This document shows, piece after piece, positions 1-64,000 of a DNA stretch of 64,000 nt (its first letter is position 1; every line of letters starts with the position of its first letter). Made by a program: the position numbers and the translations under genes. Source of the stretch: Lachnospiraceae bacterium UBA3850 (lineage in GTDB: Bacteria > Bacillota > Clostridia > Lachnospirales > Lachnospiraceae); assembly GCA_002392655.1 (NCBI GenBank), contig DGHK01000019.1, positions 25,556 to 89,555 on the forward strand, given 5' to 3'. The notes under the pieces are model-generated. The model made no database searches. It saw nothing but the letters and a program-made list of their open reading frames with translations, and was not told the origin of the DNA.

Positions 1-7
1 GCATCAT
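1..7 (-). CDS. 5' end of the gene downstream of dnaX (partial)
   Basis: Only the start is inside the window. On the minus strand a strong ribosome binding site (GGGAGG, positions 14-9) is followed at once by two tandem ATG codons at 7-5 and 4-2, only 22 bases after the dnaX stop. In Firmicutes the gene after dnaX is usually the nucleoid-associated protein YbaB/EbfC, followed by recR, so that is the likely identity. This is inference from gene order; no coding sequence is visible here. Confidence 0.45.
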
Positions 8-29
8 TCCTCCCGGATATCCACCTCTT

Positions 30-1742
30 CTAGCCATCTCTTTCTTCCTCTCTTTCTAAAACTTGTACATCAAAATTTACTTTATTTATGGCAAGGGATT
101 CTCTGTCGAGCATTCCCTTATTCATATTTTTTTTAACGAAGCCCACCTCGACCTTCTTCTTAATTATATCTGAAATCTGCGAGGCAAGCTCATCTCTGTT
201 TTTAGGATTCTCATAGTACAGAAATATCTGTTTCCCTTCATCTCTGGAATCGAACACCAGATTCAGGCTTGCAACCGAATCTGCCTTATAGCCAACCGAA
301 GGCTCTACTATAAACTGATCAGCATACTGTTTATGCGGATTCTGAAGCTTCGGAACAATCTCTGCATTCCATCTCTTAGACAGTCTTAGTATATCATCCG
401 CCTCTGCCGGAGGAAACTCTTCTTTGATATTCTGAGTTATTATATCACTTTGAAGTCCTTCATCATAAGCTACCGGCTTACTCTCCATCCTTTTACTCAG
501 TTCTCTTCCGATAGCAGCATCTACCAGAGCTTCTACCTCTTGACTTGACAGTGTATTTTCAGCACTTACAGTTGGTGGCGCCGATGGTACGCTGACACCG
601 TTTCTTTCCAGATTATCCAGACGACTCAGTATCGAATCTATATCAAAATCAGTCTCCGGTCGCATCATCTTGATAATCGACGTCTCAAGAGTTATTCTCT
701 TTACCGATGATTTCCTGATCTCTGAACAGGTTTCCTGAAGTATATTCAGATATCTGGTCAATGTATCTACACTGAACTCTGCTCCGAGCTTTTTAAGTTC
801 CTCAGCATTCTCGTCAGTCATATCGAGTTCTCCGGCAATCTTCGGAGAAAGCTTCAGGAAAAGTACATTTCTTATAAACCAGGTAAAATCATCTGCAAAT
901 TTGATAAGATCCTTACCATCCCAGATAGTTTCATTTATAATATCCAAAACCTCTTCCGGCTTTCCATCCCTCACAGCAGCGAGCATTCTTATATATATAT
1001 CCACGGAAACAGCACCGATAACACTCAGCACCCTGTCCTTGGTCAGCTCCTGTCCTATGCTTGCAGACATACATTCATCAAGAATAGAAAGTGCATCTCG
1101 CATCGAACCATCAGCCGCCCTGGCTATGTATCTGAGAGCATCCACAGTCGCGGTCTCGCCCTCACGCTTAGTTATATCATCAAGTCTGTCAACTATAGTA
1201 TCCAGTGATATACGATGAAAATCAAATCTCTGACATCTGGACTTAATAGTGATCGGAAGTGAATAATCATCTGTTGTTGCCAGAATAAATATAACATATT
1301 CCGGTGGTTCTTCCAGTGTCTTCAGAAGTGCATTGTATGCTCCCTTTGACAGCTGGTGTGCCTCGTCGATTATATATACCAGATATTTACCCTGTGCGGG
1401 TGAATACTGAACAGCCTCGTTGATCTGTCTGATATTATCTACACCATTATGTGTTGCTGCATCTATCTCAATAACATTCAGCGATGTTCCATCTGCTATG
1501 GCTTTGCAGCTCTCACACACTCCACACGGACCGTTTTCTGTTCTGTTCTCACAGTTAACAGTCTTGGCCATAAGCTTTGCCACTGTTGTCTTACCCGTTC
1601 CACGCGTTCCGCAGAGCAGATAGGCATGACCTACTCTGTCATGCGCCAGCTGATTCTTTAATGTTGTAACTACGTGATCCTGACCCTTTACTTCATCAAA
1701 TGAATCCGGTCGGAATTTTCTATATAAAGCTACATACGACAT
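30..1742 (-). CDS. dnaX: DNA polymerase III subunit gamma/tau
   Basis: Clamp-loader ATPase of the replicative polymerase; it opens the beta sliding clamp and, in its tau part, holds the polymerase cores. The N-terminus reads MSYVALYRKFRP, typical of DnaX. Walker A (GTRGTGKTT) lies at residues 45-53, a zinc-binding cysteine set at C64, C73, C76 and C79, and the DEAH Walker B at 127-130. The arginine-finger motif of the AAA+ fold (SRCQRFDF) follows. At about 570 residues it is a normal length for a Firmicutes protein with a long tau C-terminus. An ATG six codons upstream is in frame, but the GGGAG ribosome site sits 7 bases before the chosen ATG at 1742, and only 1 base from the ATG at 1748. 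The next gene begins 22 bases after the stop, so the two are probably cotranscribed. Confidence 0.96.
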   Translation of the reverse strand: MSYVALYRKFRPDSFDEVKGQDHVVTTLKNQLAHDRVGHAYLLCGTRGTGKTTVAKLMAKTVNCENRTENGPCGVCESCKAIADGTSLNVIEIDAATHNGVDNIRQINEAVQYSPAQGKYLVYIIDEAHQLSKGAYNALLKTLEEPPEYVIFILATTDDYSLPITIKSRCQRFDFHRISLDTIVDRLDDITKREGETATVDALRYIARAADGSMRDALSILDECMSASIGQELTKDRVLSVIGAVSVDIYIRMLAAVRDGKPEEVLDIINETIWDGKDLIKFADDFTWFIRNVLFLKLSPKIAGELDMTDENAEELKKLGAEFSVDTLTRYLNILQETCSEIRKSSVKRITLETSIIKMMRPETDFDIDSILSRLDNLERNGVSVPSAPPTVSAENTLSSQEVEALVDAAIGRELSKRMESKPVAYDEGLQSDIITQNIKEEFPPAEADDILRLSKRWNAEIVPKLQNPHKQYADQFIVEPSVGYKADSVASLNLVFDSRDEGKQIFLYYENPKNRDELASQISDIIKKKVEVGFVKKNMNKGMLDRESLAINKVNFDVQVLEREEERDG

Positions 1743-1818
1743 AATCATTCTCCCTTGCAACTCTTATATTTTACCATATTGCCACATTATATAAAACTGT
1801 TTTATTTAAATAGCGACC

Positions 1819-2059
1819 TGCAAATGCTTCACAACGCACTGACACCACGTGACTGGCATAATGCTTTTCTCGACTCTACTCGCGTACAGGCGCGGTGCCC
1901 TAGGCTCGCTAAGCTCTCACTTCGCCTGAATGGCTCGCGAATCGCTAAGCGAACAGACCGCTTATGGTCTCGAAAAGCATTTGCCAGTCACGTGGTATAT
2001 ATGTTTTCGGAAGCATTGTGCCAGTCACGTGGTATATATGTTTTCCGGAAGCATCTGCA
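1819..2059. repeat. Composite palindromic repeat element (MITE-like or REP-like)
   Basis: This fills most of the 428-base gap between dnaX and the next gene. The outer ends are a 12-base imperfect inverted repeat (TGCAAATGCTTC at 1819-1830, and its complement with one mismatch at 2048-2059). Inside, ACCACGTGACTGGCA at 1844-1858 is the exact reverse complement of two copies at 1982-1996 and 2019-2033. The flanking AATGCTTTT and CTCGAC motifs also pair with 1967-1980. The right arm is therefore a tandem duplication of about 37 bases. No coding frame with a credible start is present. No clear target-site duplication was seen. Function unknown. Confidence 0.7.
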
Positions 2060-2076
2060 GGACACATTATATTCAA

Positions 2077-2106
2077 TTGACGTTTTTAAAATATGGGTGG
2101 TATACT
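2077..2106 (+). promoter_or_regulatory. Sigma-A-type promoter of the methyltransferase-like gene
   Basis: TTGACG at 2077-2082, an 18-base spacer, and TATACT at 2101-2106, ending about 80 bases before the start codon at 2189. It lies immediately right of the palindromic repeat element. Confidence 0.65.
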
Positions 2107-2188
2107 ATAGCAGTGTTATATCCGGAATAAAAATTTGCGGTATACGTTCATACACAAAATTTATTAGTGATAAACAAGGGGAATTATT

Positions 2189-2839
2189 ATGGATGATAAT
2201 ATAGAAAACAAGATTGAGGGTGCCGATGTTGACACGGCAGAAAACCTCGTAGAAGAGACTACAGGTGAAGCTGCAGCAGAGATAACCGAAGCAGTTTCTG
2301 AGGATACGATGGAGGAACAGGTAGATGAAAACGAAGCAGTTTCTGCTCAGAAGGCATCACCTCTTCCGATATATGGAAAGGGCGCTTACTTTGTCATTAT
2401 GCTTCTCGCACTTACAGTACTGGCTGTTATACTCGGACACATAGGAGCTTTTAAGTCAGGTATTCCTTCAGCAAAGTGGCTTAGGTATACCTACATCTTC
2501 CTCGGTTTTGTAGCCGCATTCTTCGGAATCAGTATGTATCTGAGTGCTATAAATGAGGAAGAGATGATTTTCAACCTTCGTATGGGCAACCTGATCACTA
2601 CCGGAATTTACAGCAAGACAAGAAATCCTGTATACGGAGGAATGATCCTCATCTGTACAGCAATTCTTTTCTTCTCGGGAAATGCGTACATGTACGTACT
2701 TCCATTTATAGAAGCATTTGTTCTTTTCGTCTGGATAGCACCTTATGAAGACAGAATGCTGAGAGATAGATTCGGAGAGGAATATGACAAGTATAAGAAA
2801 TCAACTCATTTCCTTCTTCCAACTAAAAAAACAGACTGA
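2189..2839 (+). CDS. Isoprenylcysteine carboxyl methyltransferase-like membrane protein
   Basis: A 216-residue membrane protein. Residues 1-65 are a hydrophilic, strongly acidic cytoplasmic tail rich in E, D and A. About four membrane segments follow, and the C-terminal half carries the pattern of the ICMT/phospholipid methyltransferase (PEMT) family: TTGIYSKTRNPVYGG, then a membrane hairpin, then a charged end (EDRMLRDRFGEEYDKYKK). Family members methylate lipids or prenylated substrates with SAM; the bacterial ones are mostly uncharacterised, so the substrate is unknown. The acidic N-terminal extension is not part of the family core. AAGGGG precedes the ATG by a good distance. The gene stands alone, with its own promoter, and is convergent with the RND pump gene. 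Confidence 0.8.
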   Translation: MDDNIENKIEGADVDTAENLVEETTGEAAAEITEAVSEDTMEEQVDENEAVSAQKASPLPIYGKGAYFVIMLLALTVLAVILGHIGAFKSGIPSAKWLRYTYIFLGFVAAFFGISMYLSAINEEEMIFNLRMGNLITTGIYSKTRNPVYGGMILICTAILFFSGNAYMYVLPFIEAFVLFVWIAPYEDRMLRDRFGEEYDKYKKSTHFLLPTKKTD

Positions 2840-2849
2840 TAAAAAAAAT

Positions 2850-2882
2850 GGCAGAGGTCGAGCTTAAAGCTCTTCCTCTGTC
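2850..2882 (-). terminator. Rho-independent terminator overlapping the RND stop codon
   Basis: A long hairpin (GACAGAGG-AAGAGCTT paired with AAGCTC-GACCTCTGCC) is followed on the minus strand by ATTTTTTTT. The stop codon of the RND gene lies inside the loop side of the stem. The same structure also sits 11 bases after the plus-strand gene and may serve both directions. Confidence 0.75.
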
Positions 2883-5800
2883 ATATCTTTTTCTTTATTA
2901 AATGCATCATACAGACACGGTACAAGAACCAGCGTAAGCATAGTTCCGTATATCATACCTCCGATAACAACCACTGCCATAGGCTGTGACATCTCTACAC
3001 CTTGTCCCATTCCGATAGCCATAGTTGACATAGAAACAATAGTCGTTATAGCCGTCATGAATACTGGACGAAGACGCGTCTTTGCCGACTCTATGATAGC
3101 CTCTTTTTTCGACATTCCCTCACGTCTCAACTGATTTATATAATCAACAAGCACGATACCGTTATTAACTATGATACCTGCCAGCATTATAAATCCAATG
3201 ACTGCAATAACCGAAACAGGTTTACCGCTTAAGAACAGAGCAAGCATACCACCTGTAAACGCAAGCGGAATTGTGAACATTATGATAAACGGTGACTTAA
3301 GGCTCTGGAACTGCGCTACCATGATCAGATAGATAAGTATGACTGCAAGAAGCATCATGAGAAGCAGCTGACTCATAGCCTCATCTATAGATTCATTTTC
3401 ACCCTTAAGGGTTACGGAATAACCTAAAGGAACTGCAAGATCCTTAAGCTTTGCCTTGACCTCATCTCCCACAAGACCTATGTTCTCGCCCTCTTTGAGC
3501 TTCGCTGAAACTGTTATATATCTGCTCTGCTGATTACGAAGGATCTGCGAGAGTTCTTCCTGCTCATCAAATGTTGCCACCTTCGAAAGTGAAACTTCTT
3601 TCTTTTCCTGTGTCTTTCTATCCACATACTCAAGCTTCATTTTCTTCAGATCATCCACAGTTATCTCCGCCTGCTCATCAGTTCTTACAAAGACATCATA
3701 GGATTTGAGATCTGTCTCTACACTGGTTGTAGACTTGGTTGATGCAAGCTTTGCGGAAATACCGGCAAATACCTGAGCAACTGTGAGGCCGTACTTGGCA
3801 GCCTTCTCTTTATCTACTGTTACTACAAATGTATTTATCATGTTGCTGAGTCCGTCATCTACCTCTTCGACTCCGTCAACACCTTCAAGTATACCTGCAA
3901 CATCTCCTGCCAGCTTCTGCATGGTCTGCATATTATTTCCCTTGATCATAACTGATATTCCGCTTCCTGTCAGAGCTGACATATCCATGATCTGGGTCTG
4001 GACCTGTATGTCACAGTCTATACCCTCTTTAGCTTCATTTACTTTTTCTATTATTTCCTTAGGCTTAACATCTGATTCTTCATCAAACAGAATATAGATT
4101 GAAACACCTTCCTGTTGGCCCATTGACATACCCCCCATCATTGAGCCGTTTCCCATCATGGCACCAATCGTTTTAATGCCCTCTATATTCTGAATCCTGC
4201 TGACAAATTCGTCAGCATATCCCGTCATTTCTTCAAAGCTTCTCTCCTCCTTATTCGGAGCAGACATGCTTACCATCAGCTGATTTCCTGTCATCTCTGA
4301 CATAAACTCAGTTCCTCTTGAAAGCGCAAGAGCAGTGGAAGCAAACAAAAGAAGTACCATTACTATAAATACCAGAGGCTTAAACTTTATAGCGCCTCTC
4401 AGGAATTTTTCATAAACGCGCATAAGCAAACCGGCTTCTTTTTTCTCGCTTGTTTTCTGATTTCTCAGAAGCCCCTGTGCCATAGCCGGAACAAGTGTAA
4501 GCGCAACCAGAAGTGATGCCGTAAGAGTAAATGCTATAGTAAGTCCCATATCTACAAAGAGCTGTCTCGTGATACCCTCGGTAAATACTATAGGAAGGAA
4601 TACGCACATAGTTGTGAGTGTGGAGGAAGTTATAGCTCCTGACACCTGACTCGCACCATAGACTGCCGCCTTCTTTATCGACTCGCCTTCTTTTCTGAGT
4701 CGGTAGATATTCTCTATAACAACTATAGAGTTATCCACAAGCATTCCTATACCCAGCGTCAGGCCAGACATAGAGATAATATTCATAGTTATATTCGAGA
4801 AGTACATAAGCACTACCGCAAATATAACTGAAAGTGGTATCGCGCACGCGATTATAATTGTAGGTCTGAAATCTCTCAGGAATATGATGAGAACCAAAAT
4901 CGCAAGTCCCGCACCTACCAGCATGTTAAGCAAGATGGAATCCACGATCATATCTATATATACACCCTGATTCATCAGAACAGAGAAATGTACATCCTCC
5001 TCTTCTGATTCTTCCAAGCTCTCAAACCTCTCAAGGATTCTGTCTGTAACATCTCCCGTAGAATATCCGGTCTGCTTTTCGAAGGCAAGAAGTATACCCG
5101 GCTCACCATTCAACTTAGCATAAACCTCAGCTGAATCATCAACCTTCTCAATATCTGCAACATCACCTAAAGTGATAACACCAACCTTATCCATTCCAAG
5201 GTCGATCAAAACGAGGTCTTCTAGGTCTTCGATTTCCGATACACCTTCACCAACCTTAACAAGCACCTGGCCATCCTTGCCCGATGCGTAACCGGCAGGC
5301 ATGGCAAAATTCTGAGCGAGAAGGATATTATTCAGTGTTTCAAGCGAAAGTACTGTGTCCAGATCTGCTGCAGACTTTGTACTCTCCATAGTATCATCTA
5401 TCTGCTTCTCAGCTCCTTCTATCTGTGCAAGTCCTGAATTCAGAGTTGCGGAGGTTTCCGCAAGCTGTATAGACTGTTCTATCTCCGCCTTGTTAAGAGC
5501 CTGAAGTGCAGTACTGGTAGTTGTCTTACCTTCCTTAACCTGCTCCATTCCCTCATCTATAGCTGCTATTCCCGCCTTAACCTCGGTTCTTGCTTTTTCA
5601 AGCTCGCCTATTGCGGCAGGTATATCCTCATATGTGTAAAGAGTTATATCATAATCAGTAAGTGCCTGAGCATTAGTCCTTATCTGTTCATTTATTTCTT
5701 CTATCTGTGCTCTGAAGGCTTCAATCTGCTGTCTGGCAGTTTCCGGATCCATTCCGGTCATAGTCTGAAATGCTTCGCTGTCAATAACCTGCTGTTCAAA

Positions 5801-6712
5801 AAGAGAAAGTGCTGACTCATATGAGTCTATCTTGTCAGCCAGATCCTTAGCCGTATCATAAAGCTTCTGAAGTGTTTCGATGGTGGTTCCGAGAACACCA
5901 TTGACCAGTTCGAGCTGTTCCTTCTTATCATTCAGAGTACCCTCTGTCTGGTAAAGCTCCAGCTGAGCATCTTCAAGCATTGACTTATTTTCGCTGACAG
6001 TATTCGCGAAAAGAGTCTTACCACTGGCAACAGCATCCTTACCGGCTTCAATCTCTTCCCTGGATTTCTCCAGATCTTCCTTAGCCTTATCAAACTGATT
6101 ATCGATTTCATCCATTATTCGATCATTCAGCTTATCTATCTTCTTCTGGTTCATTGTTACCTGAACCGTCTCCGTAACTCCACCGGTAACAGTTACGGAA
6201 GCTACACCTTCTATACTTTCAAGCTGGGGTTCTATCTTGCTTGTTATATAGTTGGTAAGCTCTATGTTATCCATCCCCTCAACCTCAGCGGCACCGATAA
6301 AAACCGGTATCATATTAGGGTTCAGCTGCATAACTATAGGGGAACCGACCTTCTCGTCGAAGGTTCCCTTGAGCTGTTCTATTTTCTGCTGGATTTCGAT
6401 AAGAGTCGCATCCATATTCGTCGTCTGCTCGTATTCAAGAACGACTGTGGAATAACTGTTATACGACATAGATTGAATAGTTTTCAGATTCGAGGTGGTC
6501 GCAAGAGTGGCCTCCATAGGAGCAGTTATCTCCTTCTCAACTGTCTCCGGACTCGCTCCCATATCTGTCGTAATGACGATTACATACGGCAGATTGATGT
6601 TGGGCAGTAGATCGGCAGTTGTCTTCATAAGAGCAACGACACCGATAACGATAACTGCCACAACTACGACAAAAACCGTATACGGTCTTTTTACACTAAA
6701 TTTAGATATCAT
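2864..6712 (-). CDS. RND efflux transporter with coiled-coil insertion
   Basis: A 1282-residue inner-membrane pump of the AcrB/SwrC (HAE-type) RND family, driven by the proton gradient. The N-terminus (ISKFSVKRPYTVFVVVVAV) is the first membrane helix. The middle shows the RND signature GMLVDNSIVVIENIYRLR, and the second half repeats it as AGIIVNNGIVLVDYINQLRREG, showing the usual internal duplication with 12 membrane helices. Between about residues 190 and 480 the first extracytoplasmic loop carries a long glutamate/lysine/glutamine-rich coiled coil absent from Gram-negative AcrB. A glycine/methionine-rich stretch (GNGSMMGGMSMGQQ) lies in the second loop. No periplasmic adaptor or outer-membrane channel gene is nearby, as expected for a monoderm. 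GGAGG precedes the ATG. Substrate unknown. Confidence 0.92.
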   Translation of the reverse strand: MISKFSVKRPYTVFVVVVAVIVIGVVALMKTTADLLPNINLPYVIVITTDMGASPETVEKEITAPMEATLATTSNLKTIQSMSYNSYSTVVLEYEQTTNMDATLIEIQQKIEQLKGTFDEKVGSPIVMQLNPNMIPVFIGAAEVEGMDNIELTNYITSKIEPQLESIEGVASVTVTGGVTETVQVTMNQKKIDKLNDRIMDEIDNQFDKAKEDLEKSREEIEAGKDAVASGKTLFANTVSENKSMLEDAQLELYQTEGTLNDKKEQLELVNGVLGTTIETLQKLYDTAKDLADKIDSYESALSLFEQQVIDSEAFQTMTGMDPETARQQIEAFRAQIEEINEQIRTNAQALTDYDITLYTYEDIPAAIGELEKARTEVKAGIAAIDEGMEQVKEGKTTTSTALQALNKAEIEQSIQLAETSATLNSGLAQIEGAEKQIDDTMESTKSAADLDTVLSLETLNNILLAQNFAMPAGYASGKDGQVLVKVGEGVSEIEDLEDLVLIDLGMDKVGVITLGDVADIEKVDDSAEVYAKLNGEPGILLAFEKQTGYSTGDVTDRILERFESLEESEEEDVHFSVLMNQGVYIDMIVDSILLNMLVGAGLAILVLIIFLRDFRPTIIIACAIPLSVIFAVVLMYFSNITMNIISMSGLTLGIGMLVDNSIVVIENIYRLRKEGESIKKAAVYGASQVSGAITSSTLTTMCVFLPIVFTEGITRQLFVDMGLTIAFTLTASLLVALTLVPAMAQGLLRNQKTSEKKEAGLLMRVYEKFLRGAIKFKPLVFIVMVLLLFASTALALSRGTEFMSEMTGNQLMVSMSAPNKEERSFEEMTGYADEFVSRIQNIEGIKTIGAMMGNGSMMGGMSMGQQEGVSIYILFDEESDVKPKEIIEKVNEAKEGIDCDIQVQTQIMDMSALTGSGISVMIKGNNMQTMQKLAGDVAGILEGVDGVEEVDDGLSNMINTFVVTVDKEKAAKYGLTVAQVFAGISAKLASTKSTTSVETDLKSYDVFVRTDEQAEITVDDLKKMKLEYVDRKTQEKKEVSLSKVATFDEQEELSQILRNQQSRYITVSAKLKEGENIGLVGDEVKAKLKDLAVPLGYSVTLKGENESIDEAMSQLLLMMLLAVILIYLIMVAQFQSLKSPFIIMFTIPLAFTGGMLALFLSGKPVSVIAVIGFIMLAGIIVNNGIVLVDYINQLRREGMSKKEAIIESAKTRLRPVFMTAITTIVSMSTMAIGMGQGVEMSQPMAVVVIGGMIYGTMLTLVLVPCLYDAFNKEKDMTEEEL

Positions 6713-6831
6713 AATTCCTCCGAAATAACAAAAGAAGCGAAATGCTAAACAGGGGTAACCAATTTAACATTTTACTTCTTTTATAAAGAAATATCAATTA
6801 TATATTTAACTGCTGCTATATCATTTACATA

Positions 6832-9177
6832 TTAATTAAACTTCAGATCATCAATAGGTACCGGACGGCTGAATAAAAATCCCTGTGCCATATCTACTCC
6901 TATCTCATTTATGAAGTCATACTGAGTCTGTGTTTCAACACCTTCAACCAGCGACCTGAGATTCAGACTCTTTGTCATCTCAATGATAGACTTTACTATG
7001 ATGCTGGTCTGTGGATTACTCTCAAGCGTTCTCATGAATTTCATATCAACCTTGATAACATCGAACGTGAAATCCTGAAGTGAATTAAGCGATGAATAAC
7101 CGCTTCCGAAGTCGTCAAGCCATATCTCAAATCCAGCTTCTCTAAGTTCGTTCATCTTGGCCTTCAGTTCTTCGCTATCATTTTCAAGCGCACTCTCTGT
7201 TACCTCGATATGCAGATTCTTAGTATCCACATGGTTTTTCTTAACTATATCCTTCATACTGTCTACTATGTTGGTAAGCATAAAGTCCAATCTGGACAGA
7301 TTAATCGAAACAGGAATATCCATTCCTGCCATATCCCTCAGCTTCGGCTGATCGAGACAAACCTGTCTGGCTATAAAGCCATCAACCTTGTGAATAAGCT
7401 TTGCCTCCTCCAGAGGAGGTATGAAATCTCCGGGTGCTAGGAATCCATGTATAGGATCTATCCACCTTGCAAGAGCCTCAAGTTCGATAAGCTTACCTGT
7501 CTTGATATCTATTACTGGCTGATAATAAACCCTTAGATAACCCTTCTCGGCAGCTTCGTCCACATGCGATATAACATATCTCTCCAGCTTATTTCTGGTT
7601 TCAAGCTGTTCACTGTAGTAAACAAAATTCCTGTTGGAATCATGCTTTATACTGTCACACGCAAGTTTGGCCTTGTCACAGGTTATTCCGACATTTTCTC
7701 CTTCGACATATTGGGCAATACCAACCTTGATATTCATATGAATGCTTCCGAAAAGCGGTTTTACCTTCTGGAATACATTCGGAATAATCTCCTCTGCCTC
7801 ACTCTTATAACAAAGGACAACGAAATGATCCTCCGCGAATCTGGCTATAACTCTGTTAGAGAATTCATCCTTCAGGATCTGTCCTATATCCCTCAGCAGC
7901 TTATCGCCCTTTCTAAACCCATACTCTTCGTTGTAAGCCTTGAAATTACCTAAATTGAAGTAAAGAATCACCGGCTCTTTATCCAGATTCAGAACGTTAC
8001 CAAGCATCTCATCAGCTCTTATACGGAAGAACTGCATATTCGGAATTCCGGTTATCTCATCTATACTACTTGAGGTATTGGTCTGCGCAACCTCGGCAAG
8101 TATATCAGTCTGTCTCTTCTGACTCCTGTCATAGGCGTAGCCCATGATACTTCCTCTTCCCTTCGCTCTGGTTTCAAGGAGTCTTACGTCAGTATGTCTG
8201 ATCAGCTCAGCCACATCACCCTCCCCCTCAGTATTACCATATACATAGGCGATACTACAGGTCGGATGAAATTTCTTTCCTCTAATAACGATTTCACTGA
8301 AACCATCACTTATCTGCTTCAGTTTTCTCTTAAATTCAGCTTCCGAAGATTTATCATCGAGTATAATGATCTCATCACTCTCAAATCTGTAGCAGTACTC
8401 TTCACCAAATACATCTCTCGCTAGAGAACCGATATAAGCAACTATTTCCTCTCCGAAATCATGTCCATACATATCATTGAAGAACTTGAAATAATCTATA
8501 TCAACTATCGCAGCACATATATGCATATTGGTATACTTCACAGCATCCTGTCTCAGAGAATATCTGTTCTTAAGGCCGGTTATCTCATCATGCCTTGATC
8601 TGTAATCAGAGAGAACATAATTTTCTATATTATCAAATCTCTCTGCAAGAACAAACAGATTAACAAACATAGATCCCATCATAAAGCTCAGGGCATGAAC
8701 CATATCCAGCTTAAATATCTCAGGAACCTTGTAGGTATATCCCAGGATTATATAAAGGATCATCATCGATACAATATATATCAGATGTCTGACCGGATTA
8801 TCAAGAATAAACGGTGGCATACATATGAGTAGCAGGAAAAATGTAATCGTTATTCCCGTTTTATCCAGAACAGTTCCCATAAGTATTCCGAATATCATAA
8901 TAGGAATCTGAACTATATAAAGGAATAGTGTACTATACTTCTCACGATTCTTAAGTATAGGTTTTCTGAGAATAGATGCCACGACAAAATAAACGAGTAA
9001 AACCAGACTTCCCGTATAACCATTCGTTTGCTTGATAAATACATTCGATAACATATTTACGGTAGCAACAATGGTTCCGACGAGAAGATAGGTCTGGCTC
9101 GCGATCATATTTCTTTTTATAACCTGACCTTTATATCTGTAATATCTCTTAACATCTAGTCGTTTTAGAAAACTCAT
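6832..9177 (-). CDS. Membrane-bound cyclic-di-GMP phosphodiesterase with two degenerate GGDEF domains
   Basis: A 781-residue signalling protein. Residues 25-180 hold about five or six membrane segments. A first GGDEF domain (about 190-345) has FESDEI at 265-270 in place of the catalytic GGDEF, and a second (about 370-525) has RFAEDHF at 446-452; neither should make c-di-GMP. The C-terminal EAL domain (about 530-781) looks intact: ELEALAR with EAL at 567-569, SINLSR, EVTES, DDFGSGYSSL, the lysine of IKVDMKF, EGVET and QGFLFSRP. It should therefore cleave c-di-GMP, with the degenerate GGDEF domains perhaps sensing GTP or mediating dimers. It lies between the RND pump and pgcA with no obvious functional tie. 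Confidence 0.92.
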   Translation of the reverse strand: MSFLKRLDVKRYYRYKGQVIKRNMIASQTYLLVGTIVATVNMLSNVFIKQTNGYTGSLVLLVYFVVASILRKPILKNREKYSTLFLYIVQIPIMIFGILMGTVLDKTGITITFFLLLICMPPFILDNPVRHLIYIVSMMILYIILGYTYKVPEIFKLDMVHALSFMMGSMFVNLFVLAERFDNIENYVLSDYRSRHDEITGLKNRYSLRQDAVKYTNMHICAAIVDIDYFKFFNDMYGHDFGEEIVAYIGSLARDVFGEEYCYRFESDEIIILDDKSSEAEFKRKLKQISDGFSEIVIRGKKFHPTCSIAYVYGNTEGEGDVAELIRHTDVRLLETRAKGRGSIMGYAYDRSQKRQTDILAEVAQTNTSSSIDEITGIPNMQFFRIRADEMLGNVLNLDKEPVILYFNLGNFKAYNEEYGFRKGDKLLRDIGQILKDEFSNRVIARFAEDHFVVLCYKSEAEEIIPNVFQKVKPLFGSIHMNIKVGIAQYVEGENVGITCDKAKLACDSIKHDSNRNFVYYSEQLETRNKLERYVISHVDEAAEKGYLRVYYQPVIDIKTGKLIELEALARWIDPIHGFLAPGDFIPPLEEAKLIHKVDGFIARQVCLDQPKLRDMAGMDIPVSINLSRLDFMLTNIVDSMKDIVKKNHVDTKNLHIEVTESALENDSEELKAKMNELREAGFEIWLDDFGSGYSSLNSLQDFTFDVIKVDMKFMRTLESNPQTSIIVKSIIEMTKSLNLRSLVEGVETQTQYDFINEIGVDMAQGFLFSRPVPIDDLKFN

Positions 9178-9201
9178 TTAACCGCACCCTTAAGTAACTA
9201 T

Positions 9202-10926
9202 TTACTGTCCGCTTAACATATCCGCCTTTATAGCCTCAAGCTTCTTTTCGGAATCAGACATATCTGTTCCCTTTACCCCATAATAGAACTTGATCTTTGG
9301 CTCTGTTCCTGATGGACGAACGCAGCACCATGCGTTGTCCTCAAGCTCATAATAAAGAACATTTGATGATGGAAGACCTGTTGAAGTGGTCTCGCCTGAT
9401 ACGAGATCAACTCTCTCGTCCTTCTTATAATCACGTGTAGCGAGAACCTTGAAGCCTCCAAGCTCCTTTGGAGGATTTGTTCTGAAGTTCTCCATCTTTC
9501 TCTGAATCTCAGCAGCACCGTCAACACCCTTAAGCTCAAGTGTTGCAAGACCTTCCTTGTAATAACCATACTTCTCATAGAGATCCTGCATAGCATCGCA
9601 GAGTGTTTTACCCTGTTTCTTATAGAATGCAGCAACCTCACAAAGCATCATAACCGCAACGATAGAATCCTTATCTCTTGCATAAGTTCCTGTCAAGCAG
9701 CCATAAGACTCCTCAAGTCCAAATACGTAATTGTTGCAACCTGTCTGTTCAAATATCTTGATCTGCTCACCGATATACTTAAAGCCTGTAAGCACTTCTA
9801 TGCAACGTGCGTTATAAGCAGCTGCAATTGCTTTTGCAAGATCTGTAGTAACAATTGTGGTAACAAGTGCAGGATTTTCAGGCATAGTTCCTGTAGCTTC
9901 ACGCTCTCTGAATATATACTCTGCTATAAGCATTCCGGACATATTTCCGGTAAAGCTCATATATTCTCCTGTCTTTGTATCCTTGGCATAAACACCAAGT
10001 CTGTCCGCATCAGGATCTGTTGCAAGAACGATATCTGCATCAACATCCTTTGCAAGCTTAAGTGCAAGCTCCCAAGCCTTTGGATCCTCTGGATTAGGAT
10101 AGGAAACTGTAGGGAATGATCCATCAGGAATTTTCTGTTGTGGCTCTACGTAAACCTGTGTAAATCCAAGATCCTTAAGAACTCTTCTTACAGGAACATT
10201 TCCTGTTCCATGAAGTGGTGTGTAAACTATCTTGATATCCTTTGCCATCTCAGGGATGATCTCAGGGTGGATACTCTGAGCCTTAACCTGTGCAATATAC
10301 TTATCGTCAAAATCAGTTCCGATTATGTTGAAGAGACCTGCTGCTCTGGCATCGTCCTCATCCATTGTTTTAACTTCAGCAAAGTCTGTAACCTTGGCAA
10401 CCTCTGCCATAATTCCCGTGTCATGAGGAGGAGTAACCTGTGCGCCGTCCTCCCAATAAACCTTATAACCATTATACTCTCTTGGATTATGGCTGGCTGT
10501 AACAACGATACCTGCTATACAACCAAACTCTCTTACTGCAAATGAAAGCTCCGGAGTCGGTCTAAGTGACTCAAACAGATATGTCTTGATACCGTTAGCG
10601 TTGAGACATCTGGCTGCCTCTCTTGCAAATTCAGGTGACATGATACGTGAATCATGTGCAATAGCAACACCCTTTGCCTGTCCGCCATTTGCAACTATAT
10701 AGTTTGCAAGACCCTGAGTAGCCTGACGAACTGTATATATATTCATACGGTTAGTACCGGCACCTCTAACTCCGCGAAGTCCTCCCGTTCCAAACTCAAG
10801 ACTTCTGTAGAATCTGTCCTCTATCTCTTTTTCATCATCCTTTATGGACTCAAGCTCAGCTCTTGTCTCTGCATCAAAATATGGATCATCTAACCACTTC
10901 TTATACTCTTCCATAAAGTTACTCAT
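9202..10926 (-). CDS. pgcA: Phosphoglucomutase/phosphomannomutase
   Basis: A 574-residue alpha-D-phosphohexomutase that interconverts glucose-1-phosphate and glucose-6-phosphate, feeding glycogen, UDP-glucose and dTDP-sugar synthesis in the cytoplasm. The phosphoserine loop is GIVVTASHNPREYNGYK, the metal site is ATDPDADRLG, the sugar-binding loop is GLEESYG, and the phosphate-binding end is RPSGTEPKIKFYYGV. Length and the N-terminus (YKKWLDDPYFDAETRAEL) match the long Firmicutes PgcA type. It is transcribed away from the GH32 gene across a 170-base divergent gap. Its product links to RfbA in this window. Confidence 0.95.
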   Translation of the reverse strand: MSNFMEEYKKWLDDPYFDAETRAELESIKDDEKEIEDRFYRSLEFGTGGLRGVRGAGTNRMNIYTVRQATQGLANYIVANGGQAKGVAIAHDSRIMSPEFAREAARCLNANGIKTYLFESLRPTPELSFAVREFGCIAGIVVTASHNPREYNGYKVYWEDGAQVTPPHDTGIMAEVAKVTDFAEVKTMDEDDARAAGLFNIIGTDFDDKYIAQVKAQSIHPEIIPEMAKDIKIVYTPLHGTGNVPVRRVLKDLGFTQVYVEPQQKIPDGSFPTVSYPNPEDPKAWELALKLAKDVDADIVLATDPDADRLGVYAKDTKTGEYMSFTGNMSGMLIAEYIFREREATGTMPENPALVTTIVTTDLAKAIAAAYNARCIEVLTGFKYIGEQIKIFEQTGCNNYVFGLEESYGCLTGTYARDKDSIVAVMMLCEVAAFYKKQGKTLCDAMQDLYEKYGYYKEGLATLELKGVDGAAEIQRKMENFRTNPPKELGGFKVLATRDYKKDERVDLVSGETTSTGLPSSNVLYYELEDNAWCCVRPSGTEPKIKFYYGVKGTDMSDSEKKLEAIKADMLSGQ

Positions 10927-11096
10927 TTCGGTATATCCTCCCTTTGTTTAAAAGTGGCAGCAGTTCTTCCACCTGCTGTCAACGCATATAAGTTATTATA
11001 ACATTTATCATCCCATTATGGCTATAAAAAGATAGTGCTATTAGTATAGTTTTTTGTTATTATAAGGGTATATTTTTATTTGGGCAGGTAATTTAA

Positions 11097-12557
11097 ATGA
11101 AAAAGAAGACTGAAAATGAAATGAACAGGGTTCTCATGTCTCTCAGCGAGATTGAAGAACTTCGAAAAACGGCTGTCAGTTCCATTTACCGTCAGTCTTA
11201 TCATATCCAGCCTATTACGGGACTCATGAATGATCCAAATGGATTTATATACAACAACGGTATGTGGCATCTATTCTATCAATGGTGTCCATGGGGAGCA
11301 TTTCACGGACTTAAGCATTGGTATCACGTAGTATCCGAGGATCTGATAAACTGGAAGAATCTCGGTGTTGCTTTGTATCCTGATACATACTTCGATAACG
11401 GAGGTGACTTTACGGGAACGGCCTACAACATAAATGGGCTCATCCACCTCTTTTACTCAGGAATACACTCGGACAAGAATTCAGAGGCCGAAAGCTACAC
11501 ATGTATGGCAAAGCTTACAGATGATAACAGGGTTAAAAAATACTCCGCTCCTCTTTTCGGTCCGTCTGATGAATATACTCATAACCAGAGAGACCCCAAA
11601 ATCATTTATGATGATGACTCCGGAAAATACTATATATTTATAGGTGCTCAGACAAAGGATCAAAACGGTTGTATCATCGTATACGAATCCGATGACCCGA
11701 AGAAAAACTGGCACATGAGAGGAAGACTGCATGTACCCGGTTTCGAAAGCTTCGGAAGCATGTGGGAATGTCCTTCGCTTGAACAACTCGGAAGTCATGA
11801 TATACTGATATTCTGTCCTCAGCAGCTAACTCTCGAAGGACACGGAACAGGAACTAACCACAACGGATATATCATAGGTTCTATGGATTTCGACAGTCTG
11901 ACATTTACTCCTGATGGAGCTTTTCATCTGCTGGATTTCGGATTTGAATCTTATGCTGCCGAATGTGCTGCCAACACAGAAGAAGCAAATAAGAAATATC
12001 TTATAGCCTGGATGGGACTGCCCGATTCAAGCTTCCCTACAGACAAGGAAGCATGGTCCGGATGTATGACACTGCCAAGGGAGCTCACCATCAGACACCG
12101 CAGACTTATTCAGAAACCGATACACGGACTTGAATCAATGAGAAAAGCTTTGGTCAGCCCCAGTCTCAAGGTTCTTCCTGATACCGCGGAGATAGCTGTG
12201 ACCATATATCCTGACGATTTCAATATGACTCTTTTCTCAAAGCCTGACGGAACAGGCGGACTGTCCATAGACTACAAGGATAAAACCCGCGAGATCACAC
12301 TGGATCGTTCCGGAATGAACATCAGATTCAATGTTGAAAACGGTGAAAGCAGGACCAGAGTTCTGGAAAACGGACTTACACACCTCAGGATATTTATAGA
12401 TAAAAGCTCTGTTGAGATTTTTGTAAATGACGGTGACGCCGTATTTACATCACGGATATTCCCCGAGGCTGATGAACACGGATTTACAATTAGCGAGTGC
12501 ACCTCCATAAATATATGGGAACTCGGACATACTCTGGAGGACGATTTTATCATATAG
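11097..12557 (+). CDS. GH32 beta-fructofuranosidase (sucrose or fructan hydrolase)
   Basis: A 486-residue cytoplasmic enzyme of glycoside hydrolase family 32 that releases fructose from sucrose, sucrose-6-phosphate or short fructans. The nucleophile motif LMNDPNG places the aspartate at residue 46; the transition-state stabiliser motif appears as NQRDPKI and the acid/base motif as MWECPSLEQL. The five-bladed propeller is followed by a C-terminal beta-sandwich ending with FVNDGDAVFTSRIFP. There is no signal peptide. No PTS or regulator is adjacent, so the exact substrate is not shown. The start was chosen at 11097; an ATG at codon 9 is also possible. murG follows 45 bases later on the same strand. 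Confidence 0.93.
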   Translation: MKKKTENEMNRVLMSLSEIEELRKTAVSSIYRQSYHIQPITGLMNDPNGFIYNNGMWHLFYQWCPWGAFHGLKHWYHVVSEDLINWKNLGVALYPDTYFDNGGDFTGTAYNINGLIHLFYSGIHSDKNSEAESYTCMAKLTDDNRVKKYSAPLFGPSDEYTHNQRDPKIIYDDDSGKYYIFIGAQTKDQNGCIIVYESDDPKKNWHMRGRLHVPGFESFGSMWECPSLEQLGSHDILIFCPQQLTLEGHGTGTNHNGYIIGSMDFDSLTFTPDGAFHLLDFGFESYAAECAANTEEANKKYLIAWMGLPDSSFPTDKEAWSGCMTLPRELTIRHRRLIQKPIHGLESMRKALVSPSLKVLPDTAEIAVTIYPDDFNMTLFSKPDGTGGLSIDYKDKTREITLDRSGMNIRFNVENGESRTRVLENGLTHLRIFIDKSSVEIFVNDGDAVFTSRIFPEADEHGFTISECTSINIWELGHTLEDDFII

Positions 12558-12602
12558 ATAAATCTTTATATATTACTTTATAAATGACGATGGGAGAAAA
12601 AA

Positions 12603-13664
12603 ATGAAGAAGATAGTACTTACCGGCGGAGGAACTGCCGGACATGTTACACCAAATATAGCGATCATCCCGACTCTTAAGGAGATGGGCTATGATATAAG
12701 CTATATCGGAACATATAATGGCATCGAAAAGAAGCTTATCGAAGAGATAGGAATTCCTTACTACGGAATATCATCAGGAAAGCTCAGACGATACTTCGAT
12801 CTGAAAAACTTCACAGATCCTTTCAGAATACTAAAGGGGTATTTTCAAGCTAAAAAGCTAATCAAGAAGCTGAAACCCGACGTTGTTTTTTCAAAGGGAG
12901 GCTTTGTTACGGTTCCCGTAGTTTTTGCAGCATCCAAGAAGAAAATACCGGTTGTTATCCACGAATCGGACATGTCTCCGGGACTTGCTAACAAGCTGGC
13001 ACTGCCCAAGGCAACCAAAATATGCTGTAACTTCCCCGAGACCAAGAAGCTGTTCGAGGGAAAAGCCACTGTCACCGGAACACCAATCAGACAGGAGCTC
13101 TTTAACGGAGATAAGGAAAAAGCCAAAAAGTTCTGTGGCTTTGAAGATGATAAACCAACCATTCTTATAGTCGGAGGAAGCACCGGAAGTGTTGCCGTAA
13201 ATAACGCCATTTGGAGTGTACTTGATGAACTTCTTTCGACCTACAATGTTATCCACATCTGTGGAAAGGACAAAATGAACACCAAATATGCCGGCAAAAA
13301 AGGCTATGCCCAGTTTGAATATGTTAAGTCAGAGCTTCCGGATCTTTTTGCTCTGGCAGACATAGTCATATCTCGCGCAGGAGCAAATGCCATCTGTGAG
13401 CTTCTGGCTCTTAAGAAGCCGAACATACTGATTCCACTTTCACTAAAGGCCAGCAGAGGCGACCAGATACTGAACGCGGAGTCCTTCCAAAAAAGCGGTT
13501 ACAGCTATGTGATTGACGAAGAAAAGCTGGACGACAAAACCCTCCTCAAGGCTTTAGAGGATATAGAGCAGCATAAGGAAGCATATCTGGAGGCTATGGA
13601 ACAGAGCAAAGTCAGCGACTCCATCACCACTATAACCACTATTATTGATTCTCTGACAAAGTAA
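12603..13664 (+). CDS. murG: UDP-GlcNAc: undecaprenyl-PP-MurNAc-pentapeptide GlcNAc transferase
   Basis: A 353-residue peripheral membrane glycosyltransferase of family GT28 that converts lipid I to lipid II in peptidoglycan synthesis. The N-terminal glycine-rich loop [14 protein letters not shown] (residues 7-20) and the second, [16 protein letters not shown], are both present. The acceptor-side motif is [14 protein letters not shown], and the UDP-binding stretch is [26 protein letters not shown] precedes the ATG at 5-7 bases. It is not in a dcw cluster here; it sits alone behind the GH32 gene and ends in a strong terminator. This is the undecaprenyl-linked form typical of Lachnospiraceae. 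Confidence 0.95.
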
Positions 13665-13676
13665 TGACGTAAAAAA

Positions 13677-13699
13677 GAACGGATGCAGCGCATCCGTTC
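13677..13699. terminator. Bidirectional Rho-independent terminator
   Basis: A perfect 10-base stem (GAACGGATGC, loop AGC, GCATCCGTTC) is flanked by A runs on the left and T runs on the right, so it works for murG on the plus strand and for the small membrane protein gene on the minus strand. Confidence 0.9.
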
Positions 13700-13722
13700 T
13701 TTTTATATAAAACTTTATGATT

Positions 13723-14271
13723 TTACTTTCCGCATAAACTATCGAGACACTTCTGATAGTAATCATTTGAAGTATTTGACTGACTGTAAACGTCCTGATC
13801 AACCTCAATCTGTGAAGGATATATAGGCTTTCCTTCTTCCATTGTCTTATTATTAACCTTTATGACACTACCTTCCTTGGTAACATCAAATCTACATCTA
13901 AAATGTGCATTAGTACGTGTAATAAGACCGTCTGAGTTCTCTTCACTCTCGAGAGCAACTGTGATATTGAATCCATCAGCATAAATGATGTAGGATCCAT
14001 TACCCTTATCATCAACATCACTCTCTTCTATAGTCCATGCCGGATGTTCAGTATTGCTCTCGAAAGCATCTCCGAATGTAAAATCCTTATTCTTAGGAAC
14101 CTTTGCAGCCTTCAAAGGCTCAATAACCTTGGAGTAGTTATCATTTGTTTTTTCCTGAATAAATGCCTTGATTGGATAATGAACCGAACCAGGAAGGATG
14201 AAATATGCACCAACCAGAATTCCTACTATAATCACAATACCCAAAATAACTCGTGCAACCTTGTTACCCAT
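13723..14271 (-). CDS. Membrane-anchored hypothetical protein
   Basis: I do not recognise this 182-residue protein. Residues 7-28 form one hydrophobic segment (VILGIVIIVGILVGAYFIL), leaving a hydrophilic C-terminal domain probably outside the cell. That domain is rich in D, E, N and S and ends with a Cys pair (CLDSLCGK). It looks like a small extracytoplasmic beta-rich domain (WTIEESDVDDKGNGSYIIYADG, then an FRCRFDVTKEGSVIKVNNK hairpin). It could be a lipoprotein-like or signal-anchor protein. The HD hydrolase gene lies 45 bases upstream on the same strand. Confidence 0.75.
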   Translation of the reverse strand: MGNKVARVILGIVIIVGILVGAYFILPGSVHYPIKAFIQEKTNDNYSKVIEPLKAAKVPKNKDFTFGDAFESNTEHPAWTIEESDVDDKGNGSYIIYADGFNITVALESEENSDGLITRTNAHFRCRFDVTKEGSVIKVNNKTMEEGKPIYPSQIEVDQDVYSQSNTSNDYYQKCLDSLCGK

Positions 14272-14316
14272 AACTGTCTCTCCTTTTTTATAAAAAGAAT
14301 ACTAAATCTGAAATGA

Positions 14317-14907
14317 TCAGAACAGCTCTTTCTCAAGCTGATATATAAATCCTTCGACCAGCTGCATACGCTTCGCATACTCAGTCCTTGCGGTCTCAGT
14401 CTTGCAGCATCTGATCAGAGGTTTACTCTGTCTGTAATAATCCTTTATTCGATAATACGCCCTCTTATAGCTAGACTCCTCATCATGAGCCGTAACCATG
14501 GCATCACGCATTATCTCGATGCCTCCTACATCATCCAGAAGATCGGCATCCATAACTATACGACATTCCAAAGAAAGATCCTTATCTGTATCCTTATCGG
14601 CATTCATCATAATGATTTCTCCGACCTTAACAATAAGCTCGGGTGCCACACCGATACTATCCAGATATTCAACTGCAACTTCAGCACTGACCTCACTGTC
14701 CGGTCTGCCATCCTCATGACCTACATCATGGAGAAGTGCAGCTAAAACGATCACATCCAAATCTCCTCCAAGCTTTGCCTGAAGTCTTATAGCCCAACGA
14801 TAAACTCTCATCGTATGGTCATAACTGTTCCTAAATGGATACTGATCTGAACCTTGTTTTTCAGAAGATGTCTTTTTTACAAATTCAATAACTTCTGAAT
14901 AATCCAT
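14317..14907 (-). CDS. HD-domain phosphohydrolase
   Basis: A 196-residue soluble protein of the HD superfamily, metal-dependent phosphohydrolases acting on nucleotides or phosphoesters. The metal ligands are visible as H31 (YDHTMRVYRW), the HD pair H60-D61 (LLHDVGHEDGRPD), and a later aspartate (MDADLLDDVGGIEI). The layout is that of the uncharacterised YedJ/uncharacterised HDIG-like family. Substrate is unknown. A GGGG stretch precedes the ATG. It lies directly downstream of the SRP RNA gene and may be read from that strong promoter if termination is incomplete, since no clear terminator separates them. Confidence 0.85.
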   Translation of the reverse strand: MDYSEVIEFVKKTSSEKQGSDQYPFRNSYDHTMRVYRWAIRLQAKLGGDLDVIVLAALLHDVGHEDGRPDSEVSAEVAVEYLDSIGVAPELIVKVGEIIMMNADKDTDKDLSLECRIVMDADLLDDVGGIEIMRDAMVTAHDEESSYKRAYYRIKDYYRQSKPLIRCCKTETARTEYAKRMQLVEGFIYQLEKELF

Positions 14908-14989
14908 CCCCGATAACCCCTAACATTAATATTAAAACACCTATATAAATATAACACTTTCTATAGGATAATGCCACTTTTTTTTAAAT

Positions 14990-15262
14990 CCGCGCGACTG
15001 GCTTTGCAAAGCCCACACGAGCGTTACTTTGGCAGTTAACTCAACCCAGGCTGCCTCACGGCGCACAGAGAGGTTCTGCTTAGTGCTGCTTTGTTCCCAA
15101 CCTGACACGGTTCACAGATTCCTGTCGCGTAAGACCTAAGTATCAACGTCACTTACCGAAGGCAGCCCCGCATGAACAATTCGGGGCCAGTCATCACCCC
15201 TGCTGTAGCGGATTGCAGGTACAGGGCACCGCTATCTCCCCGGCTGCGCGAAATTTTATAAC
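14990..15262 (-). ncRNA. ffs: Signal recognition particle RNA, large (Bacillus) type
   Basis: The RNA core of the signal recognition particle, which targets membrane and secreted proteins with Ffh. The minus strand shows the conserved S-domain motif around 15078-15109 (GTCAGGTTGGGAACAAAGCAGC then ACTAAGC) and the 5' Alu domain (GGGGAGATAGCGGTGCC, CCTGTACCTGCAATCCGC). The two ends pair (AAATTTCGCGC with GCGCGGATTT). At about 270 nucleotides it is the long form with an Alu domain. It fills the 394-base gap between tadA and the HD gene. The exact ends are estimated from the promoter and the end pairing. Confidence 0.93.
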
Positions 15263-15268
15263 TATTCT

Positions 15269-15297
15269 AGTATACATAAGATAAGATTTTTCGTCAA
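15269..15297 (-). promoter_or_regulatory. Strong promoter of the SRP RNA gene
   Basis: On the minus strand TTGACG (15297-15292), a 17-base spacer and TATACT (15274-15269). The start of transcription is expected near 15262, matching the paired 5' end of the SRP RNA. It begins only 5 bases after the tadA stop. Confidence 0.85.
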
Positions 15298-15301
15298 GTA
15301 A

Positions 15302-15787
15302 CTATTGTTTTTCCGCTTTTAGCCTTACTCTCAGCTCTTTGAAAAAGCTCTTAAGCAGTTCTGAACACTCCTCCTCCAGAACACCACGTGTCACCTCTAC
15401 CTGATGATTAAATTCCTTCATATCAAGTAGGTTTATTATAGATCCGGCGCACCCTGCCTTTGGATTCATACAGCCAATAACAACCTCCGGAATACGGGCC
15501 TGAACAATAGCTCCCGAACACATCTGACATGGTTCCAGCGTTATATACATCCTGCACTCCTCCAGCCTCCAGTCTCCGATAACCTTTGAAGCTTTTTTTA
15601 TCGCTATTATCTCCGCATGAGCCAGGCTCTGCCTGTCTCTGTTTCTTCTGTTATAACCTCTGGCTATTACTTTGCCGTCGTGAACTATAACGCATCCGAT
15701 AGGAACGTCGCCACTATCCATAGCCTTCTTGGCAAGCCTGAGCGCCTGCCTCATATATCTCTCATCATCTGTTAGTTTTGCTGCCAT
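15302..15787 (-). CDS. tadA: tRNA-specific adenosine deaminase
   Basis: A 161-residue zinc deaminase that converts A34 to inosine in the wobble position of tRNA-Arg(ACG), needed to read CGN codons. The zinc/catalytic site is seen as AHAEI (H57, E59) and LEPCQMCSGAIVQARI (C87, C90), spaced as in TadA rather than in cytidine deaminases. The ending (ELLKSFFKELRVRLK) is typical. It is followed by the SRP RNA gene, a neighbourhood common in Firmicutes, and preceded by rsmA 26 bases upstream. Confidence 0.95.
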   Translation of the reverse strand: MAAKLTDDERYMRQALRLAKKAMDSGDVPIGCVIVHDGKVIARGYNRRNRDRQSLAHAEIIAIKKASKVIGDWRLEECRMYITLEPCQMCSGAIVQARIPEVVIGCMNPKAGCAGSIINLLDMKEFNHQVEVTRGVLEEECSELLKSFFKELRVRLKAEKQ

Positions 15788-15813
15788 CTGCTTTCTCTCT
15801 ATATATAATCCTT

Positions 15814-16692
15814 TTAGGTCTGCCCGGTTATTCCAAGCCTTCCTAGTTCATCAGAAAGTGCTCCGAACTCCTCAAGAGTAAGAGCCTCCCCGCGAACCCT
15901 CGTATCAAATCCCAGATTCGTAAGTGCCTTCTCGACATCAGCCCTGCTGTAGCTTAGTCCTTCAAAATTCGAAACTGCATTGGCCAGAGTCTTTCTTCTC
16001 TGGTTAAATGCACCTCTGATTATCTTGAATAAAAGCTTCTCATCCTCAACCTCGACCGACGGCTTTTCCAATCTCCTAAGTCTGATGACTGCAGAGCCGA
16101 CATTTGGTCTCGGCATAAAGCAGTTTGGCGGTACATTTGCCGCCAGATAAGGTTCACTATAGTACTGCACTGCCAATGACAGCGCACCATAATCCTTACT
16201 GCCCGGCCCGGCCTTCATCCTGTCCGCCACTTCCTTCTGTATCATAACTGTTATGGAATCAGCAGGAATTCTCGACTCCAGCAGACTCATAATAATAGGT
16301 GTGGTTATATAATAAGGCAGATTAGCGACTATCTTGAAGGGCCTTCCCTCGAAGATACTCTCTATATCCTGCTTCATAATATCTCCGTGAATGATTCTTA
16401 CGTTATCATATTCACTTAAAGTCTTATCAAGTATCGGTATCAGCTTATCATCAATTTCTACCGCCGTAACAGACCCTGCCACCTCAGCCAGATACTGTGT
16501 CAGCGTTCCTATTCCGGGACCGATTTCCAGAACCTCAGTAGTTTTATCAATCTCAGCTGCATCTATTATTTTATCTATAACATGTGAGTCTATCAGAAAA
16601 TTCTGACCATAGTTTTTTCTGAAGGTAAACTCATTTTCCTGTATAACCCTGATTGTTTCCTTCGGGTTACTTAGCATCTTTTCCCTGTCCAT
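15814..16692 (-). CDS. rsmA: 16S rRNA dimethyladenosine transferase (KsgA)
   Basis: A 292-residue SAM-dependent methyltransferase that dimethylates two adjacent adenines (A1518 and A1519, E. coli numbering) in the 3' hairpin of 16S rRNA, a late step of 30S assembly. Motifs are NYGQNFLID, the SAM loop VLEIGPGIGTLTQYLAE, the catalytic NLPYYITTPIIM, and PRPNVGSAVIRL. AGG lies about 5 bases before the ATG at 16692. tatD is immediately upstream (39-base gap), an arrangement conserved in many Firmicutes, so the two are likely cotranscribed. Confidence 0.96.
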   Translation of the reverse strand: MDREKMLSNPKETIRVIQENEFTFRKNYGQNFLIDSHVIDKIIDAAEIDKTTEVLEIGPGIGTLTQYLAEVAGSVTAVEIDDKLIPILDKTLSEYDNVRIIHGDIMKQDIESIFEGRPFKIVANLPYYITTPIIMSLLESRIPADSITVMIQKEVADRMKAGPGSKDYGALSLAVQYYSEPYLAANVPPNCFMPRPNVGSAVIRLRRLEKPSVEVEDEKLLFKIIRGAFNQRRKTLANAVSNFEGLSYSRADVEKALTNLGFDTRVRGEALTLEEFGALSDELGRLGITGQT

Positions 16693-16731
16693 TCTTACCT
16701 GCCCATTCTTTATTTACTTTGTTACCGTCAT

Positions 16732-17511
16732 CTACAGTCGGTACAGTTTTTTCGCATTTTCATAAGTGACACCCGCCACCTCTTCTTCTGATAAGCCTTT
16801 AAGCCTTGATATCTCAGCAACGACATAGCTCAGATATCCCGAATTATTTCTCTCTCCTCTGAAGGGGGATGGCGTCAGGTACGGCGAATCAGTTTCCAGG
16901 ACAATATTTGAAAGCGGTATAGCTTCAACCGCCCTCTTCAGCTTCTTGGAATTTTTAAATGTAACTACGCCGCCTATTCCGAAATAAAACCCCATCTTCA
17001 AAAACTCGCGGGACATTTCTTCCGAATAAGAATAGCAATGAACTACTCCTCCTATTTCCTCAGCATGAACCTGTTTCATAAGCTCATATGTATCCTGCGC
17101 AGCATCCCTGCTGTGAATAACTATCGGAAGCTCAAGCTCCCTCGCCAGATTCATCTGAGCTAAAAACCATTTATGCTGAAGCTCCTTCGATGGTTCATCA
17201 TAGTGATAATCGAGCCCGATCTCACCTATAGCCACAACCTTATTCGAGCTCCTGGCAAGTTTCCTCAGCTCTTCTATATCTTCATCAGTCATATCCCCGA
17301 CATGGTGTGGGATCACTCCGACTGAAGCATACATATAATCATATTTTTTCGCAAATTTCACCGACGCTCTGGAGGTCTGTATATCGCAGCCGATATTGGT
17401 AATATTCGTAACGAGGCGCCCTTCTCCGAACTCATTTTCAAGAAGCTCCTCCCTGTCCTCATCAAATGCATCGTCATCATAATGAGCGTGAGTGTCAAAA
17501 ATCCTCATCAT
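16732..17511 (-). CDS. tatD: TatD-family metal-dependent hydrolase
   Basis: A 259-residue TIM-barrel hydrolase of the TatD family, with metal-dependent deoxyribonuclease activity reported for homologues. Metal ligands are visible in FDTHAHYDD at the start, then AIGEIGLDYHYD, VIHSRDA, VHCYS and ETDSPYLTP. A reading starting further left at a GTG (17526) overlaps the ribosome site GGAAGGG, so the ATG at 17511 is the better start. The end EEEVAGVTYENAKKLYRL is standard. It lies upstream of rsmA on the minus strand and is divergent from the aminotransferase. Confidence 0.93.
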   Translation of the reverse strand: MMRIFDTHAHYDDDAFDEDREELLENEFGEGRLVTNITNIGCDIQTSRASVKFAKKYDYMYASVGVIPHHVGDMTDEDIEELRKLARSSNKVVAIGEIGLDYHYDEPSKELQHKWFLAQMNLARELELPIVIHSRDAAQDTYELMKQVHAEEIGGVVHCYSYSEEMSREFLKMGFYFGIGGVVTFKNSKKLKRAVEAIPLSNIVLETDSPYLTPSPFRGERNNSGYLSYVVAEISRLKGLSEEEVAGVTYENAKKLYRL

Positions 17512-17571
17512 ATTTATCCCTTCCACTTTTTAATATGTATATTCTAGTGTATTTAATAGTGTAGTGCAACC

Positions 17572-17600
17572 TTGTAAAAAAGCCATAAATCGATTATAAT
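17572..17600 (+). promoter_or_regulatory. Promoter of the aminotransferase-malQ-plsC operon
   Basis: TTGTAA at 17572-17577, a 17-base spacer and a perfect TATAAT at 17595-17600, about 30 bases before the start codon at 17632. It probably serves the whole plus-strand run to 22628. Confidence 0.75.
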
Positions 17601-17631
17601 ATCTGGAGTGCGTAAATAATGGAGGAAAACA

Positions 17632-18831
17632 ATGATAAATGAATTTTACAAAGAAATGACCGGAAAGGAATCGGTCATTCGTCAGTTTTTCGATTTTGCA
17701 AGAGCTCGTGCGGCTGAGATGGGACCGGACAGCGTTTTTAATTTCTCAATTGGAAACCCATCTGTACCTGCACCTGATAGCCTGAAGCAGGCACTTCTGG
17801 ATATTGTTGAAAATGGTGATCCCGTGAAGCTTCACGGATACAGCCCTACTCTCGGTCAGGATTCAACCAAGCGATGTATCGCCGACTCACTAAACAGAAG
17901 ATTCGGTATGAATTACGGACCACAGCACATCTTCCCTACCTCCGGTGCAGCCGGAGCTCTTTCACATGCACTCAGGTGCGTGACCAAGGAAGGTGATACC
18001 GTAATTACATTTGCACCTTATTTCCCTGAGTACATACCATATGTTACCGGAACAGGTGCAAAACTGTCGGTGGTTCCTGCAGACTACTCAACCTTCCAGA
18101 TAAACTTCGAAGAGTTTGAGAAGATGATAGATGCAAACACTGCAGCAGTTCTTATAAACTCACCTAACAACCCGTCCGGTGTTGTATACACTACTGAGAC
18201 TATACAGAAGCTCGCTGACATCCTCTGCAAAAAGCAGGAGGAATTTGGTCATGAGATATTCCTTATTACCGATGAGCCGTACAGAGAGATAGTATTTAAG
18301 GGAGTGGATAGTCCGTTCCCATCTAAGTTCTACGACAACTCTATATGCTGCTACTCCTTTAGTAAGTCTATATCACTTCCGGGAGAGCGTATCGGATATA
18401 TGGCTGTAAATCCAGCAGCAAAGGATGCTGATCTTCTCGTTCCAATGGCAGGTCAGATTTCGAGATTTACAGGACATAACTGCCCTACTGCACTTATGCA
18501 GTTTGCTATCGAAAGAGTTATAGATGAAACAAGTGATCTCAGCATATATGAGAGAAATGCAGATCTGCTCTACACAGAACTTACTAGAATCGGCTACGAG
18601 ATAGTTAAACCGATGGGAACATTCTATATGATGCCTAAGGTTCCAGGAGCCGCCGACGGTGGTCTCAGAGATGCAAATGAATGGTGCTGGAAGATAGCAA
18701 AGGAACTCGGCCTTATCACCGTTCCCGGAGACAGCTTCGTATGTCCCGGACATTTCCGTATATCATACTGCGTGCCTACTGAGACGATAGAAAAATCCAT
18801 CCCTCTCTTCGAGAAGGCTTATACATTATAA
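17632..18831 (+). CDS. PLP-dependent aminotransferase, class I/II
   Basis: A 399-residue fold-type I aminotransferase. Cofactor-binding features are visible: NNPSGVVY (the conserved N), ITDEPYREIVF (aspartate that contacts the pyridine nitrogen), and YSFSKSISLPGERIGYMA with the Schiff-base lysine. It resembles the group annotated as aspartate or aromatic aminotransferases of Clostridia; the substrate cannot be told from sequence. GGAGG lies 6 bases before the ATG. malQ follows after 16 bases, so cotranscription is likely although the two activities are unrelated. Confidence 0.93.
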   Translation: MINEFYKEMTGKESVIRQFFDFARARAAEMGPDSVFNFSIGNPSVPAPDSLKQALLDIVENGDPVKLHGYSPTLGQDSTKRCIADSLNRRFGMNYGPQHIFPTSGAAGALSHALRCVTKEGDTVITFAPYFPEYIPYVTGTGAKLSVVPADYSTFQINFEEFEKMIDANTAAVLINSPNNPSGVVYTTETIQKLADILCKKQEEFGHEIFLITDEPYREIVFKGVDSPFPSKFYDNSICCYSFSKSISLPGERIGYMAVNPAAKDADLLVPMAGQISRFTGHNCPTALMQFAIERVIDETSDLSIYERNADLLYTELTRIGYEIVKPMGTFYMMPKVPGAADGGLRDANEWCWKIAKELGLITVPGDSFVCPGHFRISYCVPTETIEKSIPLFEKAYTL

Positions 18832-18847
18832 TTTGGAGGACAGTTAC

Positions 18848-20413
18848 ATGGATACTGAAAAGACAGCAAGTATGGATATAGATATTACAGCCAGTGTGGA
18901 TATGGGACCCGAAAGGCTTGCAGGTATACTTATCCATCCAACCTCATTCCCGGGGCCTTACGGAATAGGCGACCTGGGGAAGGGTGCTTATGATTTTATA
19001 GATTTTATGCAAAAATCCGGAATGAAGCTGTGGCAGGTTCTGCCGCTTGGACACACAGGCTTCGGCGATTCGCCTTATCAGCCATTTTCTTCATTCGCAG
19101 GACAGCCGCTTATTATTAGCCTGGATCATATGAGAGAGCTTAATCTTCTCTATGATGATGATTTCAAGGATATGCCACAGTGGAATCCAGAGGATATATG
19201 CTACGGCGATGTGATTGCATTTAAAAACTCTCTTTTCCAGAAGGCTTATGAGAGATTTCTTGATGAAAATATACATGACGGTTTTTCAACAAACGAAGAA
19301 CTGATGAAGGCTTACGAGGATTTCAAGCTTCAGAACAAAAACTGGCTTGATGATTATGCTCTCTTCATGGCAGGAAAGGACTTCCACAAAGGCGCTCCAT
19401 GGTATATGTGGGAGGATGATCTGAAAAATCCTACAGCTGCACAGAGAAAGAAATGGGAGAACAAGTTGGAAAAGGAACTCGGTTACTACGAATTCCTTCA
19501 GTTCTTCTTCGATTTCCAGTGGATGAAGCTCAAAAAATATGCAAATGACAGAGGCATCAGGATTGTCGGAGACATACCTATCTTCGTTGCATGGGACAGT
19601 GTTGATGTCTGGGTAAACAAAAAGCTCTTTAATCTTGATACAAAAGGATACCCAACAGTTGTTGCCGGAGTACCGCCTGATTATTTCTCAGCAACAGGTC
19701 AGCTCTGGGGAAATCCGCTTTACAAATGGCCGGAACACAAGAAAACAAGTTATGAATGGTGGTTCTCACGTATCAAGCATCAGCTAAAGCTGACGGACTA
19801 TCTGAGAATAGATCACTTCAGAGGCTTTGATAAATATTGGGCAGTTCCATACGGAGAACCAACAGCAATTAATGGTAAGTGGGTAAAGGCTCCGGGCGAG
19901 AATTTCTTCACTATGCTTGAATCAACACTCGGTTATCATATGCCTATAATCGCTGAGGATCTCGGAGAAATCGATCACTCAGTTGTTGAACTCAGAGATA
20001 AGTTCGGATTTCCGGGAATGAAGATACTTCAGTTTGCATTTGAGAATCCAAACGAGAACAACTTCCTTCCTCACAATCATGTAAGAAACTGTGTATGCTA
20101 CACAGGTACTCACGATAACGATACTACTCTCGGCTGGTACAAGAATTGTTTTGAACAGTCCAGAGATAAGCTGAGAAGATATTTCAGCACTGACGCAAGT
20201 GATATCTGCTGGGTTATGATAAGAGCTTGCTTCGGTTCTGTTGCAACAATGGCCATCGTACCTATGCAGGATGTACTGGAGCTGGATTCATGGGCCAGAT
20301 TCAACACACCGGGTGTAGGTGAAGGAAACTGGTCATGGAGATACAAGCAGGAGGCTCTGACTGAGCACCTGTCAAAACGTTTATATGAAACAGCGACCAT
20401 GTTTGGACGTTAG
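18848..20413 (+). CDS. malQ: 4-alpha-glucanotransferase (amylomaltase)
   Basis: A 521-residue GH77 enzyme that transfers maltosyl and longer units between alpha-1,4-glucans, used in maltodextrin and glycogen metabolism. Core motifs are AGILIHPTSFPGPYGIGDLG, LPLGHTGFGDSPYQPFS, the nucleophile region LRIDHFRGFDKYW, the acid/base region MPIIAEDLGEID, and TGTHDNDTTLGWY. The first 20 residues are an unusual short extension (TEKTASMDIDITASVDMG) before the family core. A TTG at 18833 would place the ribosome site GGAGG inside the gene, so the ATG at 18848, 8 bases after GGAGG, was chosen. Confidence 0.96.
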   Translation: MDTEKTASMDIDITASVDMGPERLAGILIHPTSFPGPYGIGDLGKGAYDFIDFMQKSGMKLWQVLPLGHTGFGDSPYQPFSSFAGQPLIISLDHMRELNLLYDDDFKDMPQWNPEDICYGDVIAFKNSLFQKAYERFLDENIHDGFSTNEELMKAYEDFKLQNKNWLDDYALFMAGKDFHKGAPWYMWEDDLKNPTAAQRKKWENKLEKELGYYEFLQFFFDFQWMKLKKYANDRGIRIVGDIPIFVAWDSVDVWVNKKLFNLDTKGYPTVVAGVPPDYFSATGQLWGNPLYKWPEHKKTSYEWWFSRIKHQLKLTDYLRIDHFRGFDKYWAVPYGEPTAINGKWVKAPGENFFTMLESTLGYHMPIIAEDLGEIDHSVVELRDKFGFPGMKILQFAFENPNENNFLPHNHVRNCVCYTGTHDNDTTLGWYKNCFEQSRDKLRRYFSTDASDICWVMIRACFGSVATMAIVPMQDVLELDSWARFNTPGVGEGNWSWRYKQEALTEHLSKRLYETATMFGR

Positions 20414-20427
20414 TAAGGAGGTGCCAG

Positions 20428-21165
20428 ATGATAAGATTGGTTATCGCCGCTATATATACATTTTTATCAGTAGTTTTACTGTTCCCTTATCACATCTACC
20501 TATGGTTTGTATCAAAAAAGGACAAGTACAAGGGATGGTATAAGAGCTGGAAATTTGTCGGAAGATTCTTCAAGGGTCTTATCAAGATAGCAGGCACAAA
20601 AGTTGAAGTCCGTGGAGCAGAGAATCTCGCGAAGATTCCGAAAGAGCAGGGAATCCTCTTCATCGGTAATCACCGCAGCTTCTTTGATATAATTATTCTC
20701 CAGACTATAGTCGACAGACCTACAGGCTTTATCGCTAAAAGCGATTTTAAGAAGATTCCGCTTTTCAAGCACTGGGTTACTGACATTGGTGCAATCTTCC
20801 TGGACAGGAAAAATGTCAGAGCAGGTCTTGAAACTATGAATCAGGGTGCCAAATATATGGAAATGGGACTTTCAATAGGTCTCTATCCTGAAGGCACCAG
20901 AAATCACACAGACACTCTTCTTCCATTCAAGAAGGGTGGATACAGAATGGCCAAGAACGCAAAAAGCCCTATAATGCTTGTTGCTGCCACAGGCTTTGAT
21001 GATATCCTTGAAAACAACAAACCACCTGCACTCAGGAAGAGACATGTAATAGTTGAATTCAGCGAGCCTATGTATCCTGACAGAATGGAGAAAGTTGAGT
21101 GCAATAAGCTGTATGAAGAATTCCCCGAGCGTATTCAGAAGATGCTCGATTCTCATAAGAAGTAA
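20428..21165 (+). CDS. plsC: 1-acyl-sn-glycerol-3-phosphate acyltransferase
   Basis: A 245-residue membrane enzyme that acylates lysophosphatidic acid to phosphatidic acid in phospholipid synthesis. An N-terminal hydrophobic segment (residues 1-25) is followed by the acyltransferase motif NHRSFFDIII (the HX4D pair), the acceptor motif GFIAKSDFKKIPLFKHW, and YPEGTRNH. AAGGAGGTG gives a strong ribosome site just before the ATG. It is 14 bases after malQ and 21 bases before the next gene, so it belongs to the same transcript. Confidence 0.94.
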   Translation: MIRLVIAAIYTFLSVVLLFPYHIYLWFVSKKDKYKGWYKSWKFVGRFFKGLIKIAGTKVEVRGAENLAKIPKEQGILFIGNHRSFFDIIILQTIVDRPTGFIAKSDFKKIPLFKHWVTDIGAIFLDRKNVRAGLETMNQGAKYMEMGLSIGLYPEGTRNHTDTLLPFKKGGYRMAKNAKSPIMLVAATGFDDILENNKPPALRKRHVIVEFSEPMYPDRMEKVECNKLYEEFPERIQKMLDSHKK

Positions 21166-21186
21166 TCTATTAAGAGGAGAAAACAT

Positions 21187-21780
21187 ATGATACTTTTAGC
21201 AACCGGATGGATCATCGCCATCATCGTTACTATAGTCCTTGTCGGCATTATGATCGGACTTTATATCTTCGGAAACAAGATGCAGGCAAAGCAGATGGAA
21301 CAGAGAGAGCAGATCAGTGAGGCATCACAGCCTGCTACACTCTTCATCATTGATAAGAAGATTATGCCTATGAGGGATGCCAAGCTTCCGAAGATGGTTA
21401 TGGAACAGGCACCAAAGAGATATCAGAAGGCAAAAATCCCTGTAGTAAAAGCAAAAGTCGGACCACAGATTATGACATTTATCTGCGAAGAGGCTATATA
21501 TGATGATGTTCCATCACATGGCGAGGTTAAGGCCATGGTAAGTGGAATCTATATCACCAGTGTCAGAACTCTTCATAAGAAGACAAAGAAGCTTCATCAG
21601 GAAGAACTCGAGAATGCTCCACGCAAGAAATCCTTCCGTGAGAAGATGGTTAAGAAGCAGGCTGAATATCAGAAGCAGCTTGACTATGAAATTGCCGTAA
21701 AGAAGACGAAGGAAGAAGCAAAGAAGCAGAAAGCTGAAATGAAGAAGAAGAAAGAGCGAGAGAAGAAGATTACTGTATGA
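21187..21780 (+). CDS. Membrane-anchored basic protein of unknown function
   Basis: Not recognised. The 197-residue protein has one N-terminal membrane segment (about residues 6-28, WIIAIIVTIVLVGIMIGLYIF) and no cleavable signal. The middle (about 35-130) looks like a compact domain. The last 60 residues are a highly charged lysine-rich coiled coil (KEEAKKQKAEMKKKKEREKK) likely to contact nucleic acid or acidic lipid on the inner face. It overlaps the next gene by 4 bases (ATGA) and follows plsC by 21, so it is translationally tied to a lipid and protease neighbourhood. Confidence 0.82.
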   Translation: MILLATGWIIAIIVTIVLVGIMIGLYIFGNKMQAKQMEQREQISEASQPATLFIIDKKIMPMRDAKLPKMVMEQAPKRYQKAKIPVVKAKVGPQIMTFICEEAIYDDVPSHGEVKAMVSGIYITSVRTLHKKTKKLHQEELENAPRKKSFREKMVKKQAEYQKQLDYEIAVKKTKEEAKKQKAEMKKKKEREKKITV

Positions 21781-22628
21781 AGCCAAAATATCTGATAATT
21801 ATGATGGCACCGCTTCTTGCGTGCCTTATAGTCACAATACTTGCATATTTTGCCGCTTTCGCTATGACGGTTATCACAGGACAGGTTGATGTACTTGATA
21901 CATATTCCGCCCTTGTTGACGAGGGCATCTTCAACCTGTTCAGATTTACCCTCATTATCATAATGTGCGGAGTATGGTATATGAAAAGCTTCCCTGATAT
22001 TTTCTATCACAGGGAAGCTCCTTTTTCTGTTATTTTAAAGAAAACATTTCACCCAATGGGAATCATTCCGCTTATTCTCCTGGGAGTTTCAATCCAGATA
22101 GCAACTGATAGCATACTATACGTTCTCGGTCACTTTTTCAGGACTGCATTCGCCTCATATGAACATATGATGGAAACCTTTGAAGGAAGCAATTCCGTTC
22201 TTTTTATCATTACGGTCTGCACCATAGGTCCTGTCGCAGAAGAGCTTTTGTTCAGAGGACTTACTCTTCAATATGCGACGAAAGCCTTTGACAATAAGAA
22301 GTATAAATATGCTATAGCAGTGTTTATACAGGCGATTCTATTCGCGGTATATCATGGAAATATAATTCAGTCCACCTACGCTTTTATCTTCGGTCTCCTT
22401 TTCGGAGCCATCACAGTTAAAGCAGGATCCGTACTACCCTCGATTATCACACACTGCACTGTAAATGCCAGCTTGTATCTGCTTCCTGCAGATATTTTCA
22501 AATATCCGAAAAGAGCATTTGTGATAATGATCATATCCTTACTGGCTCTCATCGGAAGCTTTGCTCTGGCATACATCCATTTTGGATCAGACAATTCTAC
22601 TGATGACGACGATAAGCCATCTGAATAA
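21777..22628 (+). CDS. CPBP-family intramembrane glutamic endopeptidase
   Basis: A 283-residue polytopic protein of the CPBP (Abi/CAAX protease-like) family, type II. The signature EELLFRG lies in a membrane helix, followed by AVYHGNIIQSTYAFIFGLLFG and ITHCTVNASLYLL, which carry the conserved histidines and asparagine of the active site. About seven or eight membrane segments are predicted by eye. Members cleave within the membrane or act in bacteriocin self-immunity; no bacteriocin gene is nearby, so the role is unknown. Its start overlaps the previous gene by 4 bases and its end overlaps the end of ddl by 32 bases in the opposite direction. Confidence 0.88.
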   Translation: MKPKYLIIMMAPLLACLIVTILAYFAAFAMTVITGQVDVLDTYSALVDEGIFNLFRFTLIIIMCGVWYMKSFPDIFYHREAPFSVILKKTFHPMGIIPLILLGVSIQIATDSILYVLGHFFRTAFASYEHMMETFEGSNSVLFIITVCTIGPVAEELLFRGLTLQYATKAFDNKKYKYAIAVFIQAILFAVYHGNIIQSTYAFIFGLLFGAITVKAGSVLPSIITHCTVNASLYLLPADIFKYPKRAFVIMIISLLALIGSFALAYIHFGSDNSTDDDDKPSE

Positions 22629-23655
22629 GTCCATCGAGGTAGTCGCACATCTTGTAACCCGCCTTCTCCATAAGCATAGGATACATGCTTATGGACGTAT
22701 GTCCGGGGATAGCATTTATCTCATTAAATACAACTCTGTTTGTTCCATTCTCAAGGAAGAAGTCTACTCTTGCAAGTCCAAAACCATCACACGCTTTGAA
22801 GATGGCTATTGCAGCTTCTCTTATCTCATCAGCTTTTCCATCAGGAAGTTCAGGATCTAATATTGTTTTTGATTCACTGTTATTATACTTAGCATCAAAA
22901 TCATAGAACTCTGCAGCAGCAAGTATCTCACCTACACCGCTTGCTATAACATCATCACCGCAGCCATAAACCGCACACTCTATCTCTCTTCCTACTATTG
23001 CTTCTTCGACCAGTATTTTAGTATCATTTTCAGCCGCAAGCTTGAGACCAGCTATAAGCTCTTCTCTGTTGTGAGCCTTTGATATACCTACTGAAGAACC
23101 TGCGCAGGATGGTTTGATGAATACTGGATACTCTCTCTTTTCTTCTATCCTTTTGACAACACTGTCCATGTCGGAGAGCTCATAGGCTCTGACACCTACA
23201 TAATCGGCCTGATCCACATTTATATCATCCACTATTATTTTAGTAAAAAATTTGTCCATTGTTACTGCACTTGCCAAATGACCGCAGCCTACATACGGAA
23301 TGTCTGCCATCTCGAAGAGCCCCTGTATTGTTCCGTCCTCTCCCCAGAGTCCGTGAAGCACAGGAATAGCTACATCAATATCCCTCTCTTCATAATGTTC
23401 ACCATCTGTTATGATCAGTTTATGATCTGAATCCGGAGATATGATAGCTCGGGTACTTCCATTTTCCCAATCCGACTTGGTGAAGTCCTGAGTGGAATCC
23501 ACCAGAAGCCAATGGCCCTTCTTTGTGATACCTATACATGTTATATCGTATTTATCCTTATCAAGTGCATTTATTACAGTCATTGCCGAAACGCAGGAGA
23601 CATCATGCTCACTTGATCTTCCTCCGAATATAACAGCTACTTTTTTCTTTTCCAT
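22597..23655 (-). CDS. ddl: D-alanine--D-alanine ligase
   Basis: A 352-residue ATP-grasp enzyme that joins two D-alanines for the peptidoglycan stem peptide. Motifs: VAVIFGGRSSEHDVSCVSA at the N-terminus, PVLHGLWGEDGTIQGLFEMADIPYVGCG, the ATP loop PVFIKPSCAGSSVGISKA, and RVDFFLENGTNRVVFNEINAIPGHTSISMYP with the metal ligands. The residue after the VGCG stretch (HLASAVTMDKFFTK) is typical of a D-Ala ligase rather than a D-Ala-D-Lac ligase, which would alter the omega loop; I cannot rule out other specificity without alignment. comF lies 21 bases upstream in the same direction. Confidence 0.95.
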   Translation of the reverse strand: MEKKKVAVIFGGRSSEHDVSCVSAMTVINALDKDKYDITCIGITKKGHWLLVDSTQDFTKSDWENGSTRAIISPDSDHKLIITDGEHYEERDIDVAIPVLHGLWGEDGTIQGLFEMADIPYVGCGHLASAVTMDKFFTKIIVDDINVDQADYVGVRAYELSDMDSVVKRIEEKREYPVFIKPSCAGSSVGISKAHNREELIAGLKLAAENDTKILVEEAIVGREIECAVYGCGDDVIASGVGEILAAAEFYDFDAKYNNSESKTILDPELPDGKADEIREAAIAIFKACDGFGLARVDFFLENGTNRVVFNEINAIPGHTSISMYPMLMEKAGYKMCDYLDGLIQMAYRRHQ

Positions 23656-23676
23656 CGTATCATTTCTCCTAATTGT

Positions 23677-24387
23677 TTATTTACTAACACCAATAGCTAC
23701 ACTGGTATAATACACCTTTTTAATTCCTTTTTCCATACACGCAAGCGTACAAGCTTCTATCGTAGCTCCGGTCGTATATATATCATCTACCAGAAGGACA
23801 ACCTCCGGCATATCCTGTATCTTATCAAATGTTTTAAAGGCTTTCTTCAGATTTTTCTCTCTTTCAGTATTGCTTAGCTGCTTCTGTGGTACTGTAAATG
23901 TCGTCCTTTTCAGGATATCATTTCTTACATTTATTCCCATACATCTTCCCAGCGATACGGCTATCAACTCTGCCTGATTATAGCCTCTAGATAACATCTT
24001 ACGCGGATGAAGAGGAACCGGAATAATAGCCTGAATCTGACATTCCTTAAGCTCTCTTCCGTATACCCGCATTATCTCTTCTCCGTAAAATGCAGCATAT
24101 TCCTGTCTATCACCATACTTAAGTGCCATGAGCGAATCTGAAAGCGGTGGCATATAATTGAAAACCGGGAAGCCTCTTACATAGCTTCTTACACTCTTCC
24201 TGCAATCCATGCAGTATTCTTCCTCCTCAGATTCTATCTCTTTTCCGCATTTGTAGCATCTCGGACTCTCAACGTAGCTGAGACTTCTCCGACACGATTC
24301 ACATACCCTGCCACTATCTAACGAAAGCAATTCGTCACATACCGCGCATCTGGGTGGGAACAGTATATCCTTCAGTTTTTCCTTCAA
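23677..24387 (-). CDS. comF: ComF-family phosphoribosyltransferase-like protein
   Basis: A 236-residue protein of the ComFC family, linked to DNA uptake in competent bacteria and widely kept in non-competent ones. Two zinc-ribbon halves of CxxC type lie in the first 65 residues (CAVCDELL, CESCRRS, CYKCGKE, CMDCRKS). The C-terminal phosphoribosyltransferase fold has the PRPP-binding motif VVLLVDDIYTTGATIEA. The centre carries IIPVPLHPRKMLSRGYNQAELIA, a ComF hallmark. recD2 sits 10 bases upstream, so they are likely in one transcript. Confidence 0.93.
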   Translation of the reverse strand: MKEKLKDILFPPRCAVCDELLSLDSGRVCESCRRSLSYVESPRCYKCGKEIESEEEEYCMDCRKSVRSYVRGFPVFNYMPPLSDSLMALKYGDRQEYAAFYGEEIMRVYGRELKECQIQAIIPVPLHPRKMLSRGYNQAELIAVSLGRCMGINVRNDILKRTTFTVPQKQLSNTEREKNLKKAFKTFDKIQDMPEVVLLVDDIYTTGATIEACTLACMEKGIKKVYYTSVAIGVSK

Positions 24388-24397
24388 ACTACACTCC

Positions 24398-26788
24398 TTA
24401 AATTCCTTCTATATCAAATCCATCAGGAGAAAAGGCACCAAATTCAAATCCGTCTTCAGAGAACGCCTCCGGTCCGAACTCCTCCTGCATAAATTCCCTC
24501 ATATCATCCTCTGCAAAAAGAGCCTTCATCTCTTCTCTTCCGGCCACCTCATCCAACTCCAGAAGTCTATCCTTGAATCCGGTATATCTCCTCTGTTCTG
24601 TTGTATTATCAATCATCTCATTTACTTTTCCGAGATTTCCAACCAAAACCACCATCCTGACCGCTCTGGTTACTGCGGTATATATAAGATTTCTATTGAG
24701 CAGCTTTCTTGGGCCGGAAAAAAGCGGTATCACAACAGCCGGATACTCAGACCCCTGAGACTTATGAATAGTTATGGCAAATGCGTGTTCCAGCTCATCG
24801 AGCTGTGAATACTCATACACTGCCACCCTTCCGTCGTCAAATGTAACTGTTACTTCTTCATCGAAATCATTAATCTCAGTTATTATGCCCATATCTCCAT
24901 TGAAGACACCTACACCCTGATCCAGTATTCCACTTCTGAACTGTCCACTGAATATCTTCCACTCTATCTTGTAGTTATTCTTCGTCTGCATGATTTTGTC
25001 ACCCTCTCGAAGAATCACTCCGTTTCTTTCCTTCTCCCTTTTATCAGGAGATGGGGGATTGATAGAGACCTGAAGCTTTTTATTCAACTCCTCTACTCCG
25101 AGATCATAATGTCTGGTTGGTGTAAGCACCTCTATATCCATTGGCGATATTCCGAGATACTTTGGCAGATTGTTTGTCACAAGCTCGCTGATTTCCTTGG
25201 ATATCTCATACGAATTCCTTCGCGGAATGAAGAAGAAATCACTCGATTTATTATTTATCTCCAGATGAACGCCGTTTTTAATCTTGTGTGCATTCTCTAC
25301 AATGAAGCTGTCATCTGACTGCCTGAATATATGATCCAAAACAGTGACCGGAAAGCAGCCGCTGTCTATTATGTCATGAAGTACATTTCCTGCTCCAACC
25401 GGTGGGAGCTGATCAGTATCTCCCACAAGAACGAGTCTTGTTCCCTCAGGAATAGCCTTGAGAAGTGCCAGGAACAGAAATGAATCCACCATCGATGCTT
25501 CATCGATTATCACAGCATTACACTCCAGTGGGCACTGATCATTTCTGTTGAATCTAAGTATTGACTTCTCGCCATTCGAATCAGGCTCGCCGGAAAATTC
25601 CAGCAATCTGTGTATGGTCTGTGCCTTGTAGCCAGTCGATTCTGTGATTCTCTTTGCAGCTCTTCCTGTCGGTGCTGCGAGCAATACTACATCGGCCTGA
25701 TACTCAAAATACTTTATGATTGCATTTATGATAGTTGTCTTACCTGTTCCCGGACCACCTGTAATAACTGATACTCCGGAGCTTACAGCCAGGATAACCG
25801 CCTCCCTCTGTTCAGGTGCAAGCTCTATCTTCTCTTCCTTTTCAACTCTTTCTATTGCCTCTTCTATTTCTTCCCTTATCGTATCGTGCTCAAACCTAAG
25901 TCCCATAAGCCTCTTTGCACTCTCTATTTCCATACGGTAGTTCCAGTAGGAGTACACCACCGTCTTATCATCAATCTCCTTTAACACGACTCTTCTGGCT
26001 ATATTCATGTCCAGAAGCTGATCGTGAAGCCTATCCTCAAATTCTTCATACGAAGTATCAGGGCTCAGTAGCTCATATGCCTTCTGTATCAGCATATTTT
26101 CCGGCAGATACATATGTCCCAGACTCATAGACTGATTCAGTATATATATAACTGCTGACTGTATACGAAACTCCGAATCGGGTGACACTCCTGACTGTAC
26201 TGCGATTCCATCCACCATCTTGAATCCTACTCCCGATACCCTGTCTGCAATCATATAAGGATTAGTTTCGATTATTTTGTAAACATTTTCACCAAATTCC
26301 TTGTATATCTTCATCGCCAGATTAACGGTGATTCCATACTTTGAAAGCTTCATGATAACATTTCTGTAAGCCCTGTTTTCACTGTAGCTTACCGCTATCT
26401 TGCTTGCCATCCTCTCGGATATACCTCTTATCTCAGCGAGTCTTTCCGGTTCCTCATCTACTATCCGGAGTGTATCATCTCCAAACTTTTTCACTATTCT
26501 TTTTGCCAGTGCCTCACCCACGCCCTTTATCACACCCGAAGACAGGAATCTCAGCACTCCTTCAGTATCATCAGGCATGCTGAGCTCAGCTGTGTTAATC
26601 TTGAATTGTATATCGTACTGAGGATGATGCACATATTCTCCGTCAGCCTGAATAAACATCCCCTCAGCAATTCCGGGCACGTTTCCGACAAAGACCTCAT
26701 CACCCTCAGGTCCTTCAACAAGGAAAACCGCATACCCGTTTTCCTCATTCTGATATATGATTTTGTTTATATATCCTTCCTGAACCAT
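24398..26788 (-). CDS. recD2: ATP-dependent DNA helicase, RecD2/YrrC type
   Basis: A 796-residue superfamily 1B helicase of the RecD2 type that works without RecBC and is linked to replication-fork and mismatch repair functions. The N-terminal OB-like and helix-hairpin-helix repeats (about residues 1-230; IRGISERMASKIAVSY, VSGVGFKMVDGIAV) precede Walker A (VITGGPGTGKTTIINAI), Walker B (AVIIDEASMVDSFLF), VLVGDTDQLPPVGAGNVLHDII, and the C-terminal AFAITIHKSQGSEYPAVVIPL and NLIYTAVTRA motifs. The tail after residue 745 is acidic and Phe/Gly-rich (EFGPEAFSEDGFEFGAFSPDG), which could bind a partner. It lies upstream of comF. Confidence 0.95.
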   Translation of the reverse strand: MVQEGYINKIIYQNEENGYAVFLVEGPEGDEVFVGNVPGIAEGMFIQADGEYVHHPQYDIQFKINTAELSMPDDTEGVLRFLSSGVIKGVGEALAKRIVKKFGDDTLRIVDEEPERLAEIRGISERMASKIAVSYSENRAYRNVIMKLSKYGITVNLAMKIYKEFGENVYKIIETNPYMIADRVSGVGFKMVDGIAVQSGVSPDSEFRIQSAVIYILNQSMSLGHMYLPENMLIQKAYELLSPDTSYEEFEDRLHDQLLDMNIARRVVLKEIDDKTVVYSYWNYRMEIESAKRLMGLRFEHDTIREEIEEAIERVEKEEKIELAPEQREAVILAVSSGVSVITGGPGTGKTTIINAIIKYFEYQADVVLLAAPTGRAAKRITESTGYKAQTIHRLLEFSGEPDSNGEKSILRFNRNDQCPLECNAVIIDEASMVDSFLFLALLKAIPEGTRLVLVGDTDQLPPVGAGNVLHDIIDSGCFPVTVLDHIFRQSDDSFIVENAHKIKNGVHLEINNKSSDFFFIPRRNSYEISKEISELVTNNLPKYLGISPMDIEVLTPTRHYDLGVEELNKKLQVSINPPSPDKREKERNGVILREGDKIMQTKNNYKIEWKIFSGQFRSGILDQGVGVFNGDMGIITEINDFDEEVTVTFDDGRVAVYEYSQLDELEHAFAITIHKSQGSEYPAVVIPLFSGPRKLLNRNLIYTAVTRAVRMVVLVGNLGKVNEMIDNTTEQRRYTGFKDRLLELDEVAGREEMKALFAEDDMREFMQEEFGPEAFSEDGFEFGAFSPDGFDIEGI

Positions 26789-26849
26789 ATCACACTCACT
26801 TGTTATTCTATAACACCAGCCGACCTGTCCTTTTTGTCATAATGTCAAC

Positions 26850-26885
26850 ATAGGTGTCACAGGTTCTTCAACCTATGACACCTAT
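26850..26885. terminator. Long hairpin after mreB
   Basis: Two 16-base arms (26850-26865 and 26870-26885, ATAGGTGTCACAGGTT against its complement) pair with one G-U, with a 4-base loop. There is no U run on the minus strand after it (GTTGACATTATG follows), so it may be a factor-dependent stop or an RNA-stability element for mreB rather than a classical terminator. On the plus strand it is followed by TATTATTTT. Confidence 0.55.
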
Positions 26886-26909
26886 TATTTTCCGATAACT
26901 CTTTTCAGA

Positions 26910-27902
26910 TTAATCCTCCTGATCTGCCAGGAAGTCTATATACTTTCCTGTTCCGACAGCCACAACAGACATCGGATCCTCTGCAGTAACAGTAGTGATA
27001 CCTGTCTTCTCCTCTATAAGCTGTTCCAGTCCGTGAAGCAGTGCGCCTCCTCCTGTAAGAACTATACCTCTGTCAGAGATATCAGCCGCAAGCTCAGGCG
27101 GAGTCTTCTCCAGAACAGCATGTATAGCCTCTACAACCTGTGCAGCCGGTTCCCTGAGTGCTTCCTCAGTCTCATCAGATGTGATAGTAACTGTTTTCGG
27201 AAGTCCTGTCACCAGATTTCTTCCCCTTACATCCATAGAGATATTCTCAGGACGCTTATAGCTGGTTCCGATATTAATCTTTACCTCCTCAGCACTTCTT
27301 TCACCAATGAGAAGGTTATGTCTCTTTCTTATATACTTGATGATGGCATCATCAAAATCATTTCCAGCAACCTTTATGGATGATGTAACAACAGGACCAC
27401 CCATAGATATAACAGCTACATCAGTAGTTCCACCACCGATATCAACTATCATATTACCTACCGGTCTTACTATATCAATTCCTGCGCCTATTGCTGCAGC
27501 TATAGGCTCCTCAACGATATTAACATATCTTGCACCGGCATTATATGTAGCTGTCTCAACCGCTCTCTTCTCAACCTCTGTAGCTCCTGACGGAACACAG
27601 ATAGATATACGCGGCCTCCTTCCGAAGAGATTACGTCCTATCGCCTTCTTTATAAAGTACTTAAGCATCTCCTCAGCCTTAGTATAGTCTGAGATAACAC
27701 CATGCTTAAGTGGTCTTATGGCGATCAGGTTACCCGGAGTTCTTCCAAGCATCAGACGTGCTTCCTCTCCGATTTCAACTATCTTCTCCGAATCTTTATC
27801 ATAGGCGATAACTGTAGGCTCCTTCAGAACCACGCCTCTTCCCCTAACGTATACAAGAATACTCGTTGTACCAAGATCTATTCCTATATCCAGATTTGCC
27901 AT
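26910..27902 (-). CDS. mreB: Rod-shape-determining protein, MreB/Mbl family
   Basis: A 330-residue bacterial actin that organises sidewall peptidoglycan synthesis at the inner membrane. Nucleotide-binding motifs are DIGIDLGTTSILVYV (phosphate 1), MIVDIGGGTTDVAVIS (phosphate 2) and GIVLTGGGALLHGLEQ (adenosine). NLIAIRPLKHGVISDY is the usual MreB stretch. It has no mreC or mreD next to it, so it may be an Mbl- or MreBH-like paralogue. It is cotranscribed, 14 bases behind, with an unusual PAS/GAF protein, which is not a typical mreB partner. The gene is followed by a long hairpin. Confidence 0.94.
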   Translation of the reverse strand: MANLDIGIDLGTTSILVYVRGRGVVLKEPTVIAYDKDSEKIVEIGEEARLMLGRTPGNLIAIRPLKHGVISDYTKAEEMLKYFIKKAIGRNLFGRRPRISICVPSGATEVEKRAVETATYNAGARYVNIVEEPIAAAIGAGIDIVRPVGNMIVDIGGGTTDVAVISMGGPVVTSSIKVAGNDFDDAIIKYIRKRHNLLIGERSAEEVKINIGTSYKRPENISMDVRGRNLVTGLPKTVTITSDETEEALREPAAQVVEAIHAVLEKTPPELAADISDRGIVLTGGGALLHGLEQLIEEKTGITTVTAEDPMSVVAVGTGKYIDFLADQED

Positions 27903-27916
27903 TTATTCTTCCTCTC

Positions 27917-29665
27917 TTACTCCGGATTAATAACCAGTACAGATGCTATCTCATCATCCTTCCATGCGAGATAATGCTCTGTAACGTCGTATATTCCATC
28001 CAGCTTATCTATATATCTCTTATACTTAGCTGTCTTGAAATATAGCGCATCCTTATTAGTCATATCCAGACCTTCATACTCTTCATTCAGACTCGGAATT
28101 ATTCCGAAACTGTTCTGTCCCACTATATCGTATCCCAGCTTCAATTTCAATGAAGGATTTGTATAAATTACGCGTCCACTTTCAACATCTCGCACAAGAA
28201 TCATTGCCGAAATACTTTCAAATATATTCATTACAACCTTTGAGGCATCCACCTTGGTCTTGAGCCTTTCCTCGATCATAAGATCGCGAGACATCATTTT
28301 GGTGATTTCCTTCGCAAAAGATATTTCCTCTTCGGTCCATATTCTCTCTTTTGAATTCTCTATAAATACAAGACGGCCATGGTATTCACCTGAAAGATAA
28401 AGCGGAAATACCATTACTGCTCTGGCGTTACCCTTAAATATCTGAACTCTCATCTGGTTGGTCATATTCTTTTTATCTACAACCAGACCGCCTTCTCTGA
28501 TCTTGTTCTGAAGCTCAACATCATAATGATCAGACTCCCAGTCAAATGTCTCAACCGCCTCATCACTCTTACCGTTCTTTGCCCAATAATCAATCAGCTT
28601 ATAATAACCCGGTCTCTCATCATCAATCGCAAAATAAGCAATAAAATCAACATCCATCAGAGTTCCAACATTCTGATAAACATTTTCAAGGTTGGACCTG
28701 TCACCATCAGCTATTATTTTCAGAATATTTTCAGTAAGCTCTTTAGCGTTTCTCTCAAACTCAAGCTCAGTCTTTATATTTTCCTCTTCCTCATTTATAA
28801 CACTTCTGACATAAAGGCTTGTAATAATGTCCGAAATACTTTCAGCTGTTTTAGAAATACTGTCAAATGCCTTAAAAAGCTTCTGATTCTGATTCTTATT
28901 ATGAGCATACACAATCCACGCCGCTGTAAAACGCCCATCCTTGAAAACAGGTGCCGCTATAAAACGACTATCCGGATTACCATCGTCAATCTCCGAATAA
29001 ATAGCCTGTTTCGAATCAACTATACACCCAACAACATCACCGTAAAGCTCCTTATTGTCAGGATTCACTACCATCTCATAAAACTCGCCAAGATAAGGCG
29101 TAGGTCCGGTAGGAGGAACAAGTATATGACCATTTATATCCAGAACTACACTGTATAACTCACACACATTGGCAAAGCTGTTAAACAGATCATCGATATG
29201 TTTTTCAGCAAGGAACTCAGGTGTGATATTACCCTCTGTATCAGAATTATCAGGTGCACTTTCAACAGTAGGCTCAGTATAGTCAGGTTTATTTATCTCT
29301 CTTATAACAAACTCAAGATACTTAAGCCCATCCTTTTCAGGCAAATGTATGATATCGACATTTACATTTCTGACCTGTCCGTCGTCCCCGATATTTCTGA
29401 CCTCATAGGAAAAATTCTTAGACTCCGAAAGTGACATAGTAACAGCTTCATTAAAGCGCTGTCTATCATCAGGATGAACATAATCATCAATAAGTCTGTA
29501 TCCCTGCTTCAAAGCCTCTGGATTAATCCCGAGAGAAGAAGCATTTGAGGATATATATTCAAGTCTCTTTCTGTTCAAGGAAGCAGACATAGAAATAGAA
29601 GTCACAACAATAACAAGCCCGGTTTTTTCCAGAGCAGTCTGTATGATATCCAGCTCATTTAACAT
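27917..29665 (-). CDS. Soluble PAS/GAF sensory protein without an output domain
   Basis: A 582-residue protein built only from sensory domains. Residues about 5-125 look like a PAS domain (DDYVHPDDRQRFNEAVTMSL, a classical PAS 'HPDD' stretch). About 155-275 resembles a PocR- or GAF-type ligand domain (LYSVVLDINGHILVPPTG), then a coiled coil and a GAF domain (about 310-470, VFPLYLSGEYHGRLVFIENSKERIWTEEE, typical GAF ending). A last PAS segment (MILVRDVESGRVIYTNPSL) closes the protein. No kinase, GGDEF, EAL, HTH or methyl-accepting domain is present, and no membrane helix. Domain assignments are from motif reading. It is 14 bases upstream of mreB in the same transcript. Confidence 0.78.
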   Translation of the reverse strand: MLNELDIIQTALEKTGLVIVVTSISMSASLNRKRLEYISSNASSLGINPEALKQGYRLIDDYVHPDDRQRFNEAVTMSLSESKNFSYEVRNIGDDGQVRNVNVDIIHLPEKDGLKYLEFVIREINKPDYTEPTVESAPDNSDTEGNITPEFLAEKHIDDLFNSFANVCELYSVVLDINGHILVPPTGPTPYLGEFYEMVVNPDNKELYGDVVGCIVDSKQAIYSEIDDGNPDSRFIAAPVFKDGRFTAAWIVYAHNKNQNQKLFKAFDSISKTAESISDIITSLYVRSVINEEEENIKTELEFERNAKELTENILKIIADGDRSNLENVYQNVGTLMDVDFIAYFAIDDERPGYYKLIDYWAKNGKSDEAVETFDWESDHYDVELQNKIREGGLVVDKKNMTNQMRVQIFKGNARAVMVFPLYLSGEYHGRLVFIENSKERIWTEEEISFAKEITKMMSRDLMIEERLKTKVDASKVVMNIFESISAMILVRDVESGRVIYTNPSLKLKLGYDIVGQNSFGIIPSLNEEYEGLDMTNKDALYFKTAKYKRYIDKLDGIYDVTEHYLAWKDDEIASVLVINPE

Positions 29666-29705
29666 AGTCCCCTCCTCCTTTTCAGAAACTTAGCACTAAA
29701 TAAAT

Positions 29706-29733
29706 CGGGTAGTCGGAATCACCCAGCTACCCG
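29706..29733 (-). terminator. Hairpin after the coiled-coil gene
   Basis: CGGGTAG at 29706-29712 pairs with CTACCCG at 29727-29733 with a 14-base loop; on the minus strand ATTTATTT follows. It separates the cysteine-repeat coiled-coil gene from the PAS/GAF gene, probably as a weak terminator that lets some transcripts through. Confidence 0.55.
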
Positions 29734-29742
29734 AAATCATAA

Positions 29743-30648
29743 TCAGTCTTCAGCCGCTTCAGCCGCCGGCTTCATATCAGAAAAAGCGCTGTCAGTAATC
29801 TGCTTAGTTTTGTTAACTGCTGCATTCACATCTGTAAGTGCTGTTTGAAGCTGAGCCATAAATCCGCTGATTGAATCAAACTCTCTCTTAACGATAGCTC
29901 TATTCTGACGGATCTCATCTCTTGATTCAGCCTTGGCCTTGTCACACTCACTGATAGTATCCTCTTTAAGTCTTGCACAAGCTGCCTCAGTCTGTGACTT
30001 AAGATTCTCACAAGCAGTCTCAGTCTGTGACTTCATATTCTCACATCTGACTCTTGTTTCCTCTGAAAGCTTATCTGTCTCTTCCTTTGTCTGTCTCTTC
30101 AGGCTGTCGCACTCAGCATAGGTTGTTTCCTTCTGCTCCTGACAACTACTCTGTGTCTCTGAAAGAAGTCTGTCACACTCTGACTCTGTAGCAGTCTTGA
30201 GCTGCTCGCAGCGTGCGGTAGTCTCCTCTATCATTGATTTACACTGAGCTGTAGTCTCAGCAGTTTTAGCCTCACACTCTTCCTTTGTCTTGGTAGTAAG
30301 AGCGTCTGCTGACTCTCTTGCTGACAAAAGTGTTCTTGATATTGACTCGTATCTTGAAGCAGATTCCATCTCTCTGGTCTTGTAACCTTCGAGATCCTTC
30401 TTCAGCTGCTCTATTTCAGTCTGAAGCTGTTCATTTACAGTCCTCAGATCATCTATAGTACTCTTTGACTCAGTCATATTGGCTTCTCTCATCTGCTGTA
30501 AGCCTTTAACAGCTTCGCTAAGCTTAGTAGCGTCGTCCTTTAGTTTTGTAATCTCGTCCTCATATTTCTTCTTCTGCTCCAGAACATACTTCTCTGTAGC
30601 ACCCTTGTCATATCCACCAAAGGACACTGTTTTGATCTCTAATGCCAT
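29743..30648 (-). CDS. DivIVA-like coiled-coil protein with an 11-residue cysteine repeat
   Basis: A 301-residue soluble protein. The start (EIKTVSFGGYDKGATEKYVLEQ) resembles the DivIVA/GpsB membrane-binding domain with its G-Y-D turn. Residues 25-110 are a normal coiled coil. From 125 to 235 the chain is a hendecad array: Cys at 125, 136, 147, 158, 169, 180, 202, 213, 224 and 235, exactly 11 apart, with Thr at the one missing place (191). Spacer residues are T, E, K, S and A with Leu/Met at fixed places, e.g. CENMKSQTETA and CENLKSQTEAA. The C-terminal 60 residues form another helix with an acidic Ala-rich tail. Function is unknown; polar scaffold or division protein is inference. Confidence 0.85.
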   Translation of the reverse strand: MALEIKTVSFGGYDKGATEKYVLEQKKKYEDEITKLKDDATKLSEAVKGLQQMREANMTESKSTIDDLRTVNEQLQTEIEQLKKDLEGYKTREMESASRYESISRTLLSARESADALTTKTKEECEAKTAETTAQCKSMIEETTARCEQLKTATESECDRLLSETQSSCQEQKETTYAECDSLKRQTKEETDKLSEETRVRCENMKSQTETACENLKSQTEAACARLKEDTISECDKAKAESRDEIRQNRAIVKREFDSISGFMAQLQTALTDVNAAVNKTKQITDSAFSDMKPAAEAAED

Positions 30649-30686
30649 AACTGACTACCCCTTTCACTAAAAAAATCCTAAACTGT

Positions 30687-30692
30687 AGTATA
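30687..30692 (-). promoter_or_regulatory. Extended -10 element of the cysteine-repeat gene
   Basis: On the minus strand TGCTATACT provides a TGn extended -10 with TATACT at 30692-30687. A -35 is weak (GTGCAT-like, 18 bases upstream). It lies about 40 bases before the start codon. Confidence 0.5.
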
Positions 30693-30752
30693 GCACACGC
30701 ACCGTTTTAATGCACGCATTTTCCGTATGAATTTGACTGTTTTTTAATCTAT

Positions 30753-32570
30753 TTACTCTACCGTAACTGACTTAGCCAGATTACGTGGTTTATCTACATC
30801 AAGCCCCTTTGCATCCGATGTATAATAAGCAATAAGCTGAAGTACAACAGCTGTCGCAAATACACCAAATACACTGTCAACCTTAGGTATGTATATCTGC
30901 TGATCACATACCTCTGAGCTCTCAGTCTTACCTTCGTTTGTTACCAGGATCACATATGCACCACGTGACTTAACCTCACGTACATTTGATATAACCTTCG
31001 AATAAACATGCTCCTCTGTAGCGATTGCTATAACCGGTACCTGCTCTGATATAAGCGCTATAGTTCCGTGCTTCAGTTCTCCAGCAGCATAGGCTTCAGA
31101 ATGTATATATGAAATCTCCTTCAGCTTAAGTGATGCTTCGAGACTGAGTGTATAATCAATTCCACGTCCTATGTAGAAAACATCAGGAGCTGTCTTGATA
31201 TGGTTTGCGATGCCTCTTATCTCATCAGACGCTTTAATTGTCTTCTGCATCAGCTCACCGACTCCTGAAAGCTTATCCATAAACTGCTTTGTCTCTTCCT
31301 CTGTCAGAACACCTCTGACATATCCCAGTCTTGCAGCGAGTATATACATGGCTGCTATCTGAACTGTATATGCCTTTGTACTTGCAACGGCTATCTCCGG
31401 ACCTGCATGTGTATAAAGTACATAGTCGCTTTCACGAGCTATAGTTGAACCCTTTACATTTACTACTGAAAGCACCTTGCTGCCCTTCTGTTTTGAAAGC
31501 CTGAGTGCTTCAAGCGTATCAATGGTTTCACCTGACTGAGATACAACGATAGTAAGTGTTTTCTCATCTATGATCGGATCCTTATATCTGAACTCTGATG
31601 CAATCTCAACTGTTACAGGTATACGAAGCTTAGATTCGATGATCGACTTTCCGACCATACCCGCATGCATAGCCGTACCGCACGCAACTATAACTATATC
31701 CTTCAGATTCTTCAGAAGATCATCATCGATTCCATCATCCTCCAGATATGGAAGTCCGTCCTGAATTCTCGGAGCAACCGTTCTCTCTATTGCCTCAGGC
31801 TGTTCATTGATCTCCTTCAGCATGTAGTGTGGATATCCACCCTTTTGAGCAGAGGTTATATCCCAGTTAACCTCAAGTATCTCAGGCTCTACAGCACGAC
31901 CCTTAAGGTCCTGAACCTCTATTCCACTCTCAGAAAGAGTAAGTATATGATATTCAGGGACAACAAAGTACTTCTTTGAGAAGTTAATCACTGCAGTCAG
32001 ATCAGATGCTATTATCGATCCACCCTCAAAAGAAGCTGCAACCATAGGACTTACATTTCTTATTGCAAATATCTTGCCGGGCTGATCCTCAAACATAATG
32101 CATAGTGCAAAGGATCCCGCCAGCAGATTAACAACCTTCTTAATTGTTTTGTAAGGATTTCCCTCATAAAATTTATCCAGAAGTGCTGCAACAACCTCAG
32201 TATCCGTTTCGGACTTAAGTATATTCTTAAGTCCATATTCTGAGGTAAGCTCCTTATAGTTTTCAATAATTCCATTGTGGCATATGGTTACTGCCCCCTG
32301 ATTATGCGGATGTGCATTTGTCTCTGTAACACCACCATGAGTTGCCCATCTGGTATGTCCTATACCACAAGTTGCATCTGTTTTTTCTTCCTCAGCAGCC
32401 TTTGCAAGCTCTTCAACCTTTCCAGTCTTTTTCTTAAGAAAAAATCCGGTATTTGGATCAAGAACTGCTATTCCGGCACTGTCATAGCCTCTGTATTCCA
32501 GCTGCTTAAGTCCATTAATTAGTATATCCTTTGCAGGCTCACTGCCTGTATATCCAATTATTCCGCACAT
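30753..32570 (-). CDS. glmS: Glutamine--fructose-6-phosphate aminotransferase (isomerising)
   Basis: A 605-residue enzyme that makes glucosamine-6-phosphate from fructose-6-phosphate and glutamine, the entry step to UDP-GlcNAc and peptidoglycan. The glutaminase domain begins with the nucleophile Cys2 (MCGIIGYTG) and includes HTRWATHGG. The two SIS domains (about 285-600) carry CGTAMHAGM, SQSGETIDTLEALR and the C-terminal DKPRNLAKSVTVE. The reading frame continues 61 codons upstream, but Cys2 must be N-terminal, and AAAGGAG lies 8 bases before the ATG at 32570, so that start is certain. It is controlled by the ribozyme in its leader. Confidence 0.97.
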   Translation of the reverse strand: MCGIIGYTGSEPAKDILINGLKQLEYRGYDSAGIAVLDPNTGFFLKKKTGKVEELAKAAEEEKTDATCGIGHTRWATHGGVTETNAHPHNQGAVTICHNGIIENYKELTSEYGLKNILKSETDTEVVAALLDKFYEGNPYKTIKKVVNLLAGSFALCIMFEDQPGKIFAIRNVSPMVAASFEGGSIIASDLTAVINFSKKYFVVPEYHILTLSESGIEVQDLKGRAVEPEILEVNWDITSAQKGGYPHYMLKEINEQPEAIERTVAPRIQDGLPYLEDDGIDDDLLKNLKDIVIVACGTAMHAGMVGKSIIESKLRIPVTVEIASEFRYKDPIIDEKTLTIVVSQSGETIDTLEALRLSKQKGSKVLSVVNVKGSTIARESDYVLYTHAGPEIAVASTKAYTVQIAAMYILAARLGYVRGVLTEEETKQFMDKLSGVGELMQKTIKASDEIRGIANHIKTAPDVFYIGRGIDYTLSLEASLKLKEISYIHSEAYAAGELKHGTIALISEQVPVIAIATEEHVYSKVISNVREVKSRGAYVILVTNEGKTESSEVCDQQIYIPKVDSVFGVFATAVVLQLIAYYTSDAKGLDVDKPRNLAKSVTVE

Positions 32571-32702
32571 ATTTTTTTCTCCTTTCGTGCACGCCATTAT
32601 AATACCGGTTCCGTCATAATCCGCAGAACCATAAAAGTATCGCACGCTTTGTATCCCTCTGTTCTGCAGTTGCCTGCAGTTTTTATGAATATAAATAACG
32701 AA
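32571..32702 (-). other. Spacer between glmS ribozyme and glmS start
   Basis: About 130 bases of untranslated leader. Two small hairpins are visible: CTGCAG-TTGC-CTGCAG at 32664-32679 and GGTTC with GAACC at 32607-32630. The first may belong to the 3' part of the ribozyme. The glmS ribosome site ends this stretch. No gene seen. Confidence 0.5.
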
Positions 32703-32950
32703 TGTGCTGTCCGAAGGAGCATCCGCCGAGTTTTTTCGAAAGAAACAGGCCACCTATGGCACTACTTCTGACGTTTCGATAACTCCTTACCTCGTAGGTG
32801 CTCGATTATCAAACAAAAATTAAGCACAGTGTACGCAGCCTGCCCTTCAAGGCACCCATGTGCCTTAACGGTGCCGCTGCTTACTACGGAAAACTGCAAA
32901 GCAGTTTTCCTACTGTGCTCGATTATTACATAATCGAGCACTGTGGCGCT
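32703..32950 (-). ncRNA. glmS ribozyme (glucosamine-6-phosphate sensing, self-cleaving)
   Basis: A catalytic RNA that cuts its own mRNA when glucosamine-6-phosphate binds, lowering GlmS. On the minus strand the cleavage site is A^GCGCC, between 32950 and 32949. The core follows at lower coordinates: CTACGAGGTAAGGAGTTATCGA, then CTCGGCGGATGCTCC, matching the conserved P2/P3/pseudoknot core (GACGAGG, GGGGUUAUCGA, CGGCGGAUGCUCC). The spacing between the cleavage site and the core is unusually long, because about 110 nucleotides with extra hairpins are inserted in the P1 region (see findings). Ends are estimated. Confidence 0.88.
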
Positions 32951-33003
32951 AAGCTTTTTAAGCTTTCCAAAGTTTTATCCTCCGACTTTATAAAACCTCG
33001 TCT

Positions 33004-33033
33004 ATTATACCATAGCTAAAGTATTATAGGCAA
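33004..33033 (-). promoter_or_regulatory. Promoter of glmS
   Basis: On the minus strand TTGCCT (33033-33028), an 18-base spacer, and a perfect TATAAT (33009-33004), about 50 bases upstream of the ribozyme cleavage site. Confidence 0.7.
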
Positions 33034-33084
33034 ACTGAGCTTCCATTGCCGCGGTAAATATTTATTATACTTACCTGTATTAAG

Positions 33085-33093
33085 TGCTATAAT
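33085..33093 (+). promoter_or_regulatory. Extended -10 element of the SGNH hydrolase gene
   Basis: TGCTATAAT with TATAAT at 33088-33093; a weak -35 (TTATAC) lies 17 bases upstream. It points away from the glmS promoter and about 70 bases ahead of the start codon. Confidence 0.45.
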
Positions 33094-33166
33094 AGTATGG
33101 AAACAGCAGGAAATACATAAGCTGTAAACTTAATCTTAATGAACTTAAAAAGGGGTTGCAGTAAAA

Positions 33167-34276
33167 ATGAGCAGAAAAATCAAAAAAAGAGCGGCCTTGC
33201 TGTTCGTGCTATTTTTATCGGCAGGACTATACTTCAACACTGATGCCTATGCAGAAGAAAAAAGCGGACAGAATAGTCAGAATAAACAGGAAATGCAGGA
33301 AACTCCGGAGCCTCAGGAACCGGAAATTCTCACAGGATGGAATCAGTTTGATGGACTATGGTACTTCTATGATGATGAGGGAGTATATCAGACCAGCTGC
33401 TATGTAGAGGGATACTGGCTGGACGAGGATGGGGCGTGGAGATATCCTTATCAGGCTTATTGGCATGGCGGTCCTGGTAACTGGTGGTACGGCGATGACA
33501 GCGGTTGGTATGCATATAACTGCTGGCTGAAAATAGACGGAGACTGGTACTACTTTGATGCATTCGGTTATATGTGCTATAACTGTTACATCGGAGCCTG
33601 TTATCTGAATGATAATGGAGTATATACCGACACCGAAAATTCCCGTTGGGCTGCAAACATCTCAGACAGTGAACTGGCTGGTTATTTCTCTAATTCCGTT
33701 GTTGTCGGAGATTCCATCTGTTCAGGTTTTTCCATGTACTGCAGTGGAAGCGGCGATCCGGTAGCAAACCAGTTTACTTTTATGGCTAGCACAAGCTTCG
33801 GAATTAATAATGCACTGACCTTCCATTCTACTACTCCAACATATATGGGAGTGAAACGACCTATCTGGGAATCAATAGCCCGATCTGGTGCAAGTCATGT
33901 TTATATATCTATGGGAATAAATGATATAGGCTCTGATATCTTTGCCTCACAGTATGAGTCTCTGATAAGCAAGATAGTCCAGTATTCTCCCGGAATCGAA
34001 GTAACCGTCTGCGGTGTAACCGGCATTAGATCCGGAAGAGAGAGATGGGTCTTCACAAATGCAAATGTAAATTATTGGAACGCACAGCTAAGAGCTATGT
34101 GTATCCGAAACGGCTACGGCTTCATCGATCTGAATTCATGGGTAACTGACGGTTACGGACTATATGCTGGATACTGTTCAGATGGATTTGTACATCAAAA
34201 CAGTGCAGCATATTCCAGATGGCTGGAGGCCTTTAAGAGCTACGGAAGAGCCGAGCTTGTAAAATACTACGATTAA
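33167..34276 (+). CDS. Secreted SGNH/GDSL hydrolase with cell wall-binding-like repeats
   Basis: A 369-residue exported protein. A signal peptide (MSRKIKKRAALLFVLFLSAG, ending near TDAYA) is followed by a Glu/Gln/Pro linker. Residues about 60-160 hold Trp/Tyr-rich repeats of the choline-binding type (LTGWNQFDGLWYFYDDEG, WLKIDGDWYYFDAFG). The catalytic domain starts at VVVGDSICSGF (nucleophile Ser), continues with YISMGINDIGSD (block III G-x-N-D) and ends with CSDGFVHQNSAAY (catalytic Asp/His). SGNH enzymes are esterases of acetylated sugars, peptidoglycan or teichoic acids; the wall-binding part suggests a surface substrate. It stands alone between glmS and a bidirectional terminator. Confidence 0.88.
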   Translation: MSRKIKKRAALLFVLFLSAGLYFNTDAYAEEKSGQNSQNKQEMQETPEPQEPEILTGWNQFDGLWYFYDDEGVYQTSCYVEGYWLDEDGAWRYPYQAYWHGGPGNWWYGDDSGWYAYNCWLKIDGDWYYFDAFGYMCYNCYIGACYLNDNGVYTDTENSRWAANISDSELAGYFSNSVVVGDSICSGFSMYCSGSGDPVANQFTFMASTSFGINNALTFHSTTPTYMGVKRPIWESIARSGASHVYISMGINDIGSDIFASQYESLISKIVQYSPGIEVTVCGVTGIRSGRERWVFTNANVNYWNAQLRAMCIRNGYGFIDLNSWVTDGYGLYAGYCSDGFVHQNSAAYSRWLEAFKSYGRAELVKYYD

Positions 34277-34287
34277 TAGATTACATC

Positions 34288-34332
34288 AAAAAAGTCAGGG
34301 TACATATCAATGATATGTACCCTGACTTTTTG
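34288..34332. terminator. Bidirectional Rho-independent terminator
   Basis: A near-perfect 20-base stem (AAAAAGTCAGGGTACATATCA paired with its complement at 34311-34331) with A and T runs at its ends. It stops the SGNH hydrolase gene from the left and the acidic membrane protein gene from the right. Confidence 0.92.
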
Positions 34333-34342
34333 TTATAACATC

Positions 34343-35917
34343 TTAATATGGGCTGTACATCAGATCCTCTATGTCCTTATGACCATATTCATACATCTTA
34401 TCGATTATATAATCCTTAACTTCGTCAGGTGCATTTATCTCGATAATCTCAAGGAAGTTGTCCACATACTGACACCACTTATCAAAGGCTTCCTGTTTGT
34501 CAGACTCTGTAGGCTCCTTGGTAGCCTTATCATGATCAAAGCCGAGATTTTCTTCAGAACGAAGTATCTCTTTCATTCCCAGTGACTTAAATGTAATTCC
34601 GTATGCAATCCTCTGAAGTTCCTCTGTTCTTACGAATGCACAGTCATACATCTCTGTGATGAGGTCGAGAACTATATCATCACCATTATCAAAGTAATGG
34701 CACTTGAAATACATATCCTCTTTTCTCGTAAGTCCTTCGATATCCTGTGTATTATACCAGAAATACTTAGAGGTCTTGATCGGGGCAACCGGTCTCTCAG
34801 AAACGCCCTTGCCCTTCTTCTTGTTCTTCTTTTTCTTTGATGCAGGAGCAGGTGTAGGATTCTCCTCAAGGAATTCCTTAACCTGTTCTATATTCTCCTT
34901 AGATGTTGTCTCTATAGCATTTACAGGATTAACTGTAATCTTGTTCTGGAATGTCTTCGCCGGTGCTGCATCTGCTTCAGCAGCTGCACTTTCGGCTATG
35001 GCTATTCCTGCTGCTATAGCACTGTCTGCTGAAGCTTCACCTGATAGCATAGACTCCGGAGTGGGATTTGGAATAAGTGGTTCCTTTTTCTCCTCATATG
35101 CAGGCTTATCAACAAATGCACTGTCAAAGGATGCGTTGTACTCAGGTGCCTCAGCTCTTTCCTTAGCCATCTCATTCGGATTCTTCTCTGACTCCTTGGC
35201 TTCCTTACGAGCCTTCCTCAGTTCTTCCTTTATCTTCTTTGTATCAACAACAGCAGTCTTGGCAGTTGCAACCTCTTCAGTCATCTCCTTATTTGATGAC
35301 GATTTCAGATCAAGCTCATCAGTGATATTTCCAACGTCCGGATCCGGTCCATCAAAATCATCATCCATATAATCATCAGACAGATTATCCTGAACATCTA
35401 CATCAGCTTCCTCAGAAACAGACTCTGACTCCGCCTCATCTCTATCCTCATCCTCGTAGCTGTCATCATAGTCGTCACCGTCTTCGTCATCACCGGACTC
35501 TCCTGCGGCAACCTGTGCAGCAATCTTACGTACTCTGGCTGCGGCATTCTTTCTGGCTACATCCTCTTCAGCTTTTTCCTCCTCAGCAGCTTCATCTGCA
35601 GCTACCTCACTGATCTTCTGCGCCTCAGCCTTTGCCTGAGTTTCCTTAACGGACTCGACAACCTCGCGAACCTTTCTGGACATATCATCTTCGTCGTCAT
35701 CATCCAGATCATCGTCTTCTTCAATCTCTTCTTTCAGTTTTTCCAACTTTTCCTTCTTCTTATCCTCAGCATCCTCATCCTCAAAATTAGAAGACTTAAG
35801 TGCCTTTATTGTAATGATAATAAGAACAAGCAAGAATATAAGCAACACTGCCGCAAACCCCATGATTACAAGTGTTGAGGTTTCCATACTCTTTAACATA
35901 TCGAGAAAATCTTTCAC
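34343..35917 (-). CDS. Membrane-anchored acidic protein of unknown function
   Basis: Not recognised. A 524-residue protein with one membrane helix at about residues 15-40 (TLVIMGFAAVLLIFLLVLII) and no cleavable signal. Residues 45-370 are low-complexity, very acidic (runs of D and E, e.g. EEDDDLDDDDEDD) with Ala-rich stretches, probably disordered. The last 140 residues look folded (YFKCHYFDNGDDIVLDLITEMYDCAF and YVDNFLEIIEINAPDEVKDY). The open frame reaches upstream to 35953, but AAAGGGG lies 8 bases before a GTG at 35917, chosen as the start. It has its own promoter and stands between two envelope-related genes. Confidence 0.8.
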   Translation of the reverse strand: MKDFLDMLKSMETSTLVIMGFAAVLLIFLLVLIIITIKALKSSNFEDEDAEDKKKEKLEKLKEEIEEDDDLDDDDEDDMSRKVREVVESVKETQAKAEAQKISEVAADEAAEEEKAEEDVARKNAAARVRKIAAQVAAGESGDDEDGDDYDDSYEDEDRDEAESESVSEEADVDVQDNLSDDYMDDDFDGPDPDVGNITDELDLKSSSNKEMTEEVATAKTAVVDTKKIKEELRKARKEAKESEKNPNEMAKERAEAPEYNASFDSAFVDKPAYEEKKEPLIPNPTPESMLSGEASADSAIAAGIAIAESAAAEADAAPAKTFQNKITVNPVNAIETTSKENIEQVKEFLEENPTPAPASKKKKNKKKGKGVSERPVAPIKTSKYFWYNTQDIEGLTRKEDMYFKCHYFDNGDDIVLDLITEMYDCAFVRTEELQRIAYGITFKSLGMKEILRSEENLGFDHDKATKEPTESDKQEAFDKWCQYVDNFLEIIEINAPDEVKDYIIDKMYEYGHKDIEDLMYSPY

Positions 35918-35960
35918 AACATTGTCCCCTTTCAACCAAAGAACACAGTTCAACTATCTA

Positions 35961-35989
35961 AGTATACTACAAGGTTTTTTACATTTCAA
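35961..35989 (-). promoter_or_regulatory. Promoter of the acidic membrane protein gene
   Basis: On the minus strand TTGAAA (35989-35984), a 17-base spacer and TATACT (35966-35961), about 44 bases before the GTG start. Confidence 0.75.
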
Positions 35990-36000
35990 TCACTAGCTTA

Positions 36001-37467
36001 TCAGTTTCTTTCCAGTTTTTCGATTGCTGCATCTATCCTCTTAAGCGACTCTTCTTTTCCGAGAATTGACATCAGTTCAGTTGCTCCTCCCGGAGTAGCT
36101 GCCTTACCTGACATAGCTGTCCTGATAGGCCACATGATATAGCCTGTTTTGTATTCCTTCTCAGCTCCGAAGGCTTTAAGAAGTTCAAAAAGACTGTCAT
36201 TATCAAATGCCTGCGCTCCCTCGAGAACAGGTCTTACTTCCTTCAGAAGTGTCAGACTATTCTCAGGATTAGTCTTCATCTTCTTATGAGTATACATATC
36301 TATGTCATATTCAGGAACAGCCTCAAAGAAATCAACCTGCTCCGGAATATCAGTAAAAAGTTCTATTCTTGACTGAACCATAGATGCAATCTTCTTAAGG
36401 TCCAGATCCTTTGAGATAGTCTCCTTAAGAACAGGCTCTGCCTTCTCGTAAAAATCATCAGGATCCATCTTCTTGATATATTCAGAATTCATCCACTTAA
36501 GCTTGGTCATATCCAAAACTGCAGGTGACTTGGATATTTTGTGATAATCGAATTCCTTCACCAGTTCCTCAAGTGAGAATATTTCTTCATTTCCATCAGG
36601 ACTCCATCCCAGCAGCGACACAAAGTTCACTATAGTCTCAGTAAGGAAGCCCTGCTCTATAAGATCCTCAAAGGAAGAGTGTCCACTTCTTTTGGAGAGC
36701 TTTGTATGGCTCTCATCCGTAATAAGAGGACAATGAATATAAACCGGAACCTCCCAGCCGAAGGCCTCATAAAGTCTGTTATACTTCGGCGCAGATGAGA
36801 GGTATTCATTTCCTCTTACCACATGAGTTATTCCCATCAGATGATCATCAACTACATTTGCAAAATTGTATGTAGGAAAACCATCTGACTTGATAAGGAT
36901 CATATCATCAAGCTCTTCGTTCTTAACAGTAATTGTTCCATAGAGCTCATCCTCAAACTTTGTTTCTCCCTCAGTCGGATTGTTCTGTCTGATAACATAT
37001 GGAATACCGGAAGCAAGCTTCTCCTCTATCTCCTCTTTTGACAGATGCAGGCAGTGCTTATCATAATGGAAAACCTTCTTCTTCTCTCCGTCAATTTCTA
37101 TCTCCTGATTGAGAGTTGCAAGCCTCTCCTCATCACAGAAGCAGTAATATGCCTCGCCTCTCTCTATAAGCTTCTTCGCATATTCAAGATAAAGTCCCTT
37201 TGCCATTCTTTCAGACTGGATATAAGGGCCTACTCCGCCATCCTTATCCGGTCCCTCATCCCAGAGAAGTCCGGTCTCTGTAAGGGTTCTGTAAATGATA
37301 TCTACGGCACCTTCCATCTCACGATTCTGATCAGTATCCTCTATTCTGAGGATAAAATCTCCTCCCTCATGCTTAGCGATAAGGTATGCATAAAGTGCGG
37401 TTCTTAAATTACCTACATGCATCCTTCCTGTTGGACTTGGTGCAAATCTTGTTCTTATTTTACTCAT
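36001..37467 (-). CDS. gltX: Glutamate--tRNA ligase
   Basis: A 488-residue class I synthetase that charges tRNA-Glu. The HIGH motif appears as [21 protein letters not shown] and the KMSKS motif as [20 protein letters not shown]. With GatCAB also encoded in this window and no GlnRS seen, it may also charge tRNA-Gln with glutamate for amidation; that is inference from pathway logic. The length matches bacterial GluRS. It follows a YihY-family gene after 19 bases and is likely read with it. Confidence 0.96.
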
Positions 37468-37486
37468 AATATCTTCCTCCCGGGAA

Positions 37487-38512
37487 CTATTCTTTTATAT
37501 CGTCATCTTCCCATTCTTCATTTACTTTATCTGTCAGGTCTGCTTCGGCTTTGACAGCTTTGGAAGCTTTCTCGACTCTCACATCCGTCTTCATCTCTTC
37601 AGTGAGGTTTTCAGTCGTTTCACTCAGCTCATCATCATCCCAGACCTCATCCTTTCCTTCTGTATACTTGCTCAGCTCAAATTCCTCTTCACGCCGCCTC
37701 CTGGTCTCAAGATAAACATTTATCTGCGCCCCAACGAACATGAGATATATAACGAGCTGCAGCCAGAACATAAGCATAATAATTGTAGTAACGGCACCAT
37801 ACATATAACTCTTAGAAGCGTAATAGTCTATGTAAAGCGAAAAAAGCTTTGTCACAATTATCCACGCGAGCGATGTAAAAAGTGCCCCCGGAATCTGCTT
37901 CAGGAACTTCTGTTTTTTATTCGGAACCAGCACATACAAAAGCTCAAACATAATAAAGAGCAGAATAAATGTAGCCGCACTCTTTATGTGATATACAAGA
38001 GAGGTCACATCAACATATTCAGGAAACTTACCAATAACATAGTTAGCTATCTGCGTTCCAAACATATTTAAGATAACAAGCACAATTACCAGTATAATGA
38101 ATACTACGGTATATATAGCGCTTATCCCTCGAATAATCAGATAATTCTTATACTCTCTGCAACGAAAAACCTCATTAAGTCCGTTCCTGATAGCCATAAT
38201 ACCCTTAGCCGCTGACCAGACTGCAATCACAACAGAGAAAATAGTTATTGATCCGGAACCATGCATATACATGCTGTTTACCAGGCCGGATATAAAATTC
38301 TCAAACTGCGCCGGAACAACATAATATATAATTTCCATTACCTGTTCTTTTGAAATAGGCAGAAATGTAGGAAGTACCGCTAGCAGGTTTATCAAAGGGA
38401 AAAAGGACAAAAACAGAAAAAAGGCAGATTGAGATGAAAAAGCACCCATATGCTCATCTGCCGTTCCCTCTATGAACTGCCATATATCCTTGAGTCTGTT
38501 TTTCATAAGCAT
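37487..38512 (-). CDS. YihY/BrkB-family membrane protein
   Basis: A 341-residue polytopic membrane protein of the YihY/virulence factor BrkB (formerly RNase BN) family. The N-terminus ([36 protein letters not shown]) and the central [25 protein letters not shown] are typical, with about six membrane helices ending near [12 protein letters not shown]. The last 65 residues are acidic and disordered. Function in bacteria is unsettled. A second ATG two codons later (38506) fits the GGGA site slightly better. It lies just downstream of the 6S RNA terminator with no promoter of its own in sight. Confidence 0.9.
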
Positions 38513-38534
38513 TTCCCACTAAATAAAAAGAAAA

Positions 38535-38556
38535 GCTTAGCGTTTAAACGTTAAGC
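38535..38556 (-). terminator. Rho-independent terminator of 6S RNA
   Basis: On the minus strand GCTTAACG, loop TTTAAA, CGCTAAGC, then TTTTCTTTTT. It ends the RNA gene and lies 23 bases before the YihY start. Confidence 0.85.
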
Positions 38557-38574
38557 CTGAACATACCATTTTAT

Positions 38575-38771
38575 TAAATATCCAAGATGCCGGCTCCTAC
38601 TTTTTGACTCCTAGCTAAGGCTAGGTGGGTACTTGCAATGCAGCTTCTGATGTCCACTCAAGGAGGCATATCATCCACTCCACGATATTAAGTTCCCTTC
38701 AAAAATATGTAGGTTCAAAATACGCAGGAGTTATCGGGCACCCCAGATATTTAACTCTAATCATATATGAT
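38575..38771 (-). ncRNA. ssrS: 6S RNA (probable)
   Basis: A non-coding RNA of about 197 nucleotides filling the gap between PFP and the YihY gene. 6S RNA mimics an open promoter and binds sigma-A RNA polymerase. The two ends form a long closing stem: AAATATCTGGGGTGCC near the 5' end pairs over 16 positions (with G-U pairs) with GGCATCTTGGATATTT near the 3' end, then CTCCTGC pairs with GTAGGAG after a bulge. A small hairpin CCTAGC-CTTA-GCTAGG and the central open region fit the 6S shape. A strong promoter and a terminator flank it. The assignment rests on structure, not on a database hit. Confidence 0.65.
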
Positions 38772-38777
38772 AAGTTA

Positions 38778-38806
38778 ATTATATTATTTATCCCCCTATA
38801 ATGCAA
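38778..38806 (-). promoter_or_regulatory. Strong promoter of the 6S RNA gene
   Basis: On the minus strand TTGCAT (38806-38801), a 17-base spacer and a perfect TATAAT (38783-38778). The start is expected near 38771. It sits right after the PFP stop. Confidence 0.82.
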
Positions 38807-38813
38807 GTATTAT

Positions 38814-40043
38814 TTAGTTCCTTGAGGTCACAAGATGAGGGATTTCCATATATGAAGGCAAACCGTTTTTGTATTCGATTTTTACTTCTCCGAGAATAAG
38901 AGGCTGCACATAATCGATCATATCCTGAGTGACATCATTACCTGCCTCATTTATCCACTCACGAGGTACATTTTTTTCCTTATTTGCTATCTCAGAAAGC
39001 TTTCCCATTTCATAAATGCAGCTATATACATCCCCCGGCACACGCTTCAGTATCGGCATAAATCCCGAATTGCCTTCAAGGGCATAACTTACAGCTTTCT
39101 CGCCTAACATCTGGGCTTCATCCAGATCAGTCTTAGAAGCCGCATGTGCAGCAGCTCGCTGCAGGATATTCAGCTCTACAGACCTGCACTTTATCTTGAG
39201 TCTCGACTTTACAGCCATCTCCAGACATTTTCCAGCACCGGAAAGCTGGGCATGTCCAAACTTGTCATTTGCTGCAGTCTGAGCACTGAGATAAGCCCCA
39301 CTACTGTCCTTTATTCCTTCTGAAACAGCGACCACAACGTTGTTCGTTACCTTCAAAAGCTCTTCAACATCACTTATGAATCTGTCTATATCAAATGCAA
39401 TTTCCGGCAGATATATCAGCTGAGGTATCTGACTGTACTCATTTCTGGCCAGAGCCGCTGCAGCTGTAAGCCAGCCTGCATTTCTTCCCATTATCTCGAC
39501 TATCGTAACACACGGAACCTCGTATATAGCTGTGTCATACGCTATCTCAAGCATGGACTGCGCTATAAACTTTGCAGCCGATCCGTATCCCGGAGTATGA
39601 TCTATCTGAATCAGGTCGTTATCTATGGTTTTCGGAACACCCGCAAACCTTATATCACTTCCCCTTCTCTCACCATAAACAGACAGTTTGGTTATTGTAT
39701 CCATAGAATCATTTCCGCCGATATAGAATACTGAGGAAATATCATATCTCTCAAGGATTTCAAAAACCTTCTCATACAGCTTTGTATCTTCATCCACCGG
39801 AGGCATCTTATATCTGCATGATCCCAGGTAACAGGCCGGACTTGAGTATATACAACTGAGCTTATCCTCATCCAGTCCCTGTAGTTCAATAAAATTCTCT
39901 GATATGACTCCGTTTATGCCGTGAAGTGCTCCATAGATCTTATCAAACTTTCCGCTTTTTTTCGCTCCCTTTATAACTCCAACAAGAGATGCATTAATTG
40001 CCACTGTAGGTCCGCCTGACTGAGCGACTATTATATTACTCAT
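38814..40043 (-). CDS. Pyrophosphate-dependent 6-phosphofructokinase
   Basis: A 409-residue phosphofructokinase family enzyme that makes fructose-1,6-bisphosphate. The N-terminus (IIVAQSGGPTVAINASLVGVI) is typical of the long PPi clade. The phosphodonor loop is GGNDSMDT (residues 109-116), with Asp where ATP-using enzymes have Gly (GGDGS), and the next motif is PKTIDND with Lys where ATP enzymes have Gly. Both point to pyrophosphate as donor, which would make the step reversible and save ATP. The start overlaps the end of the LCP gene by 8 bases, so it is translated in the same transcript as the envelope genes upstream. Confidence 0.88.
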   Translation of the reverse strand: MSNIIVAQSGGPTVAINASLVGVIKGAKKSGKFDKIYGALHGINGVISENFIELQGLDEDKLSCIYSSPACYLGSCRYKMPPVDEDTKLYEKVFEILERYDISSVFYIGGNDSMDTITKLSVYGERRGSDIRFAGVPKTIDNDLIQIDHTPGYGSAAKFIAQSMLEIAYDTAIYEVPCVTIVEIMGRNAGWLTAAAALARNEYSQIPQLIYLPEIAFDIDRFISDVEELLKVTNNVVVAVSEGIKDSSGAYLSAQTAANDKFGHAQLSGAGKCLEMAVKSRLKIKCRSVELNILQRAAAHAASKTDLDEAQMLGEKAVSYALEGNSGFMPILKRVPGDVYSCIYEMGKLSEIANKEKNVPREWINEAGNDVTQDMIDYVQPLILGEVKIEYKNGLPSYMEIPHLVTSRN

Positions 40044-41223
40044 CTGTTGAATTCTCCTCGCTGTTATTATTTTCAGGAACCGGGATAGGTCCTTTACTTG
40101 TATATCCGGTTTCTGCCGCTATCTGAGTGCTTATAGTCTGCACCATTGATGTTGGTGTATAGTTATCAGTATTGAACAAGTACTTATGAAGAGTAATAAC
40201 ATTTTCAGTAAGATCCTCAGGCGCTATACATGAACCCTTTGCCTCTGTTGAATAATACTCCCACGCCATCGGGAAGCCCACACTCTCCTTAAGTTCATAA
40301 GAGAAAACTCCCTTTGCCAGTTCATACATCTGATCCTCTGTGATTGATGTTCCGACATACGGGAATATGTCATCGATTATTTTGTTTATTGTAGTAAGAT
40401 CAGACTTCTTTATCTCACTGAGCATAGCCTGAATAACCTCTCGCTGACGCTCAGTTCTTGTTATATCACCCTGATCTGTGCTTCGTATTCTGGAATAAGC
40501 TGTTGCCTGTGCACCATTAAGAGTTACAAGACCTGTCTCGTAAACTCCGTCGGAATAGATACCATTTACCTGTATCTGCTCAGCAAGGACTCCGTTCAGA
40601 GTGTCCAACTCATTTTCCTCGATATGCACTGTAACTCCACCCAGTGAATCTATAGCTCTTGTCAGTCCTTCCCAGTTTACAGTTACGTACTCTGAGATAT
40701 TCAGATCCAGATTCTTGTTCAGTGTCTGAAGTGCAAGCTCAGGTCCGCCATAAGCATAGGCTGCATTTATCTTCGTTGTGAGGGTGCTTCCATCCTCCTT
40801 CGAAACCTGAAGCAGTGTATCACGGTAAACAGAGCAAATCTTTACTTCTTTTGTGTCATTATTGATTGAAGCAAGCATGATGGCATCGCTCCTGCTTCCG
40901 CGTCCCAGCGAATTATCTCTGGCATCTATACCGAAAAGCGCAATGGTTGTGTAGTTATCCATGGATTTATCTGCACCATCGTTTATCTCGAGATCTTCCT
41001 TCGCAATATCCTTCACATGCTCAAACTTCTGGTACTTGGAATGAACATATACCCTGATTATTCCGAACCCCAGAAAAACAATTATTATAAGCTCAACCAG
41101 AAGAGCTATTGCCCATCTGATATTTGTGCTTTTTTTCTTTTTCTTCTTTCTTCTTCTGATGCTGTCATCCTCTATCTTGTCAGATATGTCATCATCATAG
41201 AAGTCAAAATCATCTCCGTACAT
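40036..41223 (-). CDS. LytR-CpsA-Psr (LCP) family glycopolymer ligase
   Basis: A 395-residue enzyme that moves undecaprenyl-linked glycopolymers (teichoic acid, capsule) onto peptidoglycan outside the membrane. A cytoplasmic basic tail (RRRKKKKKKSTN) precedes one membrane helix at about residues 35-55. The LCP domain shows ALFGIDARDNSLGRGSRSDAIMLASI, ICSVYRDTLLQV, KINAAYAYGGPELALQTLNKNLDLNI and VNWEGLTRAIDSLGGVTVHI. The arginines and aspartates that hold the pyrophosphate are present. The end is a Pro/Asn/Glu tail. It follows a GT2 gene by 1 base, and glycosyltransferases upstream in the same operon likely make its substrate. Confidence 0.93.
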   Translation of the reverse strand: MYGDDFDFYDDDISDKIEDDSIRRRKKKKKKSTNIRWAIALLVELIIIVFLGFGIIRVYVHSKYQKFEHVKDIAKEDLEINDGADKSMDNYTTIALFGIDARDNSLGRGSRSDAIMLASINNDTKEVKICSVYRDTLLQVSKEDGSTLTTKINAAYAYGGPELALQTLNKNLDLNISEYVTVNWEGLTRAIDSLGGVTVHIEENELDTLNGVLAEQIQVNGIYSDGVYETGLVTLNGAQATAYSRIRSTDQGDITRTERQREVIQAMLSEIKKSDLTTINKIIDDIFPYVGTSITEDQMYELAKGVFSYELKESVGFPMAWEYYSTEAKGSCIAPEDLTENVITLHKYLFNTDNYTPTSMVQTISTQIAAETGYTSKGPIPVPENNNSEENSTDE

Positions 41224-41224
41224 C

Positions 41225-41977
41225 TTATTCCTTTCCCTGATTTTCTGCAGGTGTACTTACTTTCAGCTTCGAGACATACATCTTTATTCTGAGAGAATCT
41301 CTGACCATCTCATATATGCTGGAAAAGCTGATTTTGGATTTATCGGATTTGTTCCTTGAGAAGTTTACCACAACCGGCATCTCCTCGATTGTAAGTCCCT
41401 TCTTTGAAGCAATCGCAAGAAGTTCTATATCAAATGAGAATCTGCTGGTTCTTACTAGTTTAACAACAGGATTTATTCTATCAGCTCTGAAAAGCTTTAT
41501 TCCCGTCTGGGTATCATGAAGCTTCATACCAAAAAGCAGCTTCAAAAACCAGTAATATCCCTTACTCATTACCTTCCTGAGGAAAGGATATTCCACCTGT
41601 GAATCCGGATGCATCTTGGAGCCTATTACAGCATCTGCCCCCTCCTCTGCTTTTTTCAGAAAGCCCTCAAGAAGATAAGGTGGAAGTTCAAGATCAGCAT
41701 CGAGAAAAGCCACATATTCTGACTTAGCTGCAAGCAGGCCTCTTTTTACAGCATATCCCTTTCCTCGATTCTTATCGTACGATATCAGACCGATACGTCT
41801 GTCTGATTCCATCGCCCTCTTAATCTCATACTCCGTATCATCCTGACTTCCATCATTTACTACGATCAGTCTGAATGAATCACAGAATCTCTCAACCTGA
41901 GTTATTGTCTCTATAACATTTCTGTAAATCCTTGTGCCCTCGTTATAACAGGGCATAACAATTGTAAGTTTTACCAA
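41225..41977 (-). CDS. Family 2 glycosyltransferase, dolichyl-phosphate-glucose-synthase-like
   Basis: A 250-residue GT2 enzyme with the GT-A fold. Motifs include VKLTIVMPCYNEGTRI, VVNDGSQDDTEYE, the metal site FLDADLELPPYLLEG, and QTGIKLFRADR. This group resembles polyisoprenyl-phosphate glycosyltransferases (DPM1/Alg5-like) that place a hexose on undecaprenyl phosphate at the inner membrane. Donor and acceptor are not shown by sequence. It lies 1 base from the sugar-phosphate transferase upstream and 1 base from LCP downstream, so it is a member of the envelope glycan operon. Confidence 0.9.
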   Translation of the reverse strand: MVKLTIVMPCYNEGTRIYRNVIETITQVERFCDSFRLIVVNDGSQDDTEYEIKRAMESDRRIGLISYDKNRGKGYAVKRGLLAAKSEYVAFLDADLELPPYLLEGFLKKAEEGADAVIGSKMHPDSQVEYPFLRKVMSKGYYWFLKLLFGMKLHDTQTGIKLFRADRINPVVKLVRTSRFSFDIELLAIASKKGLTIEEMPVVVNFSRNKSDKSKISFSSIYEMVRDSLRIKMYVSKLKVSTPAENQGKE

Positions 41978-41978
41978 T

Positions 41979-43313
41979 TTAGATTCCCTCTGAGTTTTCT
42001 TTATTAAATATGATTTTGATTGTAAGCAGCATAATCTTGATGTCCAGCCATATAGAATAATGCTCGATATACATCAGATCAAGTTTCAATTTATTATATG
42101 AAGGAGTTTTATATCTCCCGTATACCTGTGCAAAACCTGTAAGTCCGGCCTTGACCTTCAACCTGTAATCGAATTCAGGAATCTCATCCTTATACTTTTC
42201 GATAATCTCCGGTCTCTCGGGACGTGGGCCCACAAGTGACATATCGCCCTTTATTATGTTGATCAGCTGCGGCATCTCGTCGAGATGTATAGCTCTGAGA
42301 AAAGCACCAAATCTGGTCACTCTTTCATCATTTTTTCGTGCCAGCTTAGCACCATTTGTCTCGCTGTCTATTCTCATGGAGCGAAACTTATAGATGTAAA
42401 ACAGCTTTCCGCCCTTTGTTACTCTTTCCTGCTTATATATGACAGGTCCGCCATCCTGAAGCTTTACTATCAGCGCTATTATAAGCATCAGCGGACTGAG
42501 AATTATGAACATTATCACCGAAAGCACGATATCCATAAGTCTCTTAAAAAATGCTTCAACTACCGTTATGCCATGATTCCTGGTTACCAGCATCGGCATA
42601 TCAAACAGATGTGTATTACCGCTGCTCCATAGAATTATATCAGATATGTAGGGTGCTATATAAGCCCGTATATCCTTTTGATAGCATAGATGAAGCAGCT
42701 TGCTTCTAAGCTCCGGCTGAACTCTATGGATGATTATGCCATCATACTCTTCAGCCTTTTTCATTATCATATCTATATTGCTGCCTGCATGAATACTTTC
42801 TTTAATGCAGAACTTATCCTCTCTTGCATTAAAGGTATCCATCATCTCATATGGACCCTTGTCTCCATAAACCAAAACAAGTCTCCTGGGTGGATAGAGC
42901 CTAACTTCCATGAAATGCATAAGCCCATTATAAATAAATATGATGATGATATCAAAAAGCGTTAGTACAACCAACGGTCCGGGAGCTATTATCCTTCTAA
43001 GTGCCAGGCTCATCACAAAGAACACAAGTATGTGAGATCCCAGTAGCGACAGAATCTGCGAAAAAATCAGATCCATCAATCTCAGATGTCCAAACTTATA
43101 TCCACCATTAAGCCTCGTAAAGAAGAACAGCACAAAAAGATAGAGAAAAACCACGAGGTTATTCGCCCCCGGGAAGCTCTCATCAAACGCTTTTGATGTG
43201 TCATATATTTTAAACCATACATATCCGAAAGCCACTACCTCTATCGCCAGAATAAGAATACTCTGACATAGAGATATCAGCTTCTTGTATTCATCTCTTT
43301 TCTTATAGTCCAT
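41979..43313 (-). CDS. Polyprenyl glycosylphosphotransferase (initiating sugar-phosphate transferase)
   Basis: A 444-residue membrane protein of the WcaJ/WbaP type that starts surface-polysaccharide synthesis by moving a sugar-1-phosphate to undecaprenyl phosphate. The N-terminal half has about four membrane helices and a CoA-binding-like domain. The C-terminal catalytic part shows RLMDIVLSVIMFIILSPLMLI, KQERVTKGGKLFYIYKFRSMR, LDEMPQLINIIKGDMSLVGPRPERPEI and LKVKAGLTGFAQVYGRYKTP. Sugar donor is unknown. It is 16 bases after rfbB, whose product feeds dTDP-sugars to the pathway. Confidence 0.93.
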   Translation of the reverse strand: MDYKKRDEYKKLISLCQSILILAIEVVAFGYVWFKIYDTSKAFDESFPGANNLVVFLYLFVLFFFTRLNGGYKFGHLRLMDLIFSQILSLLGSHILVFFVMSLALRRIIAPGPLVVLTLFDIIIIFIYNGLMHFMEVRLYPPRRLVLVYGDKGPYEMMDTFNAREDKFCIKESIHAGSNIDMIMKKAEEYDGIIIHRVQPELRSKLLHLCYQKDIRAYIAPYISDIILWSSGNTHLFDMPMLVTRNHGITVVEAFFKRLMDIVLSVIMFIILSPLMLIIALIVKLQDGGPVIYKQERVTKGGKLFYIYKFRSMRIDSETNGAKLARKNDERVTRFGAFLRAIHLDEMPQLINIIKGDMSLVGPRPERPEIIEKYKDEIPEFDYRLKVKAGLTGFAQVYGRYKTPSYNKLKLDLMYIEHYSIWLDIKIMLLTIKIIFNKENSEGI

Positions 43314-43329
43314 GGCAGCAAATAGTCAT

Positions 43330-44415
43330 TTACCTGTTGACGTACATTCCCTCATAGTATTTCTGGTAATCACCACTTGTAACGTTCTTCATCCAATCTT
43401 CATTCTCAAGATACCACTTGATTGTAAGTCTGATACCATCCTTGAACATAGTCTCAGGATACCAGCCTATCTCCTCCTTGATCTTATCCGGAGCGATAGC
43501 ATAACGACGGTCATGTCCCTTACGATCTGTTACATATGTAATAAGATCCTTTGTTACATTGACCTTACGTGGATCTGAATCCGGAAGAAGCTCCTGCAGA
43601 GTCTCAATAATGATATTGATTATCTCGATATTCTGCTTCTCATTGTGACCACCGATGTTGTATCTCTCACCGAAGCGACCACTCTCAGTAGCCATATCTA
43701 TACCCTTAGCATGGTCCATAACATAGAGCCAGTCACGAACATTTTTACCGTCTCCGTATACAGGCAGATTCTTTCCTGAAAGAGCGTTGTTTATGATAAG
43801 CGGGATCAGCTTCTCAGGGAACTGATAAGGTCCGTAGTTATTTGAACAGTTTGTAATAATTGCAGGGAAATGATATGTATCAACATATGCCTTTACCAAA
43901 AGATCTGATGAAGCCTTACTTGCTGAATAAGGGCTGTGAGGATCAATTGGTGTTGTCTCATAGAAGTAAGCTTCAGGATCATCAGGAAGTGTTCCATAAA
44001 CCTCATCTGTTGAAACATGAAGGAATCTCTTATCCTCCTTGAAGGAACCATCCTCATTCTCCCATGCAGCCTTTGCTGAGTTAAGCATTACTGCAGTTCC
44101 AAGTACATTTGTCTGAACAAAAACCTCAGGGTTCTTGATTGAACGGTCTACATGAGACTCAGCAGCAAAATGTACGACTCTGTCGATATCATTTTCTTCA
44201 AATATTTTTGCAATAGCATCCTTATCACAGATATCAGCCTTAACAAAAGTATAGTTTGATCTGTTCTCGATATCCTTCAAGTTCTCGAGGTTACCTGCGT
44301 AGGTAAGCTTATCAACGTTAATTATACGTATATCATCACCGTACTTATCAAACATGTAATGTATGTAATTTGAACCGATAAAGCCGGCTCCGCCTGTTAC
44401 CAGATATGTTCTCAT
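43330..44415 (-). CDS. rfbB: dTDP-glucose 4,6-dehydratase
   Basis: A 361-residue short-chain dehydrogenase family enzyme that makes dTDP-4-keto-6-deoxyglucose, the second step to dTDP-rhamnose and related sugars. The NAD loop is YLVTGGAGFIGSNYIHYMF, the catalytic region is HVSTDEVYG (Thr-Asp-Glu), and YSASKASSDLLVKAY gives the Tyr-x-x-x-Lys pair. RDWLYVMDHAKG follows. The frame runs 13 codons further up, but AAGGGAG lies 7 bases before the ATG at 44415. rfbA is 8.6 kb away in the window; rfbC and rfbD are not seen here. Confidence 0.95.
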   Translation of the reverse strand: MRTYLVTGGAGFIGSNYIHYMFDKYGDDIRIINVDKLTYAGNLENLKDIENRSNYTFVKADICDKDAIAKIFEENDIDRVVHFAAESHVDRSIKNPEVFVQTNVLGTAVMLNSAKAAWENEDGSFKEDKRFLHVSTDEVYGTLPDDPEAYFYETTPIDPHSPYSASKASSDLLVKAYVDTYHFPAIITNCSNNYGPYQFPEKLIPLIINNALSGKNLPVYGDGKNVRDWLYVMDHAKGIDMATESGRFGERYNIGGHNEKQNIEIINIIIETLQELLPDSDPRKVNVTKDLITYVTDRKGHDRRYAIAPDKIKEEIGWYPETMFKDGIRLTIKWYLENEDWMKNVTSGDYQKYYEGMYVNR

Positions 44416-44434
44416 CTTGTTTCTCCCTTCACAT

Positions 44435-45877
44435 TTATAGTTTTGAAATCTCAATTGAAATCAGCTTATTAACTTCGGCAGGATCACACTGTCCCTTCAT
44501 TTCCTTCATAACAAATCCAACGATTGCGCCTACTGCCTTACCCTTACCGTTCTTTACATCCTCAACAGCCTTAGGGTTGGCCTCAACAGCCTTCTTAACT
44601 ACTGCCTCAAGCTCTCCTGCGTCAGTCTTTGTTGCAAGGTCGTTTTCCTCAACATACTTTTCAGGATCCTTATCCTCAAGAAATACAACCTTTTCGAAGA
44701 TCTCTTTAGCAATAGAATTGTTTATAACCTTAGCCTCTACAAGCTTAACAAGCTTTGCAAGATTTGCAGCCGAGAATTTCAGCTGATCAGCATCCAGGTT
44801 ATTCTCCTTCATAAGTCTCATAGTTTCAACCATGAGCCAATTGGAGGTCTTCTTTGGATCTGCGCCTGCCGCAACAGCTCCTTCAAATATCTCACCGAGC
44901 TTCTTGCTTCCTGTTATCTGGTCTATATCATAATCAGGAAGACCATACATCTCCTTGTATCTGACCTTCTTTTCATCCTTGAACTCAGGCTGAGCAGCCT
45001 TTATCTCATCTATCCATTCATCACTTACAATGATAGGTACGAGATCCGGATCAGGGAAATATCTGTAATCCTGAGCATCCTCTTTAGAACGCATAGGATA
45101 GGAAACACCCTTCTCATCATCCCAGCGGCGGGTTTCCTGAACAACCTTCTCACCACTCTCGATTATTTCCTTCTGTCTGTTTACCTCATTTTCGATACAG
45201 CGTCTGATTGCCTTGAAGGAATTCAGATTCTTGGACTCAGTTCTGGTTCCGAACTCTTCGCTTCCCATCTCTCTGATAGATATGTTAACATCCGCCCTCA
45301 TAGAGCCTTCGTTCAGCTTACAGTCTGACGCATCCAGATACTGGATTGTCTCGCGAAGCTTCTCGAGATAGGCTATGACTTCATCGGCAGATCTCATATC
45401 AGGCTCAGAAACTATCTCGATAAGCGGAACACCCGAACGATTGAAATCAACATATGTATCATCAGTTACAGGATCATGTATAAGCTTTCCGGCATCCTCC
45501 TCCATATGAATCTCGTGAATCCTTATATCCTTTGCTCCACCCTTTGCTGCTATGGTAACATGACCATTTCTGCAGATTGGATAATAAAGCTGGGATATCT
45601 GATAGTTCTGCGGATTATCAGGATAGAAATAATTCTTTCTATCAAACTTTGAATTACGTGTTATCTCACAGTTTGTCGCAAGTCCTACACTTATAGCCTT
45701 ATTTACAACCTCTTTATTCAGTACCGGAAGAGATCCCGGCATTCCCGAACAAACAGGGCAGACATGCGTGTTAGGTGCTCCTCCGAATTCAGTGGAGCAT
45801 CCACAGAATATCTTGGTCTTGGTATTCAATTCTACATGGACCTCGAGGCCGATAACAACTTCGTATTCTTTACTCAT
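44435..45877 (-). CDS. gatB: Asp-tRNA(Asn)/Glu-tRNA(Gln) amidotransferase subunit B
   Basis: A 480-residue subunit of GatCAB that binds mischarged tRNA and phosphorylates the Asp or Glu side chain before amidation. The start EVVIGLEVHVELNTKTKIFCGCS and the motif GLATNCEITRNSKFDRKNYFYPDNPQNYQISQ are diagnostic, as is MRADVNIS. The C-terminal tail domain (YqeY-like, AVEANPKAVEDVKNGKGKAVGAIVGFVMKEMKG) is complete. It starts 2 bases after the gatA stop, so translation is coupled. Confidence 0.97.
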   Translation of the reverse strand: MSKEYEVVIGLEVHVELNTKTKIFCGCSTEFGGAPNTHVCPVCSGMPGSLPVLNKEVVNKAISVGLATNCEITRNSKFDRKNYFYPDNPQNYQISQLYYPICRNGHVTIAAKGGAKDIRIHEIHMEEDAGKLIHDPVTDDTYVDFNRSGVPLIEIVSEPDMRSADEVIAYLEKLRETIQYLDASDCKLNEGSMRADVNISIREMGSEEFGTRTESKNLNSFKAIRRCIENEVNRQKEIIESGEKVVQETRRWDDEKGVSYPMRSKEDAQDYRYFPDPDLVPIIVSDEWIDEIKAAQPEFKDEKKVRYKEMYGLPDYDIDQITGSKKLGEIFEGAVAAGADPKKTSNWLMVETMRLMKENNLDADQLKFSAANLAKLVKLVEAKVINNSIAKEIFEKVVFLEDKDPEKYVEENDLATKTDAGELEAVVKKAVEANPKAVEDVKNGKGKAVGAIVGFVMKEMKGQCDPAEVNKLISIEISKL

Positions 45878-45879
45878 GT

Positions 45880-47406
45880 CTAGGCCTCCTTTCCTGTTCT
45901 TTTATCACATTTCAGATTCATATTCCCGAGTCGATACTTCTCGTAGGTATAGGCAGCCTGAATTATCTTCTTTTCATCAAAGGTCTGACCAAGCAGCTGC
46001 AGTCCTATAGGAAGCCCATCCTTATCCTCACCACAAGGTACTGATATTCCCGGAAGTCCGGCCAGATTTACGGACACCGTGTAGATATCGCCGAGATACA
46101 TTTTGATCGGATCACTCAGTGATTCACCCAGCTTAAGAGCTGTAGTCGGAGCAACCGGTCCAAGTATTACATCATACTTTGAAAATGCATCGTCAAATGC
46201 TTTCTTTATAAGCGCCTTTACACGAAGAGCCTTAACATAGTAAGCATCATAGTAACCTGATGAAAGTACAAATGAACCAAGCATGATTCGACGCTTAACC
46301 TCTGTACCGAAGCCCTCTGAGCGTGTCTTCTTGTACATGTTGTGGAGGTCAGTATACTCTCCTGTTCTATAACCATACTTAACGCCATCAAATCTTTCAA
46401 GGTTTGAAGAAGCCTCAGCGCAGGCTATTACATAATAAGCAGGTATAGCATACTCAACCATTCCAAGGTCGAATTTTTCTACTATGGCCCCTTTAGATTT
46501 TAACACCTCAGCCGCACTGAGTACAGCATTCTTAACATCCTCATCGATTCCCTCAAGGAAATAATCTCTCGGCACACCAATCTTCATACCCTTTACGTCA
46601 TCAACTAGGGCCTCTGTAAATTTATTGTCAAGGATTCTCGGATCCTTCTTGGACGCTTCATCCGCTCCTGCTGAGGTTGAATCCTTCGGATCATGACCGG
46701 ATATGATTTCCAGCATAGTAGCGCAGTCTTCCACATTTTTACCAAGTGGACCTATCTGATCCAGCGATGAACCATAGGCAATAAGTCCGTATCTTGATAC
46801 TCTTCCGTAGGTAGGCTTGATACCTGTAACACCACAGAATGCAGCAGGCTGACGGATAGATCCACCCGTATCTGAACCCAGAGCAACTGCACATTCATCT
46901 GCCGCAACAGCTGCTGCTGAACCTCCTGATGAACCGCCCGGAACCCTCTCAGTATTTCTCGGATTCTTAGTAGGACCGTAGTAGGAAGTCTCGCTTGTAC
47001 TTCCCATGGCAAACTCATCCATATTTGTGTGACCGAGAATAACCGCCCCCGCAGCCATAAGCTTCTCAACCGCAGTCGATGTATAGGTCGGTTTAAACCC
47101 GTCGAGTATATGAGAAGCACAGGTTGTAAGCATTCCCTCTATACACATATTGTCCTTTATCGCAACAGGAACACCCTCAAATGGGCTGAGCTCCTCACCG
47201 GCAGCCTTTTTCTCAGCAATCCTCTTATCTGCTTCTTCCGCAGCCTTAAGTGCACCCTCTGTATCCACCGTTATATATGCATTTATTTCTTTTTCCACAG
47301 CGCCTATATGATCCAGGTAAGCCTTGGTTGCTTCAACCGAAGTCACCTCTCCGGCAGCAATCTTCCTACCCAGCTCCACAGCGCTAAGAGACAAAATGTC
47401 CAGCAT
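45880..47406 (-). CDS. gatA: Asp-tRNA(Asn)/Glu-tRNA(Gln) amidotransferase subunit A
   Basis: A 508-residue amidase that releases ammonia from glutamine for GatB. The amidase signature is visible as VPGGSSGGSAAAVAADECAVALGSDTGGSIRQPAAFCGVTGIKPTYG, with the Ser-Ser-Lys triad parts (GGSSGGS, and K of AIKDNMCIEG). The frame extends 8 codons upstream, but AAGGAG sits 7 bases before the ATG at 47406 (MLDILSLSAVELG). It is 59 bases after the aspS-gatC gene and 2 bases before gatB. Confidence 0.97.
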   Translation of the reverse strand: MLDILSLSAVELGRKIAAGEVTSVEATKAYLDHIGAVEKEINAYITVDTEGALKAAEEADKRIAEKKAAGEELSPFEGVPVAIKDNMCIEGMLTTCASHILDGFKPTYTSTAVEKLMAAGAVILGHTNMDEFAMGSTSETSYYGPTKNPRNTERVPGGSSGGSAAAVAADECAVALGSDTGGSIRQPAAFCGVTGIKPTYGRVSRYGLIAYGSSLDQIGPLGKNVEDCATMLEIISGHDPKDSTSAGADEASKKDPRILDNKFTEALVDDVKGMKIGVPRDYFLEGIDEDVKNAVLSAAEVLKSKGAIVEKFDLGMVEYAIPAYYVIACAEASSNLERFDGVKYGYRTGEYTDLHNMYKKTRSEGFGTEVKRRIMLGSFVLSSGYYDAYYVKALRVKALIKKAFDDAFSKYDVILGPVAPTTALKLGESLSDPIKMYLGDIYTVSVNLAGLPGISVPCGEDKDGLPIGLQLLGQTFDEKKIIQAAYTYEKYRLGNMNLKCDKRTGKEA

Positions 47407-47465
47407 TATTTTTCTCCTTACTAAAGTCAATTGATAGTATTTATAACTTAATTTTTCCGTTTTAA

Positions 47466-49577
47466 CTAAAATGTTTCAGGAACGATATAAGCGTCATCAT
47501 TACTCTGAGGTGCATTCTTCAGCATGTTTGCCCTGTCATCCCCGTTTGTTACAGTATCCTCTCTCATTACATTTGAGATAGGAAATGTATGACTCATCGG
47601 TTCAACCCCTGAAGTATCAAGCTCATTTAGCTTGCCGACATAATCGAGCATCTCGGTAAGGTCCTTCTTGGACTTTTCCTTTTCCTCAGGAGAAAGCTCC
47701 AGTTTTCCGAGAATACCGACATATTCGATAACCTCATCAGTAATTTTCACTGCGCCCGGTGCACCTGATCCGTCTTCACCATCTTCAGCTTCCCCTGATT
47801 TTTTCGTTATCTTCATTCCATAAGCTTCAGCTATATCATCCGGTGTCAGATGAACATCCCTAAGTTGCTGCTCAGTCACATCACCCGGTGCACCGCACAT
47901 AAGATCCTGACCATTTCCGTTCATAGGGAACGCGATAACCTCACGGATATTCTCCTCATTTCTGAGAAGCATTATCATACGGTCAACTCCCGGAGCCATA
48001 CCTGCATGTGGTGGTGCTCCGTACTGGAACGCTGTATAAAGAGCTCCGAACTTTTTCTCAAGTACATCCTTTGAATAACCTGCGATTTCAAAAGCCTTTT
48101 CCATTATCTGCATATCATGGTTTCTGACTGCTCCGGATGAAAGTTCAACACCATTACAAACGATATCATACTGATATGCAAGTATATCCAGGGGATCCAT
48201 AGTCTCGAGAGCTTCAAGCCCGCCCTGTGGCATCGAGAAAGGATTATGTGTAAATCCTATCTTCTCAGTCTCCGGATCAAGCTCATACATAGGGAAATCA
48301 TTTATATAACAAAATCTAAATGCATTCTTTTCAATAAGATCAAGTCTCTCGCCAAGCTCAGTTCTTATCTGACCTGCATAGAGACTCGCCTGCATCTCCT
48401 TGTCTGCAATAAAGAAGATCGTATCTCCTATAGAAAGTTCAGCCTTTTCCTTCAGTTCATCCTTCATATCCTCAGGTATGAACTTATCGATAGGTCCCTT
48501 GTAGCTACCATCATCCAGAACCTCGAGATATCCAAGGCCTCCCATTCCGATGCCCTGTGCATATTTGAGAAGCTTCTCATGCTGACCCTTTGTAAGTCTC
48601 TCATGGATAACGATACCCCTGACTGTCAGACCATGGAACGGCTTAAATGTACATCTCTGGAAAAACTCGGAGAGATCTATGATAATAAGCGGATTACGAA
48701 GATCCGGCTTATCAGAACCATACTTCAGCATAGCTTCCCTGTAGCTTATGATAGGATATGGTGCTTTTGTCACTTCATATCCTTCCGGTGCAAACTTCTC
48801 AAAAACATCAGTCAGAACCTCTTCACCAACTCTGAAAACATCCTCCTGTGTGGCAAAGCTCATCTCAAAGTCCAGCTGATAAAACTCGCCCGGTGATCTG
48901 TCTGCTCTCGCATCCTCATCTCTGAAGCAAGGAGCTATCTGGAAATACTTATCAAAGCCAGATACCATAAGCAGCTGCTTATACTGCTGAGGTGCCTGTG
49001 GAAGGGCATAGAACTTACCCTTGAAACGACGTGATGGAACGATATAATCACGTGCCCCCTCAGGTGATGAAGCACAGAGGATAGGTGTCTGTATCTCAAC
49101 GAAGCCCATATCCTCCATCTTATGTCTGAGGTAGCTTATAACCTTAGAACGGAAAAGAATATTTTCCTTCACCTTGGTATTTCTCAGATCCAGATATCTG
49201 TACTTAAGTCTTACATCCTCTCTTACTTCCTTTGAGGTCATTATCTCAAAAGGAACCTGTGAATAAACCTTTCCCAGTATATCTACTGAATGTGCCTCGA
49301 GTTCGATAGTTCCAGTCGGAATCTTCGGATTGTAGGTTTCCTCATCACGATGCTCAACCTTACCCTCTACCGATATGGCCTGTTCCTTTGTGATTCCATC
49401 CAGGAGTGTAGTGTCACGCATAACAACCTGCATAACTCCATACATATCCCTCAAATCCACGAAGGAAACTCCTCCATGATCACGAATGTTCTCAACCCAT
49501 CCGGCCAGACGCACTTCTTTACCTACATCCGCCTCACTCATCAGATTGATTGTTTTGTCTCTGTAAATGTTTTTCAT
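47466..49577 (-). CDS. aspS: Aspartate--tRNA ligase fused to amidotransferase subunit GatC
   Basis: A 703-residue fusion. Residues 1 to about 590 are bacterial AspRS: the anticodon-binding OB fold (VRLAGWVENIRDHGGVSFVDLRDMYG), the bacterial insertion, and class II motifs (FRDEDARADRSPGEFYQLDFEMSF, GAPPHAGMAPGVDRMIMLL). After a 16-residue acidic/Gly linker (KKSGEAEDGEDGSGAP) about 96 residues match GatC: EYVGILGKLELSPEEKEKSKKDLTEMLDYVGKLNELDTSGVEPMSHTFPISNVMREDTVTNGDDRANMLKNAPQ. No separate gatC is present before gatA. The fusion should hand Asp-tRNA(Asn) directly to GatAB. The ATG at 49577 follows GAGGAG; upstream codons run into the T-box terminator. Confidence 0.95.
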   Translation of the reverse strand: MKNIYRDKTINLMSEADVGKEVRLAGWVENIRDHGGVSFVDLRDMYGVMQVVMRDTTLLDGITKEQAISVEGKVEHRDEETYNPKIPTGTIELEAHSVDILGKVYSQVPFEIMTSKEVREDVRLKYRYLDLRNTKVKENILFRSKVISYLRHKMEDMGFVEIQTPILCASSPEGARDYIVPSRRFKGKFYALPQAPQQYKQLLMVSGFDKYFQIAPCFRDEDARADRSPGEFYQLDFEMSFATQEDVFRVGEEVLTDVFEKFAPEGYEVTKAPYPIISYREAMLKYGSDKPDLRNPLIIIDLSEFFQRCTFKPFHGLTVRGIVIHERLTKGQHEKLLKYAQGIGMGGLGYLEVLDDGSYKGPIDKFIPEDMKDELKEKAELSIGDTIFFIADKEMQASLYAGQIRTELGERLDLIEKNAFRFCYINDFPMYELDPETEKIGFTHNPFSMPQGGLEALETMDPLDILAYQYDIVCNGVELSSGAVRNHDMQIMEKAFEIAGYSKDVLEKKFGALYTAFQYGAPPHAGMAPGVDRMIMLLRNEENIREVIAFPMNGNGQDLMCGAPGDVTEQQLRDVHLTPDDIAEAYGMKITKKSGEAEDGEDGSGAPGAVKITDEVIEYVGILGKLELSPEEKEKSKKDLTEMLDYVGKLNELDTSGVEPMSHTFPISNVMREDTVTNGDDRANMLKNAPQSNDDAYIVPETF

Positions 49578-49612
49578 TTTCAGAATTCTCCTCTTAATTA
49601 TAGATGACAAAA

Positions 49613-49643
49613 GCCCCGAGGCGTAATAATTACACCTCGGGGC
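49613..49643 (-). terminator. T-box terminator hairpin
   Basis: On the minus strand GCCCCGAGG pairs perfectly with CCTCGGGGC around a 13-base loop and is followed by TTTTG. It is the switch hairpin of the T-box leader; the antiterminator uses the upstream T-box sequence instead. Confidence 0.95.
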
Positions 49644-49896
49644 GATTAGTTCATTTCTAACCGCGGTACCACCCGCATTCCCACATAGAGACTAACTCTT
49701 TTTGTGGCTCATATGCACTTAACGCGTTGCATACGGAAATATGATAAGAGTGTTCTCCGGCTGATACCGGGATATATCCCTTCTGACCCGCGAAAAGCTC
49801 TCAGTCTGTGGCCATCGCTCCCTGTGATAATCAGTTTCATCCAATCGACTTAGTGTCAACCTTCGTCTCTATCATAGCATTTCATATTAAACTTAC
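49613..49896 (-). promoter_or_regulatory. T-box riboswitch leader of the aspS-gatC operon
   Basis: A tRNA-sensing leader RNA of about 285 nucleotides. The T-box sequence GCGGGTGGTACCGCGG lies at 49676-49661 (minus strand). A long Stem I closes with TATGATA near its 5' base and TATCATA at its 3' base. Just 5' of the closing strand the triplet AAC at 49754-49752, within GAGAACACTC, sits where the specifier is expected, pointing to tRNA-Asn rather than Asp. The bulge TGGT would meet the acceptor end of tRNA. Uncharged tRNA should allow read-through of the terminator. Confidence 0.92.
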
Positions 49897-49902
49897 TCGT
49901 GC

Positions 49903-49931
49903 ATTATATGATACATAAAACAAATAATCAA
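49903..49931 (-). promoter_or_regulatory. Promoter of the T-box leader and aspS-gatC operon
   Basis: On the minus strand TTGATT (49931-49926), a 17-base spacer and a perfect TATAAT (49908-49903). It begins just after the stop of the autolysin gene. Confidence 0.85.
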
Positions 49932-49936
49932 GCTAA

Positions 49937-52903
49937 TTATTTAAATGAAGTCATAACCTTCAGAAGGGATGCTCCGTAACCCTTTGCAGTTGCCCACCCC
50001 TTCTTGGATGGGTTTTCCTGAATTCCGAGGTACTCAACATAAGGAGCACATCCTCTTTCAACATATTTGAATCTTGTATCTACGCATTCTTTCTTCAGCG
50101 AATCACTACAAGCATAGGCCTTGAGGTGCTGAACCTGCGCTCTTATTCCCGTTCTTACATCCTTGAAGGATTCTCCTGGATCATCCTGAGATGTTGATCC
50201 AAGCCCGCAGAAATTATACTGCTCTGGCTTAACGTTGCCTCCGAAACGAAGCCATCCCGTCTCAACCATTATCTGAGAATAAACAACCTCGGCTTTAACA
50301 CCCTCAGCATTTGCTTCCTCAACTATGATCTTGCAGAATGTATCTATGTCAGCCGCTCCGCCTGCGCCTAAAATATCCTTTGGATATTCCATCTTCTCAC
50401 TCTTGAACCTGGCCGCAAGCTGTGCTGCTGTAAACGAAGAGCTTCCCATGATAGGATGAAGCTTCTCAGCATCCTTCTTATCAAGTGTATATGTGTAAAG
50501 GCCGTTATCATCAAAGAAGTATGTCTTGTCACCTATAGTGATACTTGTTGTGACCATCTTGCAGTCTTTATCAAAATAGTACCAGTTCTTTCCGTCCTGG
50601 AGCCAGTTGTTCCAAACAAGTGCTCCGTTTTCATCAGCATAGTACCAGTCATTATCCTTCTTGAACCAACCAGTTTTCATCTCTCCGGTTTCAGCCATAT
50701 AGTACATCGTTCCGCCGATGTTATTCTTTCCAGTAACCATCTTGCAGCTTCCGTTGAAATAGTACCAGTCTCCCTTATCAGACTTAACCCAGGAGAACAT
50801 ATACACTGCGCCGTCCTTATCCGTCAGATACCATACTCCATCAACATACAGCCATCCGGTCTGCATCTCTCCACTTGAAGACATATAATAATATGTACTG
50901 CCGAGTTTAACCCAACCGGTAAGCATCTTACAGTCACCATCAAAATAGTACCAGTAGCCCTTTGAGCTCTGCATCCATGTATCCTTTTTAACAGCTCCTG
51001 ACTTATCTGCATAACTCCAGCTGTTTCCATCCTGTATCCATCCGGTCTGCATCACTCCGTCAGAACCCATATAATAGTTTACTCCGCCTGACTTAACCCA
51101 TCCGGTCGCCATCTTGGACTTTCCATCAAAGTAGTACCACTCTCCCTTTGAGCCCTGTAGCCACTTTTCCTTATATGCAGCGCCTGATGAATCTGTATAA
51201 TACCAGTCATTCTTTACCTGCTGCCAGCCGGTAAGCATGATTCCGTCACCATTAAATACATATGTAGTACCATAAACGTCTGTAACACCGGTAGCCATCT
51301 TGCCATCAGGCATCAAAAATGACCATCTGCCGCTCTTGTCCTTTAACCAGGTAGAAACTATCATCTCACCGCTGTCATTGAAGCAGTACCAGTCTCCCTT
51401 TATAAGCTGCCAGCCGGTAACTATACTACCGTTACTCTTCGCATAATAATACTTTCCTGAAACCTCAAAGAAGCCTGTACATACATTTCCATCCTTGAAG
51501 TATACCCACTCACTTCCGTTCTTTCTCCATCCTGTAGGATTGGAATTACCGGCTACTCTGTTCTGCTCGAGAAGTCCGAGATTTGCAGCTATAGCCTGTG
51601 CATCTGCAATTCCGAGTTCTTTTATCTTCGCATTAGAATAGAAGAAGGTCAGTGCATCACTTGAATTATTTATATATCCATGCTCAACTATAAGTCCCGG
51701 TATTCCATACTCCTTATTATGCTTGATTACAGCATAGTAATCTGATGTTGTACCGTCCGGATAAGTACTTCCGTTTTCCGAACCTCTTGTATATGTAGCT
51801 CCATTGGTAAGACCAAGTGCTGTAAGCTTACTTCCTATTGTTTCACCAACCGTTTTTCCAACATTGTAAACCTGAGCGTTATAACTCGAATTCGGGATAT
51901 AAACCTCCGCTCCCTTTCTGGAGTTCGGAGAAACAGAAGCATTACAATGAAGACTAACAAACAGATCAGCACCCACATCATGAGCATAATCGCACCTCCA
52001 CTGAAGATCCTGTCCGACAGAACCGTGAAGTGGCTCTGATGTACTTGAACGCGTCATATAAACAGTAACATTGCTATATTTTTTCAGTTCTTCATAGCAT
52101 GCATTTGCTATCGTCTGATTTATATCTCTTTCACAGTAAAGAACACCATTCCATGTGTAGCAGGCACCCGTATCTGATCCACCATGACCGGGATCAAGTA
52201 CTACAACTACGTTCTCCGGAGCAACAGAAAACACTTTGCTGTCAGAAGAATTATTGGCTTTCCCCAGACCAGCACCGATGACCTTGGCATTGGTAAAACT
52301 GTCTGAATAATCTGTTATATACTTATCAACCTCAGGGTCTGTCTCCGGCTCATCGCTAAGCCATCCTGTAGGTTCCTCATCTATATCAGTATTAACACCG
52401 AACATAGGAGTTACGTCTTCATCAGACATAACCTTCTCGTAACTTACTCCACCTGCCTCATAAAGAACCTTCTCTATGATATACTTTCCACTAAAGGACT
52501 CATCGGCAAAGGATATATAGAACAGAATAGATGTTCCGACTATATTTGATGCTTCAAATGTATACTCAGTTCCTGTAGTTTTGTTAAGAAGAACTATACT
52601 AGCGTTGTCAAATGACGTACCCTCTTCTCCCATATCAACTACTATATATTTATTCTCAAAAGGAGTATTGAATCTCGCCTCTTCAACTACCGCAAAATTT
52701 AAGCCAAGTTCAGAATTAACAGGCAGGCTTTCATCAACCGAAGCTTCTTCATCAGCTGATAGCAATGCATCAGTTGAGGTTGCAAAGCCCTCGTCTCCTT
52801 CCATAGCATATACACCACCCTGCACAGCAGAAACACCTGATAGTGTCATAGCTATACACAGGATAAATGCCAGAATTCTTTTTCTTGTCGAAGATAAAAA
52901 CAT
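49937..52903 (-). CDS. Secreted bifunctional autolysin: N-acetylmuramoyl-L-alanine amidase and glucosaminidase
   Basis: A 988-residue exported cell wall hydrolase. Residues 1-34 are a signal peptide (LAFILCIAMTLSGVSA). After a non-catalytic region with an acidic stretch, an Amidase_3 domain spans about 232-445, with VVLDPGHGGSDTG (H240), CERDINQTIA, SLHCNAS and IVEHGYINN as zinc and catalytic residues. Residues about 455-815 hold roughly 15-17 Trp/Tyr/Gly cell wall-binding repeats of about 20 residues (GWVKSGGVNYYMGSDGVMQTG). The last 150 residues form a glucosaminidase domain (VYSQIMVETGWLRFGG and NFCGLGSTSQDDPG). It has its own promoter inside a palindrome. Confidence 0.93.
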   Translation of the reverse strand: MFLSSTRKRILAFILCIAMTLSGVSAVQGGVYAMEGDEGFATSTDALLSADEEASVDESLPVNSELGLNFAVVEEARFNTPFENKYIVVDMGEEGTSFDNASIVLLNKTTGTEYTFEASNIVGTSILFYISFADESFSGKYIIEKVLYEAGGVSYEKVMSDEDVTPMFGVNTDIDEEPTGWLSDEPETDPEVDKYITDYSDSFTNAKVIGAGLGKANNSSDSKVFSVAPENVVVVLDPGHGGSDTGACYTWNGVLYCERDINQTIANACYEELKKYSNVTVYMTRSSTSEPLHGSVGQDLQWRCDYAHDVGADLFVSLHCNASVSPNSRKGAEVYIPNSSYNAQVYNVGKTVGETIGSKLTALGLTNGATYTRGSENGSTYPDGTTSDYYAVIKHNKEYGIPGLIVEHGYINNSSDALTFFYSNAKIKELGIADAQAIAANLGLLEQNRVAGNSNPTGWRKNGSEWVYFKDGNVCTGFFEVSGKYYYAKSNGSIVTGWQLIKGDWYCFNDSGEMIVSTWLKDKSGRWSFLMPDGKMATGVTDVYGTTYVFNGDGIMLTGWQQVKNDWYYTDSSGAAYKEKWLQGSKGEWYYFDGKSKMATGWVKSGGVNYYMGSDGVMQTGWIQDGNSWSYADKSGAVKKDTWMQSSKGYWYYFDGDCKMLTGWVKLGSTYYYMSSSGEMQTGWLYVDGVWYLTDKDGAVYMFSWVKSDKGDWYYFNGSCKMVTGKNNIGGTMYYMAETGEMKTGWFKKDNDWYYADENGALVWNNWLQDGKNWYYFDKDCKMVTTSITIGDKTYFFDDNGLYTYTLDKKDAEKLHPIMGSSSFTAAQLAARFKSEKMEYPKDILGAGGAADIDTFCKIIVEEANAEGVKAEVVYSQIMVETGWLRFGGNVKPEQYNFCGLGSTSQDDPGESFKDVRTGIRAQVQHLKAYACSDSLKKECVDTRFKYVERGCAPYVEYLGIQENPSKKGWATAKGYGASLLKVMTSFK

Positions 52904-52971
52904 AAAATCGTTTCCTTCCTTTTTTATAAAATTAGTTCCACTGACCCATATTAAATCAATTATGGTAAATA

Positions 52972-53000
52972 ATTATAACGGGTTGACAAAATTATGTCAA
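52972..53000 (-). promoter_or_regulatory. Consensus sigma-A promoter of the autolysin gene
   Basis: On the minus strand a perfect TTGACA (53000-52995), a 17-base spacer, and a perfect TATAAT (52977-52972), about 70 bases before the start codon. The whole -35 and spacer lie inside a palindrome, described separately. Confidence 0.8.
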
Positions 53001-53008
53001 CCCGTTAT
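52975..53008. promoter_or_regulatory. Perfect 34-bp palindrome overlapping the autolysin promoter (operator or terminator)
   Basis: ATAACGGGTTGACA at 52975-52988 is the exact reverse complement of 52995-53008, around a 6-base centre. It contains -35 elements for both strands (TTGACA in each arm). It lies 44 bases after the rfbA stop, so as RNA it is also a possible rfbA terminator, although the tail (TTATAATTATTT) has only a weak U run. Confidence 0.75.
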
Positions 53009-53051
53009 GTTACATAAGTGTTAAATATCCTTTAAAGTTTTGTTAACTTTT

Positions 53052-53921
53052 TTATAATCCGTTCGCGATATCAACCAGATACTGTCCGTAATGAGTCTTC
53101 ATCAACGGCTCAGCAAGTTTAAGCAGCTGATCTCTGTTTATAAATCCTCTTCTGTATGCTATCTCCTCGATACATGATATATACATCCCCTGTCTCTTCT
53201 GGAATGCAGCCACAAAATCAGCAGCATCAAGTAGCATATCATGATTACCGGTATCCAGCCATGCAAAGCCTCGTCCCAGAGTTTCAACCATCAGAGTTCC
53301 ACGCCTCAGGTACTCGTTATTTATTGATGTAATCTCTATCTCGCCTCTCGCAGAAGGTTTTACATTCTTTGCGATTTCAACAACATCATTGTCATAGAAG
53401 TAGAGACCGGGAACAGCATAGTTTGACTTTGGCTTCTCAGGCTTCTCCTCTATGGAAAGCGCTTTTCCATCCTCGTCAAACTCCACAACTCCGTACTCCC
53501 TTGGATCCTTTACATAATATCCGAAGATTGTAGCTCCCTTTTCTCTTTCAGCAGCAGCCTTAAGAACCTTCGAAAAGCTCTGTCCGTAGAATATATTATC
53601 GCCAAGCACAAGTGCTACATGGTCGTCTCCTATAAAATCAGCACCGATGATAAATGCATCAGCAAGTCCTCTAGGCTGTTCCTGAACTGCATAGCTGAAA
53701 TTCATTCCAAGCTGTTCTCCACTTCCAAATAACTCCTTAAAAGCCGGCAGATCTCTCGGAGTCGAAATGATAAGTACATCTCTGATTCCCGCAAGCATAA
53801 GAGTTGAAAGTGGATAATAGATCATCGGCTTATCATATATAGGCATAATCTGTTTTGAAACCGCCTTAGTAAGCGGATAAAGTCTGGTACCCGAACCCCC
53901 TGCAAGTATAATTCCCTTCAT
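53052..53921 (-). CDS. rfbA: Glucose-1-phosphate thymidylyltransferase
   Basis: A 289-residue nucleotidyltransferase that makes dTDP-glucose from dTTP and glucose-1-phosphate, the substrate of RfbB. The start [46 protein letters not shown] is diagnostic, as are [33 protein letters not shown] and [20 protein letters not shown]. The large glycosyltransferase gene lies 15 bases upstream on the same strand and may use sugars from this route. Glucose-1-phosphate would come from PgcA. Confidence 0.97.
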
Positions 53922-53936
53922 AAGTAACTCCTTTCC

Positions 53937-56381
53937 TTAATCAACGATCTTTCTGATAGTATTGGTGTAGAACTTATCACCATCATATATGACCTCTTCA
54001 TGCTTCTTAAGGAAGCCTCTGAATTCCTTAAGCTTCTGTGAGATAGCCTCGAAGCAGTCGTCTGCATCCTTACCACGTTCTGGCTTTATATAGAATTCAG
54101 CATTTGCATCATAGATACATCTTCTTCCATCCAGAGTCATTTTGTATGTGTAGTCTATTATAGCATATTCGCCCTTAAATGATTCATCAAACTTTCCATA
54201 CTTCTTCAGATCGGAAAGTCTCATAATGACTATTCCACGTCGGATAGCTGAGTACGCACTGTAGTTGAAGAACATATCATCCACCTTGCTGTGCCTTGTG
54301 TACATCCAGCCCTTAAGTTCACCCATATTCAGGATCATTCCCGCATGGCTTACAGTACCGCCAACAGCATAGAGCTTTCCTCCGATAGCACCAACTGCCG
54401 GCTTATTACTGATGTATCCCAGCATTCCCGACAGGCCTTCCTCGCCCATCATAGTAACCCCTGCCTCAATAAAGCATACATAAATATCCTTCTCATTTGG
54501 AACATCAGTTATGCTTTTATCAAGAGCTGTATCTATCTTCTTCACCGCATCATTTAACTGGATACCCAGGCCGTTTTTCTCACCGGGTTTCATCCTTATA
54601 AACTCTATATCCTTGTAATCGGACTTAGTTTGAATAGAGTCAACTGTTCTGTTATACTTCTCGTCCTCATCTGCATTCAGTACCACAACATAAAGCTTCG
54701 TTCCATCAGGAATCTCGTACTTTGATCTGTAGTAACCCAGATGATCACCTATCTCAACCTTGGCCTTTATTCCCAGGCGTTCATAATGTGCCTGCAGTGC
54801 TTTTGCCCCTGCGTCATAAGCATACATTTTGGCAGATGGATTACCTGCAGTAGAGGTCTCGTTTATTCTCCAGCTGTAAACTATCTTCGGGATGTGATAT
54901 ATCTTCTTGGCTTTTTCAGTACATCTCAGGATAAAGTCATAATCCTGCGCACCATTATACTCATCATCAAAAAGTCCTACCTCATCCACCAGAGATTTAC
55001 GAGCAACAAACATATGAGTTATATAATTACAGCTCTCCAGAAGCTCCTGATTGAAATCCGGCTTCAGATTCGGCTCGAATCTCTTCTTTGCCGTGCTGTT
55101 AGTTTTATCCTCATCTGTATAGATAACATCTATATCAGGATCGTTATTCATCACCTTCACACACTCGAACAGTGCATCCGGTGTGATGAGATCATCATGG
55201 TCTCCGAGCACTATAAAGTCTCCCTTAGCTATTGAAAAAGCCTGATTGGTATTCGATGATATTCCAAGAGGGCCTTTCTCCTCGGCTATATACTTGATAC
55301 GATCATCCTTTGCAGAATACCTGCCAACTATCTCTGTCAGTCTGGCAGGATTCTTACTACCATCAGAGAAGCAGAGTTCCCAGCGATCATAGGTCTGATC
55401 CTGAATGGCCTTGATCAGCTCATCCAGATACTTCTCGTTTGTCTCATAAAGAGGAACAAGTATACTTAGAAGAGGTCTGAACTTAAATGATTTAGAAGCG
55501 CCTCTCTGATACTCAAGAGCATTGCGGGTAGGAGAAACATCCTTAAGCCATTTTTCATAATGCTTATTAATCTTAACTACAGTAGGTGAAAGTCTGATCC
55601 TGACCTTCGAGATGGTTTCTCTGATACCATAGTTCTTCAGATTTCTTACAATCTTCTCTGTATATCTGGTTATATTGTTAAAGCCTGAGAATTCATCATC
55701 GCTTTTATCGACCTTGATCTTTCTGGTACATTTTTTCTTCTTGCCTTTAAATACCATCTCAAGCTTTTTATATTCACCATTTATAACCATCTCAAAGCCG
55801 AGCTTCTCATCTTCTTTTCTCTCAGGAAGCTGTTCTATAACATCATCTCTGAAAACACGTTCAAGCTCATACTCCAGCTCATCAACCTCTCCTGCATAAA
55901 CGCTTATATCCAGTTCCTCATCAACAGCATACCAGCCCTTTACATATGTTTTTCCGGCATCGACATACGCAAAGTCTACACTGCAATTGAAGGAATCGAG
56001 CATCTTGCCGACTCTTCTCATGGATTCTTTGTAAATAACATCCCTGTTTTTAGTACTCAGATTTTCCATGATTACAACAAGCGTTGCATCTGAGCCCATG
56101 GACTTAATTTCCTTATCTGACAGATCATCAAAGCTTACATATATAAAACCTATATATGAGATGGCATCTCCGTTTCTTCTTCGCATACGGATAGGAGGAA
56201 GTTTAACTGATTCTTTTCTGCACTTCAGATACTTGACTGGCTTTCCCCCGACAAAAAGAGCCGCTCTCGGTCTCACAGAATCCATATAGCCATCCAGAGC
56301 ATATCCGTTAATGACTATCTCCTTCGCATCCTTAGAATACCTTCTGACCCTTTCAAAAAAATATCCGCTGAATTTTGACAT
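53937..56381 (-). CDS. Large family 2 glycosyltransferase with a second, degenerate GT domain
   Basis: An 814-residue cytoplasmic enzyme. Residues 1-280 are of unrecognised fold with repeated beta-hairpin-like charged segments (VKGWYAVDEELDISVYAG). A GT2 domain spans about 305-540: PLLSILVPLYETNEKYLDELIKAIQDQTYDRWELCFSDGS, LGDHDDLITPDALFE (metal site) and ARKSLVDEVGLFDDEYNGAQDYDFILR. After about 600 a second GT-like region (VGAIGGKLYAVGGTVSHAGMILNMG) lacks a clear DxD and is probably inactive. This layout is seen in rhamnan and O-antigen type polymerising transferases. AGGGGG lies 6 bases before the ATG at 56381; an ATG six codons earlier overlaps this site. Confidence 0.88.
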   Translation of the reverse strand: MSKFSGYFFERVRRYSKDAKEIVINGYALDGYMDSVRPRAALFVGGKPVKYLKCRKESVKLPPIRMRRRNGDAISYIGFIYVSFDDLSDKEIKSMGSDATLVVIMENLSTKNRDVIYKESMRRVGKMLDSFNCSVDFAYVDAGKTYVKGWYAVDEELDISVYAGEVDELEYELERVFRDDVIEQLPERKEDEKLGFEMVINGEYKKLEMVFKGKKKKCTRKIKVDKSDDEFSGFNNITRYTEKIVRNLKNYGIRETISKVRIRLSPTVVKINKHYEKWLKDVSPTRNALEYQRGASKSFKFRPLLSILVPLYETNEKYLDELIKAIQDQTYDRWELCFSDGSKNPARLTEIVGRYSAKDDRIKYIAEEKGPLGISSNTNQAFSIAKGDFIVLGDHDDLITPDALFECVKVMNNDPDIDVIYTDEDKTNSTAKKRFEPNLKPDFNQELLESCNYITHMFVARKSLVDEVGLFDDEYNGAQDYDFILRCTEKAKKIYHIPKIVYSWRINETSTAGNPSAKMYAYDAGAKALQAHYERLGIKAKVEIGDHLGYYRSKYEIPDGTKLYVVVLNADEDEKYNRTVDSIQTKSDYKDIEFIRMKPGEKNGLGIQLNDAVKKIDTALDKSITDVPNEKDIYVCFIEAGVTMMGEEGLSGMLGYISNKPAVGAIGGKLYAVGGTVSHAGMILNMGELKGWMYTRHSKVDDMFFNYSAYSAIRRGIVIMRLSDLKKYGKFDESFKGEYAIIDYTYKMTLDGRRCIYDANAEFYIKPERGKDADDCFEAISQKLKEFRGFLKKHEEVIYDGDKFYTNTIRKIVD

Positions 56382-56414
56382 ATTCTGCCCCCTTTTCATA
56401 AAAGCCGTTATGGA

Positions 56415-57239
56415 CTACTTTCCACAACGGCTTGTTCCTATCCTCTCTCCAAGCTTCACAGGAGTTTCTATTCCCTCGAGTGAATCGCTTACTATTTCTT
56501 CATTTATCACGGCAGCATCCTTCCTGAGAAGAACTATGATCGTTGAACCGCCATACTCAAAATGTCCCTTTTCCGCGCCACGCTTTACCTCGCATGGCAT
56601 AGTTTCATCATTACTTATCTTTCCGACAAGCATAGCACCGACCTCCATCTGAACTACAGTTCCGAGATTCGGTGTCTTTATCAGACAATACTCTCTTGCA
56701 TTCTCTATAAAAACAGGCCTTGCCTCAAGTGCAACAGGTCTTACGGTATGAAAAACTCCCGGAATAACTCTGTTCTCACTCTTGTAACCCGTCTCAACAT
56801 AGCTGTATCTGTGATAATTATCTACACAAAGTCTAAAAACGAGGCACATACCGCCCTCATACCTTTCAGCCAGCTTCTTTGATCTGAGAAGTTCGCTTAT
56901 AGTGAACTCACTCTGCTTAACAGAAAGAACCGTATCCTTTTCGATCTCGCAAACCTTAAGCAGACCATCACAAGGAGCCACAAGCGCATCCGCTTCCTGA
57001 TTGACCGGGCGCATGCCTTCCTTTACAGGTCTATAGAAAAAAGTATTGAAGCTCTTTACCTGACTCAGATCATATTCTGAAGTATCTATGTTGTTATTTT
57101 TCACAAAGGAGCCTATAAGCTTTTTCGAAGCACGAGTATCCATCAAAAATCCACTCAGTCTCGTAACCACAGGGCTGCTGAGCGGTCTGAGTATAATTCT
57201 GCCTGGTATGGTATTGTATAAAAATTCAAGTAGTCCCAA
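56415..57239 (-). CDS. psd: Phosphatidylserine decarboxylase proenzyme
   Basis: A 274-residue pyruvoyl enzyme that converts phosphatidylserine to phosphatidylethanolamine at the membrane. The self-cleavage site is GGST in HFEYGGSTIIVLLRKDAA; the Ser after cleavage becomes the pyruvoyl group. Other family motifs are DGLLKVCEIEKDTVLSVKQSEFTI and CLVFRLCVDNYHRYSYVETG, whose His and Asp belong to the catalytic set. The start is a TTG at 57239 with AGGAG 8 bases before; no in-frame ATG fits. pssA lies 49 bases upstream in the same direction, so substrate and enzyme are made together. Confidence 0.95.
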   Translation of the reverse strand: MGLLEFLYNTIPGRIILRPLSSPVVTRLSGFLMDTRASKKLIGSFVKNNNIDTSEYDLSQVKSFNTFFYRPVKEGMRPVNQEADALVAPCDGLLKVCEIEKDTVLSVKQSEFTISELLRSKKLAERYEGGMCLVFRLCVDNYHRYSYVETGYKSENRVIPGVFHTVRPVALEARPVFIENAREYCLIKTPNLGTVVQMEVGAMLVGKISNDETMPCEVKRGAEKGHFEYGGSTIIVLLRKDAAVINEEIVSDSLEGIETPVKLGERIGTSRCGK

Positions 57240-57288
57240 ACCAATGACTCCTAAAACTATATTATCTAAACCAAATTATTATTCTCTG

Positions 57289-57990
57289 TTATCTGAAATT
57301 TCTGATTATAAAAAGTAACAAAATTACAAACTCTATCGCGCCGATAAATACAAGGAAATAAAGTGCAGCTCCTGATATCTTCTTTATCTTAAACTTTCCA
57401 AGGAACAGGATTGCAACAAAGAACATTGTCACAAAATAAATAATTGAAAAATCAAACCTTGTAAAGAAATGAAGAAGAACCACAAATGGGAAAATAAGCG
57501 CTGCAGAGGTAACAGGAAGTCCTGTATAACTCATTTTACCTGTCTCACTCATTTCCTTATTTCTCTCTTCCTCAGTTGCATTAAAATACGCAAGTCTTAT
57601 AAGAGCCGCCAGAACATAAAGAACCGCAATGATAAACAGCAGCACTACATACCAGTCTCTCTTATTTGTAACCTCATTTATGATAGGCGCATCACTGAAT
57701 TTTTCACTTGTTCTGAGCATCGCCATTCCTATTGAAGCCGGAAGGACACCAAAGCAAACAAGATCCGCAAGCGAATCCACCTGAACACCAAAGTTCTTTT
57801 CAAGCGTTGTTCTGTTTTTCTTCGTTCTTGCAACCTTTCCATCGAAAGCATCGCAAAGTCCGCATACAAGCAGGAAGAAAATACCTACATAAGGATGTCC
57901 ATAACCATGCAACGAAACAAGAATTCCAAGCGAACCTGAAATCAGTGATAAATATGTAAGAATAACGGTATAATCATAAACACCAATCAT
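57289..57990 (-). CDS. pssA: CDP-diacylglycerol--serine O-phosphatidyltransferase
   Basis: A 233-residue membrane enzyme of the CDP-alcohol phosphatidyltransferase family that makes phosphatidylserine, the substrate of Psd. The signature D-x2-D-G-x2-A-R-x8-G-x3-D-x3-D is visible as CDAFDGKVARTKKNRTTLEKNFGVQVDSLAD, with a one-residue longer spacer than the strict pattern. Seven or so membrane helices are likely. It overlaps the YbhN-type gene upstream by 4 bases, so they are translationally coupled. Confidence 0.93.
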   Translation of the reverse strand: MIGVYDYTVILTYLSLISGSLGILVSLHGYGHPYVGIFFLLVCGLCDAFDGKVARTKKNRTTLEKNFGVQVDSLADLVCFGVLPASIGMAMLRTSEKFSDAPIINEVTNKRDWYVVLLFIIAVLYVLAALIRLAYFNATEEERNKEMSETGKMSYTGLPVTSAALIFPFVVLLHFFTRFDFSIIYFVTMFFVAILFLGKFKIKKISGAALYFLVFIGAIEFVILLLFIIRNFR

Positions 57991-59033
57991 TTTGCTATAC
58001 TCCTATCTTTCTCACGATGGAACAAATATCCAAGCACCATAATCAGGCCGCATATCAGAATACATATATAAAATGATATTCCCCTGCTCATCATCTCCAG
58101 ATGAATAGACTGTTCCTTCGTAAGAATGTCCTCAAAGCCATCAAGCATAAGATAATCTGCTACACCCATCGCTCCCGGAACCGGTACACAGTTCGATCCG
58201 ATAGCTACCATACTCTGAGTTGAGAAAACCCTGACAGCATCCTGTCCGCCCGGGTAATATGCTTTATAAACCATCACTGATACAAGTATCTGTGATGCTC
58301 TCTGAAGTACATTAAAAACAAATGCCATTATCAGAGCTTTGGTTTTTCCCGACATAACCGAAACGCAGTTCTCAAAATCAACAACCGCCTTATCCAGTTT
58401 CTTCTGTTTAGACTCAAGCTTATGAATCAGGTGATGTCTGTGAAGAAATCCGAGAAAACGACTGATTATCCTAAAAAACGCTCTTCCGTGCCTCAATAAC
58501 ATAACAAATACAAAAAGGAGTCCGAGGAGAACTATCGCTCCTGCAACAATAAGCGTTTTAGACGGGAAGAATTCAAAATTAGTATAAACACTTGCATCTA
58601 AGAAAACAGCCAGAACACCCAGTGCGATAATTGCAAGTGTGTACATTATCAGATTTACAACCAGTGCAACGGTCACTACTCCACCCGGAATTCCGTCTCG
58701 CATCATAAAGTATGCACTTGCCGGCTGACCACCGGAAGCCGACGGAGTTATCGCAGAAAAGTAAACGTCTGACGCACTGTAAAGCAATCCGCCAAACTGA
58801 CTTTTTTTGTATCCTATTGCTTTAGTTATGCATAATATCGCAGCGCCCTCAAAATAAATGAAGCCAAACATACAAAGTATAGCAGCAAATATCCATTTCG
58901 GATTAGCCTCACTGAGACTATGCCACAGCTTTATCGGTGACATATCCTTGCTTTGTGCAGACACTGCCCATATCGATAAACCAGCCAGCAGAAGCGATAT
59001 CAGCGACCAGATTATCTTCTTTTTCTTATCCAT
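57987..59033 (-). CDS. YbhN/UPF0104-family membrane protein (lysylphosphatidylglycerol-synthetase-type TM domain)
   Basis: A 348-residue polytopic membrane protein of the LPG synthase transmembrane family (YbhN/AglD-like, flippase part of MprF). Features include DVYFSAITPSASGGQPASAYFMMRDGIPGG, typical of this family, and PVPGAMGVADYLMLDG. No aminoacyl-transfer domain is fused, so it is a lone membrane half, perhaps a lipid flippase. It is linked to pssA by a 4-base overlap and to the PAP2-type gene by a 22-base overlap, which suggests work on phospholipids made by this operon. Substrate is unknown. Confidence 0.87.
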   Translation of the reverse strand: MDKKKKIIWSLISLLLAGLSIWAVSAQSKDMSPIKLWHSLSEANPKWIFAAILCMFGFIYFEGAAILCITKAIGYKKSQFGGLLYSASDVYFSAITPSASGGQPASAYFMMRDGIPGGVVTVALVVNLIMYTLAIIALGVLAVFLDASVYTNFEFFPSKTLIVAGAIVLLGLLFVFVMLLRHGRAFFRIISRFLGFLHRHHLIHKLESKQKKLDKAVVDFENCVSVMSGKTKALIMAFVFNVLQRASQILVSVMVYKAYYPGGQDAVRVFSTQSMVAIGSNCVPVPGAMGVADYLMLDGFEDILTKEQSIHLEMMSRGISFYICILICGLIMVLGYLFHREKDRSIAK

Positions 59034-59713
59034 TTTTTCGGTATTCCTATTTTATTAATTACTGCAAAGAGCTTATGTACCCTAAGCTTGTTTGATATAA
59101 CAGCAGCAATCTCTACAGTAATTATCGCTGCAGGAATATCTATAAAAACATGCTGCTTCAGACAAAGAGTAGAAGCAAACACAAGCATAGTCATAACAAA
59201 TGTGAGAATCTTGTACCATTTAGGTATATCTTTAATCTTTACAGTCTCCCTAAACACGATCCAGCTCTCCAGACAGTGTATCGACGGGAAGAGATTATAC
59301 GGAGTATCTATCGTATATACAAGCTTCAGTATTCTGCTGAAGATATCACCTGAAGTTATATCAGGTCTTGAAATGGTTGTCGGGAATACAAGAAAGGCAA
59401 TAAGAGTTATACACTTAGCCATGAAAAGAAGAGCCAGCGTCTTATTGCAGGTATTGACTCCCTTTCTGATCAAAACCAGATATCCGACAAGCCACTGAAC
59501 AAAAGCCAGCAAATAGATAGTTACAAACGCAGGAATAAGAGGTATAACCGAATCAATCGGTGTATATACCTCATAATGATGTAAAGACTCTGTTATAGGC
59601 TTTGTTCCACAAAAAACAAGAAAGTTAAAAATAAGCGTAACAACAATTGCACCAACCGCATAGTTTGGTACAATCTTAAAGAAGACTTTCTTAATCTTTT
59701 CAAAGACTTTCAT
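59012..59713 (-). CDS. PAP2-family membrane phosphatase-like protein
   Basis: A 233-residue polytopic membrane protein with about six helices. The acid phosphatase motif is partly seen as ISRPDI, then NLFPSIHCLESWIVFRE and STLCLKQHVFIDIPAA (the histidine and aspartate of the C3 motif). The arrangement resembles PAP2 enzymes of the inositol phosphorylceramide synthase/Aur1 and glucose-6-phosphatase class, which remove or move phosphate between lipids. The role, dephosphorylating a phosphatidate or head-group transfer, is unproven. It opens the phospholipid operon, overlapping the next gene. Confidence 0.82.
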   Translation of the reverse strand: MKVFEKIKKVFFKIVPNYAVGAIVVTLIFNFLVFCGTKPITESLHHYEVYTPIDSVIPLIPAFVTIYLLAFVQWLVGYLVLIRKGVNTCNKTLALLFMAKCITLIAFLVFPTTISRPDITSGDIFSRILKLVYTIDTPYNLFPSIHCLESWIVFRETVKIKDIPKWYKILTFVMTMLVFASTLCLKQHVFIDIPAAIITVEIAAVISNKLRVHKLFAVINKIGIPKKWIRKRR

Positions 59714-59793
59714 TTTATTCTCCGTTTTAAAATATTATTTACACAAAACCTATAATATATTATCACACATGGTCAAATAATGCGAACAATATT

Positions 59794-60090
59794 TTATACG
59801 AACTCGAGAATGCTATCAAAACCTGTAAGGCCAAAGATGTCCATAACGTCATCATCAACATTTGTTACATACATCTTGCCCTGTTCTTCCATAATCTGGC
59901 ATGTTCCGAGAAGAACACGAAGTCCGGCACTGGAAATGTACTCAAGGCCCTCAAGATCAAGAAGAAGCTCTTTTACTCCGTCAAGAGCCGGCTTAAGCTC
60001 ATCATCAAACTCAGGAGCTGTCAGAGTATCAAGTCTTCCTTCAACCTTAACTGTAAGCTTGTCACCTTCTCTATTCATTGTTGTTTTCAT
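59794..60090 (-). CDS. STAS-domain anti-sigma factor antagonist
   Basis: A 98-residue single-domain STAS protein of the SpoIIAA/RsbV kind, which frees a sigma factor by binding an anti-sigma kinase. The phosphorylatable serine lies in LEGLEYISSAGLRVLLGTCQ, and the beta-strand KLTVKVEGRLDTLTAPEFDDEL opens the fold. No kinase or sigma gene is beside it, so its partner is elsewhere in the genome. It is the only gene between the phospholipid operon and the divergent ABC operon. Confidence 0.93.
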   Translation of the reverse strand: MKTTMNREGDKLTVKVEGRLDTLTAPEFDDELKPALDGVKELLLDLEGLEYISSAGLRVLLGTCQIMEEQGKMYVTNVDDDVMDIFGLTGFDSILEFV

Positions 60091-60126
60091 ATCATGTCTC
60101 CATTTCTATATAATTTTTTCATATTC

Positions 60127-60156
60127 ACTATATCATATTCTACTTGCAAATGTCAC
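60127..60156 (-). promoter_or_regulatory. Possible promoter of the STAS gene
   Basis: On the minus strand GTGACA (60156-60151), an 18-base spacer and TATAGT (60132-60127), about 37 bases before the start codon. Confidence 0.45.
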
Positions 60157-60191
60157 TTCAAGCAACACCTTTTTTAAGTTTAATATAAGGT

Positions 60192-60220
60192 TTGTATAAT
60201 TAATGACTTACTATTATAAT
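60192..60220 (+). promoter_or_regulatory. Promoter of the ABC transporter operon
   Basis: TTGTAT at 60192-60197, a 17-base spacer and a perfect TATAAT at 60215-60220, about 37 bases before the TTG start. It is divergent from the STAS promoter. Confidence 0.7.
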
Positions 60221-60256
60221 GAGTAAAGGTTTTATCGTACTGAAAGGAGTGCTTAA

Positions 60257-61156
60257 TTGAACGCAGTAAAAACAAATAAGCTTACAAAAACATACGGAAA
60301 AAGCAGAGGTATAACCGAGCTCAGCCTGGTCGTACCCGATGGAGACTTCTTTGGTTTCATCGGTCCTAATGGTGCCGGAAAATCAACTACAATAAGAACC
60401 CTGCTCGGGTTGATACACGCAACCGGTGGCTCAGCAAGCGTGCTGGGAGAGGATATAGTAACAGGAAGGAAACAGATACTTGAAAGAACCGGTTACCTCC
60501 CTTCTGAAATCAGTTTTTACAACGGAATGAAAGTACAGGATGTTATAAGACTATCCGCTTCTCTTCGAGGAAAACGCTGCGAAGATAAAGCGAGCACATT
60601 GATAGAGAGACTTGGGCTGGACACAGAGAAAAAAGTCGACGAGCTCTCCCTGGGAAACAGAAAAAAGGTAGGTATAGTCTGTGCTATACAACACGAACCC
60701 GATCTTCTTATTCTGGATGAACCCACCTCCGGTCTCGATCCGCTTATTCAGAAGGAATTCTTTCAGATTCTGACAGAAGAGAACGAAAGAGGGGCTACCA
60801 TCTTCTTTTCCTCGCATATATTATCTGAAGTACAGAGCTACTGCAAGAGCGCAGCCTTTATAAAGGATGGAAGTATCATCATACATGACAAGATCGAGAA
60901 CCTTGAAAAAACCGGTGCAAAGAAAATCACATTTAAGCTGAGTACAGTCCCTGACAAAACCACTTCGGAATTGAAAAACGGCAGTCTGAAAGATTTTATC
61001 ACTGATATAAACACAGACCCGGCATCAGGACATATAAGCTTCTTATACCATGGTGATATAAAAAAGCTGCTCTCCTATCTCTCATCACTCTCACTTAAGG
61101 ATCTGTCTATAACAGAGCCTACACTTGAAGAGATATTTATGAATTATTATAAATAA
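60257..61156 (+). CDS. ABC transporter ATP-binding protein
   Basis: A 299-residue ATPase of the CcmA/NatA-like exporter group. Walker A is GPNGAGKSTTIRTLL, the Q-loop region follows, the signature is LSLGNRKKVGIVCA, Walker B is LLILDEPTSGLDPL, and the H-loop is FFSSHILSEVQSYC. A C-terminal DUF4162-like tail precedes the end. The start is a TTG at 60257, 7 bases after AAAGGAG. The permease gene follows after 15 bases, so the pair forms a two-gene transporter, substrate unknown. Confidence 0.93.
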   Translation: MNAVKTNKLTKTYGKSRGITELSLVVPDGDFFGFIGPNGAGKSTTIRTLLGLIHATGGSASVLGEDIVTGRKQILERTGYLPSEISFYNGMKVQDVIRLSASLRGKRCEDKASTLIERLGLDTEKKVDELSLGNRKKVGIVCAIQHEPDLLILDEPTSGLDPLIQKEFFQILTEENERGATIFFSSHILSEVQSYCKSAAFIKDGSIIIHDKIENLEKTGAKKITFKLSTVPDKTTSELKNGSLKDFITDINTDPASGHISFLYHGDIKKLLSYLSSLSLKDLSITEPTLEEIFMNYYK

Positions 61157-61171
61157 GAACAGGATATAGAT

Positions 61172-61957
61172 ATGAATATACTAAAACACGAAATAAAAAC
61201 CGAAAAACTTCCGCTTATCATATGGAGTCTGTCTATAGGACTTCTGGTTGCAGCCTGCGTTCTAATGTATCCGAGTATGCAGTCACAGATGGATGATGTA
61301 AACGATATTTTCTCCTCTATGGGAAGCTTTACATCAGCCTTCGGAATGGACAAGCTGAATTTCGGAACACTTAAGGGATTCTATGCAGTTGAAGGTGGAA
61401 ATATGCTTGGAATCGGCGGTGCTTTTTTTGCCGCCATCATAGGCGTTAGCTCCCTAATGAAGGAAGAAAGAAACCATACAGCAGAATTCCTGCTTACTCA
61501 TCCGCTGTCACGCGTGAGAATAATCACAGAAAAGCTGCTGAGTACATTTGCACTCGTTATTATACTGAATCTGGTAGTTCTTCTCTGCTCTATATGCTCG
61601 ATTCTGATGATCGGCGAGATAATATTCTGGACTGAGCTTTTGCTCTTCCATCTGGCCTATCTGCTCATGCAGTTTGAAATAGTCGGCATATGCTTCGGCA
61701 TATCTGCATTTGTAAACAGAGGCGGTCTGGGTATCGGAATTGGCGTTGCCGGTCTTATGTATCTCCTGAACATAATAGCAAATATCTCCGAGGATGCGAA
61801 GGTTCTGAAGTACATCTCAGCCTTCAGCTACACTGAGGGGGCGGACATAATAAACGAGAAGCAGATCAATATTTCTTATCTGCTTCCCGGTATACTTTTT
61901 ATGCTTATCGGAATAATCCTGGCTTATATCAGATATACTAAAAAGGATATTAATTAA
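61172..61957 (+). CDS. ABC transporter permease
   Basis: A 261-residue membrane protein with about six helices, of the ABC-2 type that pairs with the ATPase just upstream. It begins MNILKHEIKTEKLPLIIWSLSIGLLVAACVLMYPSM, has a cytoplasmic stretch MKEERNHTAEFLLTHPLSRVRIITEKLL that is common to this family, and ends in YIRYTKKDIN. Such pairs often export lipids, peptides or antibiotics. It ends with an 8-base antisense overlap with the GNAT gene. Confidence 0.9.
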   Translation: MNILKHEIKTEKLPLIIWSLSIGLLVAACVLMYPSMQSQMDDVNDIFSSMGSFTSAFGMDKLNFGTLKGFYAVEGGNMLGIGGAFFAAIIGVSSLMKEERNHTAEFLLTHPLSRVRIITEKLLSTFALVIILNLVVLLCSICSILMIGEIIFWTELLLFHLAYLLMQFEIVGICFGISAFVNRGGLGIGIGVAGLMYLLNIIANISEDAKVLKYISAFSYTEGADIINEKQINISYLLPGILFMLIGIILAYIRYTKKDIN

Positions 61958-62459
61958 GGATTTTTTCCATCCATATCATATTGTACCAGTGGCCAAACTT
62001 ATATCCACACTTATGGAACTCGCCCACCTTCGTATAACCCATATGTTCATGAAAGAGCTCGCTGTTTCTATTCAGGTACTCATCCTCTACTATCGGATCT
62101 CCAATACAGGAATAGAGATTGATGATACCTTTTTCTTTAAGAGCGTCCTCAAGAGCTGCATAAAGTGCTCTTCCGTAGCCCTTCTTTTTTGAATCAGGCT
62201 CCAGATATATCGTAACCTCACAGCAGTGATCATATGCTGCTCTTCCCTTAAACACTCCGGCGTACGTATAACCCTTTATCTCTCCGTCATCCTCTACTAC
62301 AAAATAGGGATACTTCTCGAGTGTCTGGACGATACGGTCTCTGAACTCTTCAACTGACGGAGCCTCGTAATCAAACGAAATCGCCGTATTATCCACATAA
62401 TACTTATATATCTCAAGGAGCCTTCCGGCATCCTCCGGTTTTGCACTTCTGATTAACAT
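61950..62459 (-). CDS. GNAT-family N-acetyltransferase
   Basis: A 169-residue acetyltransferase resembling the phosphinothricin acetyltransferase/YncA subgroup. The start MLIRSAKPEDAGRLLEIYKYYVDNTAISFDYEAPSVEEF, the strand IKGYTYAGVFKGRAAYDHCCEVTIYLEPDSKKKGYGRALYAALEDALKEKG (acetyl-CoA loop) and GYTKVGEFHKCGYKFGHWYNMIWMEKIL are diagnostic. Substrates are likely amino acid derivatives such as methionine sulfone, not proven. It is convergent with the ABC operon. Confidence 0.9.
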   Translation of the reverse strand: MLIRSAKPEDAGRLLEIYKYYVDNTAISFDYEAPSVEEFRDRIVQTLEKYPYFVVEDDGEIKGYTYAGVFKGRAAYDHCCEVTIYLEPDSKKKGYGRALYAALEDALKEKGIINLYSCIGDPIVEDEYLNRNSELFHEHMGYTKVGEFHKCGYKFGHWYNMIWMEKILN

Positions 62460-62547
62460 TTCCTTATTCCTTATAAATGCTCTCCCGACAATTCCACTTT
62501 AGACCGCACTTTTTTCAGGTGGTGCCAGATGCATCAATGAGGCACTA

Positions 62548-62970
62548 TCATCCATTACACATAGGATAACGATACTTATCTTCTTTTGTAATTTTGCGAA
62601 GAACCTTGCAAGGTACTCCAACCGCTATTACATCTGACGGGATACTCTTAGTCACTACACTTCCTGCACCGATAACTGTATTATCTCCTATAGTAACCCC
62701 ACCTAAAACTATTGTACCTGCTCCAATCCATACATTGTTTCCAACATTTATAGGAAGAGCAACTTCAAGTCCTTCATTTCTCTGTTCCACATCTAAAGCA
62801 TGTTCCGCTGTAGTAAAGAGACAATTAGGAGCAATAAAAACATGATTCCCAAATGTCACTTTACCTCCATCCAAAATCTTCTTTAAGGCTTTCTCCTGAG
62901 ATTCTCGATCTGATGGTCTAATCTGATTAAATTCAAAACATAGATCATTGCATCTGCTTATTTTTATCAT
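62548..62970 (-). pseudogene. Maltose/galactoside O-acetyltransferase, shortened
   Basis: A 140-residue hexapeptide-repeat acetyltransferase of the maltose O-acetyltransferase type. The parts GKVTFGNHVFIAPNCLFTTAEHALD and VALPINVGNNVWIGAGTIVLGGVTIGDNTVIGAGSVVTKSIPSDVIAVGVPCKVLRKI match the family. Intact members are about 185-200 residues. Here the N-terminal maltose-binding part is cut to LCFEFNQIRPSDRESQEKALKKIL, and the next 35-40 residues with the first left-handed helix coils, normally between that and the GNHVFIAPN region, are missing. It may still fold but is probably decayed. No frameshift or stop is needed to explain the loss. Confidence 0.65.
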
Positions 62971-62980
62971 ATAACTATTG

Positions 62981-63442
62981 TTAATTGCTCCATCTGATTA
63001 CAGGCTGATTGTATTCCATATTTTCATCAAGTCCCGAACCCTCACGTTTTTTCCAAAAACGAAGTGTAAAAGACATATTTCTTTCGCATTCTTCGACCAA
63101 GGCATTGCCATCATCGAAAGAAGCAAATACTACAAAGCTGTCATCCGGATAACTCTCAACCAATTGATCTATCCAGCCTTTCATAATCCCAATTGTTTTT
63201 TCGAAAAGAAGCATCTTGTCATTATTCGAAATGTTTACTTCATTTCCATCCCATTCCAACCAAGAAAGATCCGTATCTTCATTGATACTTCTGTCCATAC
63301 CACAAAAGTTTCCTACTCCAAAATAAGTTCTTCCAAACGGATCTTTCTTCGTCCAAATCGAGTAGCCGGTATCAGGCGTAATCTCATTAATCAGAGCCGG
63401 ATCAAATTCTTTCTTTGAAAGTTCATTTAATTGTATATCCAT
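62981..63442 (-). CDS. Hypothetical protein
   Basis: Not recognised. A 153-residue soluble, acidic protein (DIQLNELSKKEFDPALINEITPDTG) with Trp- and Phe-rich strands (LSWLEWDGNEVNI, SFVVFASFDDGNALVEE) and no membrane helix or signal. It looks like a small mixed alpha/beta domain. An AGGGAA site precedes ATG at 63442, so that start was chosen over the ATG one codon up. It is close to the shortened acetyltransferase on one side (10 bases) and DUF434 remnant on the other. Confidence 0.7.
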   Translation of the reverse strand: MDIQLNELSKKEFDPALINEITPDTGYSIWTKKDPFGRTYFGVGNFCGMDRSINEDTDLSWLEWDGNEVNISNNDKMLLFEKTIGIMKGWIDQLVESYPDDSFVVFASFDDGNALVEECERNMSFTLRFWKKREGSGLDENMEYNQPVIRWSN

Positions 63443-63526
63443 CATTTTCCCTAAAATCGTATTTTGTCATTCTAAGTTATCCTGTAAATAATCTTACAAA
63501 TCAACCGCCACATTATGATTTCTTTT

Positions 63527-63874
63527 TTAACTTCCATCCATACAAGTAAAAAGCATTGATTCTGAAAATGCTATCTCAAGTCCGATGATCACATTGAAGC
63601 CATCTATATAAATGGTTTTGCCTTCTATATTCTTAACTTCTCTGCTCAGTCTTGAAGCTATCTGTTCCTCGGGTGAAACTGTTCTAGCCAGAGCCAGGCG
63701 CTGACGTTCTGAAAACATATAGTGGTCTCCTACGAATCTGGTTGCTCCTTTGACGGGATATCCATGATTCAGTAGAAATAACACTTCATCAGCAGCCTGA
63801 CGGAGATTCGGTATGGCCTTATCTCCAAACTCTCTTTCATCAGAAGGAACAAAGCCTCTCTTTGCGTCTTTCAT
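63527..63874 (-). pseudogene. DUF434-family protein, C-terminally truncated
   Basis: A 115-residue protein matching the N-terminal half of DUF434 proteins: RGFVPSDEREFGDKAIPNLRQAADEVLFLLNHGYPVKGATRFVGDHYMFSERQRLALAR, then KTIYIDGFNVIIGLEIAFSESMLFTCMDGS, where the frame stops. In intact family members the sequence continues after MDG for roughly another 100 residues; here a TAA follows at once and no homologous reading is visible below. Function of the family is unknown. The stop suggests loss of the second half. GAGG precedes the ATG, and the gene upstream ends 9 bases before it. Confidence 0.65.
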
Positions 63875-63883
63875 AATAATCCT

Positions 63884-64000
63884 CTACACAAGCTGTAAAT
63901 ATTCTTTTATATTATCGATATTTTGATTTGCATCATTATAACCTAACCAGTATAGTTCTCCGAGTTTTTCCATATCTCCCTCAAATCTTGTTACTTCTAC
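63884..64000 (-). CDS. 3' end of an unidentified gene (partial)
   Basis: An open frame on the minus strand enters from the right edge and ends at a TAG (63886-63884). The 38 visible residues end LGELYWLGYNDANQNIDNIKEYLQLV, a helical tail. The pattern (E-K-L-x-x-L-Y-x-x-G-Y-x-D-A) is like the C-terminus of patatin-like phospholipases, but that is weak. The gene ends 9 bases before the truncated DUF434 start. Confidence 0.5.
   Translation of the reverse strand, partial: VEVTRFEGDMEKLGELYWLGYNDANQNIDNIKEYLQLV

Follow-up and report, generated by a model that had tools for sequence, protein, structure and literature searches.

A conserved ladder of cysteines spaced by eleven residues in a DivIVA-like coiled-coil protein of Lachnospiraceae

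Proteins of the DivIVA/GpsB superfamily start with a GYD motif that is followed by a coiled coil, and the protein described here has the same order of parts. DivIVA-like proteins homodimerise through this coil and localise to cell poles or the septum. In PMC9858780 (Martinez-Goikoetxea and Lupas 2023), G as the first residue of the motif is a reported variant, and SepF, FtsZ, FtsA and others are named as gene neighbours of DivIVA. The same paper states that one core residue per hendecad repeat faces the axis of the coil and that dimers need small residues there, particularly Ala; the word cysteine is absent from the main text of the paper. Scy and FilP of Actinobacteria are alike in having a DivIVA-like start and a long hendecad rod, and are reported in PMC9858780 to be confined to that phylum; their cores are rich in Ala, and R mostly precedes GYD. 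Hendecad coiled coils have core positions a, d, e and h according to the portion of PMC6131620 at hand, which treats ATP synthase b and other peripheral-stalk hendecads; these share the 11-residue repeat, and that portion mentions no cysteine ladder. A regular column of cysteines, there called a "cysteine ladder", is known from leucine-rich repeat proteins such as InlJ, in the excerpt available. The latter are solenoid repeats and not coiled coils. No hendecad with a cysteine ladder is described in the literature searched, outside of which lies a broad published survey of hendecads.

The window, that is the whole stretch of DNA analysed, is 64,000 nucleotides of contig DGHK01000019.1 from Lachnospiraceae bacterium UBA3850, a bacterium of gut and rumen. 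The ladder gene (29743..30648, minus strand, as are all parts of it given below) encodes a DivIVA-like coiled-coil protein of 301 residues, assigned by homologue search and PF05103. A DivIVA-like loop motif (F-G-G-Y-D-K..., residues 10–21, 30586..30621), placed by motif counts among the homologues and by matches of the family profile to GpsB and DivIVA structures, is followed by a first helical rod segment (residues 22–120, 30289..30585) that lies within a predicted AlphaFold helix of residues 15–184. Then comes an array of 11 hendecad units (residues 125–245, 29914..30276) with Cys at position a in ten units and Thr in one, and a predicted break of the helix at residues 184–188 (30085..30099), seen as a dip in pLDDT and a DSSP break, falls just before the missing rung at Thr191. 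The conserved C-terminal helical region (residues 246–301, 29746..29913) is recognised in the alignment by VKRE...TK..AD.AF, has last residues of low confidence, and resembles by eye that of the ladder-poor orthologue G188 discussed below.

An earlier note on this DNA had listed cysteines at residues 125, 136, 147, 158, 169, 180, 202, 213, 224 and 235, with Thr at the empty site 191, and had read a hendecad periodicity from them. All ten are present and fall in one class modulo 11 (spacings of 11 five times, 22 once and 11 three times), there is no Cys elsewhere in the protein, and Thr191 has the codon ACA. A chance origin can be ruled out, as the largest number of cysteines sharing a class in 20,000 shuffles of the protein was 7, reached in one shuffle, against ten in the protein itself. 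Among the 290 open stretches of at least 60 amino acids in the window, examined for periods 2–59, the ladder protein has the longest run of equally spaced cysteines, 6 at spacing 11, and the runner-up has 5 at spacing 15. The periodicity is likewise borne out by the coil as a whole, where the residue identity is 0.33 at lag 11, 0.25 at lag 22 and 0.32 at lag 33, and does not exceed 0.135 at any other lag between 2 and 39, Cys counted in. At the DNA level the 11 units are on average 0.46 identical, with a highest value of 0.88, and TRF finds in the gene a single 33-bp array of 2.1 copies; not all of the repeats are recent copies. The low mean identity, together with Cys columns far better conserved than the rest, led us to reject recent slippage copying as the sole cause of the cysteine conservation.

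The DivIVA-like N-terminus that had been proposed is upheld by the GYD motif, by PF05103 and by profile matches to GpsB and DivIVA. In a set of 121 proteins, made up of the window protein and the best 120 of 134 homologues found at E≤1e-3 in a protein search, 120 have GYD, and the DivIVA-like motif GYDxxEVD, with R, E or G as its first residue, can be followed in them. FG stands before GYD in 118 of these 120; the V of the motif is V in 107, T in 12 and D in one, its D is D or E in 119, and its E is replaced by A or S in 118. The window protein reads GYDKGATE, with T and E for the V and D. PF05103 is recognised in 31 of 33 aligned members (E≤0.01), and the window protein itself stays under the cut-off of 28 bits, with 19.2 bits or 26.2 in the genome scan; two other matches in the assembly exceed it, with 115 and 48 bits. 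The family profile aligns from its position 7 on with the N-termini of GpsB and DivIVA structures at E 0.04–0.08, and NCBIfam DivI1A_domain is matched by 17 of the 33 at E≤0.01. At the same threshold 21 of them score with the Scy model of NCBIfam, the best at 1.2e-9, but the family differs from Scy/FilP in belonging to Lachnospiraceae and Eubacterium, in having G before GYD and in its Cys/Thr core, and cannot be placed there. From DivIVA it is set apart by the rod of T-xxx-C hendecads. ATP synthase subunit b gives a weak match to the family profile (E 0.076), and differs also in that position e of the ladder is mostly Lys or Arg.

The cysteine register, for which the earlier note had proposed a search of related genomes, is conserved. 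Anchored on the YES[IV]S motif, which is found in all 121 proteins, 987 of their 1101 cysteines lie on one of the 11 phases. A further 96 are on the neighbouring phase, and in the alignment most of these look like the C-terminal Cys that stands 21 residues after the KREC Cys. All cysteines fall in a single class modulo 11 in 27 of the 121. The longest chain of cysteines in steps of 11 or 22 has at least 8 members in 61 proteins, 6–7 in 6, 4–5 in 51 and 2–3 in 3, so that the fullest ladders are found in about half of the set formed by the window protein and its best 120 homologues. Two flanking landmarks are present together in 101 proteins and their distance is 10 modulo 11 in 100 of them, indicating that the rod changes in length by whole 11-residue units. 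In 33 aligned rows, with gaps scored as different, identity to the window protein is 0.72 in the rung columns and 0.34 in the other ladder columns. Close orthologues with 9–11 cysteines occur in 21 loci labelled Lachnospiraceae or Eubacterium, several of them also labelled rumen, and two proteins inside the ladder clade (P0083 and P0106) have chains of only 4. Much of the family has a C-terminal pair of cysteines 21 residues apart (KREC ... AC), which can be made out by eye in the ladder-poor orthologues (L069, L070, L071) too; its first Cys is Phe in the window protein, in the region of residue 257.

The consensus ladder unit is C-E-x-L/M-K-x-E-T-x-x-x. In 682 distinct units (736 in a second count that set the end of the array differently) position a has the lowest entropy, 1.06 bits, with Cys in 82%, Ala in 6% and Thr in 6%. 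Position d is Leu in 51% and Met in 24%, together 75%, position h is Thr in 69% and Ala in 21%, and position e is Lys or Arg in 52%, which makes the core narrow. Compared with a hendecad of 11-residue period, predicted helix and apolar a, d, e and h, the ladder thus agrees at a, d and h and departs from it at e. On sequence grounds the cysteine is at core position a in a 3-4-4 spacing (a, d, h), where related hendecads have Ala. The AlphaFold monomer, computed from 33 sequences, has predicted helices at residues 15–184 and 188–288 with a mean pLDDT of 85, so that the structure prediction which the earlier note had called for gives a nearly continuous helix. In the 33 rows position 191 is T in 16, A in 13, C in 2 and V in 2, i.e. 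Thr, Ala or Val in 31.

The claim that the cysteines line up on one helix face is supported. They share one phase and lie on the apolar stripe, but the hydrophobic moment deviates from position a by 29–33 degrees with that position included and by 48–54 degrees with it left out, and the Cys therefore sits on or at the edge of the stripe. An untwisted model of the coil, which assumes parallel chains in register and a set of helix parameters, would place facing Cys CB atoms of a dimer at a distance of 3.9–5.6 A if the stripe centre is between -16 and -33 degrees; for a centre of -49 degrees the facing CB would be about 7.4 A apart, off axis, with SG at least 4.0 A apart. Successive rungs are 16.6 A apart in the model. 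Against parallel pairing in register, subunit b of bacterial ATP synthase, which is also a hendecad coil, is reported to have offset helices.

The identity of the rung residue covaries with that of the residue four before it. Of 561 distinct units with Cys at the rung, 506 have Thr at this place, 32 have Val and 13 have Ala; Ala stands there in 76 of 80 units with Ala and in 17 of 17 with Ser at the rung. Among 15 representatives with less than 60% identity, rungs with Cys have T/V/I in 96 cases, A/S in 5 and another residue in one, and rungs with A or S have A/S in 18 and T/V/I in 2, in a count where the end motif shortened some rows, that of the window protein to 6 rungs. The fuller rows of 11 of the 15 give 83, 5 and 1 for Cys, and A/S in 12 of 12 for A or S. 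Of 20 offsets compared in the 15 representatives, -4 differs most between the rung types, and the swaps are found at different rungs in different proteins; the rungs are not independent, and relatedness inflates any p-value for this covariation. The proteins thus follow two patterns, T/V/I-xxx-C and A-xxx-A/S, and the former would be a second solution to the problem of packing a small residue in a hendecad.

The earlier note had taken homologues that lack the register as evidence against its reading. The register is mostly kept, and the exceptions are three syntenic orthologues without the full ladder: that of G188, where the rungs are Ser as read by eye, and those of G106 and G334, with laddered chains of only 3 and 4 cysteines. 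Their best matches are 27–32% identical to the window protein, and in a tree of 26 rows made without the coil and rooted at the midpoint they are split from the rest on long branches. Since these syntenic orthologues lack it, the full ladder is not needed for the core role of the gene. Few of the genomes sampled have the ladder gene. Matches to the protein at E≤1e-3 were found in 18 of 299 family genomes, some of them through other coiled coils, and a DivIVA-type ladder of at least 6 cysteines in six of the 299 (G000, G040, G070, G129, G160 and G180). A phylum-wide census with profile A2 gave matches at E≤1e-5 in 6 of 398 genomes, a lower bound, as other genomes known to have a ladder are absent from the matches listed and may not have been sampled. 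Two of the six matches are ladder proteins, the window's own and that of G180, and in the other four no ladder was seen, one of them (L103) having two cysteines 33 residues apart. One more protein came from a further protein search with an 86-residue profile, in which only short candidates were scored.

Searches of the family genomes also gave further ladder proteins, namely L072 (541 residues, chain of 19 Cys), L073 (198 residues, 8 Cys), L074 (220 residues, 9 Cys), L075 (338 residues, 7 Cys) and L076 (311 residues, 13 Cys). The chain of L072 (L072:7001-8626, minus strand), in steps of 11 or 22 residues, is the longest ladder seen, in a sequence that is partly masked. Judged by the parts that precede the ladder, the ladder proteins outside the window family are of two kinds. 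The AGSIAEA group (L072, L073, L074, L076 and P0121-P0134), with an N-terminus ELKKLSR...AGSIAEA, shares with the window protein the register C-E-x-L/M-x-x-E-T/V-x-x-x and has ladders of 4–19 cysteines, and a helix is predicted for L076 by AlphaFold. The N-termini of the group (L072, L073, L074, L076 and P0136) match each other at E 1e-7 to 1e-28, whereas they match the window protein at E 0.17 or worse; the genes of L073 and L076 adjoin signal peptidase I. The other kind is L075 (genome G118), which like the window protein has laddered cysteines, all 7 with Thr at -4, and a GGFD motif similar to the DivIVA loop, but is otherwise only weakly alike (26% identity, E 0.001–0.11). At 142 rungs of 19 proteins outside the window family, several of them near-copies, the residue at -4 is T in 85, V in 22, I in 7, A in 19 and another residue in 9.

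Each of the three kinds of ladder protein has relatives with Ala or Ser at the rungs. P0136 of the AGSIAEA group has Ala hendecads in place of the ladder, and the N-terminal part of L075 shares 40–44% identity with those of L092 and L093, whose hendecads are of the Ala type and which have just one Cys (for L092, L093 and L095 the automatic phasing settled on position h, and A-xxx-A was read there by eye). Repeated replacement of Ala by Thr/Cys would be the simplest reading of this distribution, and rod segments exchanged between genes are a possible source of the recurrence. Taken together, the window protein is a DivIVA-like coiled-coil scaffold with a hendecad variant that is real, conserved and recurrent.

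Downstream of the ladder gene there is a gene with a PAS domain over the cut-off and weak matches to GAF_2 and a second PAS (27917..29665, minus strand), followed by an actin of the MreB/Mbl type (26910..27902, minus strand; PF06723, E 5.2e-136). No second MreB was found in the assembly, the other PF06723 match (65.7 bits) being an Hsp70. Directly upstream on the same strand is glmS (30753..32570, minus strand), with a start inferred at MCGIIG, preceded by a glmS ribozyme (RF00234, 32639..32829, minus strand, 48.5 bits against a gathering threshold of 37). The PAS/GAF gene adjoins the ladder gene in 27 of 27 loci (6 of 6 in L002-L007 and 21 of 21 in L023-L043), a count that left out loci of other proteins, repeat genomes and G106, for which there is little DNA. 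It is also adjacent in all 8 of the longer contexts L064-L071, six of which are from the genomes of L002-L007. MreB follows in 19 of the 21 loci L023-L043, the other two contigs ending first, and in 7 of the 8 longer contexts, where the remaining contig stops within the PAS/GAF gene; four of these eight continue into what we take to be flagellar rod and hook genes. A glmS match is found upstream in 18 of the 21 loci, in L034 at only 46% identity. These neighbours differ from those named for DivIVA. Going by gene order, the scaffold probably works with the PAS/GAF protein and MreB in the organisation of cell shape or wall, but gene order is no proof of interaction. A gene for an iron-only hydrogenase with ferredoxin domains separates glmS from the ladder gene in L065 (L065:4504-5994, plus strand), and L064 and L066 have genes with similar starts at the same place. 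A lipoprotein-like gene without a Pfam family is also near the ladder gene of L065 (6056-6751, minus strand), with homologues in 11 further loci of the 29 compared and none in the window.

For the role of the cysteines we favour, with a probability of about 0.5, a DivIVA-like scaffold in which Thr and Cys are an alternative small-residue packing for the core of a dimeric rod, with stapling by thiols as a possible addition. A DivIVA-type dimerising loop and coil at the N-terminus would lead into an extended, almost straight rod of hendecads, with a conserved helical region at the C-terminus. The core residue facing the partner should be small, usually Ala in A-xxx-A and in the ladder clade the Cys of T-xxx-C, and in a parallel dimer in register the facing cysteines would form a central column. 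In a reduced cytoplasm their first role would most likely be packing, as small apolar residues, and, more speculatively, the thiols could pair as disulfides on entry of air or bridge soft metals. Packing is the best supported role, but since Ala is enough for packing alone, it leaves unexplained why an oxidisable residue is found in 82% of the units and why it recurs. These two points, the Cys as the most conserved position of the repeat and the same register in two other kinds of protein, would be expected if the ladder were a built-in response of an anaerobe to oxygen, in which consecutive disulfides between the chains stiffen or lock the scaffold. The dimer model would also allow SG-SG distances of 2.0–2.5 A for stripe centres of -16 to -33 degrees, and a hydrogenase gene is located beside the ladder gene in L065. 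Such a role is nevertheless rather unlikely, given the syntenic orthologues with Ser or only 3–4 laddered cysteines, and a hydrogenase-like gene is not seen in most loci. By eye there is no hydrophobic N-terminal segment for export, and the protein is therefore probably in the reducing cytoplasm. Nor does any column in an alignment of 14 PAS/GAF partner proteins hold Cys in more than half of the rows (two columns reach 7 of 14), for which reason redox sensing by the partner's own cysteines was also rejected; the alignment took only partners above 500 residues and the first match per locus, giving 14 of 30 sources (the window and 29 loci).

Binding of a soft metal such as Zn, Cu(I) or Cd by two, three or four facing thiolates, giving a rod that is stabilised by metal or stores it, has a precedent in designed parallel coils with core Cys, e.g. 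the Ni(Cys)3 trimer (in the part seen of PMC10299331). Trimer and tetramer models would give SG-SG distances of 2.3–4.0 A at stripe centres of -16 to -33 degrees, while a dimer offers two thiols per rung, and the modelled rise between rungs would leave no site within one chain. No metal-handling gene was recognised nearby, in neighbours mostly compared with the window's own genes, and we find this role doubtful. An amphipathic 11/3 helix that binds lipid, like those of apolipoproteins, is very improbable. An apolipoprotein profile picks up 21 of the 33 members at E≤0.01, and the best-ranked matches among solved structures are apolipoproteins, but such matches are expected between any helices of 11-residue period. 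The window protein has E 0.014 and 15.5 bits against PF01442, where the cut-off is 90, and the ladder is acidic, with 29 D/E and 19 K/R in 122 residues. The apolar stripe formed by its positions a, h and d covers an arc of about 65 degrees, narrow for lipid binding.

The scaffold would be a natural coiled coil, apparently evolved repeatedly, whose core cysteines form an unbroken column, and gene order links its gene to that of MreB, the actin of cell shape. The T/V/I-xxx-C versus A-xxx-A code is directly testable by mutation and could teach rules for hendecad design, and the family offers a system in which to ask whether anaerobes use protein rods as sensors of oxygen or metal. A wider proposal, on the unlikely side as a whole, is that T-xxx-C hendecads arose from Ala hendecads more than once and are a recurrent type of natural coiled coil in the anaerobic Lachnospiraceae. 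Their central column of facing thiols would then make rod scaffolds switchable, as a disulfide zipper or metal ladder, and so couple the shape machinery of MreB and DivIVA to the state of redox or metal.

Elsewhere in the window, a secreted-looking GDSL hydrolase with choline-binding-type repeats (a weak match) is encoded beside glmS at 33167-34276 (plus strand). It is followed at 34343-35953 (minus strand) by an acidic protein of 536 residues with an N-terminal hydrophobic segment and no Pfam family over the cut-off, a homologue of which is found near the ladder gene in L023, L035 and L037. Rfam models place a 6S RNA at 38575-38752 (minus strand) and a large SRP RNA at 14990-15251 (minus strand), and a 37-bp tandem repeat of 2.3 copies is located at 1975-2058.
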